From positions 1-54,625 of the forward strand of contig JAKLKY010000007.1 in the NCBI GenBank assembly GCA_023150415.1: 54,625 bases of DNA. Direction: 5' to 3'. The position numbers and the translations under genes are program-made. The notes below the pieces were generated by a model. That model was given only the letters and a program-made list of their open reading frames with translations. It made no database searches and was not told the origin of the DNA. Below, in pieces: positions 1-54,625 of this stretch (position 1 is its first letter; each line of letters begins with the position of its first letter). Origin of the DNA: Alphaproteobacteria bacterium. Lineage in GTDB: Bacteria; Pseudomonadota; Alphaproteobacteria; Micavibrionales; Micavibrionaceae.

Positions 1-3000
1 ATCTATAAGATTGAAGATGTTCTAAGAACCGGAAAGTTGCAGCTTGATCTTTACAAGCCCGATTCTTGCGGTCCGCGTCAACTGCGACTGAAGATTTACA
101 GCCCCGATACGCCGATCAATCTGTCTGATGTATTGCCAATACTAGAGAATATGGGCCTGCGCGTGGTCTCCGAGCTACCCTTTGAAGTTAGTCCTCAGGG
201 CCTTGAGCAGCCGCGCACCGTCTGGATTCATGATTTCCTGGCGCAAGCACCCGAGACGGATCAGCCATTGGATCTCGCCTTGGTTAAAGAAAATTTCGAG
301 CAATCATTTACAGACATTTGGTACGGCCATATAGATGCAGACGGGCTGAACAAACTGGTTGTGAATGCTGGATTAACAGGGCGTCAGGTTACGATTTTGC
401 GCACCTATGTGCGCTATATGCGCCAGATTGGCTATCCCTACAGCCGTCCCTACATTCAAACCGCTTTGACCACCAATCCGAAAATCGCGTATGCGCTTGC
501 GATGATGTTTAAGGCGCAGTTTGATCCCAAGGCGCAGAAGAACGCTGATGCGCGCGTTTCCGAATATGCCAAGGTTATTGAACAGGCGCTGGAAAAAGTG
601 GAATCCCTTGATCAGGATCGTATTCTGCGCAGTCTGAAGGCGCTGATGGATGCCACACTGCGCACCAATTATTTTCTGCGCGATGAACAAGGCCAGCCAA
701 AGCCTTTCATCTCGATAAAACTTGATAGCCGGCAATTGCTTGACCTGCCCGAGCCACGACCCTACCGCGAGATTTTTGTCTATTCCCCGCGCGTCGAGGC
801 CGTTCACCTGCGCGGCGACAAGATCGCACGGGGCGGGATTCGTTGGTCGGACCGGCATGAGGATTTTCGCACCGAAGTCCTGGGTTTGATGAAAGCGCAG
901 ATGGTGAAAAACGCGCTCATTGTGCCGATGGGCGCCAAGGGCGGCTTTGTGGTCAAGGCCAAATTCAAGGATCGCGCCAAGTTTCAAGCAGAAGGAATTG
1001 AATGTTACCGCACGATGGTGCGTGGGATGCTCGATATCACCGATAATCTTAAGGGTTCGAAAGTAATTCCGCCCAAGGATGTCGTGCGTCGGGATGGGGA
1101 TGATCCGTATCTCGTAGTGGCGGCAGATAAGGGAACAGCAACTTTCTCCGACATCGCTAATGCCATTTCGAAGGAATACGATTTCTGGCTGGGCGATGCT
1201 TTCGCCTCTGGCGGATCAGCAGGCTATGACCACAAGAAAATGGGTATCACCGCACGTGGCGCCTGGGAATCGGTCAAGATGCATTTCCGCGCGCTCAACC
1301 ACGACACACAGAAAAGGCCTTTTGACGTTGTGGGTGTCGGCGATATGGGTGGTGACGTGTTCGGCAACGGCATGTTGCAATCCGACCAGATCCGCCTGGT
1401 GGGGGCATTCAACCATGTGCATATTTTTTGCGACCCCAACCCCGATCCAAAATCAAGCTTTGCCGAGCGCAAGCGCCTGTTTGAAAAAGTGCAGGGCTGG
1501 GATCATTATGATCTCAAGAAACTCTCCGCAGGCGGGCAGATCTATTCTCGGTCGGAAAAATTGCTCACCTTGACGCCTGAAATTCAGGCGCGTTTCGATA
1601 TCACCAAAAGCAAAGTCACGCCTCTGGAGTTGATGCAAGCCATTTTGAAGGCACGAACGGATCTGATTTTCTTTGGTGGAATTGGCACCTATATTAAATC
1701 CAGCTTTGAAACGCATAATGATGTCGGCGATAAAGCAAACGATGCGATCCGTATCGATGGCCGCGACGTCCGCGCCAAAGTGATTGGTGAAGGGGCCAAC
1801 CTCGGCGTGACCCAGCGCGGACGCGTTGAATTCTCTGATCAGGGCGGGCGCATCAACACGGACTTTCTGGATAATTCCGGGGGCGTGGACACGTCCGATC
1901 ATGAGGTCAATATTAAAATTCTCTTCAGCGATATTATGCGCAGTGGGAAAAACACTTTGGATATCAAGGCGCGTAATCAAATGTTATCGCAGATGCGCGA
2001 AGAGGTGGGCTCGCACATCATTCGTGACAATTATCAGCAATCCCAGGCGATCAGTCTTGCTGAATTTTCTGGCCGCGAGACTTTAGCGTTGCAGGAGGAG
2101 TTCATCGCTGATCTGGAGCGCGATTACGGTCTTAATCGTGTTCTGGAAGGTCTGCCCGACACGGAAACGGTGCAGCAGCGTCTGCGTAACGGCAAAGGCC
2201 TGACCCGGCCAGAGCTGTGCGTATTGCACGCGCATGCGAAAATTCTTTTCACGCAGGAATTACTCGCCAGCGATGTGCCGGATTCTCCGGAAATGCAATC
2301 GTGGCTGCGCGACTATTTCCCTCTGCCTTTGCAAAAGAAATTTCCTGACGCTATTGCCCAGCATCGACTACGCCGCGAAATCATTGCAACATCGATTGCA
2401 AATTCCATGGTCAATCGCATGGGCGCGACCTTCATCAAGGCCACAAGCAAAAAGACCGGGGCAAGCGTTGCGGCTATCACGCGCGCCTATGTCATTGTGC
2501 GGGATGTGTTTAACCTGCGCAAACTCTGGGACGATATCGAAGCGCTGGATAACAAGGTGCCCGCGGAAGTGCAGCTTAAAGCCATGCGCGCCATCGCGCA
2601 GCTGGCGGAGCGCGAGATCCTCTGGTTCCTGACACGTCTCGGCCACACGCCCGATCTGACCCAGGATACGAAGGATTACAGCCAGGGATTAGAGGTTCTG
2701 CTGAAGAATCTGGACAAGCTCGTTGGCGAGGAGCAGCGCATGACCATCGCACAGCGTCAGAGCGCCGCCGTGGAAAATGGCTTGCCGCTTGCGCTTGCGC
2801 GCCACCTCGCGCTGGTGCCGGTGCTCTCCTCCGCCTGCGATATCATCCGCATCGCGCTTGAGAGCAAGACGGATCTTGCCCTGACGGCTAAGATCTATTT
2901 CTCGCTTGGCCAGCGTTTTCATCTTGATTGGCTGCGCCAGCAGGCACGGTTTATTACCAGCGAGGATCCGTGGCATCGCGACGCGGCTGCCGCGCTGATC

Positions 3001-3222
3001 GACCAGTTCTATTCTTCACAAGCCGGCCTGACGATACGGGTCATGAAGGAACTCAGCGCCTTCAAAAAGGCACAGGACCCGCTTGCGCAATGGATCAATA
3101 AAAACCCGGATCTTTTTGCGCAAGTAACGCCGCTGATCGAACGTCTGCGTGGCATTGGCACGGTCGATCTGGCCATGCTCGTCATTGCGGAGCAGCGTTT
3201 GCGCGGGCTAGCGGGACTATAA
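1..3222 (+). CDS. gdhB: NAD-specific glutamate dehydrogenase, large type (3' part)
   Basis: Oxidatively deaminates glutamate to 2-oxoglutarate with NAD+, in the cytoplasm. The frame is open from base 1, so the start lies outside the window and about 1073 residues are visible; the large bacterial family runs to about 1,600. The catalytic region is recognisable by RGGIRWSDR near residue 276 and PMGAKGGFVVK near 309-319, the substrate-binding lysine region. The dinucleotide-binding part follows (VVGVGDMGGDVFGNGM, about 432-447), then the long helical C-terminal part typical of this family. It ends with TAA at 3220-3222. No terminator is visible; the next gene has its own promoter starting 7 bases later. 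The family assignment is firm; the symbol follows common use for the large enzyme. Confidence 0.93.
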   Translation: MYKIEDVLRTGKLQLDLYKPDSCGPRQLRLKIYSPDTPINLSDVLPILENMGLRVVSELPFEVSPQGLEQPRTVWIHDFLAQAPETDQPLDLALVKENFEQSFTDIWYGHIDADGLNKLVVNAGLTGRQVTILRTYVRYMRQIGYPYSRPYIQTALTTNPKIAYALAMMFKAQFDPKAQKNADARVSEYAKVIEQALEKVESLDQDRILRSLKALMDATLRTNYFLRDEQGQPKPFISIKLDSRQLLDLPEPRPYREIFVYSPRVEAVHLRGDKIARGGIRWSDRHEDFRTEVLGLMKAQMVKNALIVPMGAKGGFVVKAKFKDRAKFQAEGIECYRTMVRGMLDITDNLKGSKVIPPKDVVRRDGDDPYLVVAADKGTATFSDIANAISKEYDFWLGDAFASGGSAGYDHKKMGITARGAWESVKMHFRALNHDTQKRPFDVVGVGDMGGDVFGNGMLQSDQIRLVGAFNHVHIFCDPNPDPKSSFAERKRLFEKVQGWDHYDLKKLSAGGQIYSRSEKLLTLTPEIQARFDITKSKVTPLELMQAILKARTDLIFFGGIGTYIKSSFETHNDVGDKANDAIRIDGRDVRAKVIGEGANLGVTQRGRVEFSDQGGRINTDFLDNSGGVDTSDHEVNIKILFSDIMRSGKNTLDIKARNQMLSQMREEVGSHIIRDNYQQSQAISLAEFSGRETLALQEEFIADLERDYGLNRVLEGLPDTETVQQRLRNGKGLTRPELCVLHAHAKILFTQELLASDVPDSPEMQSWLRDYFPLPLQKKFPDAIAQHRLRREIIATSIANSMVNRMGATFIKATSKKTGASVAAITRAYVIVRDVFNLRKLWDDIEALDNKVPAEVQLKAMRAIAQLAEREILWFLTRLGHTPDLTQDTKDYSQGLEVLLKNLDKLVGEEQRMTIAQRQSAAVENGLPLALARHLALVPVLSSACDIIRIALESKTDLALTAKIYFSLGQRFHLDWLRQQARFITSEDPWHRDAAAALIDQFYSSQAGLTIRVMKELSAFKKAQDPLAQWINKNPDLFAQVTPLIERLRGIGTVDLAMLVIAEQRLRGLAGL

Positions 3223-3229
3223 ATATTAA

Positions 3230-3258
3230 TTGACATAATTTATAATTCTCCTTATAAT
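3230..3258 (+). promoter_or_regulatory. Consensus sigma-70 type promoter
   Basis: TTGACA at 3230-3235 and TATAAT at 3253-3258 are both perfect matches, with a 17-base spacer. Transcription would begin near 3265, giving a leader of about 20 bases before the GTG at 3285. A GGGGGAG ribosome site lies at 3271-3277. This is the best promoter match seen in the window. Confidence 0.8.
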
Positions 3259-3284
3259 ATTAATGTTACTGGGGGAGAATTGCC

Positions 3285-3800
3285 GTGTCGTTTAAAAAAG
3301 AAACACTTTTAAAAAACCTTCGCAGATCTTTTCGGGAAGCGGATACGCATACGAAAGCAGCGCTTGTGACTGCGGACGCGATCGGACAAGAGATCGGGGA
3401 TGCCCATATTGTTATATTGGAGCGCTCCAGCTGCGGTGATCTAGCACTCGTTTTGCAGGCCTTGCCCAAGAGCGAAGAAGCCCCGAGCCAATTTGATACT
3501 GACGATATTGTTAATTATGCCGATTCCTGCTTTGGTGTCGATGAGATCAAGCGAAGCCAGATTCTAAAAAAAATTACACACCTGAGGGATAAAGAGTATA
3601 TTTCCAGTAATATTGGCGGTACAGTGGAAGATCCGCGCTCTGACTTAATTGCCATCGTTTTTAGAAAACAGGCCTTTAAAGAAGAAGATCGTCTTATTTT
3701 AAAAACAATAATGGGCGCGCTTCATCATCGGTGGGAGCGTTTGAATTGGAATGATCGCTTTATTCAGGACGGTCAGGACGGTCCGGGATATAATTTCTAA
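3285..3800 (+). CDS. Hypothetical protein, 171 aa
   Basis: I do not recognise this family. It is a soluble, charged protein of 171 residues with no signal peptide, membrane segment or metal motif. The GTG start at 3285 is chosen because GGGGGAG sits 7 bases upstream and the consensus promoter at 3230-3258 leads straight into it. The composition is AT-richer than the glutamate dehydrogenase gene before it. It is a monocistronic unit that converges on ubiA, whose stop is 15 bases beyond its own. The alternating pattern around residues 25-130 could fit a GAF- or roadblock-like sensory fold, but that is only an impression. The strong promoter suggests constitutive, fairly high expression. Confidence 0.75.
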   Translation: MSFKKETLLKNLRRSFREADTHTKAALVTADAIGQEIGDAHIVILERSSCGDLALVLQALPKSEEAPSQFDTDDIVNYADSCFGVDEIKRSQILKKITHLRDKEYISSNIGGTVEDPRSDLIAIVFRKQAFKEEDRLILKTIMGALHHRWERLNWNDRFIQDGQDGPGYNF

Positions 3801-3815
3801 CCCGTTGTAATATTT

Positions 3816-4754
3816 CTAAATCAGAAGCATAACCAGAATCACTAACCCCCACTCCCGGTTCAATTTGAAAAGGCGAAGGCTGTCGGCGTCGTCGGTGGGG
3901 TTCCAGCGGTGTAAGTGCCAAAAAATATGACTAGCCAGTCCAAGCCACAACACAATTTGTATTAAACCGAGTTCAGTTGAGGTTCCGCTTTGTAAAATTG
4001 CGGCGGCCAAAATCAATGTCAGGAAGAAACTATAAAATAAAATAATCGTCGGCTTGGCGTAAGAGCCCAATCGTAAGGCGCTGGATTTGATGCCAACCAG
4101 CGCGTCATCCTCGCGGTCCTGATGCGCATAAATCGTATCGTAGCCGAGTGTCCAGAAAATCCCCGCAGCATATAAGATGGACGCGGGCAGAGGCAGCGTG
4201 GCCGTAATAGCGCTCCAGCCCATCAGCGCGCCAAAATTAAAAACCAGCCCCAGCACCAGCTGCGGCCAATGGGTGAATCGCTTGGCCAAGGGATAAAGCG
4301 CGATCAAGGGCAGGCTGATCAGGCCCAAAATGATCGTCAGCGTGTTGAACTGCAGGAGAATCACAAGACCGATCATCAGCAGAAATCCCAGAAAAATCAC
4401 AGCCTGTCGCAGTGTGAGGATGCCTGCGGCAAGGGGGCGGTATTGCGTGCGTGTGACGCGGCGATCCAGATCGCGATCCCATAAATCATTCACCACGCAA
4501 CCAGCCGCGCGCATGACAATCGCGCCGATTCCGAATAACGCGAAGCAGAGCCAGGCCCGGCTATCCATCCCTTGAAAGCCGCCGCTAGCTAGCGCAATCG
4601 CCCACCAACCGGGGAGTAACAAAAGCCAGATGCCGATTGGTCTATCCAGTCGTGCCAGCAGAATAAAGGCTTGCCAGCGCTGTGGCAGCCGTGAAATCAA
4701 GCCGGAGATATTGATATCGGTGTGCATGTGCTGCAAGATGGTTTCCATGACCAT
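3816..4754 (-). CDS. ubiA: 4-hydroxybenzoate polyprenyltransferase
   Basis: Integral-membrane enzyme that prenylates 4-hydroxybenzoate in ubiquinone synthesis. The 312-residue protein has eight or so hydrophobic segments and both Asp-rich motifs of the UbiA family: NDLWDRDLDRR at about residues 88-98 and DREDD near 211, which bind Mg-diphosphate. DRPIGIWLLLLPGWW near 37-51 is also typical. Length is usual for the family. The first ATG (4754) would overlap the start of the divergent rsmE gene; the ATG at residue 10 (4727) would avoid this, so the exact start is open. The gene converges on the orphan ending at 3800. Confidence 0.93.
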   Translation of the reverse strand: MVMETILQHMHTDINISGLISRLPQRWQAFILLARLDRPIGIWLLLLPGWWAIALASGGFQGMDSRAWLCFALFGIGAIVMRAAGCVVNDLWDRDLDRRVTRTQYRPLAAGILTLRQAVIFLGFLLMIGLVILLQFNTLTIILGLISLPLIALYPLAKRFTHWPQLVLGLVFNFGALMGWSAITATLPLPASILYAAGIFWTLGYDTIYAHQDREDDALVGIKSSALRLGSYAKPTIILFYSFFLTLILAAAILQSGTSTELGLIQIVLWLGLASHIFWHLHRWNPTDDADSLRLFKLNREWGLVILVMLLI

Positions 4755-5466
4755 AACCCTGCCCCGTCTTTATGTCGATGCGGATTTGATCGCGGGCCGC
4801 GACGTGGGCCTGAGCCCTGCGCAGGCGCATTATCTGCGGAATGTCATGCGCCGCCAGCGGGGTGATGGGGTGCGCGTCTTTAATGGCAGAAACGGTGAGT
4901 TCTTAGCGACATTATCGGTTTTGGAAAAGAATGTCGCAACGGCGCGTATTGAAAAACAGATCAAACAACAGCCCACTGCGCCTCATGCGATCACATTGTT
5001 ATTCGCGCCTTTAAAGAAAGATCGCACGGATTTTCTGGTGGAAAAGGCGGTCGAGTTGGGCGTGGCCGCATTACAGCCTATTTTGACGCATCGGACGACG
5101 ACGCGTCGCTTGAATGCCGAGCGTATGATGGCCCAGATCATTGAGGCGAGCGAGCAGTGCGAGCGTATGGCCGTCCCTGAGGCGTATCCCCTTCAGGATC
5201 TTACACAGGCGCTGGCGGATTGGCCGCGCGATGTGCCCCTGTTGTGGTGCTGCGAGCGCGATGATGTGCCGCGCACGCCGCTGATGGTTGCGGAAATTCC
5301 CGAGCGTTTTGGTTTTCTTATTGGTCCTGAAGGCGGATTCGATGAGGAAGAGGCGCGACTCATCCTGAGTTTGCCGTTTGTTCAGCCCATCAGTCTGGGG
5401 TTGCATATTCTGCGCGCGGAAACGGCTGCACTTACCTGCCTTTCCCATGTGATGTTGCGCTCATAA
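4747..5466 (+). CDS. rsmE: 16S rRNA (uracil-1498-N3)-methyltransferase
   Basis: Methylates N3 of U1498 of 16S rRNA using S-adenosylmethionine, through a SPOUT (trefoil-knot) fold. I start it at ATG 4747, giving 239 residues, the usual length; the frame is open further upstream but that part reads as antisense of ubiA. Family signs are LTHRTTTRR near residues 114-122, the SAM-binding loop IGPEGGFDEEEA near 192-203, and LGLHILRAETAAL near the end. Its start codon overlaps that of divergent ubiA, so its promoter must lie inside ubiA. A strong hairpin terminator follows at 5471-5501. Confidence 0.92.
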   Translation: MTITLPRLYVDADLIAGRDVGLSPAQAHYLRNVMRRQRGDGVRVFNGRNGEFLATLSVLEKNVATARIEKQIKQQPTAPHAITLLFAPLKKDRTDFLVEKAVELGVAALQPILTHRTTTRRLNAERMMAQIIEASEQCERMAVPEAYPLQDLTQALADWPRDVPLLWCCERDDVPRTPLMVAEIPERFGFLIGPEGGFDEEEARLILSLPFVQPISLGLHILRAETAALTCLSHVMLRS

Positions 5467-5470
5467 AAAC

Positions 5471-5501
5471 AGAGCGCGGACCATAGGTCCGCGCTCTTTT
5501 T
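5471..5501. terminator. Bidirectional intrinsic terminator
   Basis: A perfect 12-base stem, AGAGCGCGGACC at 5471-5482 with GGTCCGCGCTCT at 5486-5497, has a 3-base loop and is followed by a T run to 5501. An A run at 5465-5469 gives the same signal on the other strand. It lies between the converging ends of rsmE and the peptidoglycan-binding gene and can serve both. Confidence 0.9.
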
Positions 5502-5524
5502 CCAGGGGAGGAAACCAGAGAGTT

Positions 5525-6181
5525 TTAGTAGCCGCTATTATCCTGCCAGCGGCGATTGTTCATATCGACATTCAACGCGTTCAATGTGCGCGATCCTATG
5601 GCATTCGTGCTTTCATTGATGTTGTTGTCGTTTTGAAACCGACGTAAAGCAGAAGCCGTATTCGGGCCCCACACACCGTCGATTTCTACATCATAACCTT
5701 GATCGCGAAGTCCTTCTTGGATATCGCGGACCTGCGCATTGTTTAATTGCGCGCTACGGCTACGCATAGAGCCGGAGTGATAATTGCTCATGGAGCCATT
5801 ATCTGTTCGTGACCGGTACGATGAGCTTGATCTTTGATCACTTCGCTCACTTTCGTTCATATCATTATAGGAACGGTCATTATCACGATTGTTCATACTG
5901 TCGTTATTGTACATGTTGCGCGAGGTGCGTGCTCTTTCACGCTCAGGATCGTTGGGATAACGACGGTAATCATTGCGATCGCGCCGCTCATTGTTACGGT
6001 CTGTGCTGTAGCTGCTGCGGTCCAGCGTTGTATTGTTTTCATCATCGCTGCCGCCAATCGCGCGGCTCGTGCCAGGCATGGAATCGTTGTAACTGTTGCG
6101 TGAATTATTATCGGCAATCGCGCCTGCAGCAATGAGCGTCAGGGCTGTAGAAAACATCAATATTTTTAAAGCATTGGGCAT
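5525..6181 (-). CDS. Exported peptidoglycan-binding domain protein
   Basis: 218 residues beginning at ATG 6181, which has AAGGAGAG about 7 bases upstream; an in-frame upstream ATG at 6223 lacks this. The N-terminus is a signal peptide (hydrophobic ILMFSTALTLIAAGAIA), so the product is periplasmic or outer-membrane linked. Residues about 25-145 are low complexity, very rich in Asn, Ser, Arg, Asp and Tyr. The last 65 or so residues match the PF01471 peptidoglycan-binding fold: an AQVRDIQEGLRDQGYD helix, DGVWGPNTASALRRFQ, and a final RTLNAL helix. There is no catalytic domain, so it is likely a wall-binding structural or adaptor protein. The kinase gene upstream ends 86 bases away on the same strand. 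Confidence 0.85.
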   Translation of the reverse strand: MPNALKILMFSTALTLIAAGAIADNNSRNSYNDSMPGTSRAIGGSDDENNTTLDRSSYSTDRNNERRDRNDYRRYPNDPERERARTSRNMYNNDSMNNRDNDRSYNDMNESERSDQRSSSSYRSRTDNGSMSNYHSGSMRSRSAQLNNAQVRDIQEGLRDQGYDVEIDGVWGPNTASALRRFQNDNNINESTNAIGSRTLNALNVDMNNRRWQDNSGY

Positions 6182-6267
6182 AGCTCTCTCCTTTTTGTTG
6201 TAATCAATTCGTATCATCAACAAATCGGTGAAAGGAAAAGTTCCTGTTTTATCGAGGTGCGTTCTGC

Positions 6268-8628
6268 TTAAGCGGCTGCGACAATTTTGTTGTAAAGGTT
6301 TTTGGGATCAAACGGCTTCGCGAGGTAATCATTCATCCCGGATTTCAAGCAGGATTCACGGTCCTTTTGCGAAGCATGGGCTGTAAGACCCACAATGCGC
6401 ACCGGGCGTCGCTTATGGCTGCGCTCGTATTCACGAATTGTGTTTGTGATCTGGAATCCATCCATTCCCGGCATCTGCACATCCATCAGAATAACGTCAT
6501 AATCTTTCGTCATATATTTTTGCAACGCTTGCGGGCCGTTTTCTGCGACATCATATTCAAAACCAAATTGTTCCAGAAATGTACCGGTTACGATGATATT
6601 GGGATGATAGTCCTCGACCAGCAGAATATAATGCGGTGTTTGAGTAACCGCCGGGCTTTGCCCAGACGTCGAGACTGGCAACGTATTTTTTCGACGATAG
6701 CCCGTCAAGGGCAAATATACAGTGAATGTGGTTCCCTGATTAATTGTGCTTTGAACCTGAATTGTGCCGCCCAGGATATCGACGAGACCCTTGGTAATGG
6801 CGAGACCGAGGCCAGTACCGCCGTATCGTCTGGTGATAGTAGCATCGGCTTGCGTAAATTTTTCAAAAATGCTGCCCAGTTTTTCGGCCGGAATGCCAAT
6901 GCCCGTATCGCTAACCCGGATCATAAGGTTTTGGACTGCGTTGGGAACGCCCGTGCCGACGGGTTGAATCTCCAGAGTAATTTGTCCTTTTTCCGTGAAC
7001 TTCACAGCATTACTGCAGAGATTGAGCAAAATCTGTCGGATGCGTGTAGGATCGCCAATAAATTCAAGGTTCTCGATATCCCCTATTTGCGTTGTTAGGC
7101 TGAGCCCCTTTTCCTTGGCTTTTACGGATAGAAGAAGGATAATATCTTCAACCAGCTGGTGCAAATCAAAGGGGATTTTTTCGAGCTGAAAGTTCTGATC
7201 TTCTATTTTTGAAAAATCAAGCAGGTCGTTAATCAAGGCGAGTAAAGATTGCGCGCTTACTTCCAAGGTTTTAATAAATTCGCTTTGCTTGCTGGTGAGG
7301 GGCTGCGAATTGCCAAGGATCTCGGTTAATCCCACAACAACATTCATCGGCGTGCGGATCTCGTGGCTGATATTGGTCAGGAATTCGGTTTTGGCGACAT
7401 TCGCAGCTTGGGCGTTGTCACGTTCAATCTGGAGCTGGCGGGCGTTATCTTGGAATACTTCCAGGACTTGCGCCAATTTGGCAATTTCATCTCCTTTTTC
7501 CGACTGTTCCGATGTGCCTTCCTTACCTTTTGTTTCGAGATAAAGCGCATTGATCATAGAATTGACAGGGCGGATCACGCGGATTGTGATGATCCACCAG
7601 GTGTAAAAGCTTAAAAGAAAGGAGCAAGTGAGTAGAAAAAAACTCCATAAAATGGCGCGTTCAGCATTGCTTTTAATGATATCAATGTGGGTCTTGTTGA
7701 TTTTTAAAACAGCATCCGTCATCTCATTGAGCGTTTCAATGACCTGTTCTGCCATGTCGAGCCATAAGGAGGCGGATATGGGGTATTGCGGATTGGCTTT
7801 AACTTGCGGCTCAAAAAGGGTTTTGATCTGATCAAAGGTCATGAAATAGTGTGTTTGTGCTTCCTCGATCAAGGGGAGCAGCGATTCATTCCACGTTCCT
7901 AAATATGTTGTGCGGTGAATGATATCCAAACCGTAGTGGGTTTGTGCGCGCCATGTTATGAGTTTTTCAATTTCGCTTGCATCCGGATAGCGGTTTTGTG
8001 CAATCACCTGGCCCAGCAAAGCATATTCACGCCCGATAAAATCACTGACCTCCCACACCATATAAGTAAAGCGCAGCTGGCGTCCCAGATCTGGGTTGTA
8101 CGGCAGTATGGTGCGGGAATACTCATTGATAAAATTATTGATGCTCTGGATATAGTTTGTCGTTGCTGCAAAATACGCCTCCACATCGAAAAGAGGAGAG
8201 CCGATTTGATTTGTGCGAAGCGCGATATCAACGCGCTGGCGGAATATTTCATAGCTCCGTTGCTGCTTTTGAACATCTGCAAGTGCTGTCGCATGGGCAA
8301 AGTACTTTTGGCCCTTAAGAAGATCCACCGCTTGCTGTAGTTGATCATTCGCTGCGCGACGGTTATCCAGCATACTCTTTTTCAATCTTTCTTTTATAGG
8401 CTCAGAAGCATAAAACACAGAAAGCGTGTTTGCGCGTTCGAGGGAAAGGTTTTTCTTCACCTTATACAAGGCTGTCAAAACACTATTAGCCAAGTGAATT
8501 TCCTGGGCATTTCGATAATTGTTCAAGGATTGATAGACAGTAATGGCCAGAGGTGTTGCAATTAATAAATTGAGCACTGTTATAATGACAAGGAGAATAG
8601 TGCGGATTGATAAATGCGATATGAACAT
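6268..8628 (-). CDS. Hybrid sensor histidine kinase with receiver domain
   Basis: Membrane sensor kinase of 786 residues. I use ATG 8628, preceded by GAGGG, rather than the in-frame TTG at 8643. Order: a transmembrane helix near residues 10-33; a helical extracytoplasmic sensor region of about 290 residues; a second membrane segment near 325-350; a HAMP-like linker; a HisKA domain with phospho-acceptor His in NISHEIRTPMN (residue 422); an ATPase domain with N box (NLCSNAVKFTE), DTGIGIP and GGTGLGLAI; and a C-terminal receiver with phospho-acceptor Asp in ILMDVQMPGMDG (residue 716). There is no HPt domain, so phosphate must pass to a separate one, for example the partial kinase at the window's end. 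It is the last gene of an operon with the YfiR-like and TonB-receptor genes. Confidence 0.93.
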   Translation of the reverse strand: MFISHLSIRTILLVIITVLNLLIATPLAITVYQSLNNYRNAQEIHLANSVLTALYKVKKNLSLERANTLSVFYASEPIKERLKKSMLDNRRAANDQLQQAVDLLKGQKYFAHATALADVQKQQRSYEIFRQRVDIALRTNQIGSPLFDVEAYFAATTNYIQSINNFINEYSRTILPYNPDLGRQLRFTYMVWEVSDFIGREYALLGQVIAQNRYPDASEIEKLITWRAQTHYGLDIIHRTTYLGTWNESLLPLIEEAQTHYFMTFDQIKTLFEPQVKANPQYPISASLWLDMAEQVIETLNEMTDAVLKINKTHIDIIKSNAERAILWSFFLLTCSFLLSFYTWWIITIRVIRPVNSMINALYLETKGKEGTSEQSEKGDEIAKLAQVLEVFQDNARQLQIERDNAQAANVAKTEFLTNISHEIRTPMNVVVGLTEILGNSQPLTSKQSEFIKTLEVSAQSLLALINDLLDFSKIEDQNFQLEKIPFDLHQLVEDIILLLSVKAKEKGLSLTTQIGDIENLEFIGDPTRIRQILLNLCSNAVKFTEKGQITLEIQPVGTGVPNAVQNLMIRVSDTGIGIPAEKLGSIFEKFTQADATITRRYGGTGLGLAITKGLVDILGGTIQVQSTINQGTTFTVYLPLTGYRRKNTLPVSTSGQSPAVTQTPHYILLVEDYHPNIIVTGTFLEQFGFEYDVAENGPQALQKYMTKDYDVILMDVQMPGMDGFQITNTIREYERSHKRRPVRIVGLTAHASQKDRESCLKSGMNDYLAKPFDPKNLYNKIVAAA

Positions 8629-8635
8629 CGGACCC

Positions 8636-9223
8636 TCAATCAACCACTTCTACAAGCTTTAAAAGCCGGTCTTGCAGATTCAAACCCGCTTCTTGCACAA
8701 GCCCCACATTGACCCGTACATGAATACGCTGATCGCTTTGTTTCAAAAATTCAACCATACCGCCTTTGCGGCTAAATCCACGAATGTCACTCATGGTGAT
8801 GATGGGGTACCCATAAATATTATTGAGGATAGAATTTATATTCTCTTCCTGGTTTCGATGAATGAATACAACAGAACAATTGCGAATTTTTGGGTTTTCA
8901 ATATCCCGAATGGTATAAAGCGCGATCACCCTTTGCTGCGCTGTTCGTCCTATGAGAGGGGTCAGAGCGCTGCCAAAGGAATCTCCGCCAATCAAGCAAA
9001 TATTCATTTTGTCGTGGGTGGGATCAGGCCACTGCGTGTATTTCAAAAAATTGTAAAGCAATCCCGATTTAATTTTTTGCTCTTGCAGACGCACAGTCTC
9101 GATCTCGCTGGCGCCAAAAACAATATCAGCTTTAAGAGTAAGGCAGGCGCCGATGCATGCAGCCAGCAATGCGGCCACCAATCGAAATGATTTGACGCAT
9201 GGGCGATGGTTTAGAATTCCCAT
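8636..9223 (-). CDS. YfiR/DUF4154 family periplasmic protein
   Basis: 195 residues with a signal-like hydrophobic stretch near residues 14-32, then the YfiR/DUF4154 pattern: KIKSGLLYNFLKYTQWP, an ICLIGGDSFGSAL strand, GRTAQQRV, NCSVVFIHRNQEENI, ITMSDIRGFSRKGGMVEF and a VNVGLVQEAGLNLQDRLL ending. YfiR in Pseudomonas is a periplasmic repressor of a membrane diguanylate cyclase. In this family a frequent setting is between a TonB receptor and a hybrid kinase, as here. The start ATG (9223) overlaps the receptor gene's end by 13 bases and the kinase ATG is 7 bases after the stop, so translation is probably coupled. It likely senses something in the periplasm and signals to the kinase; that is inference. 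Confidence 0.88.
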   Translation of the reverse strand: MGILNHRPCVKSFRLVAALLAACIGACLTLKADIVFGASEIETVRLQEQKIKSGLLYNFLKYTQWPDPTHDKMNICLIGGDSFGSALTPLIGRTAQQRVIALYTIRDIENPKIRNCSVVFIHRNQEENINSILNNIYGYPIITMSDIRGFSRKGGMVEFLKQSDQRIHVRVNVGLVQEAGLNLQDRLLKLVEVVD

Positions 9224-11196
9224 GTAATCTTTCCAAAGACGCTGCGTTCTATTTCCGAGGCATTGATTGAAGTCGGGCTAGAGAATTCGCGGTGCGACTG
9301 ATCCATCAAATTCTGCCCCGTCACATTAAAACGTAGACCTTCTTCAATCTGCCACCCAAGGTTTAAATCAAGGCGGGTATAATCGTCCACATCATTTTCG
9401 TGCAGTTGATCAACATAATATATAGATCCATCAAGGGTCAGATCACGCCGAATATTCCAAGAAGCACGCAAACTTGCCTGATGATGCGGCGATAGGCCCT
9501 CGGCTGTCTCAAGATCAAAGCCATTGCTGTGCTCGACATGGGCAGAGAGATCGAGAAAGCTGTAGGAACCTGTAACTTTAAATTGAGAATTGATATTCCA
9601 GCTGGAGACAATTTCAGCGCCATACGTTTCAGCCGTCATCCCGTTAATAGCCTGAATGGCCAAGGTGCCAGTGCTCGAGGGCAGAAACCCCACGGTCGCA
9701 AGATCGTTATAATCCGTGTAAAAGACAGCCAGATCCACGGCAAGATCCGGGGTGATTTGTCTGCGATAGCCAGCCTCATAGGCAATCATCTTTTCAGTAT
9801 CGAAAGACTTATTGGCGCTGAGAATGACTTCCGTTGGCGGGGTTGTTCCCAGATAGTTCGTCGTTAAATCTAGATCACGTTCCAGGCGGCTGGGTGTTCT
9901 TACGGCGCGTGTCACGGCCAACCAAAGTGTCTGGTCGATATCAGGATGCCATTGCAAACGGGCGCTGGGCTGGAATTCAAAGCCTGTGTAATCGTTATGC
10001 TCCGCTTTGCTGCTCAAGGTTAAGAACCAAGTCTCGGGCACCAATGTGATTTCATCATGTAAGAACGCGCTAAAAAGATCATCGCGACGGCTCGCGGGAT
10101 GAAATGAAATGACGTTGGAATTCCCAAGATCATCGTACGACATGCGATAGCCACCGCCAAAGATCAATGAATGTCGCCCCATTGGGACTAAATTATATTG
10201 CGATTCAACATCCATAATTACGCGCTCATCCTTCAGCAAAAGCTGATCACGACGGGTGTAATCAAGATAGGATTGGATGCTGAAGCTGCTGCCATCGGTT
10301 TGATCCATTTCCCAACGACTGAGAAGATTGGCACCCTTAGACTCTATGGTTTCCTCTTCAATCAGCGCAAAAGGAGAAACTGAAATGGGGGTGCTGTTTA
10401 TTTGATCGCTATCGTTATGGTAGATATCGCCTTGCAGGGTAATATTGCGATCCCAATCAATGCGAAAACCACTGCGGGAATCGCGATATTCATCATACGC
10501 CTGTCCACCTGCTGGCGAGCGGGACGAGTCGCGGCGGGTATGCTTGGCGTAAGCTCGGTAGAAATTATCACCCTGAAAGCGATTGCCGTAGCGGCCGGAA
10601 AGCGTTCCTTCTTCCTCGTTACCATAGAGGCCCGTGACCAGATCTTTTTGGGTCTCACTTGAATGTTTTGTAATAACATGAATAATGCCGTTAACGGCAT
10701 TCGCACTCCACAGTGCGCCGCCGGGTCCACGCACAACTTCAATGCGGTCGATATCCTCCAGAAACAGATCTTGAATTTCCCAGTAGGTGCCTGCGAAAAG
10801 CGGATTGTATACTGTGCGGCCATCAATCATCACTAATAATTTATTGGCTGTGATGCTGTTAAAGCCGCGAATGGAAATGGCCCAGCTATTGGTATCGGAC
10901 TGCGCCACCTGCACCCCGGGCGCCATGCGCAACGCATCTGCTATGCTGCGGACGCCGGAGCGAAGGATATCGTCTTGCGTGATAATGTACACCGCAGCTG
11001 GAGAATCGGAAACGTTCTGATATTGCTTTGAAACGGACAGGACTTTTGTGCTCAGCAATTGCTCCAGTGGCATTTCAAAATAATCGTAGTTTTTGCTTTC
11101 AGAATCTTGCGCAAGCGCAAGACGGAACGGGAGCAGGAGTAGGATCAACAGAAGAAAATGATGAGACCTTGGATTTAAGATGCTGTTTGTTGGCAT
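9211..11196 (-). CDS. TonB-dependent outer-membrane receptor
   Basis: 661 residues: a signal peptide (ending about LALAQ), a TonB plug at about 50-165 (YIITQDDILRSGVRSIADAL, GVQVAQSDT, IRGFNS, DGRTVYNPLFAG, RIEVVRGPGGALWSANAVNG) and a 22-strand-type barrel ending in the C-terminal aromatic WEF. The sequence after the signal, PLEQLLSTKVLSVSKQYQNVSD, is characteristic of the receptor subgroup found with DUF4154 proteins. The substrate cannot be read from sequence. It is the first gene of the receptor-YfiR-kinase operon, with AAAAGGT upstream of the ATG at 11196. No Fur box or riboswitch was recognised in the 207 bases between it and the divergent barrel gene. Confidence 0.92.
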   Translation of the reverse strand: MPTNSILNPRSHHFLLLILLLLPFRLALAQDSESKNYDYFEMPLEQLLSTKVLSVSKQYQNVSDSPAAVYIITQDDILRSGVRSIADALRMAPGVQVAQSDTNSWAISIRGFNSITANKLLVMIDGRTVYNPLFAGTYWEIQDLFLEDIDRIEVVRGPGGALWSANAVNGIIHVITKHSSETQKDLVTGLYGNEEEGTLSGRYGNRFQGDNFYRAYAKHTRRDSSRSPAGGQAYDEYRDSRSGFRIDWDRNITLQGDIYHNDSDQINSTPISVSPFALIEEETIESKGANLLSRWEMDQTDGSSFSIQSYLDYTRRDQLLLKDERVIMDVESQYNLVPMGRHSLIFGGGYRMSYDDLGNSNVISFHPASRRDDLFSAFLHDEITLVPETWFLTLSSKAEHNDYTGFEFQPSARLQWHPDIDQTLWLAVTRAVRTPSRLERDLDLTTNYLGTTPPTEVILSANKSFDTEKMIAYEAGYRRQITPDLAVDLAVFYTDYNDLATVGFLPSSTGTLAIQAINGMTAETYGAEIVSSWNINSQFKVTGSYSFLDLSAHVEHSNGFDLETAEGLSPHHQASLRASWNIRRDLTLDGSIYYVDQLHENDVDDYTRLDLNLGWQIEEGLRFNVTGQNLMDQSHREFSSPTSINASEIERSVFGKITWEF

Positions 11197-11403
11197 ACAG
11201 TTTTACCTTTTGTAATTTTTTACTGCCCTTACCCGGCAGAATAATTCATGCGTTTCTGAGACAGAAAACATTTATTTTTTTATTTTTGGGGAACTTTTTG
11301 AAATTCGATCCGCATCGTCTTCTTTCGGAACCTTTCACTTTTCAGAGCGTTGCTTCGGAAACGCAAAGTCAATTAAACGTCCTCACCCTGGAAAGGAAAA
11401 ACC

Positions 11404-12171
11404 ATGTTTACGCGAAAAAATTTATTTCTTAGTGCATCGATGTTGCTTGCCTTTAGTGCTACAAATAATACAGCGACAGCACAGCCCTTCTATGACGGCT
11501 ATACCAAGGACCGGGAAGATTTGCTCAGTGAGGCGAGCTACACAGCCCCGGATATGGACAATCGTGATCGCGCGGAGGCAGTCCATGACAAGGCGGGCAT
11601 AACACCTGCGCACTATACGGAGGATCGCGCGCGTGATCGTAAGAGCATGTTTCAAGATTTTACGGGGCCTTATTTCGGTGCAGATATTGGCTATAACATT
11701 GGGAGCTATGAAATCACTGACCCGGGAGCGCCAAGCGGCGATCTGGGCATGGATGGCATTGAAGGCGGCCTCTTTATAGGCTGGGGCGGCGTTTATAAAT
11801 GGAACTGGCTGGGCGGTTATGTTGGCTTGGAACTTGGCCATTCATGGAGCAATGCCGATGGTGATTTTGCCGGCAATGCGTTCGAAAAAGATCACGCATG
11901 GCTGGTCAGCATGCGGCCAGGAATTACAATGTATGAAGATGCTCTAGCCTATGGCATTGTTGGGTATACACGCGCCGAATTCGTTGGCAACGGTGATGAT
12001 GAAGATGTGAACGGTTATTTTCTGGGCGCTGGAAGCGAATTCAGCACGCGTAGCCCACTCAAACTACGTCTTGAATATACGTACACGAACTATGCCGACG
12101 AGCCTCTGAGTGATATTAATTTTGAAGGGCATGACAATATGATCAAGCTTGGCACGGTGTTCCGCTTCTAA
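11404..12171 (+). CDS. Outer-membrane beta-barrel protein
   Basis: 255 residues with a signal peptide (hydrophobic LFLSASMLLAFSATNNTATA, cleaved before QPFYDG), a charged linker of about 60 residues (DREDLLSEA, DNRDRAEAVHDKAG) and then a small OmpA/Omp25-type 8-strand barrel: GPYFGADIGYNIGSYEI, GLFIGWGGVYKWNWLGGYVG, a repeated Gly/aromatic alternation and the C-terminal LGTVFRF. GGAAAGG (11393-11397 region) precedes the ATG. It is divergent from the TonB-receptor operon, and its stop overlaps the convergent phosphoesterase stop by 4 bases. It resembles porin-family surface proteins; a specific role is not visible. Confidence 0.87.
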   Translation: MFTRKNLFLSASMLLAFSATNNTATAQPFYDGYTKDREDLLSEASYTAPDMDNRDRAEAVHDKAGITPAHYTEDRARDRKSMFQDFTGPYFGADIGYNIGSYEITDPGAPSGDLGMDGIEGGLFIGWGGVYKWNWLGGYVGLELGHSWSNADGDFAGNAFEKDHAWLVSMRPGITMYEDALAYGIVGYTRAEFVGNGDDEDVNGYFLGAGSEFSTRSPLKLRLEYTYTNYADEPLSDINFEGHDNMIKLGTVFRF

Positions 12172-12956
12172 GGATGCAGATGGCGGGCGTGTCGGCTTTG
12201 AAATACTTCTTCAAACTGATTACGTCCATATCTAAAATGCTGTACGTCAAAGAAATCTTCGTCGATGACAATCACATTGAATCCGTTTTCTTGCGTGCGG
12301 GTTCGATGCGAGAGCGTGGTCGAAGCGCTCACGTAAACCGTATTATCGATCGTGGTAATCGCTGCATGATGAACATGCCCTGTCAGAACAAGGTCAATTT
12401 TTAAATCTTGGATCTTTGCCAGTGCTTGGCGCGCGCCAAAAACCTTTACTGCCAAAGGAAATTCCGGTGCTTTTTGGATAGGGTGATGCAATACGCATAA
12501 ACGGAAAGCTATGTCATTAATCGGCGTGGCGGCCTGTCTGAATTGATAATCAAGCCAATCAAGCTGCGATCCGGAGACAGCACCATACGCCCAGTTCCAA
12601 TGTGGCAGAATTGGGCGCGCACTATTAATGCCTACGATCTTTAGATCTCTTGCTGCAATTACAGGGTATAACGAAGGCGAGATCCAGCGCCGATAGGAAT
12701 GATATGGGCGGAAAAAGCGATCATAAAGATTATATCGCGGGATGTCATGATTGCCAGGCACGCACAACGTTCGACACGGAATTTGATTCAGAAATTGGTG
12801 TGCACGCTGGAATTCATGCGGCATCCCGTGTTGTGTGAAATCGCCGCTGATCACGACAAGATCAGGCCTTAAATCGTTAAGAACCTGAAGCAATGCTTGA
12901 ACAAGTGCTTGCTTTTCGGTACCAAAATGCAAATCAGATAGATGCGCAATTTTCAT
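12168..12956 (-). CDS. Metallophosphoesterase
   Basis: 262-residue cytoplasmic enzyme of the calcineurin-like phosphoesterase family. All metal-binding motifs are in order: SDLHFG (residues 7-12), GDFTQHG near 38, GNHD near 69, and the late GHVHHA near 196, with a further LHHPIQ His near 153. It resembles the cyclic-nucleotide and bis-nucleotide phosphodiesterase subgroup (CpdA/Icc-like) in length and spacing, but substrate is uncertain. It follows the lipid kinase gene on the same strand by 18 bases and is probably co-transcribed with it. Confidence 0.9.
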   Translation of the reverse strand: MKIAHLSDLHFGTEKQALVQALLQVLNDLRPDLVVISGDFTQHGMPHEFQRAHQFLNQIPCRTLCVPGNHDIPRYNLYDRFFRPYHSYRRWISPSLYPVIAARDLKIVGINSARPILPHWNWAYGAVSGSQLDWLDYQFRQAATPINDIAFRLCVLHHPIQKAPEFPLAVKVFGARQALAKIQDLKIDLVLTGHVHHAAITTIDNTVYVSASTTLSHRTRTQENGFNVIVIDEDFFDVQHFRYGRNQFEEVFQSRHARHLHP

Positions 12957-12974
12957 CGCAGCTTCCTTTTGCGC

Positions 12975-13880
12975 CTAAATCAGAAGGGGTTGATGCGATG
13001 GGACCAAGACATTAAGGCTCTGTGGATCTGCTAATACAATCAGCGGATATTTCATCCGCCGAAGCTCACCGTCCACAACGATTTGTGTCTCACGATTGCT
13101 GCTTTCGAGCACCAGGGCCTTGGTTTCAAAATGCTCGACGGTTTTATCATCTTGCCATTGTCCGCTCATTAATTTTGTAATCAGGCCAACACTTTCCAGC
13201 GCGCCGTGCGGATTGACCAGATAGACACCAAGCTCGCCTTGCTGCAGGGTCTTTGCATCGGCGTCCAGAGGACTGCTGCCCGGCTTGTATGAGTTGTTGG
13301 CAATAACGAGGGCCTTGCCGCGCCAAGGTTTGCTGCTTCCCTTATGGGTCAGGATGAGCCGTGTCGAACGCGCCGTCGCTAGCTTTTTAAACACTGCATG
13401 TCCCCAGTGAAGCCAGTGATGGATTTTTGTGTGCCCACGATTTTCTTCACGTACTCTTGCGAGTTCCGGCGCAATGCCGAGCATGACATTGCACAAAAAC
13501 ATTTGTCCATTAATGTTGCCTGTATCAACCTTTTGGAGCGATGCAAAGGGGTAGAGGCGGGCTGCGGCTTCAAAATCATTCGCAATTCCTAAGTAGCGCG
13601 CGAATAAATTCATTGTTCCCATGGGTAAGATGCCGAAGGGTGTACTGGTCTTGCGGAAATGCGCGGCGGCGCTGGCGATGGTTCCATCTCCGCCGCCAAT
13701 GAGGACAGGGTTAGAGCGATTATATTGTCGCAGGGCGCGCTGCAATTCATCAGGTTCCAGCACATGCAATGATTTTAGACCGCCCTGCAGCGCATCTTGG
13801 AGCTTCTGGCGCAGTACGTCCTCTTCGAGTTTTAAGGCCGTGCCCGCTTTTTTGTTAATAAAGACCGCATACGAAATCAT
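12975..13880 (-). CDS. Diacylglycerol/lipid kinase family protein
   Basis: 301 residues from ATG 13880. An in-frame upstream start at 14006 would run through the gene for the small membrane protein, and the family normally begins with a strand like ISYAVFINKKAGTA, as here. The nucleotide-binding GGGDGTIASAA is at residues 62-72, followed by FGILPMGTMNLFARYLGI, both diagnostic of the DAGK catalytic domain (YegS/BmrU/DgkB relatives). These enzymes phosphorylate diacylglycerol or related lipids at the inner membrane face. Its start is 7 bases after the stop of the small membrane gene, so the two form an operon with the phosphoesterase. Confidence 0.9.
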   Translation of the reverse strand: MISYAVFINKKAGTALKLEEDVLRQKLQDALQGGLKSLHVLEPDELQRALRQYNRSNPVLIGGGDGTIASAAAHFRKTSTPFGILPMGTMNLFARYLGIANDFEAAARLYPFASLQKVDTGNINGQMFLCNVMLGIAPELARVREENRGHTKIHHWLHWGHAVFKKLATARSTRLILTHKGSSKPWRGKALVIANNSYKPGSSPLDADAKTLQQGELGVYLVNPHGALESVGLITKLMSGQWQDDKTVEHFETKALVLESSNRETQIVVDGELRRMKYPLIVLADPQSLNVLVPSHQPLLI

Positions 13881-13887
13881 GTGTGGT

Positions 13888-14094
13888 CTATTGAGGTTGA
13901 GCGTGATGTTGACCTTGAAGCTTGTCAGGAAGTTCTTGCGTGGCCCGCTGCACTTCTGCGCTGCTAGGGATCGGTGATTTTTCAGGCGCAAATAATATAG
14001 CCGCAACCAGGGCTGCGCATATCAGTCCCATGATTAAAAAAATAGCGGACGATGAGGAATTGCGAGCGGGTGGGTCGGGTGGGGCCAGGGGCAT
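13888..14094 (-). CDS. Small single-span membrane protein, 68 aa
   Basis: Starts at ATG 14094, which has AAGGAAA 7 bases upstream; the upstream in-frame ATG at 14172 lies inside a terminator and is unlikely. The protein has a Pro/Ser-rich N-terminus, one hydrophobic helix (about residues 17-36) and a polar Gln-rich tail. I do not recognise a family. The lipid kinase gene begins 7 bases downstream, which suggests a membrane-linked partner or only co-expression. Confidence 0.6.
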   Translation of the reverse strand: MPLAPPDPPARNSSSSAIFLIMGLICAALVAAILFAPEKSPIPSSAEVQRATQELPDKLQGQHHAQPQ

Positions 14095-14170
14095 AATTTT
14101 TCCTTTATCAAAAAGCTTTTCCCTCAAGCAACGAAAGAGAGGAATCTTTTGTTCCGTGTGTTGCTGCTGC

Positions 14171-14203
14171 AAAAAAAGCCAGTTCTAGGGAACTGGCTTT
14201 TTT
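14171..14203 (-). terminator. Intrinsic terminator after the DUF892 gene
   Basis: An 8-base stem, GCCAGTTC at 14178-14185 with GAACTGGC at 14190-14197, and a 4-base loop. It is flanked by seven A's on the left (a U run on the minus strand) and T's on the right, so it may act in both directions. It sits 23 bases after the DUF892 stop. Confidence 0.88.
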
Positions 14204-14225
14204 CTGGGTAGGAGGAAGGTTGTGA

Positions 14226-14726
14226 TTAAGCGGCCTCTTTGAGCGCATTTTGATTAACGTTGCTTTCGGCGATTTCCGTCAAGATCTCATCCGTGCGCTT
14301 TTCCTCATCCAGTGTTTCTGAAAGAAGTTCAGCCGCATCTTCGTATCCAAGGCAATCGGCGAGTGCGCAAAGCGAACCATAGGCGGCGATCTCATAATGT
14401 TCGACTTTCTGTGCAGCTGTGATGAGTGCCGCATCCAAGACCTGTTTGTCGGTGACATTTTTGATATATTCATCACCTTCTTCTACAAGACCTTTCATAG
14501 CCTCGCATGTGACAGAACGGATCTCCAATCCACAAATATCGTGAACGCGTCTAAGGCGCTCAATTTGCCGCTTGGTTTCTTCCAAGTGCTTTTCAAATCC
14601 ACGCTTAAGTTCTGTGTCGGTGGCGGCTTTTGCCATCTTTGGCAAGGCCTCAGTCAGACGGGTTTCCGCATCGTAAACGTCGCAGAGCTCATCATGGAAC
14701 AAGTCATGTAAAGTTTTGATTTTCAT
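14226..14726 (-). CDS. Ferritin-like DUF892 (YciE/YciF) protein
   Basis: 166-residue all-helical protein of the DUF892/YciF family, which has a ferritin-like four-helix bundle and is often stress-induced. Recognisable parts are LHDLFHDELCDVYDAE at residues 5-20, ALPKMAKAATDTELKRGF, HLEETKRQIERL, and the second pair AAQKVEHYEIAAYGSL and ETLDEEKRTDEILTEIAE. The Glu and His residues that form the metal site (E20, E50 region, E111/H112 region, E144 region) are present. AAGGAT lies 8 bases before the ATG. It is a single-gene unit closed by the hairpin at 14171-14203. The physiological role of the family is not settled. Confidence 0.9.
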   Translation of the reverse strand: MKIKTLHDLFHDELCDVYDAETRLTEALPKMAKAATDTELKRGFEKHLEETKRQIERLRRVHDICGLEIRSVTCEAMKGLVEEGDEYIKNVTDKQVLDAALITAAQKVEHYEIAAYGSLCALADCLGYEDAAELLSETLDEEKRTDEILTEIAESNVNQNALKEAA

Positions 14727-14823
14727 GTGTTTTATCCTTCCGTCGGTCGCGTAACAATGTTGATAACATTCTACTAACGGTGCACAATGAATTTGGTTCA
14801 GGACACGATTGAAGCTCAGATAA

Positions 14824-16107
14824 ATGCATATGAATCACCGTCTCTGGAGAGGTCGTAACTTCGCACCGCTTTTCGTCGCCCAGTTCCTGGGGGCTCTGAA
14901 CGACAATCTTTTTAAAGGTCTGGTCGGAGTGATGATTGCTTATAGAACGGTTGATATTGGAGACTCTGATCCCGCGTTGATGATCGCATTTGCTACGGCG
15001 CTCTTTATTCTTCCCTTTTTATTGCTCAATCCCTTGGGCGGTGTCTTGGCGGACCGCTTGGATAAGGCCTGGGTGATGCGCATAATTAAAATCGCAGAGA
15101 TTGGTATCATTATGCTTGCGCTTGTCGGGCTATTTACCCAGAGATTGGAGATCTTGTTCCTGGTTTTAATGTTACTGGGTGTTCATTCCGCCTTGTTCAG
15201 CCCCGCAAAATTTTCCATTCTGCCGCAGCATCTCCCGTCACAGAAATTAATCTCAGCCAATGCATGGTTGAATACGGGAACATACCTTGCCATACTCGGA
15301 GGCACTGTTCTGGCCAGCGCCTATGGGGCCACTGATGTCGGATTATTTCAAGCAGCACTGGTTTTATCGTTCTGTGCTGTTGTAGGCTGCAGCGCAAGTT
15401 TTTTCATCCCGTGGGCGCCACCCTCTTCCCAGCCTCACGCCTTATCCTTAAATCCGTTATCGGCATGGCTAAAAAATTTCTCATTACTTAGGGGCCTTGA
15501 GCGCGCGCTGGTGATTCCGATGATCGGTGCTTCATGGTTTTTCTTTGTGGGCGCGGTGGTGCTGGGCCAGTTCCCTCATTTTGCGCACACTATACTGGGG
15601 GCGGATCATCAAACGCTAAGTATTTTTATGCTGCTGTTTATGGCCGGCGTAATGGCAGGGGGTCTGGCCAATCCTATTTTGCTGCGCGGACGGATCAGCA
15701 CTGTTTTTGCCGGGCCAGCGGCTGGTGTCATTGCGCTGGCTTGTCTGTTTGTGTATGCACTGAGCCTTGCTTACACGCCGCAGCAAACGCTGCTTCCGCC
15801 TGCGCAGTTCTTTGCGGCAGGGACGGGATGGGCACTGGGTGTGATGATGCTGGCGCTGGCTTTTGCTGCGGGTGTGTATATTGTTCCCTTGAAAGCATAT
15901 GTGCAGCATCATGCGCCCGCGCATAACCGCGCCCGGATTATGGCCGCCAGTGGGTTTCTTGATGCGCTGTTCATATTGCTCTCGTCCGCGTTTACGGCAG
16001 CGACTATCGCTTTAGGCTTTCGCGTTTCGGATTTATTCTGGATGCTTGCGCTGGGAAGTTTTGCTATGGCTGTTGTCTTGATTAAAAGGAGAGGAATTTT
16101 GGAATGA
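14824..16107 (+). CDS. MFS transporter, LplT-like (lysophospholipid) type
   Basis: 427 residues with about 12 hydrophobic segments. The start FAPLFVAQFLGALNDNLFKG and NPLGGVLADRLDK are typical of the LplT branch of the major facilitator superfamily, which flips lysophospholipids across the inner membrane for re-acylation. No acyltransferase domain is fused and none is adjacent, so the substrate is inferred only from family resemblance. ATG codons at 14824 and 14830 are both possible starts. The last codons overlap the next gene in an ATGA arrangement (16104-16107), so the two are translationally coupled. Confidence 0.82.
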   Translation: MHMNHRLWRGRNFAPLFVAQFLGALNDNLFKGLVGVMIAYRTVDIGDSDPALMIAFATALFILPFLLLNPLGGVLADRLDKAWVMRIIKIAEIGIIMLALVGLFTQRLEILFLVLMLLGVHSALFSPAKFSILPQHLPSQKLISANAWLNTGTYLAILGGTVLASAYGATDVGLFQAALVLSFCAVVGCSASFFIPWAPPSSQPHALSLNPLSAWLKNFSLLRGLERALVIPMIGASWFFFVGAVVLGQFPHFAHTILGADHQTLSIFMLLFMAGVMAGGLANPILLRGRISTVFAGPAAGVIALACLFVYALSLAYTPQQTLLPPAQFFAAGTGWALGVMMLALAFAAGVYIVPLKAYVQHHAPAHNRARIMAASGFLDALFILLSSAFTAATIALGFRVSDLFWMLALGSFAMAVVLIKRRGILE

Positions 16108-16661
16108 AACCACTGCTTGTTTTCGCCCTGCCGCAGGAAAGCCAGGATGTCTTTGTCGGCTATGATGTTCTTTATACGGGCGTGGGCAAGGTTAATGCGG
16201 CCTATGCGCTCACCCGCCGCCTGCATCAGGGCAAGCCGGGCGTAGTGATTAATCTGGGAACGGCGGGCAGTGCGCGCCATAAATCCGGCAGCGTGGTTAA
16301 CCCCACGGCCTTCATCCAGCGGGATATGGATGTGACTGCGCTGGGCTTCGAGAAATTTCAGACCCCGTTTTCCAAGGATCCCATATTGTTAAAAACAGGA
16401 CAGCGTGTGCCTCATTTCCCCGACGGCGTGTGCGGCAGCGGAGATAATTTTGCCGCTGTAGTTTCCGCGCCTGTTGATTACGATGTGATTGACATGGAAG
16501 CGCATGCGCTGGCGCTGGTGTGCCAGCGCGAAGGCGTGCCGTTCTTGAGCTTGAAATATATCTCCGATGGCGCGGATGAAAGTGCTGCTACCGACTGGAA
16601 TGCGGCGCTGCACCACACGGCGGAAGTTTTGTTAGCGGCCTTGCAGAAGTGTGGATATTAA
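16104..16661 (+). CDS. MTA/SAH nucleosidase-like (phosphorylase superfamily) protein
   Basis: 185 residues, shorter than the usual 230 of the family. The core signs remain: GVGKVNAAYAL near residue 28, NLGTAGSA near 50, VIDMEAHALALVCQREGVPF near 128-147 and KYISDGADE near 151. The Met-Glu pair and Ser-Asp motif match the catalytic region of methylthioadenosine/S-adenosylhomocysteine nucleosidases. The usual N-terminal AMxxE is replaced by ALPQES. It may salvage nucleosides, but a different purine-containing substrate is possible. It overlaps the transporter gene by 4 bases, an association I cannot explain. Confidence 0.78.
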   Translation: MKPLLVFALPQESQDVFVGYDVLYTGVGKVNAAYALTRRLHQGKPGVVINLGTAGSARHKSGSVVNPTAFIQRDMDVTALGFEKFQTPFSKDPILLKTGQRVPHFPDGVCGSGDNFAAVVSAPVDYDVIDMEAHALALVCQREGVPFLSLKYISDGADESAATDWNAALHHTAEVLLAALQKCGY

Positions 16662-16668
16662 AAAGGAA

Positions 16669-16743
16669 TGGTGGCTGAGGAGGGATTTGAACCCCCGACC
16701 AAGGGATTATGATTCCCCTGCTCTACCGCTGAGCTACTCAGCC
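16669..16743 (-). tRNA. tRNA-Met (CAT), elongator type
   Basis: A 75-base cloverleaf on the minus strand: acceptor GGCTGAG/CTCAGCC, D arm GCTC/GAGC, anticodon stem GGGGA/TCCCT with loop ATCATAA (anticodon CAT), T arm GGGGG TTCAAAT CCCTC, discriminator A and an encoded CCA at 16669-16671. The anticodon stem lacks the three G-C pairs next to the loop and the 1-72 mismatch of an initiator. AATCATAAT is usual for elongator Met, but tRNA-Ile2 with lysidine also has CAT and cannot be fully excluded. Its 5' eight bases overlap the end of mnmA. Confidence 0.92.
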
Positions 16744-17951
16744 ATTAAAACCGACTGTGGATCGGCTTCCCGTTCAGGAGGGGTAATAGGCCCCGTTTCA
16801 ATGGTTTTGTCAAGTAAAGCTTGTGATTGGCTGCTGCCGGTGATCCATCCGCCACCCAAAACCCGTGCGCCGTCGTAGAAAACAGCCGCTTGGCCGGGAG
16901 AAATGCCGTATTGCGGAGTTTCGAGCTGTATGCGCGCCTGTCCGTTTTCTTCCGGAAGAATGGTCGCGGGAACGGGTTTCATGGTTGAGCGGAATTTAAG
17001 TTCAATGCGCCGCTGCGCCGTATCATCAAGCCAGTTACATTCGTTCACTTCAATCACATCCTTCGCCAGCGCTTCCTTGGGACCGACGATCACCCGGTGT
17101 GTGGCTGCATCGATCGCCAAAACATAGTAAGGGCTGTTGTCCTCGTTGTGCCCGCCGCCGATGCCCAGGCCTTTGCGTTGGCCGATGGTGTAATGGATGA
17201 TCCCCTCATGTTTGCCCAGCACGATTCCCTGTTGATCGACAATCTCGCCTGAAGTGGCGGCCTGCGGGCGCAGCTTGGTGACGATCTTGGTGTAATCACC
17301 GTTCGGCACAAAACAAATATCCTGAGAATCCGGCTTCTCGGCGGTGATGAGGCCTAGGCGCTGGGCTTCGGCGCGGGTTTTCTCCTTATGCCAGCCGCCC
17401 AGCGGAAAGCGCAGGAAATCCAGCTGTTCCTGCGTGGTGGCGAAGAGGAAATAGCTTTGATCCTTCAACGGATCAATCGCGCGCTGCAGCGTGGCGCGGC
17501 CCGTGCTGTCGAGGATGCGCTGCACGTAATGGCCTGTTGCCATACAATCGGCGTTCAAATCGCGCGCAACTTTCAACAAATCCTGAAATTTCACGCTTTG
17601 ATTGCACCGTACGCAAGGGATGGGGGTCTCGCCGCGCAGATAACGATCGGCGAAATCGTCGATGACTGACTCGCGAAATCGGCTCTCGTAATTCAAAACA
17701 TAGTGCGGAAAGCCCCGCGCTTCGGCTACGCGCCGCGCATCGTGGATATCTTGCCCAGCGCAGCAAGTTTTCGAGGCCGATGTTGCCGCGCCGTGGTCGT
17801 AGAGCTGCAGCGTGACCCCAATCACCTCATAACCCTGCTCATGCAGCAAGGCCGCAACCACGGACGAATCCACCCCGCCCGACATCGCCACAACGACGCG
17901 GGTATCCTTGGGCGGCTTAGGGAAGCCGAGGGTGTTGACAGGCATTATCAT
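16734..17951 (-). CDS. mnmA: tRNA-specific 2-thiouridylase
   Basis: Adds sulfur to C2 of the wobble uridine (U34) of tRNAs for Lys, Glu and Gln, using ATP and sulfur relayed from a cysteine desulfurase. The 405-residue protein has the PP-loop SGGVDSSV near residues 24-31, the first catalytic Cys region in [14 protein letters not shown] near 113, [13 protein letters not shown] with the second catalytic Cys near 212, and the [15 protein letters not shown] segment. The last codons and TAG stop (16734-16736) lie inside the tRNA-Met gene, so processing of that tRNA would cut the mnmA message near its end. It is in the same strand-block as a cysteine desulfurase. Confidence 0.95.
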
Positions 17952-18000
17952 AGGCCGGGACTATAAGGCCTGATTAAGAAAAATACAAGAAAACTCAGGC

Positions 18001-18369
18001 TCAATCCTTGGTCAAATCCACCAGTACGTCAAACCCGCCATACGTCATGCGATTGCAGTCGAAGGGCATCAGGGCCGGGTCCATATCAGCCAGGCGCTTA
18101 TCCTTCATGACTTTGGCGTTCACGCGATCGCGGTGCTTGCGCGAGCGGTAGACAATAAAAGCGAAAATGACCGTCTCGCCTTTCTTCGCATCGGCAATTT
18201 TGGGAAAGGGGATGCCCATTTTGACTTTCAGATCCTCGCCCGCACATTCCATGTACTGTAGAGCACCGTATTCCATCCAGATCTTTCCGGCCATTTTGGC
18301 GATCTTATGGTAGTCCTTGATCCGTTTGGCTGGAATCGGGATTACAAATCCATCAACATAGCGGGGCAT
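18001..18369 (-). CDS. DUF1428 family protein
   Basis: 122-residue cytoplasmic protein matching the DUF1428 family from start to end: RYVDGFVIPIPAKRIKDYHK, a MECAGEDL motif, GETVIFAFIVYRSRKHRDRVN, MPFDCNRMTYGGFDVLVD. The fold is a dimeric alpha/beta barrel (ferredoxin-like) and no biochemical function is established. AGGAGAG lies just before the ATG. It sits between the ferredoxin gene (39 bases upstream) and mnmA (49 bases downstream), all on the minus strand. Confidence 0.9.
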   Translation of the reverse strand: MPRYVDGFVIPIPAKRIKDYHKIAKMAGKIWMEYGALQYMECAGEDLKVKMGIPFPKIADAKKGETVIFAFIVYRSRKHRDRVNAKVMKDKRLADMDPALMPFDCNRMTYGGFDVLVDLTKD

Positions 18370-18408
18370 TCTTTTCTCCTCTCCTCATTTTATAACAGCT
18401 GCGTACAT

Positions 18409-18747
18409 TTACCATGCATGTTTGGTTCCAGGTAAGGCCACAACCATCCCGTCCAATTCGTTCGTCACTTTTATTTGGCAGCCCAGGCGCGAAGTGGGGA
18501 CGACATCGAAGGCGAGGTCAAGGATATCTTCTTCCTCCGGTGTTTTTTCGTTATCGGCGGCCGCGACACGCTGAGCCCAATCGGGATGGATCACGACGTG
18601 GCAGCTGGCGCAGGCCATCACGCCGCCGCAAACGCCTTCGATGCCGGGAATGTTGTGCTGCTGCGCGATCTGCAGGATTGACCAGTTCTCGGGCGCGTCG
18701 ACCGTTTGCGCGGTGCCGTTTTGGTGGATGAAGGTGATGGTGGGCAT
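18409..18747 (-). CDS. 2Fe-2S ferredoxin
   Basis: 112 residues from ATG 18747, with AGGTGA 6 bases upstream; a GTG at 18756, which would overlap the desulfurase stop by 4 bases, is the alternative. It is an adrenodoxin/Fdx-type ferredoxin: cluster ligands are in CGGVMACASC (pattern Cx5Cx2C, near residues 41-50) and C in SRLGCQI near 88. Such ferredoxins supply electrons for Fe-S cluster assembly or to P450 and other partners. It directly follows the cysteine desulfurase, which favours a role in cluster assembly, although iscU, iscA, hscA and hscB are absent from the window. Confidence 0.92.
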   Translation of the reverse strand: MPTITFIHQNGTAQTVDAPENWSILQIAQQHNIPGIEGVCGGVMACASCHVVIHPDWAQRVAAADNEKTPEEEDILDLAFDVVPTSRLGCQIKVTNELDGMVVALPGTKHAW

Positions 18748-18752
18748 GATGA

Positions 18753-19844
18753 TCACCTGGAGATTTTTTCCAGCACAGCCAGAAAATGGTCAATATCGCT
18801 CTCATGCGTGTTCCAGCCTGTTGAAATTCGCACAGTTCCAGCCTGTGCCGTATCAATTTTCATAGCTTGAAGAACGTGACTGGGTTTGACGCTGCCGCTG
18901 GAACAGGCCGCACCGTTGCTGAGCGCGATGCCGGAGAGATCAAAATTCATCAGAAGACTTTCCGATGTCTTGGCGGGAATGCCAATCAATGTTGTATTTG
19001 ATACGCGCGGCGCACCCTGCCCATAAATCACAGAAGCTGGGATAATTTGCTGCAGTCCCGTCTCGAGTTTGTGCTGCAGCATTTTCAGACGTTCTTGCTC
19101 GCCTTCCAGTTTTTGCAAGGCCAATTCCGCCGCTGCGCCGAGCCCGACGATGCCCGCGACATTTTCTGTACCGGCGCGCGCCTTTTTCTCCTGCCCGCCG
19201 CCGTGCAGCAAAATAGGCGTGATCCCGCATAATCCGAGAACCAGAGCACCTGCGCCCTGTGGTCCGCCGATTTTGTGTGACGAGAGCGTCAGAAAATCCA
19301 CACCAAGTTCCACAATATCAATCGGGATGCGTCCGGCGGCTTGCACGGCATCGCAATGCATCAGTGCGCCATGGCTGTGTGCCATCGCGGCGATTTTCGC
19401 AATCGGCTGAATCACGCCTGTTTCATTGTTCACCAGCATCACCGACACCAGCGCGGGTTTGTGCGCCTTGAGCAAATCTTCATACGCATGAAGATCGACA
19501 ACGCCGTTCGTATCAACCGGAATACGCAGCGCATTCGGAATAACCTCGCGTATTGAATCGTGTTCTATCGCAGAGATCAAAATCGTCTCGCCCGAAAAAT
19601 GATTCAATACCGTGTTGTTGCCCTCGGTCGCGCCGGAATTGAAAATCACTTGTGCTGCTGGCGCTTTTATAAGCGCTGCAACCTGCGTGCGCGCTTGCTC
19701 AATGAGTTTGCGCCCTTCGCGGCCATAGCTGTGGACGGCAGACGCATTTAAAGGCTCGCCCATGATGGTTTTCAGAATCAAAAAAATTTCTGGCCGCAAA
19801 GGGGCGGTGGCGTTATAATCAAGATAAATGCGTTGTTGTTTCAT
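18753..19844 (-). CDS. Cysteine desulfurase (NifS/IscS family)
   Basis: PLP enzyme that removes sulfur from cysteine and passes it on as persulfide. 363 residues: YLDYNATAPL at 7-16, NSGATEGNN near 69, the PLP-lysine region LSSHKIGGPQGAGAL near 190, and the catalytic Cys in GAACSSGSVKPSH near 314. The short SSGS loop with the Cys shows a group I (IscS/NifS) enzyme. It is a little shorter than E. coli IscS (404). It leads an apparent operon with ferredoxin, DUF1428 and mnmA, a plausible sulfur relay to tRNA. It is divergent from the alpha/beta hydrolase gene across 138 bases. Confidence 0.93.
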   Translation of the reverse strand: MKQQRIYLDYNATAPLRPEIFLILKTIMGEPLNASAVHSYGREGRKLIEQARTQVAALIKAPAAQVIFNSGATEGNNTVLNHFSGETILISAIEHDSIREVIPNALRIPVDTNGVVDLHAYEDLLKAHKPALVSVMLVNNETGVIQPIAKIAAMAHSHGALMHCDAVQAAGRIPIDIVELGVDFLTLSSHKIGGPQGAGALVLGLCGITPILLHGGGQEKKARAGTENVAGIVGLGAAAELALQKLEGEQERLKMLQHKLETGLQQIIPASVIYGQGAPRVSNTTLIGIPAKTSESLLMNFDLSGIALSNGAACSSGSVKPSHVLQAMKIDTAQAGTVRISTGWNTHESDIDHFLAVLEKISR

Positions 19845-19982
19845 AAATTATCCACAGTCAGATCAACCACTTGCCCGAAAATTATAGACATTTGTGATTC
19901 GCTTGCCTATATAAAGCAAGAAAAATATAGCGGAAAACGCAAAAGCCTTGTTCCAACCGCACCCAGTGTGAAAGGGGTATCG

Positions 19983-20666
19983 ATGCCTGAAATTATATTC
20001 AATGGCCCAGAGGGCCGTCTTGAAGGCCGTTATACACATTCCAAAATAAAAAATGCGCCGCTTGCCTTAGTGCTTCATCCCAGTCCCGAATTTGGCGGCA
20101 CGATGAATAATAAAATCACTTATATGATGTTTCAGACTTTCGTCGCACGCGGATTTTCTACACTGCGGTTCAACTTTCGCGGTGTAGGCCGATCACAAGG
20201 CATTTTCGACCGCGGCGAGGGCGAACTGAGCGATGCCGCTGCTGCACTGGACTGGATGCAGGAATTTAATACCAACGCGCCTTATGTCTGGATTGCTGGT
20301 TTTTCGTTTGGCGCCTGGATTGGAATGCAGTTGCTCATGCGCCGACCGGAAATTCGTGGCTTTATTTCTGTTGCGCCGCCAGCCAACACAGTTGATTTTA
20401 CCTTCCTCGCGCCATGCCCTACATCGGGCCTGATTATCCAGGGGACGAAAGATGATGTTGTGCCTGAACAGTCCGTGGCCGATTTCGTTGGCCGCCTGCG
20501 TGCGCAAAAGGGGATCAAGATCGACTATCGCACCATCGCCGACGCGAACCATTTCTTTCACGGCTATACCGATGAATTGATAGGCCATGTGAATGACCAT
20601 CTGGAGCAGGCCGGTGCCGGTATTGCCATGCCAAAAGCGGACCGTCTAAAAGTCGCGGCGGAATAA
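19983..20666 (+). CDS. Alpha/beta hydrolase (dienelactone-hydrolase-like)
   Basis: 227 residues from ATG 19983, with AAAGGGG 7 bases upstream; the frame is open upstream to 19833 but that part overlaps the desulfurase start region and has no homologous look. The nucleophile elbow is GFSFGAW (Ser near residue 108), the acid is in GTKDDVVP near 158, and the His in DANHFFHG near 184, a full catalytic triad. LHPSPEFGGTMNNK and FNFRGVGRSQG are typical of a conserved bacterial subgroup found next to cysteine desulfurase genes in many alphaproteobacteria. The substrate is unknown. Confidence 0.9.
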   Translation: MPEIIFNGPEGRLEGRYTHSKIKNAPLALVLHPSPEFGGTMNNKITYMMFQTFVARGFSTLRFNFRGVGRSQGIFDRGEGELSDAAAALDWMQEFNTNAPYVWIAGFSFGAWIGMQLLMRRPEIRGFISVAPPANTVDFTFLAPCPTSGLIIQGTKDDVVPEQSVADFVGRLRAQKGIKIDYRTIADANHFFHGYTDELIGHVNDHLEQAGAGIAMPKADRLKVAAE

Positions 20667-20683
20667 ATAAAACATTCTTCTTG

Positions 20684-21313
20684 TTAAGGGATTTTTGCGC
20701 GGTTCCAATGGGCGTAGAACTGCTTGCGGTAGCTTTCCGCAATGTCTTCGTTTTCAATGACAATTATTTTCTCAGGCGGGCCCCATAGAATAATCGCGTA
20801 TTTGGAGCCGTAGACAAAATGCGGCACTTGGGAGAAAAGTTCTTTGCTTATCCAACGATAACTCTCTCGCGGTTCGATAAAATGCGTATCGCCTTCTTGC
20901 ACCAAGATCTTTGAAAAAATATTGTGACGATGGAATTTTTCAATCGCTTTGAGAAAACGCTCGTTACCATGCTCAATGAATTTTGCCTCACTCACACCCA
21001 TTATCAAGTTCTCGCCGCCGGTTTCGGATAGCGTCTCGAAAATATCCTGCATCAGGCGCAGCAGGGCCGTATCCCCCTCGAAAGTCTGGACATTGAGGAC
21101 CTGTTTGCGGTAGCGAACCCCGCCGTCGATGAACTCAATTCCCGCGCGTTCCAGCGCCTTTTGAATGCGGGTGAGCGTATTTAAGCGCGGTTTGACCTGC
21201 CGCCGCTCCAGATTGTTTAGGGCCGGGCGCGATATAATGGCCGCATCGGCCAAATCGTCCTGCGACCATTCCAGCAATCCGCGCGCAGCTTTGATTTGCT
21301 CGACTGTAATCAT
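20684..21313 (-). CDS. XRE-family regulator with large C-terminal domain
   Basis: 209 residues. Residues 1-60 are a helix-turn-helix of the XRE type: TVEQIKAARGLLEWSQDDLADAA, ISRPALNNLERRQVKPRLNTL, IQKALERAGIEFIDGGV. The remaining 140 residues (GENLIMGVSEAKFIEHGN, HNIFSKILVQEGD, FVYGSKYAIILWGPPEKIIVIENEDIAESYRKQF) look like a sensor domain similar to phospholipase-D-like effector regions found in some transcription regulators; that is an impression. It is divergent from the orphan at 21440 across a very AT-rich 126-base region likely to hold its operator. Confidence 0.82.
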   Translation of the reverse strand: MITVEQIKAARGLLEWSQDDLADAAIISRPALNNLERRQVKPRLNTLTRIQKALERAGIEFIDGGVRYRKQVLNVQTFEGDTALLRLMQDIFETLSETGGENLIMGVSEAKFIEHGNERFLKAIEKFHRHNIFSKILVQEGDTHFIEPRESYRWISKELFSQVPHFVYGSKYAIILWGPPEKIIVIENEDIAESYRKQFYAHWNRAKIP

Positions 21314-21385
21314 ATGCTTTTTGTCGTGTTTTGCCTATAAAGTATATAAAATATATATATATAAATATAATTTGTCAATTATTTG

Positions 21386-21414
21386 TTGACTGAAACTCTA
21401 TAAAATTCTATAAA
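21386..21414 (+). promoter_or_regulatory. Promoter of the 161-aa orphan gene
   Basis: TTGACT at 21386-21391 and TATAAA at 21409-21414 are separated by 17 bases, giving a start near 21421 and a leader of about 20 bases. GGAGA (21429-21433) lies 6 bases before the ATG at 21440. CTATAAA occurs twice in and before the -10 region and related TATAAA words fill 21340-21375, which could be regulator-binding sites. Confidence 0.6.
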
Positions 21415-21439
21415 TATATTCATAATATGGAGATTGAGA

Positions 21440-21922
21440 ATGTTATACAGAGCCGCTAGAAAAACTTTGAGAGATGGATTTAGAAAACAAGCAGAATTTG
21501 AGAGAGCTTACGCATTCCTGCGTCGTACCTTTCCGAATTTTGGGATATCGTGGCAGTATAAAAAATCGCCGGACGGTGATTTTGAGGCCTATATTCCAGG
21601 CCTTGTAATCCAGAATACTGAAAAAAATCGTGGAAACGCTATCTTTGGAATGGGTCGTACCGGACCAGAGAGTGTCATGAACTTATTCGGAAAAATGACA
21701 TCTTTAGAATCTAATGCGTACTTGGTATATAAACGTAAAGAATATCCCGTGCCTTCTGATGATGGTGAAGGAGACGGATATTGGAAAAGCTATGACGGTG
21801 ATACAGCGACCGAAGAATTTATAATCGATTCCGCGACGTTGACAGTAAAACCATGGAATAAAGGATATTCTTGCTTTCATTGGCAAGTACAAGAACCTAA
21901 GCCGCCTGTGCCAGCCCCTTAA
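21440..21922 (+). CDS. Hypothetical protein, 160 aa, AT-rich
   Basis: I do not recognise this protein. I start it at ATG 21440, which has a well-placed GGAGA; a TTG at 21434 is the alternative. It is soluble, with a basic N-terminus (LYRAARKTLRDGFRKQAEFE), a central FEAYIPGLVIQNTEKNRGNAIFGMG segment and an acidic DDGEGDGYWKSYDGD stretch. Codon use is AT-richer than in the bcp and YhdP genes that follow, so it may be acquired. It is divergent from an XRE regulator, and its last 26 bases overlap bcp on the other strand. Confidence 0.7.
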   Translation: MLYRAARKTLRDGFRKQAEFERAYAFLRRTFPNFGISWQYKKSPDGDFEAYIPGLVIQNTEKNRGNAIFGMGRTGPESVMNLFGKMTSLESNAYLVYKRKEYPVPSDDGEGDGYWKSYDGDTATEEFIIDSATLTVKPWNKGYSCFHWQVQEPKPPVPAP

Positions 21923-22376
21923 TCGCTTCGGCCACTTCCCCCACATGGCCCGGAACTTTCACGTTGCGCCAGATTTGCGCGATTTTGCCCTGCTGATCAA
22001 TCAGGAACGTGCTGCGCGCGATGCCCATGTATTTTTTTCCGCACATGGATTTTTCGGTCCAGACGCCGTAACGTTCGCACACATCGCTGTTTTCATCTGA
22101 TGCCAGCGGAAAGTTCAGATCATATTTGGCCTTGAATTTATCATGGCTTTTAACGCTGTCTTTGGAGATGCCGATAACCTGTGCGCCCAGGGTCTCAAGT
22201 GCTTTCATATTATCGCGAAAATCGCAGGATTCTGTCGTGCAGCCGGGTGTGTCGTCCTTGGGGTAAAAATAAATCACAAGTTTTTGGCCCCGAAATTGCG
22301 AAAGGGTAACTTGTCCGCCGCCATCTGTTGGTAAGGTAAAGTCAGGTGCGGCCTGGCCGATGGTTGGTTCTGTCAT
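21897..22376 (-). CDS. bcp: Thioredoxin-dependent peroxiredoxin
   Basis: Reduces peroxides using a reactive cysteine, with electrons from thioredoxin, in the cytoplasm. The 159-residue protein has the BCP/PrxQ motif PGCTTESC near residues 45-52 (peroxidatic and resolving Cys 5 apart), FYPKDDTP just before it, and an FLIDQQGKIAQIW segment near 126. Length is usual. AAAGGAAA precedes the ATG at 22376. Its 3' end overlaps the convergent orphan by 26 bases. It is divergent from the YhdP-like gene. Confidence 0.95.
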   Translation of the reverse strand: MTEPTIGQAAPDFTLPTDGGGQVTLSQFRGQKLVIYFYPKDDTPGCTTESCDFRDNMKALETLGAQVIGISKDSVKSHDKFKAKYDLNFPLASDENSDVCERYGVWTEKSMCGKKYMGIARSTFLIDQQGKIAQIWRNVKVPGHVGEVAEAIKGLAQAA

Positions 22377-22435
22377 GAATATTTCCTTTCATAAAAGGTT
22401 ATCCATGAATTGAGCCCAAAAGGGAAAAAGTCAAG

Positions 22436-25400
22436 ATGCCCTTGAAATTATGTGGAAAATACTGCGGCAAGACGATGCTGATCCTGATCGAGGGCATCGC
22501 GATTGTCGCTGTCATAGGCATTCTGGCTTTAGGAGCATTGATGTGGCGGCTGGCCCAAGGTCCGGCGGATGTGACCTTCGCGCGCGAATACGTCGCCGAA
22601 GCTTTGAATGCGCAATTGGGCGGGCTGCACGTTCATCTTGAGACAATCACGCTCAGCTGGCCGGATTATAAGGGCCCTCTGGTTCTCGATCTCAGTGCGC
22701 CCCGAATAACGGATGCGCAGGGTAAGGATCTGCTGAAGATTTACGGTGTAAAGCTTGGCCTTGCGCGCGCGCCCTTGCTGATCGGTCAGGTTGAGCCGGT
22801 GGCAATCTTTCTGGATAAGCCGGTTTTGACTTTGTCGCGCAATGCGCAGGGCGCGTATAATTTCATTTTCAGCCAAAACGAGGCCGAGACAGAAGACGAA
22901 GAGCAAGATCCTGCAGGGCCCACGGCTCCGGCGCCGATGTTAAATGAATTCAGGCATTGGCTGTTCGATCATAATCTTGTGTCCGGCACGGACAATCCTG
23001 CGATTGGGTTTCTGGCCGCGTTGCGTCGTGTTGAAATGCATGCCGCGCGTCTGAGTTATCGTGATGCCACCGTGCGCCGGCGTCTGAGTCTTTACAGCGT
23101 AGATTTCATCATGACGCGCGACGAAGATAAGGGCTTTTCTTTGGCGATGAAGGGTTCGCGTCTGCGTAACCCCCGTTTCACCGATGCCGTGCCTACGACT
23201 TTTATGTTGGGTGTTGAAATTCCGGCGGGCGAGAAACAGGCGCAGATAAAAATGACTCTCAAAGATTTGGCGCCGCGCGATTACGCACCGTGGCTGCCGT
23301 TGATTAATGATTATGTTGTACCTCGTTTAAAAACTGATCTTCGTTTGCAGGGGATTTATGATGATGAACAGCAAACTCTGAAAATTGCAGAAAGCACAGC
23401 AACACTCGGCGAGACTACGATTGGTTTGAGCGGTGATCTGGCTTATGACGCGCAGCAAAAAACTTACCGTGGAACTGCCGAGGCCGAAATTACCGATCTT
23501 CCACAAAATGCTATTGGCCCTCTCTGGCCGCCGGCTTTGGTTGAAGAAAATGCGCGTAAATGGTTGGTTGAAAATATCAGTAAAGGGCGCTTTCAGAAAA
23601 TTCATGCCCAAACGCATTTTAACGCAGCGGCAGACGCGCAAGGCCAGTGGCAAGTGCAAACGAAAAATACAGCATTAAATTTCGCGTTTAAGGATATGAC
23701 GATTGATTATAACGCGCCGATGACACCCGTGACGAAAGCCAAAGGCAAGGGTGCATTTTTTCTGGATCAGGAAATTCTGCGGGTCGATTTGGAAGAGGGC
23801 AATCTCGGCGGTCTTGATATCACAAATGCGCAGATGGAACTCAGTCATATTATCGAAGCGGGGAAAGGCCAGGCGGATCTCTTCGCAACTCTTGAAGGAC
23901 CGTTAGCGGCAGCGATCGCCTTTGTGCAGAAAAAACCGATTGAGGCTGCGCCTGAGATTAATGTAAGCGCAGTGCAAGGCAAGACAGCGTTTCAGGTTAA
24001 TCTGGATTTTCCCACCCAGGATGATTTGAAAATTGAGGATGTAGCCATTGCGCTCAAAGGCAAGGCGCATGATGTTTTTCTCCCTGATGCGGCGGGGCCT
24101 CTGGATTTGCGCGGTGGACCGTTTGATGTAGCTGTGAAAGACGGGGCCTTTACTGTCAATGGAAATGGCCAGCTTGAGACACAGCCTGCCCGTGTGGACT
24201 ATCTGGAATATCTTGATTCGAAGGGCAAACCTTTCCTGATGCAGGTAAAGGCAGAAGTACGCGTTGACCCTGCCATGCGCGCGCAGCTGGGTATTGCGCT
24301 CGATGATTATCTCCAAGGTCCCGTGGATGCAAAAATTGTCTACACTGAAACCAGCAAAGCAAAGGCGCATGCGACAGCGGATCTGGATTTGGCGCCCGCA
24401 GTGGTTACGCTAAAGCCATTCACCTATGAAAAGCCAGCCGGAGTTGCAGGCCGCGCACAAGGCGAAGCGCAGTTTGAAAAGGGATTTTTGACAGTTGTAA
24501 ACGATTTAAGCATTGTTGCTCCGGCGCTGGCGGCAAGCGGCGCAAATTTGACTTTCTATAACAACGCACAGGAAACCGAATTGGCAAGTGCTCGTTTTTC
24601 CCATTTCGTGGTGGGAGAGACTACAGGTAATTTGAATATCCAGACAGCATCAAACGGAAAGCAAACAATTGCCTTACAGGGATCTTTCCTTGATCTGCGA
24701 CCGTTCATGGCAGCACCCGATCCAGCCGAGAAGGCAGGGCAAGACAAGCGCGTTTCACCCATGGAAATTTCCGTGGCGGTGGAGCGCATGCGCACAGCCG
24801 ATACGCAAATGGTTGAGAACGTGAAAATCTATGCCGATATGGATGATCAGGCCCGTTTCAACCAGCTCGAGATGGATGCCACGGCGGGGCAGGGGCAGAT
24901 TTACCTGCGCTATAAGCCGGATGAAAGCGGCAAGCGCATATTCCGGCTGGAGGCAGATGATGCGGGGGCAACTTTGCGGGCCTTTGACATGTACGACAAG
25001 GTGCAAGGCGGGCGTCTTGTGATCTACGCTGAGCCAAGTCAGGGATACACTGATCGCAATCTGATCGGATTGGCGGAAATTACCGATTTCAGGGTTGTGA
25101 ATGCGCCGACGCTGGCGCGGCTTCTGAGCGCTATGTCCTTGCCAGGGCTTCTGGGACTGCTTGATGATCAGGGATTGGCGTTTTCCAAGATGGAGGCCCG
25201 TTTTGATTGGCTCTACCGACCTGAGGGCAGCGCCGTCATCGTTCAGGAAGGGCGCACATCGGGGAATGAAGTCGGATTGACGTTCGACGGGGTTTATGAC
25301 CGTGCGCAGAATAAAATCGATATCGAGGGTACAATCGTGCCCTTATCCACCGTCAATAAGATCATCGGCAGCATTCCGTTGCTGGGCGATATTATCACAG

Positions 25401-25525
25401 GCGGGACGGGCAGTTTGATTGCGGCCACCTATACAATTGAAGGATCGGCGCAGGAGCCTGATGTCTCCGTCAATCCGCTTTCGGTTCTGACGCCGGGGAT
25501 CCTGCGCCGGATTTTGTTTGAGTAA
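22436..25525 (+). CDS. YhdP/AsmA-like envelope protein (DUF3971)
   Basis: 1029 residues with one N-terminal membrane anchor (MLILIEGIAIVAVIGILALGA, about 14-34), then a very long beta-rich periplasmic region and an AsmA-like C-terminus (FEKGFLTVVNDLSIVAPALAASG; LGDIITGGTGSLIAATYTIEGSAQEPDVSVNPLS). Proteins of this repeating-beta-groove group (YhdP, TamB, AsmA relatives) bridge the periplasm and are implicated in phospholipid movement to the outer membrane. Length fits YhdP-like members, which run to about 1,100-1,270. Its end overlaps the convergent mltG by 56 bases, and it is divergent from bcp. Confidence 0.85.
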   Translation: MPLKLCGKYCGKTMLILIEGIAIVAVIGILALGALMWRLAQGPADVTFAREYVAEALNAQLGGLHVHLETITLSWPDYKGPLVLDLSAPRITDAQGKDLLKIYGVKLGLARAPLLIGQVEPVAIFLDKPVLTLSRNAQGAYNFIFSQNEAETEDEEQDPAGPTAPAPMLNEFRHWLFDHNLVSGTDNPAIGFLAALRRVEMHAARLSYRDATVRRRLSLYSVDFIMTRDEDKGFSLAMKGSRLRNPRFTDAVPTTFMLGVEIPAGEKQAQIKMTLKDLAPRDYAPWLPLINDYVVPRLKTDLRLQGIYDDEQQTLKIAESTATLGETTIGLSGDLAYDAQQKTYRGTAEAEITDLPQNAIGPLWPPALVEENARKWLVENISKGRFQKIHAQTHFNAAADAQGQWQVQTKNTALNFAFKDMTIDYNAPMTPVTKAKGKGAFFLDQEILRVDLEEGNLGGLDITNAQMELSHIIEAGKGQADLFATLEGPLAAAIAFVQKKPIEAAPEINVSAVQGKTAFQVNLDFPTQDDLKIEDVAIALKGKAHDVFLPDAAGPLDLRGGPFDVAVKDGAFTVNGNGQLETQPARVDYLEYLDSKGKPFLMQVKAEVRVDPAMRAQLGIALDDYLQGPVDAKIVYTETSKAKAHATADLDLAPAVVTLKPFTYEKPAGVAGRAQGEAQFEKGFLTVVNDLSIVAPALAASGANLTFYNNAQETELASARFSHFVVGETTGNLNIQTASNGKQTIALQGSFLDLRPFMAAPDPAEKAGQDKRVSPMEISVAVERMRTADTQMVENVKIYADMDDQARFNQLEMDATAGQGQIYLRYKPDESGKRIFRLEADDAGATLRAFDMYDKVQGGRLVIYAEPSQGYTDRNLIGLAEITDFRVVNAPTLARLLSAMSLPGLLGLLDDQGLAFSKMEARFDWLYRPEGSAVIVQEGRTSGNEVGLTFDGVYDRAQNKIDIEGTIVPLSTVNKIIGSIPLLGDIITGGTGSLIAATYTIEGSAQEPDVSVNPLSVLTPGILRRILFE

Positions 25526-26531
25526 GCGTTTTGCGAATTTTTCGCCATTGCGCGACATTCTTATTGTGCTCCTCCAGTGTTTTGGCGAAAACGTGGCCGC
25601 CGCTGCCGTCGGCAACGAAGTACAGCAGATCATGCTGTTCGGGGTTCAGCACGGCCTCGATCGCTGCAGCGCCAGGATTGGCAATCGGGCCGGGCGGCAA
25701 GCCGGCATAGCGATAGGTGTTATAGGGGGAGTCGATCTCCAGATCCTTCAGCAGCAACCGCCGGCCCAGCGGCCCCTGACCCTTATTCTCCGGTTTTCCC
25801 TGCGTCAGGGCGTAAATCACGCTGGGGTCCGTTTGCAGCGGAATGCCTGCCTTCAGGCGGTTGAGGAAGACACCCGCAATCCGCGCGCGTTCACTGGCGA
25901 TGCCTGTCTCTTTCTCAACCAGTGAAGCCAGCGTCATGATATCATTTTTGGATTTCAGAATAAAATCGCTGCGTTGCGTACAGTTATATTTTTGACAGAG
26001 TGTGTCATATTCCTTGGTCATGGCGCCTTTCATGCGCTCAATGATGGCGCTGCGCGCTTCATCTTTCTGGTAATCATAGGTCTGTGGCAGCAAGCTGCCC
26101 TCAGCGGGCAGGGACGCGACATCGCCGCTCAGCGCGGGGACGGATTTGATGATCGCGACAATCTCGAAACTGGTCAGGCCTTCAGGAATCGTAATCTGAC
26201 GGCGGAAAGTGTCACCGCGCACTATCTGATCCATGATCTGTTTCATACTCAGGCCGCTGGCGATTTCGTACTCGCCTGCCTTCAGCTGGTTCTGCTGGCC
26301 CGTAATGGCAAGCGCGGCCGTGAAAATCAGCGGGTGATTGATCAGGCCCTGCGCGTGGAGTTGTTGCGCGATGCTTTGCGCCCCCATCCCGCGTTCGGCT
26401 GTGAAGAAGGCGGGTGCCATGTGCGCCGGTCCGGGTTTGGTGAATTCGTGAAACGCCCAGACACCACCGCCCACGATCAGCAAAAAACCGATCGTCATCG
26501 CATAAACTAGGAAGCCGAGAAAAAAGCGCAT
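25470..26531 (-). CDS. mltG: Endolytic murein transglycosylase
   Basis: Cleaves nascent glycan strands at the inner membrane and so ends chain growth. 353 residues: a membrane helix near residues 4-26, a LysM-like region (MGAQSIAQQLHAQGLI, LKAGEYEIASGLSMKQIMDQI) and the YceG catalytic domain with the catalytic Glu in LASLVEKETG near residue 206, then QTDPSVIYAL and YNTYRYAGLPPGPIANPG, both strongly conserved. It lies 30 bases after fabF on the same strand, and follows the fab genes as in many proteobacteria. Its 3' end overlaps the YhdP-like gene by 56 bases. Confidence 0.94.
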   Translation of the reverse strand: MRFFLGFLVYAMTIGFLLIVGGGVWAFHEFTKPGPAHMAPAFFTAERGMGAQSIAQQLHAQGLINHPLIFTAALAITGQQNQLKAGEYEIASGLSMKQIMDQIVRGDTFRRQITIPEGLTSFEIVAIIKSVPALSGDVASLPAEGSLLPQTYDYQKDEARSAIIERMKGAMTKEYDTLCQKYNCTQRSDFILKSKNDIMTLASLVEKETGIASERARIAGVFLNRLKAGIPLQTDPSVIYALTQGKPENKGQGPLGRRLLLKDLEIDSPYNTYRYAGLPPGPIANPGAAAIEAVLNPEQHDLLYFVADGSGGHVFAKTLEEHNKNVAQWRKIRKTLTQTKSGAGSPASEPKAD

Positions 26532-26561
26532 TGCCTCTTTTATATCACATGAGGAGGCATA

Positions 26562-27833
26562 TCACACGGCCTTGAATACCACACTGGCATTCGTGCCGCC
26601 GAAGCCAAAGGAGTTGGACAGCGCAGCGCGGATTTTCTTTTCCTTGGCCTTGAGGGGGACAAGGTCGATGCCCTGGCAATCCTCGGATACGTTCTCCAGA
26701 TTGAGCGTCGGTGGCATCAGGCCGCTCTGCATGGCCTTGATCGTGTAGATCGCTTCCACCGCGCCCGCCGCGCCCAGCAAATGGCCGATCGCCGATTTGG
26801 TGGAAGACATGGAGATTTTATCCAGCACCGTTGCGAACAGGCGCCTGACGGCCTTGCATTCGATCCCATCGCCCAGCGGCGTCGACGTGCCGTGCGCGTT
26901 GATATAGTCGATATCCTCGGGGTTCATCTTCGCGCGCTTCAGTGCGGCTTGCATGGCGCGGAAACCGCCGCTGCCATCTTCGGACGGTGATGTAATGTGA
27001 TACGCATCGCCTGACAGGCCATAGCCCACGATTTCGGCGTAAATCTTGGCGCCGCGCTTTTTCGCGTGCTCATATTCTTCCAACACCACAACGCCGGACC
27101 CTTCGGCGATCACGAATCCGTCCCGGTCCTTGTCAAAGGGTCGTGATGCGCGTTCCGGTGAATCGTTAAAGCCGGTCGACAGGGCGCGCGCGGCGGCAAA
27201 GCCTGCAACACCGATGCGGCAGACGGCGGCTTCGGCGCCGCCCGCGACCATCACATCGGCATCATCAAGCGCGATGAGCCGCGCTGCATCGCCAATTGCA
27301 TGGGTACCCGTGGCGCAGGCCGTCACGACGGAATGATTGGGTCCGCGAAAACCATATTTGATCGAAACATGGCCGCTGGTCAGATTGATCAGCGCAGCCG
27401 GCACGAAAAACGGCGAAATGCGGCGCGGGCCTTTTTCATTCATTAGGGTGGAGGTCTGATAAATCTCCTCCAGCCCGCCAATGCCCGAACCAATCATCAC
27501 GCCCGTGCGGTCAAGCGATTGTTCATCGGTGGGTTTCCAACCGGAATCCTCGACGGCCTCCTGTGCGGCGGCGATGGCGTAGGTGATGAACGCATCCATC
27601 TTGCGCTGGTCTTTGGGTGGCACGAACAGATCGACATTGAACAGTCCGTTCTGAGGCGCGGGATCGCTGCTGCGCGGGATGACACCCGCCACGTGCGATG
27701 AAATGCCTTCAAGATCGAAATGCGCGATTTTGCTGATGCCGCTGCGGCCTGCCGTCAACGCATGCCAATTGTAGTCGACGCCGAAACCAAGCGGCGAAAC
27801 AATTCCCATGCCTGTGATGACCACGCGTCTCAT
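26562..27833 (-). CDS. fabF: 3-oxoacyl-ACP synthase II
   Basis: Condenses malonyl-ACP with acyl-ACP during fatty-acid elongation. The 423-residue protein has the Cys-His-His triad of KAS I/II: Cys in VVTACATGTHAIG near 172, His in NAHGTSTPLGD near 312 and His in KSAIGHLLGAAGAVE near 350, and ends with the glycine-rich FGFGGTNAS. Length is about 10 residues over the usual 413. It follows acpP on the minus strand across 147 bases that hold a large palindrome, an unusual separation for a pair that is normally close. Confidence 0.95.
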   Translation of the reverse strand: MRRVVITGMGIVSPLGFGVDYNWHALTAGRSGISKIAHFDLEGISSHVAGVIPRSSDPAPQNGLFNVDLFVPPKDQRKMDAFITYAIAAAQEAVEDSGWKPTDEQSLDRTGVMIGSGIGGLEEIYQTSTLMNEKGPRRISPFFVPAALINLTSGHVSIKYGFRGPNHSVVTACATGTHAIGDAARLIALDDADVMVAGGAEAAVCRIGVAGFAAARALSTGFNDSPERASRPFDKDRDGFVIAEGSGVVVLEEYEHAKKRGAKIYAEIVGYGLSGDAYHITSPSEDGSGGFRAMQAALKRAKMNPEDIDYINAHGTSTPLGDGIECKAVRRLFATVLDKISMSSTKSAIGHLLGAAGAVEAIYTIKAMQSGLMPPTLNLENVSEDCQGIDLVPLKAKEKKIRAALSNSFGFGGTNASVVFKAV

Positions 27834-27855
27834 AACATTAACCTGCCAAAATTAT

Positions 27856-27970
27856 TTCACCACAAAGCCACAAAGAACACAAAGAATCACAAAGGATAAT
27901 TTAACGCTGATATATGCGTTGTTATAATCTTCTTTGTGTCACTTTGTGTTCTTTGTGACTTTGTGGTGAA
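27856..27970. repeat. 115-base palindrome of CACAAAG units
   Basis: Left arm 27856-27894 and right arm 27932-27970 are inverted copies, about 35 of 39 positions matching. Each arm carries four (A)CACAAAG words at 9-10 base spacing. The loop contains an inner hairpin, AACGC at 27903-27907 and GCGTT at 27916-27920, so the whole element can fold as one long hairpin. It sits between acpP and fabF. It has no coding capacity and resembles dispersed palindromic intergenic elements; a shorter relative is at 47619-47677. Confidence 0.85.
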
Positions 27971-27980
27971 TAAAAATTTT

Positions 27981-28220
27981 TTAACCCTTGGCGTTTTGCT
28001 TGATGAAGTTGATGGCGTCGCCGACAGTTTGAATTTTTTCGGCCGCGTCATCGGGAATTTCCACCCCGAATTCTTCTTCAAACGCCATGACCAGCTCAAC
28101 CGTGTCCAGCGAGTCTGCGCCCAGATCGTCGATAAAGCTAGCGCCTTCGGCCACTTTGCCTTCATCAACACCCAGATGTTCAACCACGATTTTCTTTACG
28201 CGTTCGGCGATGTCACTCAT
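27981..28220 (-). CDS. acpP: Acyl carrier protein
   Basis: 79 residues, strongly acidic, matching bacterial ACP throughout. The 4'-phosphopantetheine attachment Ser is S37 in [20 protein letters not shown]. It carries the growing acyl chain for all fab enzymes. Start [11 protein letters not shown] and end [10 protein letters not shown] are as in close relatives. A candidate promoter of its own lies at 28265-28292, as is usual because ACP is needed in large excess. fabG is upstream, fabF downstream beyond the palindrome. Confidence 0.97.
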
Positions 28221-28264
28221 TTGAATGGTATCCTCTTATTGGTTGTCTTTTAACGTGAACCCGA

Positions 28265-28292
28265 AATGTAGCGATCTTTATTTTGAATGCAA
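28265..28292 (-). promoter_or_regulatory. Candidate acpP promoter
   Basis: On the minus strand, TTGCAT (28292-28287) and TACATT (28270-28265) are separated by 16 bases. The start would be near 28258, giving a leader of about 38 bases. The match is moderate, but a separate promoter between fabG and acpP would be expected. Confidence 0.4.
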
Positions 28293-28335
28293 GGAAATTT
28301 TATCTTTCCTTACAAATGTCTTTCATATCATCACG

Positions 28336-29073
28336 TTAGATCATCGCCAACCCGCCATTCACATGCAGGGTCTGGCCGGTGACGTAGGCGGCCTCATTGC
28401 TGGCGAGGTAGAGCGCGGCGGCGGCGATATCCTCGGAACTACCCATCCGCCCGGCTGGGATATTCGCGGTAATGCGGTTTTTCTGATCGTCGTTGAGCTT
28501 GTCCGTCATGGCCGTGGCGATAAAGCCTGGGGCGATGCAATTCACAGTTACATTGCGGCTGGCGATTTCCTGCGCCATTGCCTTGGACCAGCCTATCATC
28601 CCCGCTTTCGAGGCCACATAATTGCACTGGCCCGGATTGCCTGTCACGCCGACGACGGAGGCAATGTTGATAATGCGGCCCCAGCGCTGCTTCATCATGA
28701 ATTTCAACGCGACCTGCGCCAGCTTGAAGGGGACGGAAAGATTCACGTCGATGACCTCTTGCCATTCCTCATCCTTCATGCGCAGGGAGAGGTTATCGCG
28801 CGTCAGGCCCGCGTTGTTGACCAGAATGTCCAGCCCGCCCATGGTTTTTTCGGCCTGTTCGATCAGAGCGATTGCGGCGGCAGGGGTGGAAAGATCAGCC
28901 GGCAGGATAAAGGCGCGTTCGCCCAGTTCATTTTTCAAGGCTTGTAACTTCTCCTCATTTCGTCCGGACAGGCCCACGATTGCGCCTCGCGCATGCAAAG
29001 CTTTCGCAAGTGCGCCGCCGATGCCGCCCGTCGCGCCTGTAATCAATGCTTTTTTCCCAGATAAATCAAACAT
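28336..29073 (-). CDS. fabG: 3-oxoacyl-ACP reductase
   Basis: Reduces 3-oxoacyl-ACP with NADPH in fatty-acid elongation. I use ATG 29073 (245 residues), which has AGAGGA 10 bases upstream and gives the usual MFDLSGKKALITGATGGIG start; an in-frame ATG at 29106 adds 11 non-conserved residues. The Rossmann motif TGATGGIG is at residues 13-20, NNAG near 87, catalytic Ser in NIASVVG near 137 and YVASKAG with the catalytic Tyr-Lys near 150. It ends with TLHVNGGLAMI as usual. fabD lies upstream on the same strand but is separated by a gene on the opposite strand. Confidence 0.95.
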   Translation of the reverse strand: MFDLSGKKALITGATGGIGGALAKALHARGAIVGLSGRNEEKLQALKNELGERAFILPADLSTPAAAIALIEQAEKTMGGLDILVNNAGLTRDNLSLRMKDEEWQEVIDVNLSVPFKLAQVALKFMMKQRWGRIINIASVVGVTGNPGQCNYVASKAGMIGWSKAMAQEIASRNVTVNCIAPGFIATAMTDKLNDDQKNRITANIPAGRMGSSEDIAAAALYLASNEAAYVTGQTLHVNGGLAMI

Positions 29074-29301
29074 TTGCTCTAATCCTCTCTTTTTTCTTGC
29101 ATTCAAAGCCCTGCCTGGTTTATTGAGCCTTATTCAAAAAAAAGCAAGCGGTCCCCTTATTTTCATATTTTTACTAAAATTTAAGGTGAAACCGATAGGA
29201 TAAAAGAAGTCTAAAATTAAATATAAAAGCCAGACAAACGGCGGGTGTAAAAAATAAATTGTGTGGGGAGATCCTGGCAAAAGCTGGGGAAAGGGTTGTG
29301 T

Positions 29302-29694
29302 ATGTCATTAACCACCATAGAGCCGCAAGCGCAGCTTGAGCCGCATATCACGGTTGACCAGGCCGTGCTGTCGCAAATCGTCGCCGGGTTCGAGCCAGAG
29401 ACGATCGGCGTACCCCATGCCTGGGCTGAGCTTTATCTGGCCTGTCAGGCGGCTGATGCGTCGCATAATCTTCTGCGGGCGATTCATGATGTGAAGGAAG
29501 CAGCCGAAGATGCGCAAGCCTTGCGGGGGGATAAAGTACCTTTGCCGTTTTCCGTGGTGAATGAGCTGCGCGATCAGGGGCCAGCCTTGCGGATTATCGC
29601 GCTGCAATACCGTCAGGCAGGGCATGCTCTGGCTGCGAATGCGCTGGAGACCGCAACCGATCAGATTAAGGAATCACTGCCTGATTTATTTTAA
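29302..29694 (+). CDS. Hypothetical protein, 130 aa, between fabG and fabD
   Basis: I do not recognise the family. ATG 29302 is preceded by AAAGGG; the frame opens earlier (29263) without a better start. The product is a soluble, largely helical protein of 130 residues rich in Ala, Leu and Gln: PHAWAELYLACQAADASHNLLRAIHDVKEAAEDAQALRG and a second helical half AGHALAANALETATDQIKE. No signal peptide or metal motif. It lies on the plus strand between two minus-strand fab genes and its last 9 bases overlap the end of fabD. The 228 bases before it hold nothing that I can name. Confidence 0.65.
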   Translation: MSLTTIEPQAQLEPHITVDQAVLSQIVAGFEPETIGVPHAWAELYLACQAADASHNLLRAIHDVKEAAEDAQALRGDKVPLPFSVVNELRDQGPALRIIALQYRQAGHALAANALETATDQIKESLPDLF

Positions 29695-30630
29695 GGTGTT
29701 GATCAAGGCTTCGATATCTTCAGGCGTTTCCGCATTCAGACACTGAATATCCTTATCGATCCGGCGCACCAGGCCACAGAGCACCTTACCGGCGCCAAAC
29801 TCGATCATTTGCCCGACGTCTTGTTCTTTCATCCACAGCACGGATTCACGCCAGCGCACCTGACCTGTTACCTGTGCTACAAGCAGATCACGGATCCGCG
29901 CTGAATCCGTTTCGGCTTGCGCCGTCACATTCGCAACCACGGGAACGGACGGCGCGCGCAGATCAATCGCTGCCAGCGCCTCTTTCATTTCGTGCGCCGC
30001 GGGTTCCATTAAGCTGCAGTGAAATGGCGCGCTGACGGGTAACAATACGGCACGTTTCGCCCCGCGCGTCGAGGCCAGTGCGATGGCGGCCTCTACAGCT
30101 TCTTTATGGCCGCTGATGACAACCTGCCCCACGGAGTTGTCATTGGCAACTTGACAAACCAGTGTCCCGGCGGCATCGCGCGCAAGGGCCTGCACCTCTT
30201 CCAAAGAGGGGCCCAGAATGGCCGCCATGGCGCCAATCCCGGGTGCGACGGCGCGTTGCATCGCTTGGCCGCGCAGTTTAAGGACCCGCGCCGCATCGCT
30301 CAGGCTGAGCGCGCCGGCGGCGGTCAGGGCCGTGTATTCGCCCAGCGAATGCCCCGCGACGTATTGCGCATGGCTGGCAACCGTGATTCCCGCCTGTTTT
30401 TGCAGCACTGCCATCACGGCCATTGATGCGGCCATCAACGCAGGCTGTGCGTTTTCAGTAAGGGTGAGATCTTCTTCCGGCCCTTGTGCCATCAGGCGCG
30501 AGAGATTTTGGTTCAGCGCATCATCCACCTGTTCCAGCACTTCGCGCGCTTCAGCGAAGGTTTGTGCAATGGCTTGGGCCATACCAACGTATTGTGATCC
30601 CTGTCCGGGAAACATCATGCAGCGTTTCAT
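29686..30630 (-). CDS. fabD: Malonyl-CoA:ACP transacylase
   Basis: Transfers malonyl from CoA to acyl carrier protein. I use ATG 30630 (314 residues, the usual length), giving the conserved MFPGQGSQYVGM start; the upstream in-frame ATG at 30678 adds a non-conserved stretch. The active-site Ser is in GHSLGEYTAL near residue 93, an Arg in LKLRGQAMQ near 118, and the His in APFHCSLM near 202. It heads the fab block on the minus strand (fabD, fabG, acpP, fabF, mltG), interrupted by the orphan at 29302. Confidence 0.95.
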   Translation of the reverse strand: MKRCMMFPGQGSQYVGMAQAIAQTFAEAREVLEQVDDALNQNLSRLMAQGPEEDLTLTENAQPALMAASMAVMAVLQKQAGITVASHAQYVAGHSLGEYTALTAAGALSLSDAARVLKLRGQAMQRAVAPGIGAMAAILGPSLEEVQALARDAAGTLVCQVANDNSVGQVVISGHKEAVEAAIALASTRGAKRAVLLPVSAPFHCSLMEPAAHEMKEALAAIDLRAPSVPVVANVTAQAETDSARIRDLLVAQVTGQVRWRESVLWMKEQDVGQMIEFGAGKVLCGLVRRIDKDIQCLNAETPEDIEALINTLK

Positions 30631-30865
30631 ATCCGGCTTTCTAGCTGAAAAAGTGCATTTTTTAAACACAAAAAGCAATAATAATATTATTATATTCGTG
30701 GCCTTAAATATAACTTCATAGAAACATTTTGGTCATAAAGGTAAAAAAGTTGCATATTTTACTGAGGCGTGTTAGATTGATTCGATCACAAAAAGACGTG
30801 TTGCGTGTGTGGGTTTCATGTTCTGGATTGTGTTGTAACCCTTAGTATTTTAGGAGGATGATCAA

Positions 30866-31162
30866 ATGCAGAGTGTTGCTTTTCAACGCATTCAGGATGT
30901 GATTGAAGAAACGAATGATGCGTTTTCGTTTTGTGGCTCGGTCAATACGGACTACGCTGAATTTGCAGCATTGTCCATTCATGCGTTTAAGCAGGCGCTC
31001 AGCGATCCAGGCTTAACACGCGGCCAGCTGGTACAAATGCTGCGCGAAGGCATGCGGGAACATCCGCCTGAATACCATAATTTGCGCGGGTGGGCCGGGA
31101 TGATGGCCCGCTATGTTAGCCACCGCGCCAACGGCAATGAGTCGCAGACACGCGCTTTTTAA
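30866..31162 (+). CDS. Hypothetical protein, 98 aa
   Basis: Unknown small soluble protein. AGGAGG at 30852-30857 is a near-perfect ribosome site 8 bases before the ATG, which supports a real gene. There is one Cys (FCGSVN) and a conserved-looking end, EHPPEYHNLRGWAGMMARYVSH. It sits between fabD (divergent, 235 bases of leader region) and rpsF. A weak promoter-like pair, TTGCAT 30750-30755 and TAGATT 30773-30778, lies upstream. No family is recognised. Confidence 0.7.
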   Translation: MQSVAFQRIQDVIEETNDAFSFCGSVNTDYAEFAALSIHAFKQALSDPGLTRGQLVQMLREGMREHPPEYHNLRGWAGMMARYVSHRANGNESQTRAF

Positions 31163-31181
31163 CGAATTTTTGATTTTATAC

Positions 31182-31210
31182 TTGCTTTTGTTTGGATGAT
31201 CGTTCATAAA
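31182..31210 (+). promoter_or_regulatory. Candidate promoter of the rpsF operon
   Basis: TTGCTT at 31182-31187 and CATAAA at 31205-31210 with a 17-base spacer, giving a leader of about 90 bases before rpsF. The match is moderate. The leader contains GC-rich paired segments, such as GACC with GGTC near 31246-31270, of the sort expected for ribosomal-protein feedback, but I cannot assign a known motif. Confidence 0.4.
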
Positions 31211-31306
31211 ACGGCCACACTTTGAACGCAAACTCGCCATCGGCAATGACCGCTGGCTTCGGCTGGGTCTCATAAATCCGGCTGTTAACCGAGAGGAGCA
31301 AAAGCA

Positions 31307-31660
31307 ATGCCTATCTATGAAACCGTGTTTATGGCACGGCAGGATCTGACGGAAGCACAGGTTAAAGACCTGACTGCCAATTTCAGCAAAATCATTACCC
31401 AGCAGGGCGGAAAAATTCTCAAGACTGAATTTTGGGGTCTGCGTACGTTGGCCTATGTCATCAACAAAAGCCGCCGCGCGCATTATGTGCTTCTGGAGTT
31501 TGATGCGCCGGGTGCCGCCGTGATTGAGCTGGAGCGCAATTTGCGCCTGCATGAGGATGTGATGCGCAGCCTGAGCGTCAAGCTTGAAGCGCCGAGCAAA
31601 GGCCCTTCGGCTTTGCTGGAAAAATCAGGCCGTGATGATGAAGAAAGGGAGGCTGCGTAA
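31307..31660 (+). CDS. rpsF: 30S ribosomal protein S6
   Basis: 117 residues, typical S6: [73 protein letters not shown]6 binds S18 on the 30S platform. GAGAGGAG lies upstream of the ATG. The TAA stop shares its last base with the ATG of rpsR (TAATG), so the two are translationally coupled, in keeping with their 1:1 assembly. The C-terminal 15 residues are a charged extension. Confidence 0.97.
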
Positions 31661-31980
31661 TGAGACCCGATTCAACACAAAATTTTGAAGGTGCAAAGCG
31701 CGGAGGCGGTATGATGTTCCGCCGTAAAAAAGGTTGCCCGTTTACGGGGCCGAATGCGCCTGCAATCGATTGGAAAGATGTGCGCACACTCAGCCGCTAC
31801 ATTTCCGAGCGCGGCAAAATGGTTCCCAGCCGTATCACCAATGTGTCGCAGAAAAAGCAAAGATTGCTGGCGCAAGCTATGAAGCGTGCGCGGTTTATGG
31901 CTTTGCTGCCGTATGTGCGCACTGAAGGCGGCGAGAGCTCAAGCTTCAGCAGTGGCCGTGGCGGTCGCGACAGAGATTAA
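31660..31980 (+). CDS. rpsR: 30S ribosomal protein S18
   Basis: 106 residues. The S18 core is residues about 20-90: [61 protein letters not shown]. It is longer than the usual 75-85 because of a short N-terminal lead and a Gly/Ser-rich tail ([17 protein letters not shown]). It partners S6 on the 30S platform. It begins one base into the rpsF stop and is followed after 12 bases by rplI. Confidence 0.96.
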
Positions 31981-31992
31981 GAGGATAGGATC

Positions 31993-32652
31993 ATGAGCAC
32001 AGAAATCGTTTTGTTACAGCGCGTGGAAAATCTGGGCGAGATTGGCGATGTCGTCAAAGTTCGTCCTGGGTACGCCCGTAACTATCTCTTGCCGCAGCGC
32101 AAAGCGCTACGCGCCAGCAAGGAAAATATGGCCTATTTTGAAGCCCGCAAAAAGCAATTGCTGGCCGACAATGATAAGAAGCGTGCTGATGCTGAGAAAG
32201 TGGCGGCAAAACTCAAGGATCTGAAAGTGCCCCTCATTCGCCAGGCTTCTGAAGCCGGGCAGCTGTTCGGCTCTGTCACGGCGCGCGATATCGCGGTTGA
32301 GGCTTCGAAGGCTTCGGGTGAAACCATTGATCGCACGATGGTTCAACTGAACCAGAATTTTAAACTGATTGGTCTATTCCCTGTGGATGTGCTGGTGCAT
32401 CCGGAAGTGAAAGTGGCCATCACCATCAACATCGCCCGCACGACGGAAGAGGCCGAAATTCAGGCCAAGACCGGAAAAGCGTTGATCGCCGAGAATGAGG
32501 CTTCCAAGCCTACACGAGGCAAGAAGCAAGAAGAGAAAGCTGTTGAAGTTGATCCTCTGGCTGCCGTTCTGGAAGACAGTGCATTGGAAGCGCAACGTGA
32601 GAAAGATATCGATGCTAGCACTGCCAACGGTTCAGTAGAAGAATCTGCATAA
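31993..32652 (+). CDS. rplI: 50S ribosomal protein L9, extended
   Basis: 219 residues against about 150 for E. coli L9. Residues 1-150 are canonical: EIVLLQRVENLGEIGDVVKVRPGYARNYL, LFGSVTARDIA, VHPEVKVAITINIARTTEEAE. The last 70 residues are a charged, low-complexity tail (KTGKALIAENEASKPTRGKKQEEKA...EREKDIDASTANGS), a kind of extension common in alphaproteobacterial L9. GAGGATAGG lies before the ATG. It ends the rpsF-rpsR-rplI operon, with a terminator at 32681-32712. Confidence 0.95.
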   Translation: MSTEIVLLQRVENLGEIGDVVKVRPGYARNYLLPQRKALRASKENMAYFEARKKQLLADNDKKRADAEKVAAKLKDLKVPLIRQASEAGQLFGSVTARDIAVEASKASGETIDRTMVQLNQNFKLIGLFPVDVLVHPEVKVAITINIARTTEEAEIQAKTGKALIAENEASKPTRGKKQEEKAVEVDPLAAVLEDSALEAQREKDIDASTANGSVEESA

Positions 32653-32680
32653 GGCATTTATTTTTAATCTCGTATAAGTG

Positions 32681-32712
32681 AAACCCCGGATGAAATATTC
32701 CGGGGTTTTTCT
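32681..32712 (+). terminator. Intrinsic terminator of the rpsF-rpsR-rplI operon
   Basis: A 10-base stem, AAACCCCGGA at 32681-32690 with TCCGGGGTTT at 32699-32708, loop TGAAATAT, followed by a T run. It starts 28 bases after the rplI stop. Confidence 0.92.
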
Positions 32713-32786
32713 TTGCATTTCCAGATTAATTGCGATATAGTCTTATAAATTAGATCTTTTAATGACTATTTATGTGCTCATAATTG

Positions 32787-33347
32787 ATGGGGGCATTGGT
32801 GCGTGCAAGGATTAAATCACTTATCGCAGCATTTTTTGTTGCGGCCGCGGCAACGGATACTATGGCTCAGCTGCAGCCGACATATCGGCGCTATTATAAT
32901 GCGTCGCATGCGGACCTCTTAGAAGAGGAGCGGGAAGCGCTTGAAGCGCGCAAAAAGCAAGAGGCTGCCGTTGCTTGGCGCGCTTTTGAAAAAGCGCTAC
33001 GCAATCCACGCGTGACGACACAGGAATTGCAATTCATTTTGAAAGATCACGACTATTCTCCCTTCGGATTTCATCATGAAGACGTCTTGCATTGGGAACG
33101 TGCGCGCGCAGACGTGTTGGGGCGTCTAGAAGGAGAGGATACTAAACTCACAGACGATAAAGTGAAAATGATCATTGCGCATATGCACTATCTAGGTACA
33201 AACCAACGCAGCAAAGAATTATCGGAGAAGTTGGCTATATTCATGATCGGCGGAATAGTTTTGTTGGGCTTAGTGGCCTTTTCCGCCAAACTGCGCCAGC
33301 GCCCCACTGCTGTTCCCACGTCTTTCGGGCCGAGCGCTACTCCTTAA
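32787..33347 (+). CDS. Exported or membrane hypothetical protein, 186 aa
   Basis: Unknown family. The N-terminus has a signal peptide (IKSLIAAFFVAAAATDTMAQ), a middle part with a charged helix (ADLLEEEREALEARKKQEAAVAWRAFEKAL, possible coiled coil) and a C-terminal membrane helix near 153-172 (LAIFMIGGIVLLGLVAFSA). That gives a periplasmic domain anchored by its C-terminus. Starts at ATG 32787 or GTG 32799 are both possible; GGGGG lies just before the GTG. Its stop overlaps the convergent ABC gene by 4 bases. Confidence 0.7.
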   Translation: MGALVRARIKSLIAAFFVAAAATDTMAQLQPTYRRYYNASHADLLEEEREALEARKKQEAAVAWRAFEKALRNPRVTTQELQFILKDHDYSPFGFHHEDVLHWERARADVLGRLEGEDTKLTDDKVKMIIAHMHYLGTNQRSKELSEKLAIFMIGGIVLLGLVAFSAKLRQRPTAVPTSFGPSATP

Positions 33348-34282
33348 AGTGAACCCTGCGCCGTCAGGCTCAGGAACACATCCTCCAGATCGCTTTCTTT
33401 TGTCGCGATATCGGCGATGCCGTACCCTGCATTCTGCACGGCCTCGATCAACGGCCCTGCGGCCTGATCTTTGGGTGCATAGCGAAACAGCAGCGTCCGC
33501 CGCCCTTCTGTCACCGCGCCCAGCGCTGCCAACGTCTCCGGCACCGCGCCGATTTCACGGTCGAGGCGGAAGCGGATTTCCTTGGAGTCGATATGCGCCA
33601 GCAGAGTTTCCTTTTCCTGACAGGCAATGATCTGGCCGTGATTGATAATAGCGATGGTGTCGCAAAGCTCCTCCGCTTCTTCAAGATAATGCGTGGTCAG
33701 CAACACGGTGGTGCCGGCGCGGCTCAGCGCTTTCACATTCTCCCACAGCTGCTTGCGCAGCTCGACATCCACGCCCGCCGAGGGCTCATCCAGCACCAGC
33801 ACCGGTGGGTTGTGGACCATCGCCTTCGCCACCATCAGGCGCCTTCGCATCCCGCCCGAGAGGCTGCGCGTATAGGCATTCGCCTTGTCCTCCAGCCCGA
33901 CAAGGCGCAGCACATCCATGCTGCGCCGCTCGGCCTTCGGCACGCCGTATAAGCCTGCCTGCAATTCCAGCAACTGGCGAGGCGAGAAGAAAGGGTCGTA
34001 ATTGATCTCCTGCGGCACCACGCCAATCGCAGCGCGGGCATTGCGCGCATCCTGATCGATGTCGATATCCCAGATCTTTACCGTGCCCGAACTCTTCATC
34101 ACCAGCCCGGCCAGAATATTGATCAGCGTTGATTTTCCTGCGCCATTCGGCCCCAGCAGACCGAAGATCGAGCCGCGCGGAATATCGAGACTAATATCTT
34201 TTAATGCCTGCTTCGGCCCGGATTTCCCCCGGGCTTTGTAGGTTTTATTGAGATCGCGAATGGAAACGGCCGGAAATGTCAT
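33344..34282 (-). CDS. ABC transporter ATP-binding protein (ABC-2 type)
   Basis: 312-residue cytoplasmic ATPase: Walker A GPNGAGKST near 43-51, Q loop in GVVPQEINYDP near 92-102, signature LSGGMRRRL near 139-147, Walker B VLVLDEPSAGVD near 158-169 and H loop LLTTHYLEEAE near 196-206. A C-terminal domain of about 90 residues is typical of the CcmA/YadG-type ATPases that work with ABC-2 permeases. YadG/YadH is a related pair, but no permease gene is adjacent. The nearest neighbour upstream is the unknown 354-residue protein, 21 bases away on the same strand. Substrate unknown. Confidence 0.92.
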   Translation of the reverse strand: MTFPAVSIRDLNKTYKARGKSGPKQALKDISLDIPRGSIFGLLGPNGAGKSTLINILAGLVMKSSGTVKIWDIDIDQDARNARAAIGVVPQEINYDPFFSPRQLLELQAGLYGVPKAERRSMDVLRLVGLEDKANAYTRSLSGGMRRRLMVAKAMVHNPPVLVLDEPSAGVDVELRKQLWENVKALSRAGTTVLLTTHYLEEAEELCDTIAIINHGQIIACQEKETLLAHIDSKEIRFRLDREIGAVPETLAALGAVTEGRRTLLFRYAPKDQAAGPLIEAVQNAGYGIADIATKESDLEDVFLSLTAQGSL

Positions 34283-34303
34283 GCGCGGTAATCTAGCGCG
34301 TTT

Positions 34304-35368
34304 TTACGAGGGGTAAAGGGGGTCTGTCTTTTTATGGGGCGGGCGCCTATTACCGAATTCTTTTATATCACGTTGGGTCAGCAATCCTCCGGTTGGTATG
34401 ATCGCAGACCCATCATCGGCGGCCGCTGCGGCAAAGGAAGACCCAGCAGTTACGGCTTCATTCTGTACCGCTTTCACGGTTGTCAGATGTTTTGCTGTCA
34501 AAGTCGCATGAGTTTGATTGTCTTTTTCGACCTTCCTCCATGCTTCTTCCAGATCATGCCACGTGGCATCGGTGGAAATGGAAATACCGTGAGCCGCCAG
34601 CGCTTTTTGCGCCACTCTTCCATACACTTCGCAAAAAATAATCATGGGTGTTGAATTGCGCATTTGCTCCAATGTTTTATCGATTGTGGCTAGTTTTTCA
34701 TGATCGACAATATTCCCAAAAATACCCCACAGAATTCCACCAAAACGCGGCGTGCCTTTGGCAAGATTATCCCGCGCGCTTTGCCAGCGTTGATAGTCAT
34801 GGGTTTTTGCATCCACGGCCTGCAACGTCGTGACAATAATCGGTACCAGTTTCAATTGGAGGCCCGGCTTGGCGCTGATAGATAGAAAGTCGCGCAGTAA
34901 TTCGCCATAGAATGTTTCTCCCATATGCGCGAAAAGCGGGGTTTTAATGCCCGCAATATTTTCAAGCACGGCCTTATCAGGGTTATCAAGCGGCGAGCCG
35001 GAAATGCTGCCAAATCGGTTATTGGCCTCCAGCATCTGCCGCGTTGCTTTTTCGGCGAATGTTTCCGCATTTTGAAGTTGTTGCCGTTTTTGTTCATCGG
35101 CCTTCATTTCTGCGATCACAGCAGGAAAAGGCCGCACCAAAGCGCTGGCGCGAACGAAATCCAGGAGTGTTGTCCGGTCTTCATGAATGGACTGGAGGGC
35201 GCGTTTCATCCGGTTGGCTGCCAGAAAATGCAGCGCCCAGGCGGTGAGGGGATCTTTCAGAAGCTTTTCGCGGGCCGGGGCAATTTTGCCTTCCAGTGCT
35301 TCTAGCTCCTCGCCTTTGGCACCTTCAACCGCTTTCACAAATAGCATCATCGTGACAATTTCAGACAT
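34304..35368 (-). CDS. Hypothetical protein, 354 aa
   Basis: No family recognised. I use ATG 35368, giving MSEIVTMMLFVKAVEGAKGEELEALEGKI; the upstream in-frame ATG at 35440 adds a basic AT-coded stretch. Mostly helical and soluble, with an Ala/Glu/Lys-rich N-terminal half. Middle part has GETFYGELLRDFLSISAKPGLQLKLVPIIVTTLQ and GGILWGIFGNIVDHEKL. C-terminal QTHATLTAKHLTTVKAVQNE, then a low-complexity AAAAADDGSAIIPTGG stretch and a basic tail. No signal peptide or membrane span. It sits between guaA and the ABC ATPase on the same strand. Composition is a little AT-richer than guaA. Confidence 0.7.
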   Translation of the reverse strand: MSEIVTMMLFVKAVEGAKGEELEALEGKIAPAREKLLKDPLTAWALHFLAANRMKRALQSIHEDRTTLLDFVRASALVRPFPAVIAEMKADEQKRQQLQNAETFAEKATRQMLEANNRFGSISGSPLDNPDKAVLENIAGIKTPLFAHMGETFYGELLRDFLSISAKPGLQLKLVPIIVTTLQAVDAKTHDYQRWQSARDNLAKGTPRFGGILWGIFGNIVDHEKLATIDKTLEQMRNSTPMIIFCEVYGRVAQKALAAHGISISTDATWHDLEEAWRKVEKDNQTHATLTAKHLTTVKAVQNEAVTAGSSFAAAAADDGSAIIPTGGLLTQRDIKEFGNRRPPHKKTDPLYPS

Positions 35369-35465
35369 GTGCAGCCTACGATAGTATAATTTTATTATAA
35401 TAATTTCTTCAATGATGCAATATGAGAGATATTTTGTCAAGAAAATATTAGGGAACTAAATATTC

Positions 35466-37019
35466 TCACTCCCACTCGATTGTCCCCGGCGGTTTGGAGG
35501 TCACGTCATAGACCACGCGGTTGATGCCGCGCACTTCGTTGATGATGCGGGTGGCGACGCGGCTGAGGAAGGCGTGGTCGAAAGGGTAGGAATCGGCCGT
35601 CATGCCGTCGGTTGAGGTCACGGCGCGCAGTGCGCAGACGTAATCATAGGTCCGCCCGTCGCCCATGACGCCCACCGTCTTGACGGGCAGCAGCACGGCG
35701 AAGGCCTGCCAGATCGCGTCATACAGCCCGGCATTGCGGATTTCCTCCAGATACACTACATCCGCCTTGCGCAGGATATCCAGCTTCTCGCGCGTGATTT
35801 CGCCGGGCACGCGGATCGCAAGTCCGGGGCCGGGGAAGGGGTGGCGCCGGATGAAGTCTTCGGGCATACCCAGTTCGCGGCCCAGCGCGCGCACCTCGTC
35901 CTTGAACAGCTCGCGCAGCGGCTCGACCAGTTTCAAATTCATGCGCTCGGGCAGGCCGCCAACATTATGGTGCGATTTGATAGTGACGCTGGGCCCGCCG
36001 GTGAAGCTGACGGATTCGATGACATCGGGATAAAGCGTGCCTTGGGCCAGAAAATCCGCGCCGCCAACTTTTCGTGCCAGCTTTTCGAACACTTCGATAA
36101 ACATCGTGCCGATCAGTTTGCGCTTCATTTCCGGCTCAGAAACACCTTCCAAGCCTCCCAGGAACTTCGTGCTGGCGTCTTCATGAATCAGGGGGATGTT
36201 GTAATGGCCGCGGAACATATCCACGACCTGCTGGCTTTCATTGGCGCGCATGAGGCCGGTATCGACATAAATGCACGTCAGCTGGTCGCCAATCGCCTCA
36301 TGCAGCAGCACGGCCGTGACCGATGAATCCACCCCGCCCGACAGGCCGCAAATGACACGGCCATTGCCGACTTGCTGGCGGATTTTGGCGATGGCCTCTT
36401 CGCGAAAGGCGGCCATGGTCCAGTCCCCCTTGCAGCCGCAGACGCCATGCGTGAAATTCTTCAACAGCTGCGTGCCATGCGGCGTGTGCGCCACTTCGGG
36501 ATGGAATTGCACGGCATAGAAATGGCGCCTATCATCGGCAATTGCGGCATAGGGCGCGCCTTCGGATACAGCCACAACTTCGAACCCGTCGGGCAGCTGC
36601 GTCACGCGGTCGCCGTGGCTCATCCATACTTGCTCACGCGTGCCGACGGTCCAGACGTCTTTGAACATCGCACAAGGCTTTTTGATATCCACATGGGCGC
36701 GGCCAAATTCGCGGTGGTCGGAGGATTCTACACGCCCGCCCAGCTGGGTCACCATTGTCTGCTGTCCATAACAAATGCCGAAAACCGGCAAGCCCAAGGT
36801 AAAGACGCAGTCTGGCGCGCGCGGTGAATTCGCCTCTGTCACCGAAGCCGGCCCGCCCGAAAGGATAATTCCCTTGGGATTGTACGCCCGTATGCGGGCT
36901 TCGTCGGCCTGGTTGAAGGGCCAGATCTCGCAATACACGCCCAACTCCCGCAGGCGGCGGGCAATCAGCTGTGTTACTTGAGAACCGAAATCAAGGATAA
37001 GAATATGATCGTGCGTCAT
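35466..37019 (-). CDS. guaA: GMP synthase (glutamine-hydrolysing)
   Basis: Makes GMP from XMP with glutamine and ATP. 517 residues: a class I glutamine amidotransferase (Cys in [10 protein letters not shown] near residue 83, His in [12 protein letters not shown] near 170), then the PP-loop ATP pyrophosphatase [11 protein letters not shown] near 227-237, and the C-terminal dimerisation domain ending [15 protein letters not shown], which is fully conserved. Length and order are usual. It is monocistronic or leads the unit through the 354-residue gene; metF is divergent 55 bases away. Confidence 0.96.
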
Positions 37020-37074
37020 GCTTGTTTTTTAAGCAGAAAGCGCGAGAATAGGAAGAGCATAATTTATATATCCT

Positions 37075-37908
37075 ATGGAAAAACCGACCTTCAGCTTCGA
37101 ATTCTTTCCGGCCAAATCGCCGCAGGGCGAGGCGCAGCTGTGGGCGGCGATGGAAGAATTGGCTGCGCTGGGGCCGGCTTTTATGACAGTGACTTACGGC
37201 GCGGGTGGCTCAACGCGGCAGGGGACGTTGGAAACCCTGCGCCAGGCCGTGCAGCGCTTTCCGGATATTTCTTTTGCTTCGCATCTGACCTTTGTATCGA
37301 CCCCCCGGGCGGAGCTTGATGCCTATCTTAAGCAGCTCTGGGATGCAGGTGTGCAAAAGATTGTCGCACTGCGTGGTGATTTGCCACAGGGGGCGCGGTA
37401 TGAAGATTTCCACGGGGCAGAATATTTTCAATGGACGAGCGATTTTGTCTCTCATCTTAAAGCCCATTATCCCTTTAGCGTGATTGTCAGTGCCTATCCT
37501 GAGAAACATCCCGATGCGCCGTCGCTGGCGGCGGATATCGAGGCTTTGCGCAAGAAATGCGAAGCTGGGGCTGATTTTGCCTTAACACAATTTTTCTTTG
37601 AGAATGCAAATTACTATGACTTTTTAAAGGCTTGCCGCAGCGAGGGAATTGTACATCCGCTATACCCAGGTTTATTGCCGGTGCATGACTATCAGGCCAT
37701 GCTGCGTTTTGCTGCACGCTGCCACGCGAAAGTTCCTGAATGGTTGCATCAGATTTTCGAGCAGAGAGAAGATCGTCCTTATGATATTGCCGTGGAAATT
37801 TTAGAAGGGCAGGTGCAGAATCTTTTGCAGCATAATGTGCAGCATTTTCACTTTTATACCCTGAATAAGGCAAAAATTACGGGGGATATCATCAAGAAGT
37901 TTTTTTGA
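37075..37908 (+). CDS. metF: Methylenetetrahydrofolate reductase
   Basis: Reduces methylene-THF to methyl-THF, with FAD, feeding methionine synthesis. 277 residues: FSFEFFPAKSPQGE at 6-19 with the catalytic Glu, AGGSTRQGT near 44-52, ALRGDLPQG near 98, the SVIVSAYPEKHPDAP segment near 139, and ADFALTQFFFEN near 165. Slightly shorter than E. coli MetF (296) but complete. It is followed at 56 bases by a PfkB-family kinase and then metE, all on the plus strand. AT-rich sequence precedes the ATG; no riboswitch was recognised. Confidence 0.95.
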   Translation: MEKPTFSFEFFPAKSPQGEAQLWAAMEELAALGPAFMTVTYGAGGSTRQGTLETLRQAVQRFPDISFASHLTFVSTPRAELDAYLKQLWDAGVQKIVALRGDLPQGARYEDFHGAEYFQWTSDFVSHLKAHYPFSVIVSAYPEKHPDAPSLAADIEALRKKCEAGADFALTQFFFENANYYDFLKACRSEGIVHPLYPGLLPVHDYQAMLRFAARCHAKVPEWLHQIFEQREDRPYDIAVEILEGQVQNLLQHNVQHFHFYTLNKAKITGDIIKKFF

Positions 37909-37963
37909 GGAATGTTTTTGCTCTGGTAGAATCTAAAAAAAATTTGTTTTTAGGGAAGTTTTC

Positions 37964-39073
37964 ATGAGAAAAAGCAATATTCTCTTTGTAGGGGCTACAG
38001 TTCTCGATAAAATTTATACCCTGGATGGATCTTTACTCGAGGGCAAAAAAAACAAAGCCTCGGTAGAATGTCAGTTAGGGGGCGGCGGTTTTAACGCAGC
38101 CATTGTTGCGCATAGCCTTACTCAAATTTTTCCAGAGGCCCGACAAGTAAAGGTCTCTTTGGTCACGAAGATCGGCGGTGGGCAAGGCACATCGAAGACA
38201 GCGCGCGACTTTCTAAAACTCCACGGCCTTAATGTACTCGATGCCATAAAGTCCCATGAACGATTTAACATTCCCGAAAATACAATTCTTAGCCAAGCTT
38301 TCAACCGCACAGCTCTGATCGACGGAAATGCTCAATATCCAAACTGGGATGGTTATTATGGCGAAGACATTGAAGTGCTCATTCGCGAGCGCAGCATGCC
38401 TGCGGAGGTGGAACCCGGCGAACATGCGGAAAAACTCGACCAGACCTTTATCGATCAATTGATCGCAGCCATTAAGGATGCGGCTTATGTGCATATTCAT
38501 ATGAGTATGCCGGATCTTAGTTTGCTTGCCGCAAAAATTGCGCGTCATTACAATAAGCCTGTTATTATTGACGCAAGCCATTACGATGCGCATCTGGATG
38601 CGGCCATGGCTCTGGCCACGCATGCTTTTCTGGCGGATGAAATAGAAACCCCGCAGGGAACGGGCGCAAAGGCCGTTATGACGTATATTCAATCATTTCC
38701 TACAATCGAGCACGCAGCCGTATTCTGCGGTAAAGAGCCCACATGGTATCAATGCCGGGGAAGCGACCTAGTCCAAATTCCTGTCATTACCACTGATGAA
38801 TTCCGCGCCTTGTCTCGGCTAAAGAAAAATGGTGCGGGCGATGCCACGCGCGGCGCGGTATGCGTCAATCTGGGGCAGGGTACACCGGTTTTGCATGCAA
38901 TTTATCACGGTGGTCGCATGGGGACTTATTCCTGTGCGCGGGGCTTATTGGGCGCTGTTACAGCGTTGCAGCAAAATTCGAACGACATTGACCGATTTGT
39001 CGGGGATTTCAAAAAAAATCCAGCGCCTTTTGAGTTTTCTCAAAAAGGTCCTAGCATGGAAATCGCCGCATGA
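37964..39073 (+). CDS. PfkB/ribokinase family sugar kinase
   Basis: 369 residues with the family hallmarks: GGGGFNAAIVAHSL near residues 44-57 (first glycine motif), SLVTKIGGG strand, and the second signature KKNGAGDATRGAVC near 287-300, with the catalytic Asp in GAGDA. The substrate is unclear: adenosine, ribose, fructose and inosine kinases all belong here. Longer than ribokinase (310) by an inserted region near 100-145 (QYPNWDGYYGEDIEVLIRERSM). It lies between metF and metE in the same direction, with short gaps. Codon use is AT-richer than metE. Confidence 0.85.
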   Translation: MRKSNILFVGATVLDKIYTLDGSLLEGKKNKASVECQLGGGGFNAAIVAHSLTQIFPEARQVKVSLVTKIGGGQGTSKTARDFLKLHGLNVLDAIKSHERFNIPENTILSQAFNRTALIDGNAQYPNWDGYYGEDIEVLIRERSMPAEVEPGEHAEKLDQTFIDQLIAAIKDAAYVHIHMSMPDLSLLAAKIARHYNKPVIIDASHYDAHLDAAMALATHAFLADEIETPQGTGAKAVMTYIQSFPTIEHAAVFCGKEPTWYQCRGSDLVQIPVITTDEFRALSRLKKNGAGDATRGAVCVNLGQGTPVLHAIYHGGRMGTYSCARGLLGAVTALQQNSNDIDRFVGDFKKNPAPFEFSQKGPSMEIAA

Positions 39074-39142
39074 CATTTGACTGGCTGTAAATTCCCTCTA
39101 AAGTAAGCCTGTCATATGATCCGCAACAGACAGGAGCATCCC

Positions 39143-41479
39143 ATGGTTCTTGCCACCAATCTCGGTTTTCCCCGCATCGGCGTGCAGCGCGAGTTGAAAA
39201 AGGCGCTGGAATCCTGCTGGAAGGGCGAAACCACACAGCAGGATTTGATCCAGACCGGGCAAACGCTGCGCGCGCGCCACTGGCTGCTACAGAAAAACGC
39301 GGGCATCGCGCATATTCCCTGCAATGATTTTTCCTTCTACGACCAGATGCTGGACATGACCGCGACGCTGGGCGCGATTCCCTCCCGCTATGGCTGGGAC
39401 GGTGGAAACGTCGATCTCGATCTTTATTTCGCGATGGCGCGCGGCGGTTCCTATCAGGGCCGTGCCGTCACGGCGATGGAAATGACCAAATGGTTCGATA
39501 CCAACTATCACTACATCGTGCCGGAATTTGAAAAGGGCATGTCCTTCAAACTGTCCTCGACCAAGATCTTCGATGAGTTTGCCGAAGCGCAGGCGCAGGG
39601 AATCGCAGCGCGGCCCGTGCTGATCGGCCCTATCACCTATATGGTTTTGGGCAAGCGCAAGGATGAAGGTCTGAGCTGGGGAGATCTTGTGGCCGGAATT
39701 ATGCCGGTTTATGTCCAAATATTACAAAAGCTGCATCAAATGGGCGCAGCATGGGTTCAGATGGATGAGCCCTGCCTGTCCACCGATCTTTGGCCGGAAG
39801 CGGATGAGCCTTATCAGCAGGTCTATACGCAACTTGCGCAGGCCATGCCAGGTTTGAAAATTATGCTGGCTACTTATTTCGACAGTTTGCGTGAACATAA
39901 CGCGTGGGTGCTGTCTTTGCCCGTTGCGGGTGTGCACCTCGATCTGTGCCGCATCACAGGACGCGCTAACAGTGTCGTTAACGACCCGCAGCAAATGCTT
40001 GATGCTGCGCTGGCTATGGCAAGGGACAAAGTCTTGTCTCTAGGCGTGGTGGATGGGCGCAATATCTGGAAGAATGATCTCTCCGTGTCGTTGAACCTGA
40101 TTGATCATGCGGTTCAGAAATTGGGCAGTGATCGCGTTTTTGTGGCTCCATCCTGCTCTTTGCTGCACACGCCCGTTGATCTGGCGCAGGAAACGAAACT
40201 CGATGCCGAGTTGAAAAACTGGATGGCCTTTGCGACGCAAAAACTTCAGGAAATCACGACATTGGCCAAGGGCGCGACACAGGGTCGAAAGGCAATTGAA
40301 GTGCAACTGCAGGCTGCAAATGCTGCGCAGCAAAGTCGCAATCAATCCACCCGCATCCATGATCCCGCCGTGAGTGCGCGGCAGAATGCCATTACGCTGG
40401 ATATGCGCAATCGCCAATCGCCGTTTGCCATCCGGCAAACGCTGCAGCATTCGGCGCTGAATTTGCCCTTGTTCCCGACGACAACGATCGGCTCTTTCCC
40501 GCAGACGGCGGCAATACGCAAGCTACGCGCCGATTATAAAGCCGGTACAATCAATGCGATGGTCTATGAGGACGGCATTAAAAAGGAAATCAAAGCCGTG
40601 GTCGATTTCCAGCACAGCATCGAGATCGACGTTCTGGTGCATGGCGAGCCGGAACGCAATGACATGGTCGAATATTTCGGTGAACAGCTCAAAGGATTCG
40701 CCTTCACGCAGAATGGCTGGGTCCAATCTTACGGTTCACGCTGCGTCAAGCCTCCGGTGATATTCGGCGATGTGTCGCGGCCCGCGCCGATGACGGTGAA
40801 ATGGGCGCAATACGCGCAAAGCTTGACGCAGCGCGTGATGAAGGGAATGCTCACCGGCCCGATCACGATTTTGCAATGGTCCTTTGTGCGTGATGATCAA
40901 CCGCGTTCCACCACCGCCATGCAAATCGCCCTGGCCATCCGCGATGAGGTACAAGATTTGGAAAAAGCCGGCATCCGCATGATCCAGATCGACGAGGCCG
41001 CCATCCGTGAGGGCCTGCCACTGCGCCGCGCGGACTGGGTGGATTATCTGGACTGGGCGGTGGACGCATTTCGCATCAGCGCCAGCGGCGTGGCCGATAA
41101 AACGCAGATCCATACGCATATGTGCTACTCCGAATTCAACGACATCATCCGGGCGATTGCGCGCATGGATGCGGATGTGATCTCTATCGAGACATCGCGT
41201 TCGCAGATGGAATTGCTCGATGCGTTTGTGGCCTATAAATACCCCAATGAAATCGGGCCCGGCGTGTACGATATCCATTCGCCGCGTGTGCCTGACACGA
41301 CGGAGATGGTGACACTTCTTGAGAAGGCCGTGAAGGTCATCCCAGCGCGGCAGCTTTGGGTTAATCCCGATTGCGGACTGAAAACCCGCGGTTGGAAAGA
41401 AGTTGAGCCCGCTCTGAAGAATATGGTCGCAGCGGCCAAGCAGATGCGCGCCAAACTGGCTGGCAGCGCGGCAGCGTAA
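39143..41479 (+). CDS. metE: Cobalamin-independent methionine synthase
   Basis: Transfers methyl from methyl-THF to homocysteine without B12. I use ATG 39143, with CAGGAG 6 bases upstream, giving 778 residues; an in-frame ATG at 39116 precedes it. Length is slightly above the usual 750-765. N-terminal: [21 protein letters not shown]. The catalytic C-terminal domain has [10 protein letters not shown] near 450, then Zn ligands in [10 protein letters not shown] near 662-671 and [11 protein letters not shown] near 745. It ends the metF-kinase-metE series. No upstream B12 or SAM riboswitch was found in the 69-base gap. Confidence 0.96.
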
Positions 41480-41538
41480 GAAATAACAATGGAATCCTTG
41501 CGCTCTGTGGTTTATAAGAAGCCGCAGGAGTTAGAAAC

Positions 41539-43080
41539 ATGACCATCGACATGAAAGACATTGTGGCCCTGTGCAAGCGGCGCGGGTTTATTTTCCAGGC
41601 CTCGGACATCTATGGCGGCTTGAACGGATTCTGGGATTTCGGGCCGCTGGGCATCGCGCTGAAGAACAATCTGCGCGATGCGTGGTGGCGCTCGATGGTC
41701 ATCGCCCCGCCACTCGGCCCGGACGGCAGCCCGGTTGAGATCGTTGGCCTCGATTCCGCCATCATCCAAAATCCAAAGACGTGGGAAGCCTCAGGCCATG
41801 TTGGTGGCTTCACCGATCCCATGGTGGATTGTAAGGAAACGAAGCAAAGATATAGAGCGGATCATCTTTTGTTCCTTACTCCACTTGATGGCAAAAGTGT
41901 AACTATTAAAGGTAAACAGGCAAGCGCATTTGCATTTATGCAAGGCACATCAAATGAAGAGATCAAAGAGCGCTTAAAGAAGCTTCGCGTAAATAAAGAA
42001 TTCGTAGGAACATCTGCAGATATATCTGATTTGCTAGCATTTACATCTCTTGAAAATGTAAATCTTTCTGAAACTGTAGGTCCCGATGCTTCTGAGCCCG
42101 GCACTCTCACTCCACCCCGCCAATTCAACTTGATGCTCGACACCTATCCCGGCGTGGTGCGGGACGAAGCGAGCAAAGCCTATCTCCGCCCCGAAACCGC
42201 ACAGGGGATTTTTCTGAACTATAAAAACGTGCTGGATTCCATGCGCGTGCGCATGCCTTTCGGTATCGCGCAGGTGGGCAAGGCGTTCCGCAACGAGGTC
42301 ACGCCGCGCAATTTCATCTATCGCTCGCGCGAATTCGAGCAGATGGAAATGGAATGGTTCTGCCCGCCGGAAGAGGCCGCGCAATGGTTCGATTTCTGGG
42401 TCGCGCAGCGCAAGCAATTTTGGCTGGATGTCGGCCTGCCGGAATCGATGCTGCAGCTGCGTAAGCACGATCAGGACGAACTGGCGCACTACGCCAAGGA
42501 AGGGCTAGGCACGATCGACGTGGAATTCCAGTTCCCCTTCACCGCGCCTGGTTTTGGCGAGCTGGAAGGCATTGCCCATCGCGGCGATTTCGATCTGCGC
42601 CAGCATTCGGAATTCTCGGGCCAGAAGCTCGATTATCTTGACCAGATCAATGGCAATCGCCGCTATACGCCGCATGTGATCGAACCGGCAGCGGGTCTGA
42701 CGCGCGGAGTTCTCGCGCTGATCTGCGCGGCGTACCGCATCGATCCGAACCGCCCGGCGGGGCTGTATCTGGATTTCCATCCGTCCATGGCGCCCGTGAA
42801 AGCGGCCATCCTGCCTCTGACGGCCAAGGAAGACCATGTGCCCACCGCGCAGAAACTCTATATGGATCTACGCAAGGAATACGTGGTGGAGCTGGACATC
42901 AAGCAAAACATCGGCAAGCGTTACGCGCGGCAGGATGAAATCGGCACGCCGTTCTGCTTCACCATCGACAATGACACGCTGCAGGATCAAACCGTCACCG
43001 TGCGCGAACGCAACAGCATGAAACAAGACCGCATCGCGCTGCATAAGGTGAAAGATTATTTGAAGCAGAAAATACGATAA
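41539..43080 (+). CDS. glyS: Glycyl-tRNA synthetase, single-chain class II (GlyQS type)
   Basis: Charges tRNA-Gly. 513 residues of the dimeric single-chain type, as in Gram-positives, archaea and eukaryotes, not the alpha2-beta2 type most proteobacteria use. Motif 1 region SDIYGGLNGFWDFGPLGI at residues 22-39, motif 2 FRNEVTPRNFIYRSREFEQ near 252-270, motif 3 LDFHPSMAPVKAA near 412. The anticodon-binding domain ends the protein. Residues about 97-182 (bases 41828-42085) are coded by AT-rich codons: hand count gives 66 of 180 G/C in 41881-42060, against 40 of 60 in 41641-41700 and 37 of 60 in 42361-42420. Frame is intact. The patch coincides with the insertion between DPMVDCKETKQRYRADHL and PRQFNLM. 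Confidence 0.95.
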   Translation: MTIDMKDIVALCKRRGFIFQASDIYGGLNGFWDFGPLGIALKNNLRDAWWRSMVIAPPLGPDGSPVEIVGLDSAIIQNPKTWEASGHVGGFTDPMVDCKETKQRYRADHLLFLTPLDGKSVTIKGKQASAFAFMQGTSNEEIKERLKKLRVNKEFVGTSADISDLLAFTSLENVNLSETVGPDASEPGTLTPPRQFNLMLDTYPGVVRDEASKAYLRPETAQGIFLNYKNVLDSMRVRMPFGIAQVGKAFRNEVTPRNFIYRSREFEQMEMEWFCPPEEAAQWFDFWVAQRKQFWLDVGLPESMLQLRKHDQDELAHYAKEGLGTIDVEFQFPFTAPGFGELEGIAHRGDFDLRQHSEFSGQKLDYLDQINGNRRYTPHVIEPAAGLTRGVLALICAAYRIDPNRPAGLYLDFHPSMAPVKAAILPLTAKEDHVPTAQKLYMDLRKEYVVELDIKQNIGKRYARQDEIGTPFCFTIDNDTLQDQTVTVRERNSMKQDRIALHKVKDYLKQKIR

Positions 43081-43085
43081 TCGTT

Positions 43086-43985
43086 TTAGATTGTTGGTTG
43101 TTTCCGAACATACTCAAGTGCGCCCTCAAGGGCGGCCATCTGGCATTCGATGTCGACTGCTCTGAGTTTGTCACGGAAGGGCTCCGTTGTTAGGACTTCA
43201 TCTGCGTATCCTGAGGTAAACGATGTTAAAACATTGTCTTCATCCATGGTAACAATGCCGTTTTGATTCCGATCACCAAAAATTTCAGTGTTGCTTGCAA
43301 TGGGTGCAACTCTCGCGACAGCAGCAATCACATAAGACCCCAATTTTGAATCACAATGACGAGGATCAATGATCCCGTAAAATCCATCAGGAAGTTCTAA
43401 GTTACTGTGTGGAATCTCTCCATCTCTGAGCGCCCTTTGCTGGAAAAATAAGAGATCTTTTGTCGTTGTTTCGTGCAGATCTATGGCTAACCTGAAACGT
43501 ACGCCCAGAGAATGAATGTGATCCATAAAAAATGTGCATTCGTGTATTTCTGAATCAAAAAAATTAAAATGCATGTTGAGATCTTCCATTTCCTGATTAA
43601 ATAAATTGTTAGTCTCAAATGCCCAGGGGTTTATACAGGGGAAAATCATAAAGTTAAATTCGTGGCGCAATTTCGGAACTTTGTGTTTCAGAAAGCGTAA
43701 GGCGGCGGCAACGCCACCTTCTTCATGCCCGTGAACGCCAGCCGTCACAAGAATGTTGGGCTTATCTTCGTTCAAGTTACCGGTGCAAATCGAAAGTAGT
43801 GGATAAGCCCCTAAATTTAGAAAATCATGTTCTAATTGGCCATACCGTTGAATTTCAGAGGGATCTACACATCGCGTAATGGCTTTGCAAACGCGCTGAA
43901 AATAATCTCGGATACGCTTTTGCTTTGCGCACCATGCACGTCTTTCTTTTATACCCCAAGGCATGCATGCGGTGTACTCAGGCAT
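43086..43985 (-). CDS. M14-type zinc hydrolase (aspartoacylase/carboxypeptidase-like)
   Basis: 299-residue protein with zinc-ligand pattern HxxE in TAGVHGHEEGGVAAALRFL near residues 81-99 and the third ligand in AIDLHETTTKD near 167-177. INPWAFETNN near 115 matches the substrate-binding Asn-Pro-x-Gly/Arg loop of M14 peptidases. No signal peptide, so probably cytoplasmic. It may deacylate an amino acid or cleave a C-terminal residue; the family includes succinylglutamate desuccinylase, aspartoacylase and M14 peptidases. Composition is AT-richer than flanking glyS and glmS, and it lies in a short accessory patch with the 91-residue gene and a palindromic repeat. Confidence 0.8.
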   Translation of the reverse strand: MPEYTACMPWGIKERRAWCAKQKRIRDYFQRVCKAITRCVDPSEIQRYGQLEHDFLNLGAYPLLSICTGNLNEDKPNILVTAGVHGHEEGGVAAALRFLKHKVPKLRHEFNFMIFPCINPWAFETNNLFNQEMEDLNMHFNFFDSEIHECTFFMDHIHSLGVRFRLAIDLHETTTKDLLFFQQRALRDGEIPHSNLELPDGFYGIIDPRHCDSKLGSYVIAAVARVAPIASNTEIFGDRNQNGIVTMDEDNVLTSFTSGYADEVLTTEPFRDKLRAVDIECQMAALEGALEYVRKQPTI

Positions 43986-43987
43986 TG

Positions 43988-44263
43988 CTAGCCCGCTATA
44001 TCTAAGGTCTGGAAACTTTGTGGGGGAGGTTTTCTCGATCCTGGTTGGCGTTTCCCCGCGTCCGATCCGCTGCTGCCCTTGCTAGCGGGCGCGACAGGGG
44101 AAATGTTCGCGAATATATCAGCGGTATCGCCCGCACGTACAAGCTGCGCTGAAGCGTGATTTTGAGCAGCTTTCGCGCCAACTGCTGCCCCCACAGCATT
44201 TACTGCTGCTGGCGGCGGATTTGCGCTTGCGCTAAATGCAGGTGCAGTTCTTTCTATTCTCAT
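43988..44263 (-). CDS. Small low-complexity protein, 91 aa (doubtful)
   Basis: A 91-codon frame from ATG 44263 ending 2 bases before the M14 hydrolase start. The product is low complexity (PPPAAVNAVGAAVGAKAAQN, then GSSGSDAGKRQPGSRKPPPQ). No ribosome site is visible before its ATG and no family is recognised. The tight junction with the hydrolase gene suggests a translated leader or an operon partner. It could also be non-coding. Confidence 0.4.
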   Translation of the reverse strand: MRIERTAPAFSASANPPPAAVNAVGAAVGAKAAQNHASAQLVRAGDTADIFANISPVAPASKGSSGSDAGKRQPGSRKPPPQSFQTLDIAG

Positions 44264-44394
44264 GCTCGAATGCTATCACATCTTTTTCATAAATGCAATT
44301 TTAAGGGAGAGTAGCGTTAGCAACATCCTGAAATAGAACGTGAATTTTTCCATTTAAGAGGAAAGAGTAAAGTCTGTATTGAAATGATCTTGTG

Positions 44395-44502
44395 TGCGTC
44401 ATTACGAGGCGGACCGCCGGGACAACGAAGCAATCCAGAATGTTGCATCAATCATTGCATTATGCTGGATTGCTTCGGAGCAAAGCTCCCCGCAATGACG
44501 CA
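44395..44502. repeat. MITE-like palindromic repeat (108 bases)
   Basis: Terminal inverted repeats TGCGTCATT at 44395-44403 and AATGACGCA at 44494-44502. Inner paired segments are CGAAGCAATCCAG near 44426-44438 and CTGGATTGCTTCG near 44464-44476. The words CATTrCGAGG and GAAGCAATCCAG are those of a widespread palindromic intergenic element seen in Rickettsia and many other bacteria. Non-coding; stop codons and stem structure rule out a real gene here. It is in the 277-base gap between the 91-residue gene and glmS, upstream of glmS. Confidence 0.85.
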
Positions 44503-44540
44503 TACGGCTTCCGCTCTACTCAATTTTAAGGAGTTCGAAC

Positions 44541-46373
44541 ATGTGCGGCATTATTGGCATTCTCTCTGAAAACAAAGACGTGGCGCCGTTGCTGGTGGAT
44601 GGGCTGCGGCGCTTGGAATATCGCGGCTATGATTCGGCTGGCGTGGCGACGCTGCAGAACAATAAAATCGTGCGCTGTCGCGCCGAAGGGAAGCTCAACA
44701 ATCTGGCTGCGCGATTGGAACAGCAACCCCTCGCGGGCGCAGTGGGCATCGGCCATACGCGCTGGGCGACGCACGGCCTGCCGGTCGAACGCAACGCGCA
44801 TCCCATCGCCAATGACCGTGTGGCCGTCGTGCATAACGGCATCATCGAAAATTACGGCGAATTGAAGTCCGAGTTGGAAGCCACGCAGGTGCGCTTTGAA
44901 ACCGAAACCGATACCGAGGTCATCGCGCATCTGACCGCGCATTATATTAAACAGGGGATGAAGCCACGCGACGCGGCGAATGCCACGTTCAACCGCCTGC
45001 GCGGGGCTTATGCAATTGTCATGATTTTCGCGGGCGAGGAAAATTTGATGATCGGCTGCCGCCAGGGCACACCGCTGGCCGTTGGGTATGGCGACGGCGA
45101 GATGTTCCTGGCGTCGGATTCCTACGCGCTGGCACCACTAACGCGCAAGATCTGTTTTCTGGAAGATGGCGACCGCGTGGCGCTCACCCGCGATGGTGCG
45201 CGTATTTACATCAACGACAACGAAGCGATTGATCGTCCGATCCGCATCACATCCCAAAGCGGCGCAACGACGGGCAAGGGCGAATACAAGCATTTCATGC
45301 TTAAGGAGATTTACGAGCAGCCGGCGGTCATCGGTGAAACGCTGAACACGTTCATCAACCCCACCACAGGCCATATCAGCGTGCCCACCGAGATTCTGGC
45401 CGCGCTGGTCGGTGCGCCGCGCCTGACGCTGGTGGCGTGCGGAACGGCCTATTACGCCTGCATGGTGGCCAAATACTGGTTCGAGCAAATCGCCCGTATT
45501 CCGTGCGAGGTCGATATCGCCTCCGAATTCCGCTACCGCGAGGCGCCGATGCCCCAGGGCGGCGTATGCCTCGCTGTTTCTCAATCAGGGGAGACGCTGG
45601 ATACGCTCGAAGCGTTGCGGTATTCCAAACGTCAGGGCCAGAAAACAATTGCCATCGTCAACAGCATCGAAAGCACGATCGAACGCGAAAGCGATCACGC
45701 TCTGCACACGCTGGCCGGGCCGGAGATCGGCGTGGCCTCAACCAAGGCCTTTACAACGCAGCTCTCGGTGCTGGCGTGCCTCGCATTGGCCACGGCACGC
45801 GCGCGCGATGTCATTACCGACGCGCAGGAAAAAGAACTGTCTGACGCTTTGCGCCATGTGCCGAAAATTGCAGCCTCTGTGTTGCAGCATGATCAGGCGG
45901 TCAAGGACATCGCACGCGATGTGGAAGCGGCGCGTGATGTGCTGTATCTGGCGCGCGGGCCGTTGTATCCGCTGGCGCTGGAAGGCGCGCTGAAGCTGAA
46001 GGAGATATCCTACATCCACGCTGAAGGCTATGCGGCCGGTGAAATGAAGCACGGGCCCATCGCGCTGATTGATGAGACTGTGCCCATCGTCGTGGTCGCG
46101 CCCGGCAATGATCCGCTGTTTGAGAAGACTGAATCGAATGTCCAGGAAACCATGGCGCGCGGCGGGCAGGTCTTGCTGATCACCGATCAACAGGGCAGTA
46201 AGAAACTGGGCGGGCGGGTGCGCTGGTCTGTGGTACTGGAGGATATCCACCCCTTCGTAGCGCCTCTTCTCTATGCGATTCCCGTGCAGCTGTTGGCCTA
46301 CCATGTGGCCGTGCTCAAGGGCACGGATGTTGATCAGCCGCGCAACCTCGCCAAATCGGTGACGGTGGAGTAG
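44541..46373 (+). CDS. glmS: Glutamine-fructose-6-phosphate aminotransferase
   Basis: Makes glucosamine-6-phosphate for peptidoglycan and lipid A. 610 residues. N-terminal nucleophile Cys2 in CGIIGIL follows processing of Met1, with RLEYRGYDSAGVA near 31-43 and GHTRWATHG near 74-82. The two SIS sugar-isomerase domains carry TLVACGTAYYACMVAKYWFE near 297-316 and SQSGETLDTLEALR near 351. It ends NLAKSVTVE, conserved. AAGGAG is 9 bases before the ATG. The stop is 2 bases from the convergent recR stop. No ribozyme is expected in this class and none was seen. Confidence 0.97.
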   Translation: MCGIIGILSENKDVAPLLVDGLRRLEYRGYDSAGVATLQNNKIVRCRAEGKLNNLAARLEQQPLAGAVGIGHTRWATHGLPVERNAHPIANDRVAVVHNGIIENYGELKSELEATQVRFETETDTEVIAHLTAHYIKQGMKPRDAANATFNRLRGAYAIVMIFAGEENLMIGCRQGTPLAVGYGDGEMFLASDSYALAPLTRKICFLEDGDRVALTRDGARIYINDNEAIDRPIRITSQSGATTGKGEYKHFMLKEIYEQPAVIGETLNTFINPTTGHISVPTEILAALVGAPRLTLVACGTAYYACMVAKYWFEQIARIPCEVDIASEFRYREAPMPQGGVCLAVSQSGETLDTLEALRYSKRQGQKTIAIVNSIESTIERESDHALHTLAGPEIGVASTKAFTTQLSVLACLALATARARDVITDAQEKELSDALRHVPKIAASVLQHDQAVKDIARDVEAARDVLYLARGPLYPLALEGALKLKEISYIHAEGYAAGEMKHGPIALIDETVPIVVVAPGNDPLFEKTESNVQETMARGGQVLLITDQQGSKKLGGRVRWSVVLEDIHPFVAPLLYAIPVQLLAYHVAVLKGTDVDQPRNLAKSVTVE

Positions 46374-46375
46374 TT

Positions 46376-46975
46376 TTACGCCGCATTGCGCGCGCGCAGG
46401 GCCGTGATGATGGTCCCATCATCCAGATAATCCAGTTCGCCGCCCACCGGCACGCCATGCGCCAGGCGTGTTATTTTCGCGTTACTGCCGGGGCCAAGAT
46501 GATCAGCAATGTAATGCGCGGTCGATTGCCCGTCGACGGTGGCGCTCAGCGCCAGAATGACCTCGCGCACTGCAGGTTCTTTGACCCGCACCAGCAAGGT
46601 AGGGATGCGCAATTGCTCCGGCCCCATGCCGTCCAGTGCCGAAAGCAGACCGCCCAGCACATGATAGCGCCCCTTAAACGCGCCTGTGCGTTCGATGGCC
46701 CACAGATCGCTCACCTGCGCGACGACACAGATCTGCCCTGCGTCACGGCGCGGATCGGAACAGATACGACACGGATCGGCCGTATCGAGATTATTGCAGG
46801 CTGTACATTCCCTCACTAACTCTGCCGCTTGTTGTATGGCTTGCGCGAGTGGCTGCATTTGCGTTTTGCGTCGGGTCAGCAGGTATAGCGCGGCGCGGCG
46901 CGCTGAACGGGGCCCCAGTCCGGGCAATGCAGCCAATTGGCGGATCAACATTTCAAGGGGTCCATCCGTATTCAT
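46376..46975 (-). CDS. recR: Recombination mediator protein RecR
   Basis: Works with RecF and RecO to load RecA on gapped DNA. I start at ATG 46975 (199 residues, the usual length), one base after the lolA stop (TGATATG); the ATG at 47017 lies inside lol[17 protein letters not shown] near 18-33 is the helix-hairpin-helix, [16 protein letters not shown] near 56-71 the C4 zinc finger, and [19 protein letters not shown] near 79-97 begins the Toprim domain; the [15 protein letters not shown] end is conserved. It is co-transcribed with the lolA gene. Confidence 0.95.
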
Positions 46976-46976
46976 A

Positions 46977-47606
46977 TCAGCGATTGACAGGCTTAGGGTT
47001 AGGATCGCGATAGACAAACAAGCCAGACGGATGCGTAATGCCTGTCTTCAGATAAAAAAGTTCAATTTCTGTTACTAGGCCTTGGCCATCGACAATGCGC
47101 CACTTTTTAAGAGCAAAAGGATTTTCTGTGAATCCTAAAGTCAAGGAACCCGCATCAGGATCTTCACTTTGCAAGACTTGTATTTGAAGCAGGCCTCCAG
47201 CCCTTTGAATGCTTTTGACTTCCAGCTCGTCATTCAATGTAATCTCCCGTCTCAGTAAGAAATCTGCCAGGGTTTGCCCGATTGGCGCGTTGGATTGTTC
47301 TTTTAATTCCGAGTCATAGAAATATATAAATATGCCATCCGCGACCACAAAATCATCGACAGGCGGGTCATATTCAAAACGGAGTTTTCCTGGCCGATCA
47401 AGATAAAAGGTACCGACGAGCTGGCGTCCGTCATTGGTGGTCTGGACAAAACGGGCGCGTGCTGTGCGCAATTCATTGAGGTAATTCTCTGCCTTCTCAC
47501 TCCAGGCTTGGTTATCCTTTAACTTCGGGGTCGGGTTGGCAGACACAGCCAAAGGCAAGAATAATAGCAATATGAGAAATACAAAAGGCAAAACCAGATT
47601 TTTCAT
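46977..47606 (-). CDS. LolA-like outer-membrane lipoprotein carrier
   Basis: 209 residues from ATG 47606. N-terminal signal peptide ([20 protein letters not shown]). Mature part follows the LolA pattern: [74 protein letters not shown]. LolA binds lipoproteins released by LolCDE and carries them to the outer membrane. It differs in the C-terminus from E. coli LolA, as alphaproteobacterial members do. It ends one base before recR. Confidence 0.88.
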
Positions 47607-47618
47607 TTCTCTTCCTTT

Positions 47619-47677
47619 GCATACAAAGCCACAAAGATCAATCAAGGGCGTTTATGAAGTGTTGAAACTTTGTGTGC
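47619..47677. repeat. Degenerate copy of the CACAAAG palindrome
   Basis: GCATACAAAG at 47619-47628 and CTTTGTGTGC at 47668-47677 are inverted, 9 of 10 matching. The inner word ACAAAGCCACAAAG at 47623-47636 is the same as in the large palindrome at 27856-27970. It is much reduced and overlaps the candidate hpf promoter. Confidence 0.5.
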
Positions 47678-47689
47678 AATACTGATAAA
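47662..47689 (+). promoter_or_regulatory. Candidate hpf promoter
   Basis: TTGAAA at 47662-47667 and GATAAA at 47684-47689, spacer 16. Transcript would start near 47696, about 39 bases before the ATG at 47735. It overlaps the degenerate palindrome. The match is moderate only. Confidence 0.3.
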
Positions 47690-47734
47690 TAGCCCCAGCA
47701 CAATCCGTTTCAAGAGACAGAAAGGAACCTCCCC

Positions 47735-48355
47735 ATGGAAATCAACATACACGGTAAGCAAATGGATGTCGGCGATGCGCTGCGTAACCATGCGACAGAG
47801 AAATTAACGGATTTGAGCCATAAGTTTTTTAATCATACAACTTACATCACAGTTACATTCTCGCGCGAAGGTCATGGCCATCCTTTAACGCGTGCGCATA
47901 TTCTCATTCAATTGGGCAAGAATATTATGGTTGTTGCAGATGGTGTCGAGGCCGACCCCTATGTTGCTTTTGATTCCGCATTGGCCAAAGCCGGAAAACA
48001 GTTGCGCCGCTACAAAAATCGTTTGCGTGATCATCACGAACGTCTTGAGCAAACACCTGAAAGCGAAATCGTAAGGGCACGCGATTACGTCCTGGCAATG
48101 GATGAAATCGAACATTCAGAAGAGCCTTCAAATGATGGAGAGGGCCCAATTGTGATTGCTGAGATGAGCGTGGAGATTCAGACCATGAGTGTCTCTGATG
48201 CCGTCATGCGCATGGATCTTTCCGATCAGCCTTTATTGATGTTCCGCAATGCCAGCAATGATAGCCTCAATGTTGTCTATCGTCGTGCAGATGGGAATGT
48301 GGGCTGGATCGACCCTGAAAATATCGCGGTCGCGAAGAAGCGCAAAACTGCCTGA
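47735..48355 (+). CDS. hpf: Ribosome hibernation promoting factor, long form
   Basis: 206 residues. The N-terminal RaiA/S30AE domain (MEINIHGKQMDVGDALRNHATEKL to about residue 105) binds the 30S subunit; after a linker, the C-terminal domain near 140-200 (SVSDAVMRMDLSDQPLLMFRNASNDSLNVVYRRADGNVGWIDP) is the dimerisation domain of long-form HPF. Long form builds 100S ribosome dimers in stationary phase. It is followed at 149 bases by a ptsN-like gene, the usual order rpoN-hpf-ptsN in proteobacteria, although rpoN is not here. Confidence 0.95.
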   Translation: MEINIHGKQMDVGDALRNHATEKLTDLSHKFFNHTTYITVTFSREGHGHPLTRAHILIQLGKNIMVVADGVEADPYVAFDSALAKAGKQLRRYKNRLRDHHERLEQTPESEIVRARDYVLAMDEIEHSEEPSNDGEGPIVIAEMSVEIQTMSVSDAVMRMDLSDQPLLMFRNASNDSLNVVYRRADGNVGWIDPENIAVAKKRKTA

Positions 48356-48504
48356 AACTTATCCGATCCGATATAATTTATTTTGATTGGAATTTTTTAT
48401 TCCCTTCAGCGTTAATGGGCTAGCACCGGCAGGAGTGTCATGTTAATCCTTTAACTGCTGGTTGATTTGATAGGCTTGAATATCAAGGATTTTGTGGGGA
48501 ATTA

Positions 48505-48990
48505 ATGACGAATCAGTATCCGGATTTCACCTTTGATTTTTTTCATGTTGAAACGATTGCAATCAAAAAAAACCAGATCCTAAGTAATTGTGCAAAGGCG
48601 ATTGCAGCATTGCCTCAGCTCCGGACACTGATGTCGGCTAAGAAGCTTGAAAATGAACTCGCAGCACCTGAGATCATGGAAAATGCTGTTCTTGGTGGTG
48701 GTGCTCTAATCTTGAGTATACGAATTGAAGGACTGAAGCGTCCGTTTATCGGCTTAATTCACACCAAAACCCCACTTGATTTTTCAGCAGCGGACGGGCT
48801 TTCTTGTGATATTCTATGCATTGTCGCTTGCCCGGAGCAGGAACCGATTCCCACGGGCTTGCAGCGTTTGTCGCGCATAACGCGCTTTTTACGTGATAAA
48901 AAGGCTCAAGACCGCATCCGCATCGCAGACCGGGCAGATGTGCTGCAGGCGCTGATGGTTGCTGCGGATGGGTGGTTGCTGGCTGCCTGA
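48505..48990 (+). CDS. EIIA-Ntr (PtsN)-like protein lacking the active-site His
   Basis: 161 residues. Position after hpf and alignment by eye with PtsN support the assignment: ENELAAPEIMENAVLGGGAL matches the stretch ILTREKMGSTGIGNGIAI, GLIHTKTPLDFSA matches VFVQLETPIAFDA, and the end QRLSRITRFLRDKKAQDRIRIADRADVLQALM matches the C-terminal helices. In PtsN the phosphorylated His lies in AIPHGK; here the aligned residues are LILSIRI with no His. If this is right, the domain cannot accept phosphate from NPr and would act only as a protein-binding form. The nearby His in LIHTKT aligns with a Q, not the active site. Confidence 0.75.
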   Translation: MTNQYPDFTFDFFHVETIAIKKNQILSNCAKAIAALPQLRTLMSAKKLENELAAPEIMENAVLGGGALILSIRIEGLKRPFIGLIHTKTPLDFSAADGLSCDILCIVACPEQEPIPTGLQRLSRITRFLRDKKAQDRIRIADRADVLQALMVAADGWLLAA

Positions 48991-48994
48991 GTCG

Positions 48995-49225
48995 TTAATG
49001 CAGAGTCACGGCTTCAAGGTCATTATGGTGTACCATCGCCATCGCCGTGTTCAGATTATCGATCACGGAAAGCGGAGTCCCGTCGGCCGCGTGGATTGCA
49101 TAGGCCTGACGGTTTTGCACGACAATGGGCCGAATGTAGGCGATCTCGCGTACCCCTAGATTCAAAAAATCGCGCGCTGTTAAATTGCGTAAATCAGTCC
49201 GGATCGGATTGTCAGTTTTGATCAT
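48995..49225 (-). CDS. DUF1150 family protein
   Basis: 76 residues, matching the DUF1150 family seen mostly in alphaproteobacteria, usually next to hsp20: TARDFLNLGVREIAYIRPI, QNRQAYAIHAADGTPLSVIDNLNTAMAMVHHNDLEAVTLH. Function not established; the conserved linkage suggests a role linked to heat-shock proteins. It lies 55 bases after hsp20 on the minus strand and is likely read from the heat-shock promoter at 49815-49842. Confidence 0.9.
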   Translation of the reverse strand: MIKTDNPIRTDLRNLTARDFLNLGVREIAYIRPIVVQNRQAYAIHAADGTPLSVIDNLNTAMAMVHHNDLEAVTLH

Positions 49226-49280
49226 CTCACACCTATACTTTCATCATAACTCTTTTTGTGGGCAGAGGCAAAATCCGACC

Positions 49281-49751
49281 CTATGCTTCATTATTCTTAT
49301 TAACATCAATGGTTTGGCTACTGTGCGATGGGGCCGTAGCTGAGCGGATATTAATTCTGCGAACATTAGGTTCAGGTAAAATCTGCACAAGATCAATGTG
49401 CAAAAGGCCATTATCCAACGCCGCACTCTGGACCTCCATCCCTTCCGCGAGAACAAAGGCTCGCTGAAATTGTCGCGCTGCAATACCGCGATGGAGATAA
49501 ATGCGGTTGGTATCTTCTTGCTGGCGGCCGCGAATCATAAGCTGGTTGTTCTCAATCTGGACGTCTAGGTCCTGTTGAGTAAATCCAGCGACAGCAATCG
49601 TGATACGCAAAGCATTTTCGCCTGTTTGTTCGATATTATAAGGCGGATAACCTTCGCCCGCAGATTTGCGGATACGTTCAAATGCTTTTTCGAAATGATC
49701 AAACCCTAAAAACAGAGGGCTTTCAAATAGGGTTAAACGACCAGATGTCAC
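49281..49751 (-). CDS. Small heat-shock protein (Hsp20/IbpA type)
   Basis: 156-residue ATP-independent holdase. The alpha-crystallin domain runs from about residue 37 to 125: YPPYNIEQTGENALRITIAVAGFTQQDLDVQIENNQLMIRGRQQ, then LHRGIAARQFQRAFVLAEGMEVQSAALDNGLLHIDL, ending with a short tail. FDHFEKAFERI near 18-28 is the N-terminal arm signature. GTG start at 49751 is chosen because GGAGGAGGAAAAG is immediately upstream. Heat-shock control is indicated by the CTTG-N17-CTTATAT promoter at 49815-49842. Cotranscribed with DUF1150. Confidence 0.94.
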   Translation of the reverse strand: MTSGRLTLFESPLFLGFDHFEKAFERIRKSAGEGYPPYNIEQTGENALRITIAVAGFTQQDLDVQIENNQLMIRGRQQEDTNRIYLHRGIAARQFQRAFVLAEGMEVQSAALDNGLLHIDLVQILPEPNVRRINIRSATAPSHSSQTIDVNKNNEA

Positions 49752-49814
49752 CTTTTCCTCCTCCAGCTGAGCGAGAATCGTAAGGACCTGTTATAACAGC
49801 ATCCTCAACGTATT

Positions 49815-49842
49815 ATATAAGATAAGGTTCTTCTGATTCAAG
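49815..49842 (-). promoter_or_regulatory. Heat-shock (RpoH) promoter of hsp20
   Basis: On the minus strand CTTG (49842-49839), 17 bases, then CTTATAT (49821-49815). This fits the alphaproteobacterial sigma-32 consensus CTTG-N17/18-CYTATNT. The CTTG overlaps the stop of the methyltransferase-like gene. Transcript start would be near 49805, with a leader of about 54 bases that includes the palindrome CTGTTATAACAG near 49785-49796. Confidence 0.7.
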
Positions 49843-50428
49843 GCAAACGGTAGATGTATATATTTCGTTGATACCAGCGCCCCAAGGTAATAACTTCATC
49901 CGCTTCGCGCACCGATTCGGGCAGGAAGAAATAATGACTGATCCAGGTTTGGGGTTTGGAGGCGGGCTCGCGGTTTAATTTCTCCACAAGGCGAATCATA
50001 TGGTTTTGCGGTAAATAGCTGATGATCACATCCAGATCTCGTAAATCCAGAGTGTATAAATCAGCGCGTCTAAAAATTATATTTTTTAATCTTTGCAGAA
50101 ATATACGGCAGCGCCCAATGAAATAGGGAAATGGTGATAATTCTACGGCAAGTATCTGCGCCTGTGGGCACAACTGCGCTACAGTGATGGCCAGTCCGCC
50201 TGTGCCTGCCCCAAGATCGGCAATCTTTGCAGCGGTGCCGATGCCTTGTGAATGATTCTGGATTAAGGCTTTCACTCTATGAGCAATCTGACGCTGGACA
50301 AGAATAGAAGAGGAAACAGTGGAGGATTGTGTTCGCACCGCATAGATTTCGAAAAAGATGAAATAGATAATTAACAACGCTGTAATGACCATTAGAATTA
50401 TGGCCAACGATAGTAACACCATGTCCAT
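49838..50428 (-). CDS. Membrane-anchored class I methyltransferase-like protein
   Basis: 196 residues from ATG 50428. N-terminal membrane helix (LLSLAIILMVITALLIIYFIFFEIYAV), then a Rossmann SAM-binding motif in IADLGAGTGGLAITVAQ near residues 67-83, and AVELSPFPYF near 94. Later motifs are less clear (DVIISYLPQNHMIRLVEKL near 132-150). Some members of this group are S-adenosylmethionine-dependent; substrate unknown. The in-frame TTG at 50437 would overlap the zinc-finger gene stop by 4 bases. It follows that gene on the minus strand. Confidence 0.75.
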   Translation of the reverse strand: MDMVLLSLAIILMVITALLIIYFIFFEIYAVRTQSSTVSSSILVQRQIAHRVKALIQNHSQGIGTAAKIADLGAGTGGLAITVAQLCPQAQILAVELSPFPYFIGRCRIFLQRLKNIIFRRADLYTLDLRDLDVIISYLPQNHMIRLVEKLNREPASKPQTWISHYFFLPESVREADEVITLGRWYQRNIYIYRLP

Positions 50429-50433
50429 GGGGT

Positions 50434-50613
50434 TCAATGAGTGCGTTTAATAAACAATCGGTCACAGTAGCCGCATTCAATCTGCGCCTGTCCGTCGAAG
50501 CTGTACCAGACCTTAGGATGGCCCAGCGCACCACCGCCGCCATCACAGGCCACTTCATCGGCGTGCGGGTCTATATAAATGATTTCAGGGGGTAGGGCAT
50601 TGAGCGGGTTCAT
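50434..50613 (-). CDS. Small CHCC-type zinc-finger protein, 59 aa
   Basis: 59 residues beginning MNPLNALPPEIIYIDPHADE; ATG at 50613. The zinc-finger ligands are Cys in VACDGGGGALGHPKVW, then His, and CGYC near 47-50 (Cys-His-Cys-Cys). It matches the zf-CHCC family (PF10276) of proteobacterial proteins homologous to the mitochondrial complex I accessory subunit NDUFS6. Function in bacteria is not settled. It leads the methyltransferase-like gene on the minus strand. It is a short gene often missed. Confidence 0.9.
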   Translation of the reverse strand: MNPLNALPPEIIYIDPHADEVACDGGGGALGHPKVWYSFDGQAQIECGYCDRLFIKRTH

Positions 50614-50658
50614 GTTACTCTCTGTTTTGTTGTTGATATCTTAATCCAAAAGCGAAAA

Positions 50659-51327
50659 ATGCAAAACGGAAATATTCTTGTTTATCTTTTAATAGCGATT
50701 TCGTTATTGGCAGGCTTGTCCTTCGCCGTAACACAAAGTGGTCGGGTCAGCCCGTCCCAAATTACAGAAGAAAAGGCCAGACTCTTTGCCAGCGAGATCA
50801 TTGAATACACACAGGCTGTAGCTAATGCAGTGACACAACTACGATTGCGCGGTGTTGCGGAAACATCTTTATGTTTTGACGCTGATGGCTGGCCGGGTGG
50901 TGTGAGTTATAACTATGCTGCTTGCGCGACGGTAGGGAATAAAATCTTTAGCGAGAGTGGGGGTGGGCTTACGATGAAGCCAATTCCAACGGAGGCCTTA
51001 TCGCCAACAACCAATGCAAACGGATATTATCTGATTACAGGAGGAAATGCCGTTAATAATATTGGAACATCTGATCCAGAGCTCGTAATTTTAGCGCCGG
51101 GTTTGGATCAAAGTGTTTGTGTAAGAATTAACAAGCTTCTGAATGTAAGCAATTCCTCTACGCCGCCAGATGATGGTGCTGATGAAGACTTGAATCCTTT
51201 CCAAGGAAGCTTCGCTACGAATGCTACAATTGGTAGCGGCACTGCGCTTAATGGTATCAAGACCGGATGCTATTACAGCTTGCCGAATGACTGGAATATA
51301 TTCTACGCCGTTTTACTTACGCGTTAG
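50659..51327 (+). CDS. Pilin-like or pseudopilin-like membrane protein
   Basis: 222 residues. N-terminal hydrophobic helix (GNILVYLLIAISLLAGLSFAV), followed by a polar globular part with four or so Cys (CFDADG, ACATVG, VCVRIN, GCYYSL), possibly disulfide linked. The form GNILVYLLIAISLL resembles type IV prepilin N-termini, but the usual G/FTLxE cleavage motif is absent (GNILVY instead). No pilus or secretion genes are near. It probably is surface or periplasm exposed. Confidence 0.6.
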   Translation: MQNGNILVYLLIAISLLAGLSFAVTQSGRVSPSQITEEKARLFASEIIEYTQAVANAVTQLRLRGVAETSLCFDADGWPGGVSYNYAACATVGNKIFSESGGGLTMKPIPTEALSPTTNANGYYLITGGNAVNNIGTSDPELVILAPGLDQSVCVRINKLLNVSNSSTPPDDGADEDLNPFQGSFATNATIGSGTALNGIKTGCYYSLPNDWNIFYAVLLTR

Positions 51328-51334
51328 GATTTTT

Positions 51335-52690
51335 CTAAATTTTGTGTGCTACTGGTCCTTGTGGTGTGTCTTCGATGCGCCAGCCTTTGGCAATAAGTTG
51401 ATCCCGAATTTCATCGGCGCGTTTGAAATTCTTTTCCTTCCTCGCGGCGATGCGCTGGGCCAGCAGATCCTGTACAAAATCCGGCACCGTTTCTGCGTGC
51501 GGTTGCCAGTCTGCGCTGTTTTGGAACAGGCCTATGATCGCGCCGGCAGCCAGCAGATCAGCCTTTAATTCCGGCCCGTCTTCGCGTTGGAGAAGGGCAT
51601 TCAGCGCCGCGATTGCCTGCGGCGTGTTGAGATCGTCCAGCAAAGCCTCCATCACGGATGGGGGGACTTGCAGCGCTGGATCTTCCGGGCCGTCCAGCGC
51701 GGCCAGGCGTTTGTGGAATTTCTCCAGCACGCGCGCCTGCTCGGCGATTTTATCCAAAGACAGATCCAGTGGCTGGCGGTAATGTGCTGAAAGGAGCGTC
51801 AGGCGCAGAACCTCCCCCGGCCAGTCGCGTAGAAGGTCATGCACCAGCATCACATTGCCCAGCGATTTCGACATTTTCTCGCCCTGCACGGTGACAAAGC
51901 CGTTATGCACCCAGACTTTTGCAAAGGCGCTGAGATCATGCAGCGCGCCGTGCGCGCAGCAGCTCTGGGCGATTTCGTTTTCATGATGCGGGAATTTCAG
52001 ATCCGCCCCGCCACCGTGAATGTCGAACGGCACGCCCAGATGCTCCTGCGCCATGGCCGAGCATTCGATGTGCCAGCCCGGCCGGCCGCGCCCCCAGGGG
52101 GAGTCCCAACCCGGCTGGTCTTGTGATGACGGTTTCCACAGCACAAAATCCGCCGGGTCTTTTTTAAAGGGGGAGATTTCTACCCGCGCACCGGCGATCT
52201 GCTCATCCCGCGAGCGGCCCGACAGTCCACCATAAGCCGGAAAAGACGGCACGTTGAACAAGACATGGCCCTGCGCTTCGTACGCATGGCCACGCGTGAT
52301 CAGGGTTTCGATCAGCGCGATCATCTGCGGAATATGCGTCGTGGCGCGGGGCTGCACATCCGGCGGCGCGACATTCAGGGCTGCCATGTCTTCGTTGTAA
52401 ATGCGCGTGAATTTCTCTGTGATAGCGTCGATGGCCTCGCCGCTTTCGCGCGCCGCATCCATGATCTTGTCGTCGACATCCGTGATGTTGGAGACGTACG
52501 TGACCTTCGGATACTGGCGGCGCAGCACGCGCGCCAGCACGTCAAACACCACTGCCATCCGCGCATTGCCGATATGGGCGTAATTATACACTGTCGGCCC
52601 GCAGGCATACAGGCGCACATGTGTGGCATCCAGAGGATTAAAATCCTCCTTCCGGCGGGTGAGAGAGTTGAAAAGTTTTAGGTCAAGCAT
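51335..52690 (-). CDS. cysS: Cysteinyl-tRNA synthetase
   Basis: Charges tRNA-Cys. 451 residues of the class I family: Zn/ATP-binding CGPTVYNYAHIGNARM near 30-45 (HIGN is the HIGH motif), further Zn ligands in ECSAMAQEHLG near 208 and FPHHENEIAQSCCAHG near 232-247, and the KMSKSLGN loop near 271. Length is near the usual 460. It converges on the pilin-like gene (7 bases between stops), and is divergent from folE. Confidence 0.96.
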   Translation of the reverse strand: MLDLKLFNSLTRRKEDFNPLDATHVRLYACGPTVYNYAHIGNARMAVVFDVLARVLRRQYPKVTYVSNITDVDDKIMDAARESGEAIDAITEKFTRIYNEDMAALNVAPPDVQPRATTHIPQMIALIETLITRGHAYEAQGHVLFNVPSFPAYGGLSGRSRDEQIAGARVEISPFKKDPADFVLWKPSSQDQPGWDSPWGRGRPGWHIECSAMAQEHLGVPFDIHGGGADLKFPHHENEIAQSCCAHGALHDLSAFAKVWVHNGFVTVQGEKMSKSLGNVMLVHDLLRDWPGEVLRLTLLSAHYRQPLDLSLDKIAEQARVLEKFHKRLAALDGPEDPALQVPPSVMEALLDDLNTPQAIAALNALLQREDGPELKADLLAAGAIIGLFQNSADWQPHAETVPDFVQDLLAQRIAARKEKNFKRADEIRDQLIAKGWRIEDTPQGPVAHKI

Positions 52691-52776
52691 ATTTACCCTT
52701 GAGTGATATTTTTATTGAAAAATAAAGGAAAACCGCGTTTACTCCAACTGAAATTTCTAACGAATGAGGACAAATA

Positions 52777-53394
52777 ATGGCCCATGAAGTGATCAAACCC
52801 GATGCGTTTCAAAAAGGCGGGCAAAAGGCAATGCGGCCAAGCCGTGAAGAGGCTGAGGCGGCTGTGCAGGTGCTGTTGCGCTGGGCGGGGGAGGATCCCG
52901 CGCGCGAAGGGCTGAAGGACACGCCGGGCCGGGTGACCCGCGCCTATGAGGAATTTTTCGCGGGCTATGGCAAAAGCGCCGAGGACGAGCTGACAAAAAC
53001 CTTCGAGGACATCCAGGATTTCGACGATATGGTGCTGGTGAAGGATATAGAATTCGTATCCTTCTGCGAGCATCATATGCTGCCCATTATCGGCAAGGCG
53101 CATGTGGCCTATTGGCCTGACCAGAAGGTCGTGGGCATCAGCAAGCTGGCGCGCGTAGTAGATATCTTCGCCAAGCGCCTCGTGTCGCAGGAGAACATGA
53201 CGCGGCTGGTTCTTGAATCCATCAATAACGCGCTCGCACCCAAGGGCGTGGCTGTGATGATCGCGGCCGATCATCAATGCATGTCCATTCGCGGCGTGCA
53301 TAAGGCGCATTCGGCGACCGTAACGACGTCATTCTCCGGTGTGTTCAAGGACAATCCGCAGGTTCAGGAGCGGTTTCTGCGGTTTTTAGGATGA
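52777..53394 (+). CDS. folE: GTP cyclohydrolase I
   Basis: First enzyme of folate and tetrahydrobiopterin synthesis: GTP to dihydroneopterin triphosphate. 205 residues. The Zn site and catalysis are in [23 protein letters not shown] near 89-111 (Cys, His) and in [21 protein letters not shown] near 162-182, with the C-terminal Cys. Also [12 protein letters not shown] near 50. Length is usual for the family. AGGAC is before the ATG. Its end overlaps the response-regulator gene by 9 bases (convergent). Confidence 0.96.
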
Positions 53395-53778
53395 AGGATT
53401 CGCGTAATACAGAAGGTCATTGACCATTTGCAGCAGATCTTCTTTTGAAAAGGGCTTCCAGATCATCTTTACGCCCTGGTCTTGCAAAGCTTTTAACTTT
53501 TCCTGGAAAACCTTGTCATTACTCCCGCTGGTCATAACAATTATTAGTGGAGGTGTGGGTAGTTTTTTGATGCTGGATATTAAAGAAAATCCATCCTCTT
53601 GCGGCATAATCAAATCAGTAAGAACAAGGTCAAAGGACTTTTCTCGCAAGCGCAGGAGCGCCTTATTCCCATTTGCTGCCGCTTCGACGCGGTAGCCGCT
53701 ATTGCGCAGAAAATCTGCCACAATTTCTTGTATGAACAGATTGTCATCGACCAGCAAAATCGACTTGTAAGAATCCAT
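53386..53778 (-). CDS. Single-domain response regulator (CheY-like)
   Basis: 130 residues, one receiver domain only: ILLVDDNLF near residues 7-15 with the acidic pair, phospho-acceptor Asp in [14 protein letters not shown] near 55, Thr/Ser in VMTSGSND near 81-88 and the Lys in WKPFSKEDL near 107. No output domain, so it acts by protein contact or as a phosphate sink. ATG 53778 lies 10 bases after the stop of the partial hybrid kinase, so the two are probably a functional pair. Confidence 0.93.
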
Positions 53779-53788
53779 CCGCTGAATC

Positions 53789-54625
53789 CTAAACGCGTGC
53801 GCGATGCGTGTCTAGCGCATAGACAACTTCGCGATAGGATTCCATGATGCTTTCAAATATCTGCGCCTTTTGCGCAGCGGATGCTTCATGCGCCATTTCC
53901 GCTTCCAGACATAAGGCGGAGAGTTTGCTGGCCCCCAGATTTGCAGCAGATCCCTTAAGTTTATGAGCAGCCTTTTTCCACACATCATCTGCACCATCAG
54001 TTTGGTGGCTTTGCAGCAGAGTCAGCGATTCCTCGGCATAGGTTTTAAACAAAGTAATCAGGGCTGCTTCTTCCTCGGGATCGTCATCGGTAAACAGTGA
54101 CAGGCGATCCCAGTCCATAACGCTGCGATCGTGTGAAGTATTCTCTGTTGTTAAAGTGGATTGCAAAACCGGCGCTGCGGGAAGTTCAATAGAATTATTC
54201 TGTGCTGCGGGCAACCATCGCGCCAAAATAGCCTCAAGCTTGTCAATATCTACAGGCTTGCTTATATAGTCATTCATCCCGGCATCGATGCATTTTTCGC
54301 GCGCACCTTTCATTGCGTCTGCGGTAACAGCGATAATTTTTATCTGGTTAGAAAAATCTTCAACTTCCCGAATTCGGGCCGAAGCTTCGAAGCCGTCCAT
54401 TTCTGGCATTTGGCAATCCATGAAAATCAAGTCGTAATCATTTTTGCGCGCTAGTTTAAGGGATTGCAATCCGCCTGTTGCTTCATCCACATTGGTAAAA
54501 CCCATCTTCTTTAAAACCTTGCGCAGGAAAAGCAAGTTTACAGGGTGATCGTCCACAATTAAGACACGCGCTGATGTATTCACAACAAGCGGGAGAGACT
54601 TTGAAGCCGATTTTTCATCAGCCTT
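53789..54625 (-). CDS. Hybrid histidine kinase, C-terminal receiver and HPt part (partial)
   Basis: The frame is open to the window edge (54625); a GTG at 54583 is not likely to be the real start. What is visible is a linker (ADEKSASKSLPLV), a receiver domain with LIVDDHPVN and phospho-acceptor Asp in LIFMDCQMPEMDGF, and a C-terminal HPt domain with the His in AAHKLKGSAANLGASKLS. Together these look like the 3' part of a tripartite hybrid kinase, whose kinase core lies outside. The HPt domain passes phosphate on, perhaps to the CheY-like protein that follows. Confidence 0.9.
   Translation of the reverse strand, partial: KADEKSASKSLPLVVNTSARVLIVDDHPVNLLFLRKVLKKMGFTNVDEATGGLQSLKLARKNDYDLIFMDCQMPEMDGFEASARIREVEDFSNQIKIIAVTADAMKGAREKCIDAGMNDYISKPVDIDKLEAILARWLPAAQNNSIELPAAPVLQSTLTTENTSHDRSVMDWDRLSLFTDDDPEEEAALITLFKTYAEESLTLLQSHQTDGADDVWKKAAHKLKGSAANLGASKLSALCLEAEMAHEASAAQKAQIFESIMESYREVVYALDTHRARV

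Follow-up and report, generated by a model that had tools for sequence, protein, structure and literature searches.

What is a 115-base palindrome doing inside the fab operon of an alphaproteobacterium, and is it peculiar to this locus or one member of a larger class? The window, meaning the whole stretch of DNA analysed here, comprises 54,625 nucleotides of contig JAKLKY010000007.1 from a draft genome of the Micavibrionaceae (GCA_023150415.1). The palindrome occupies positions 27856-27970 and contains no gene. It sits in the 147-bp gap between acpP (acyl carrier protein, 27981-28220), its upstream operon neighbour, and fabF (ketoacyl-ACP synthase II, 26562-27833), its downstream one, as a preliminary description of this DNA had placed it. 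Both genes lie on the minus strand, as do a fabG-like reductase (28336-29106) and a fabD-like malonyltransferase (29686-30678) that form the operon context; gene names throughout are readings of the translations unless a record's annotation is cited.

We favour, with a probability of roughly 0.6, the reading that the palindrome is a gene-less, MITE-like element of a class bounded by inverted arrays of 7-base words, the GxxExxY system. The class is widespread in bacteria and apparently undescribed. No description of the word arrays was found in the open literature (subscription journals and preprints lay outside the search), nor, in those parts of the same literature that were openly accessible, any link between GxxExxY (TIGR04256 / PF13366) and repeats.

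Architecture of the palindrome

The element begins with TTCACC and ends with GGTGAA. The inverted repeat consists of two 50-nt arms (27856-27905 and 27921-27970) that are 84% complementary, with 15 nt between them. Each arm opens with TTCAC, followed by four inward-running CACAAAG words spaced 1, 2 and 3 bases apart. On the left (27856-27894, plus strand) the words start at 27861, 27869, 27878 and 27888 and are separated by C, AA and AAT. The right arm (27932-27970) repeats this design on the minus strand, with words starting at 27932, 27942, 27951 and 27959 and the spacers T, AA and TGA, so that the palindrome holds eight words. The 37-base loop enclosed by these word arrays (27895-27931) carries a small AACGC/GCGTT hairpin and no gene.

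The predicted RNA fold of the palindrome has an energy of -62.1 kcal/mol, while shuffled sequences averaged -19.8 (z -13.3), and none of 200 shuffles was as stable. It consists of a long outer stem, an inner stem of CACAAAG words and the small loop hairpin. The preliminary description had recognised a 115-base palindrome, 39-base arms of CACAAAG words, a hairpin in the loop and a very stable RNA stem. Each of these was confirmed, the 39-base arms as the outer, word-bearing parts of the 50-nt arms and the stability as a prediction. The loop also holds a promoter-like pair on the plus strand (27901-27928: TTAACG, 16 nt, TATAAT, with TG before the second element), a consensus match only, at 10 of 12 positions, which is directed against the fab operon.

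Since acpP and fabF are expected to differ in expression, a stem-loop between them could be a factor-independent terminator or attenuator. Intrinsic terminators are defined by a G+C-rich stem followed by a U-run, and the palindrome does not have this form: read in the fab direction, the stem is followed at once by ATAATTTTGG, with no U-run, and no terminator-like site was found in 27700-28350 (shuffles gave a mean of 0.7). Termination is a very improbable function, and the earlier suggestion that the hairpin might stop RNA is not supported.

GxxExxY genes between inverted word arrays

The window's genome is a draft of 1.92 Mb in 96 contigs, 92.5% complete. Within it, both the palindrome sequence and the pair pattern of CACAAAG arrays are single-copy and confined to the window. 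A degenerate three-word pattern that admits sister words (CACCAAG, CGCAGAG and others) gave 27 matches against 1 for the reversed control, and 197 against 11 across six genomes. The preliminary description had looked to dispersed copies as the mark of a repeat family; the exact CACAAAG array is unique in this draft, whereas the class, judged by the 27 matches, is repeated. A partner arm scoring over 30 was present in 5 of 14 regions around other arrays of this genome, three of the five being short gene-less palindromes, and no GxxExxY frame was found around any of the 14. On contig C48 (L410), one CACCAAG array occurs at 667, 1501 and 2335, in exact 834-bp steps near the contig end, which may be a tandem duplication or an assembly effect.

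When one genome per species was scanned for three CACAAAG words with gaps of 1-4 bases, at least 118 stretches matched. Among the matches listed, records came from Bacteroidetes, Chloroflexi, Planctomycetes, Cyanobacteria (Symploca, Calothrix), Alpha-, Gamma- and Deltaproteobacteria, Acidobacteria, Spirochaetes and others, and many stretches read TTnACCACAAAGnCACAAAGnnCACAAAG, then a loop, then back. Among the 118 listed, 51 had a partner arm within about 200 bp and 5 had a GxxExxY frame less than 600 bp away (1 of them also with a partner arm); 63 had neither by these criteria. Viral contigs contained 79 stretches of triple CACAAAG arrays. No match to the window palindrome itself was found by blastn in plasmids and E. 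coli genomes, and by eye the acpP-fabF gap of 24 other relatives (19-177 bp) held no such array (5 of 30 loci were not located). One CACAAAG palindrome, in Zavarzinella formosa (L117), has outer flanks that form a perfect inverted repeat, accaaaaggcatca / tgatgccttttggt, as if it had been inserted in a hairpin, or extended.

CACAAAG arrays are associated with GxxExxY genes. Of 20 genomes that carry arrays, 17 had a GxxExxY (TIGR04256) match over the cut-off, compared with 0 of 14 controls. Among 299 Pseudomonadota, 22 genomes had the CACAAAG pattern and none had its reversed control; GxxExxY was present in 17 of the 22 carriers against 40 of the 277 others. Outside one large family (f35, membership counted by hand) the figures were 4 of 6 carriers against 8 of 219 others (p 7e-5); for f35 itself the difference, 13 of 16 against 32 of 58, was not significant (p 0.08). 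The five carriers of the 22 in which GxxExxY was not over the cut-off count against the preferred reading.

The GxxExxY genes are themselves flanked by inverted arrays of one word, which differs by gene: CACAAAG, CACAGAG, CACCGAG, CACGACG, CGCAAAG, CGCAGAG, CACAGAT, CGCGGAT and more. To score the arms, the two 250-bp flanks of a gene were aligned locally, one of them as its reverse complement, with a threshold score of >30; in both GxxExxY samples, as in the four-helix-bundle and plasmid sets described below, flanks were measured from the profile or protein match and not from start codons. The threshold was exceeded by the arm pairs of 57 of 68 genes, compared with 94 of 1360 mismatched pairs and 3 of 410 random 350-bp spans. 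By origin, the 57 comprised 25 of 29 genes from array-carrying genomes and, for the window's genome together with its relatives, 32 of 39. A second sample, from Pseudomonadota, gave 19 of 28 genes against 168 of 756 mismatched pairs, a control that is strict because many mismatched pairs have words in common. One of 69 genes in the first sample (short flanks) and 2 of 30 in the second were dropped before these counts. The first 30 loci come from genomes chosen for their CACAAAG arrays and are for the most part the top-scoring ones among the matches listed. Arrays played no part in choosing the relatives' and phylum sets, but there too most loci are top-scoring ones.

Plasmids searched with one query protein yielded GxxExxY in only 8 of 72,556 records, so the gene does not look like a plasmid hitchhiker; four of the eight had arms over score 30. 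None was confirmed in viral contigs, again sought with one protein. Genes with no arm pair over the threshold (11 of 68, 9 of 28 and 4 of 8 plasmid-borne) weigh against our preferred reading. Several GxxExxY matches in six genomes (G067, G063, G070, G075, G125 and G237) are fragmentary or contain stop codons, possibly a sign of rapid turnover.

Gene-carrying elements with the palindrome's own word were found in relatives. L172 (genome G004) and L188 (G001), whose proteins are sisters (99% SH-aLRT), have four CACAAAG words at 1-2-3 spacing in both arms, although some words deviate by one or two letters. G001 also holds the gene-less palindromes L013 and L010: L013 has four words spaced 1-2-3 in both arms, like the window palindrome, and L010 is spaced 1-2-3 in one arm and 1-4 in the other, which counts against the preferred reading. 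The window palindrome consists of two inverted arrays of one CRCNNAK-type word with the word-specific spacing of gene-carrying members. The word and the 1-2-3 spacing that it has in common with L172 and L188 thus indicate that the window copy belongs to the GxxExxY heptad-arm class. This class has two forms, with and without a gene, and coded ends.

The window's genome has two GxxExxY genes, one with CACTAAG arms, between gatC and gatA, and one with CACAG.G arms. A CACAAAG-type gene in the same genome would be expected of an active system but does not define the class. None was found in this 92.5% complete draft, which again counts against the preferred reading; the relatives G001 and G004 have this type.

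Words, spacings and protein lineage

All three GxxExxY proteins tested matched PF13366 (PDDEXK_3), of the PD-(D/E)XK superfamily. Residues invariant in nine diverse sequences include G26, G28, E31, Y34, D71, E81, K83 and Q95, which we take to be the motif set of RecB-type nucleases. PADLOC gave only a weak match (E 0.00026), a PDB sequence search found no convincing relative (best E 0.15), and the AlphaFold2 model from a 6-row alignment (pLDDT 52.7) was too weak for a fold search.

The word at the ends is coupled to the lineage of the protein between them. Open reading frames with the motif G.G..E..Y numbered 98, or 94 after removal of duplicates and short flanks, and 59 of these were labelled as having at least three CRCNNAK words; CACGACG, CGCAACG and CACAG.G thus lie outside the tree test. 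On the resulting 59-protein tree the word labels needed 30 changes against 43.1 when shuffled (0 of 200 shuffles as low), and word position 7 (G or T; T in 14 of 59) needed only 2. Linked inheritance alone could produce this signal. Residues that separate G from T at position 7 were set aside as confounded by phylogeny, given the two changes on the tree.

Word class is likewise coupled to spacing. Among 150 matches listed of the 197, the mutual information was 1.15 against 0.33 when shuffled (0 of 2000 as high), in a test whose rows overlap and pair up and which treats linked rows as independent. In the same 150, CACCAAG was spaced 1-1 in 16 of 22 cases, CACTAAG 1-3 in 8 of 9, CGCAGAG 1-2 in 8 of 8, CACGAAG 2-2 in 12 of 20 and T-ending words 3-3 in 30 of 43. 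Both arms of gene-carrying elements had equal spacing in 27 of 30 readable cases, a hand-picked part of the degenerate-pattern rows.

Between the two arms of an element, words are conserved and spacers are not. Across 55 elements, words mismatched at 46 of 1020 positions (4.5%) and spacers at 60 of 167 (36%; p 5e-28), in a count that took one arm's words by pattern and so is biased at word positions 1, 2, 3, 6 and 7; at the free positions, mismatches numbered 5 of 146 (position 5) and 26 of 146 (position 4), against the same 60 of 167 in spacers. Selection on the stem would not spare the words only, and word recognition is therefore favoured over the hairpin. Recognition of the words by a protein would fit the sequence comparison best. 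Across the class, selection probably acts on more than the hairpin itself.

These counts bear directly on the possibility of an RNA device, in which a stem in the polycistronic mRNA would be cut by RNase III or would shield the acpP message, as with the intervening sequences (IVS) of 23S rRNA, and would be kept for that reason. The stem of the palindrome is very stable, and passages of one report describe cutting of a Coxiella IVS by RNase III in vitro (PMC4990558). The 36% mismatch in spacers but not in words argues against such a device, as does the lack of a significant excess of wobble-preserving transitions between arms (70 vs 50, p 0.08). In addition, no RNA family model approached its gathering score (the best, a miRNA precursor model, gave 37.1 bits where 90 are required), and membership of the palindrome in a known RNA family is not supported. 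Overall, we regard an RNA device as improbable.

GxxExxY may instead be cargo, because another protein family has its own kind of arms. Genes of TIGR02436, four-helix-bundle proteins that we take to be the family of the rRNA intervening sequences, lie between inverted heptad arrays of another word class: the score exceeded 30 for 16 of 30 genes and for 9 of 870 mismatched pairs. The 7-base words at these 30 loci (L420-L449) run head to tail and include GTTAAAG, AGTTGCA, GTGAAAA and others. In the window's genome, CGCAGAG arms about 660 bp apart (L409, 622-1334 on contig C71) flank a 219-aa frame with no Pfam match, a third kind of cargo. Such cases, and the CACAAAG arrays in the 5 of 22 carrier genomes noted above, would suit a mere passenger: the arrays would spread by host enzymes, by replication slippage and recombination, or by a transposase in trans, and several small proteins would ride inside. 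A passenger role is nevertheless unlikely in our judgement, in that the word tracks the GxxExxY lineage, gene-carrying and gene-less copies have word and spacing in common, and the GxxExxY and four-helix-bundle families use different word classes.

Genomic locations and comparison with known elements

Gene-carrying members of the class are found at junctions of co-directional genes, many of them core genes. Where both neighbours were called, the gene and its neighbours lay on one strand in 30 of 38 elements and at 20 of 28 independent sites. At the 23 sites with co-directional neighbours, the gene pointed in their direction at 20 (p 0.0005). Six annotated plasmid records also had GxxExxY and both neighbours on one strand, 3 of the 6 with arms over the threshold. 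Co-stranded sites, including those on plasmids, also speak for the RNA device considered above. As to the orientation of gene-less palindromes, both neighbours were called in just 9 of 30. In relatives, gene-less CACAAAG palindromes lie at pdhA|pdhB, rpsL|rpsG and bioB|bioF, and pdhA|pdhB is also the site of the gene-carrying L167 (G002) and L183 (G019), the proteins of which do not form a sister pair in the phylogeny (88 and 81% support for the groupings).

Elements are present or absent at orthologous junctions. In a survey of trpD|trpC in 23 genomes of one genus, 3 of them without a usable locus, 14 of the 20 loci were occupied by an insert of about 470-630 bp, 4 were empty and 2 were short or ambiguous. 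In the four empty loci the trpD stop overlaps the trpC start. By eye, ATGA flanks both sides at 8 of the 14 occupied sites, where it also supplies stop and start. A search of 31 gene-less palindromes for target-site duplications found none (72 combinations, best z 2.4), a result that counts against the preferred reading. The fabD-fabG-acpP-fabF operon of Sphingomonas parapaucimobilis (NZ_CP155749.1) carries an annotated GxxExxY with CGCGAAG arms between fabD and fabG, and the matching fabD-fabG stretch of S. paeninsulae (NZ_CP032828.1) is about 460 bp shorter. Similarly, Bacteroides finegoldii (NZ_OY725952.1) has GxxExxY with CACAGAG-type arms after radA, a site at which Parabacteroides distasonis (NZ_OY725753.1) is about 460 bp shorter. 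The preliminary suggestion of a mobile palindromic element is supported in so far as the arm type recurs across phyla and in the operons of relatives and has gene-carrying counterparts. The uniqueness that the preliminary description had named as refuting it holds for the exact word in the window's own draft genome but not for the class.

Nearest in behaviour are the rRNA intervening sequences and the REP/RAYT pairs, and the window element lacks the defining features of both: location and ORF for the former, tag and enzyme for the latter. The passages of PMC4990558 on IVS describe stem ends and an S23 ORF, in small elements whose complementary ends enclose a loop with an ORF and which occur sporadically in a transcribed region, and treat their origin and mobility as unexplained. 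The GxxExxY class resembles them in that its elements are small, sporadic and inserted in transcribed regions, and in that complementary ends surround an ORF. It differs in lying between protein genes instead of in rRNA, in typically encoding a PD-(D/E)XK-family protein and in having arms composed of word arrays that follow a spacing rule. The palindrome between acpP and fabF has only a 37-base loop without an ORF, and TIGR02436 was not found in its genome.

REP/RAYT systems pair extragenic palindromes with a dedicated enzyme gene flanked by such repeats, as described in PMC3733652, and the GxxExxY class does the same with an enzyme of another superfamily, no tag motif, greater length and heptad arms with a word code. 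An extragenic palindrome between co-directional genes, the position of many REPs (PMC3733652), would be explained if it were a REP, or another kind of repeat, mobilised by a Y1 (RAYT/IS200-type) transposase. The element is 115 bp long instead of 20-40 bp, ends in TTCACC and by eye has no GTAG/CGTC end tag. Moreover, 5 of the 16 genomes searched, namely the window's 92.5% complete draft, G002, G004, G028 and G029, had no Y1_Tnp match, and these five hold word arrays or GxxExxY genes. We give a Y1-mobilised repeat hardly any credence. In line with MITEs, gene-less copies have ends in common with gene-carrying copies. The class may differ from MITEs and their parent transposons in that no transposase is known for it, its parent encoding a small PD-(D/E)XK-family, putatively nuclease-like protein, and in that no target-site duplication was found in the 31 gene-less copies.

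Under the preferred reading of a gene-less member of the GxxExxY class, the protein carried by gene-bearing members (TIGR04256 / PF13366 PDDEXK_3) would bind the word arrays as element ends. It would then cut or join DNA at those ends, moving or copying the element, and gene-less copies like the window palindrome would possibly be spread in trans by a protein of matching word. Alternatively, the same protein might act by homing into conserved junctions. A role of a PD-(D/E)XK protein in transposition has a precedent in TnsA of Tn7; no transposition was seen here, which counts against the preferred reading.

A broader proposal, which we put forward tentatively and at somewhat less than even odds, is that these elements are an unrecognised kind of mobile element in many phyla. 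A PD-(D/E)XK protein would read a heptad code of word and spacing at both ends, word and protein would co-diversify, core-operon junctions would be favoured or tolerated, and gene-less palindromes would spread in trans. The four-helix-bundle protein of the intervening sequences would be a parallel branch with its own words. If true, the scattered palindromes of many phyla would be one system with a readable end code, and GxxExxY, a common protein family without a role, would gain one. About a dozen natural word variants (13 labelled) would be at hand for studying how a PD-(D/E)XK protein might read DNA. The parallel four-helix-bundle branch would explain the origin of intervening sequences, and the old question of where those of rRNA come from would become testable.
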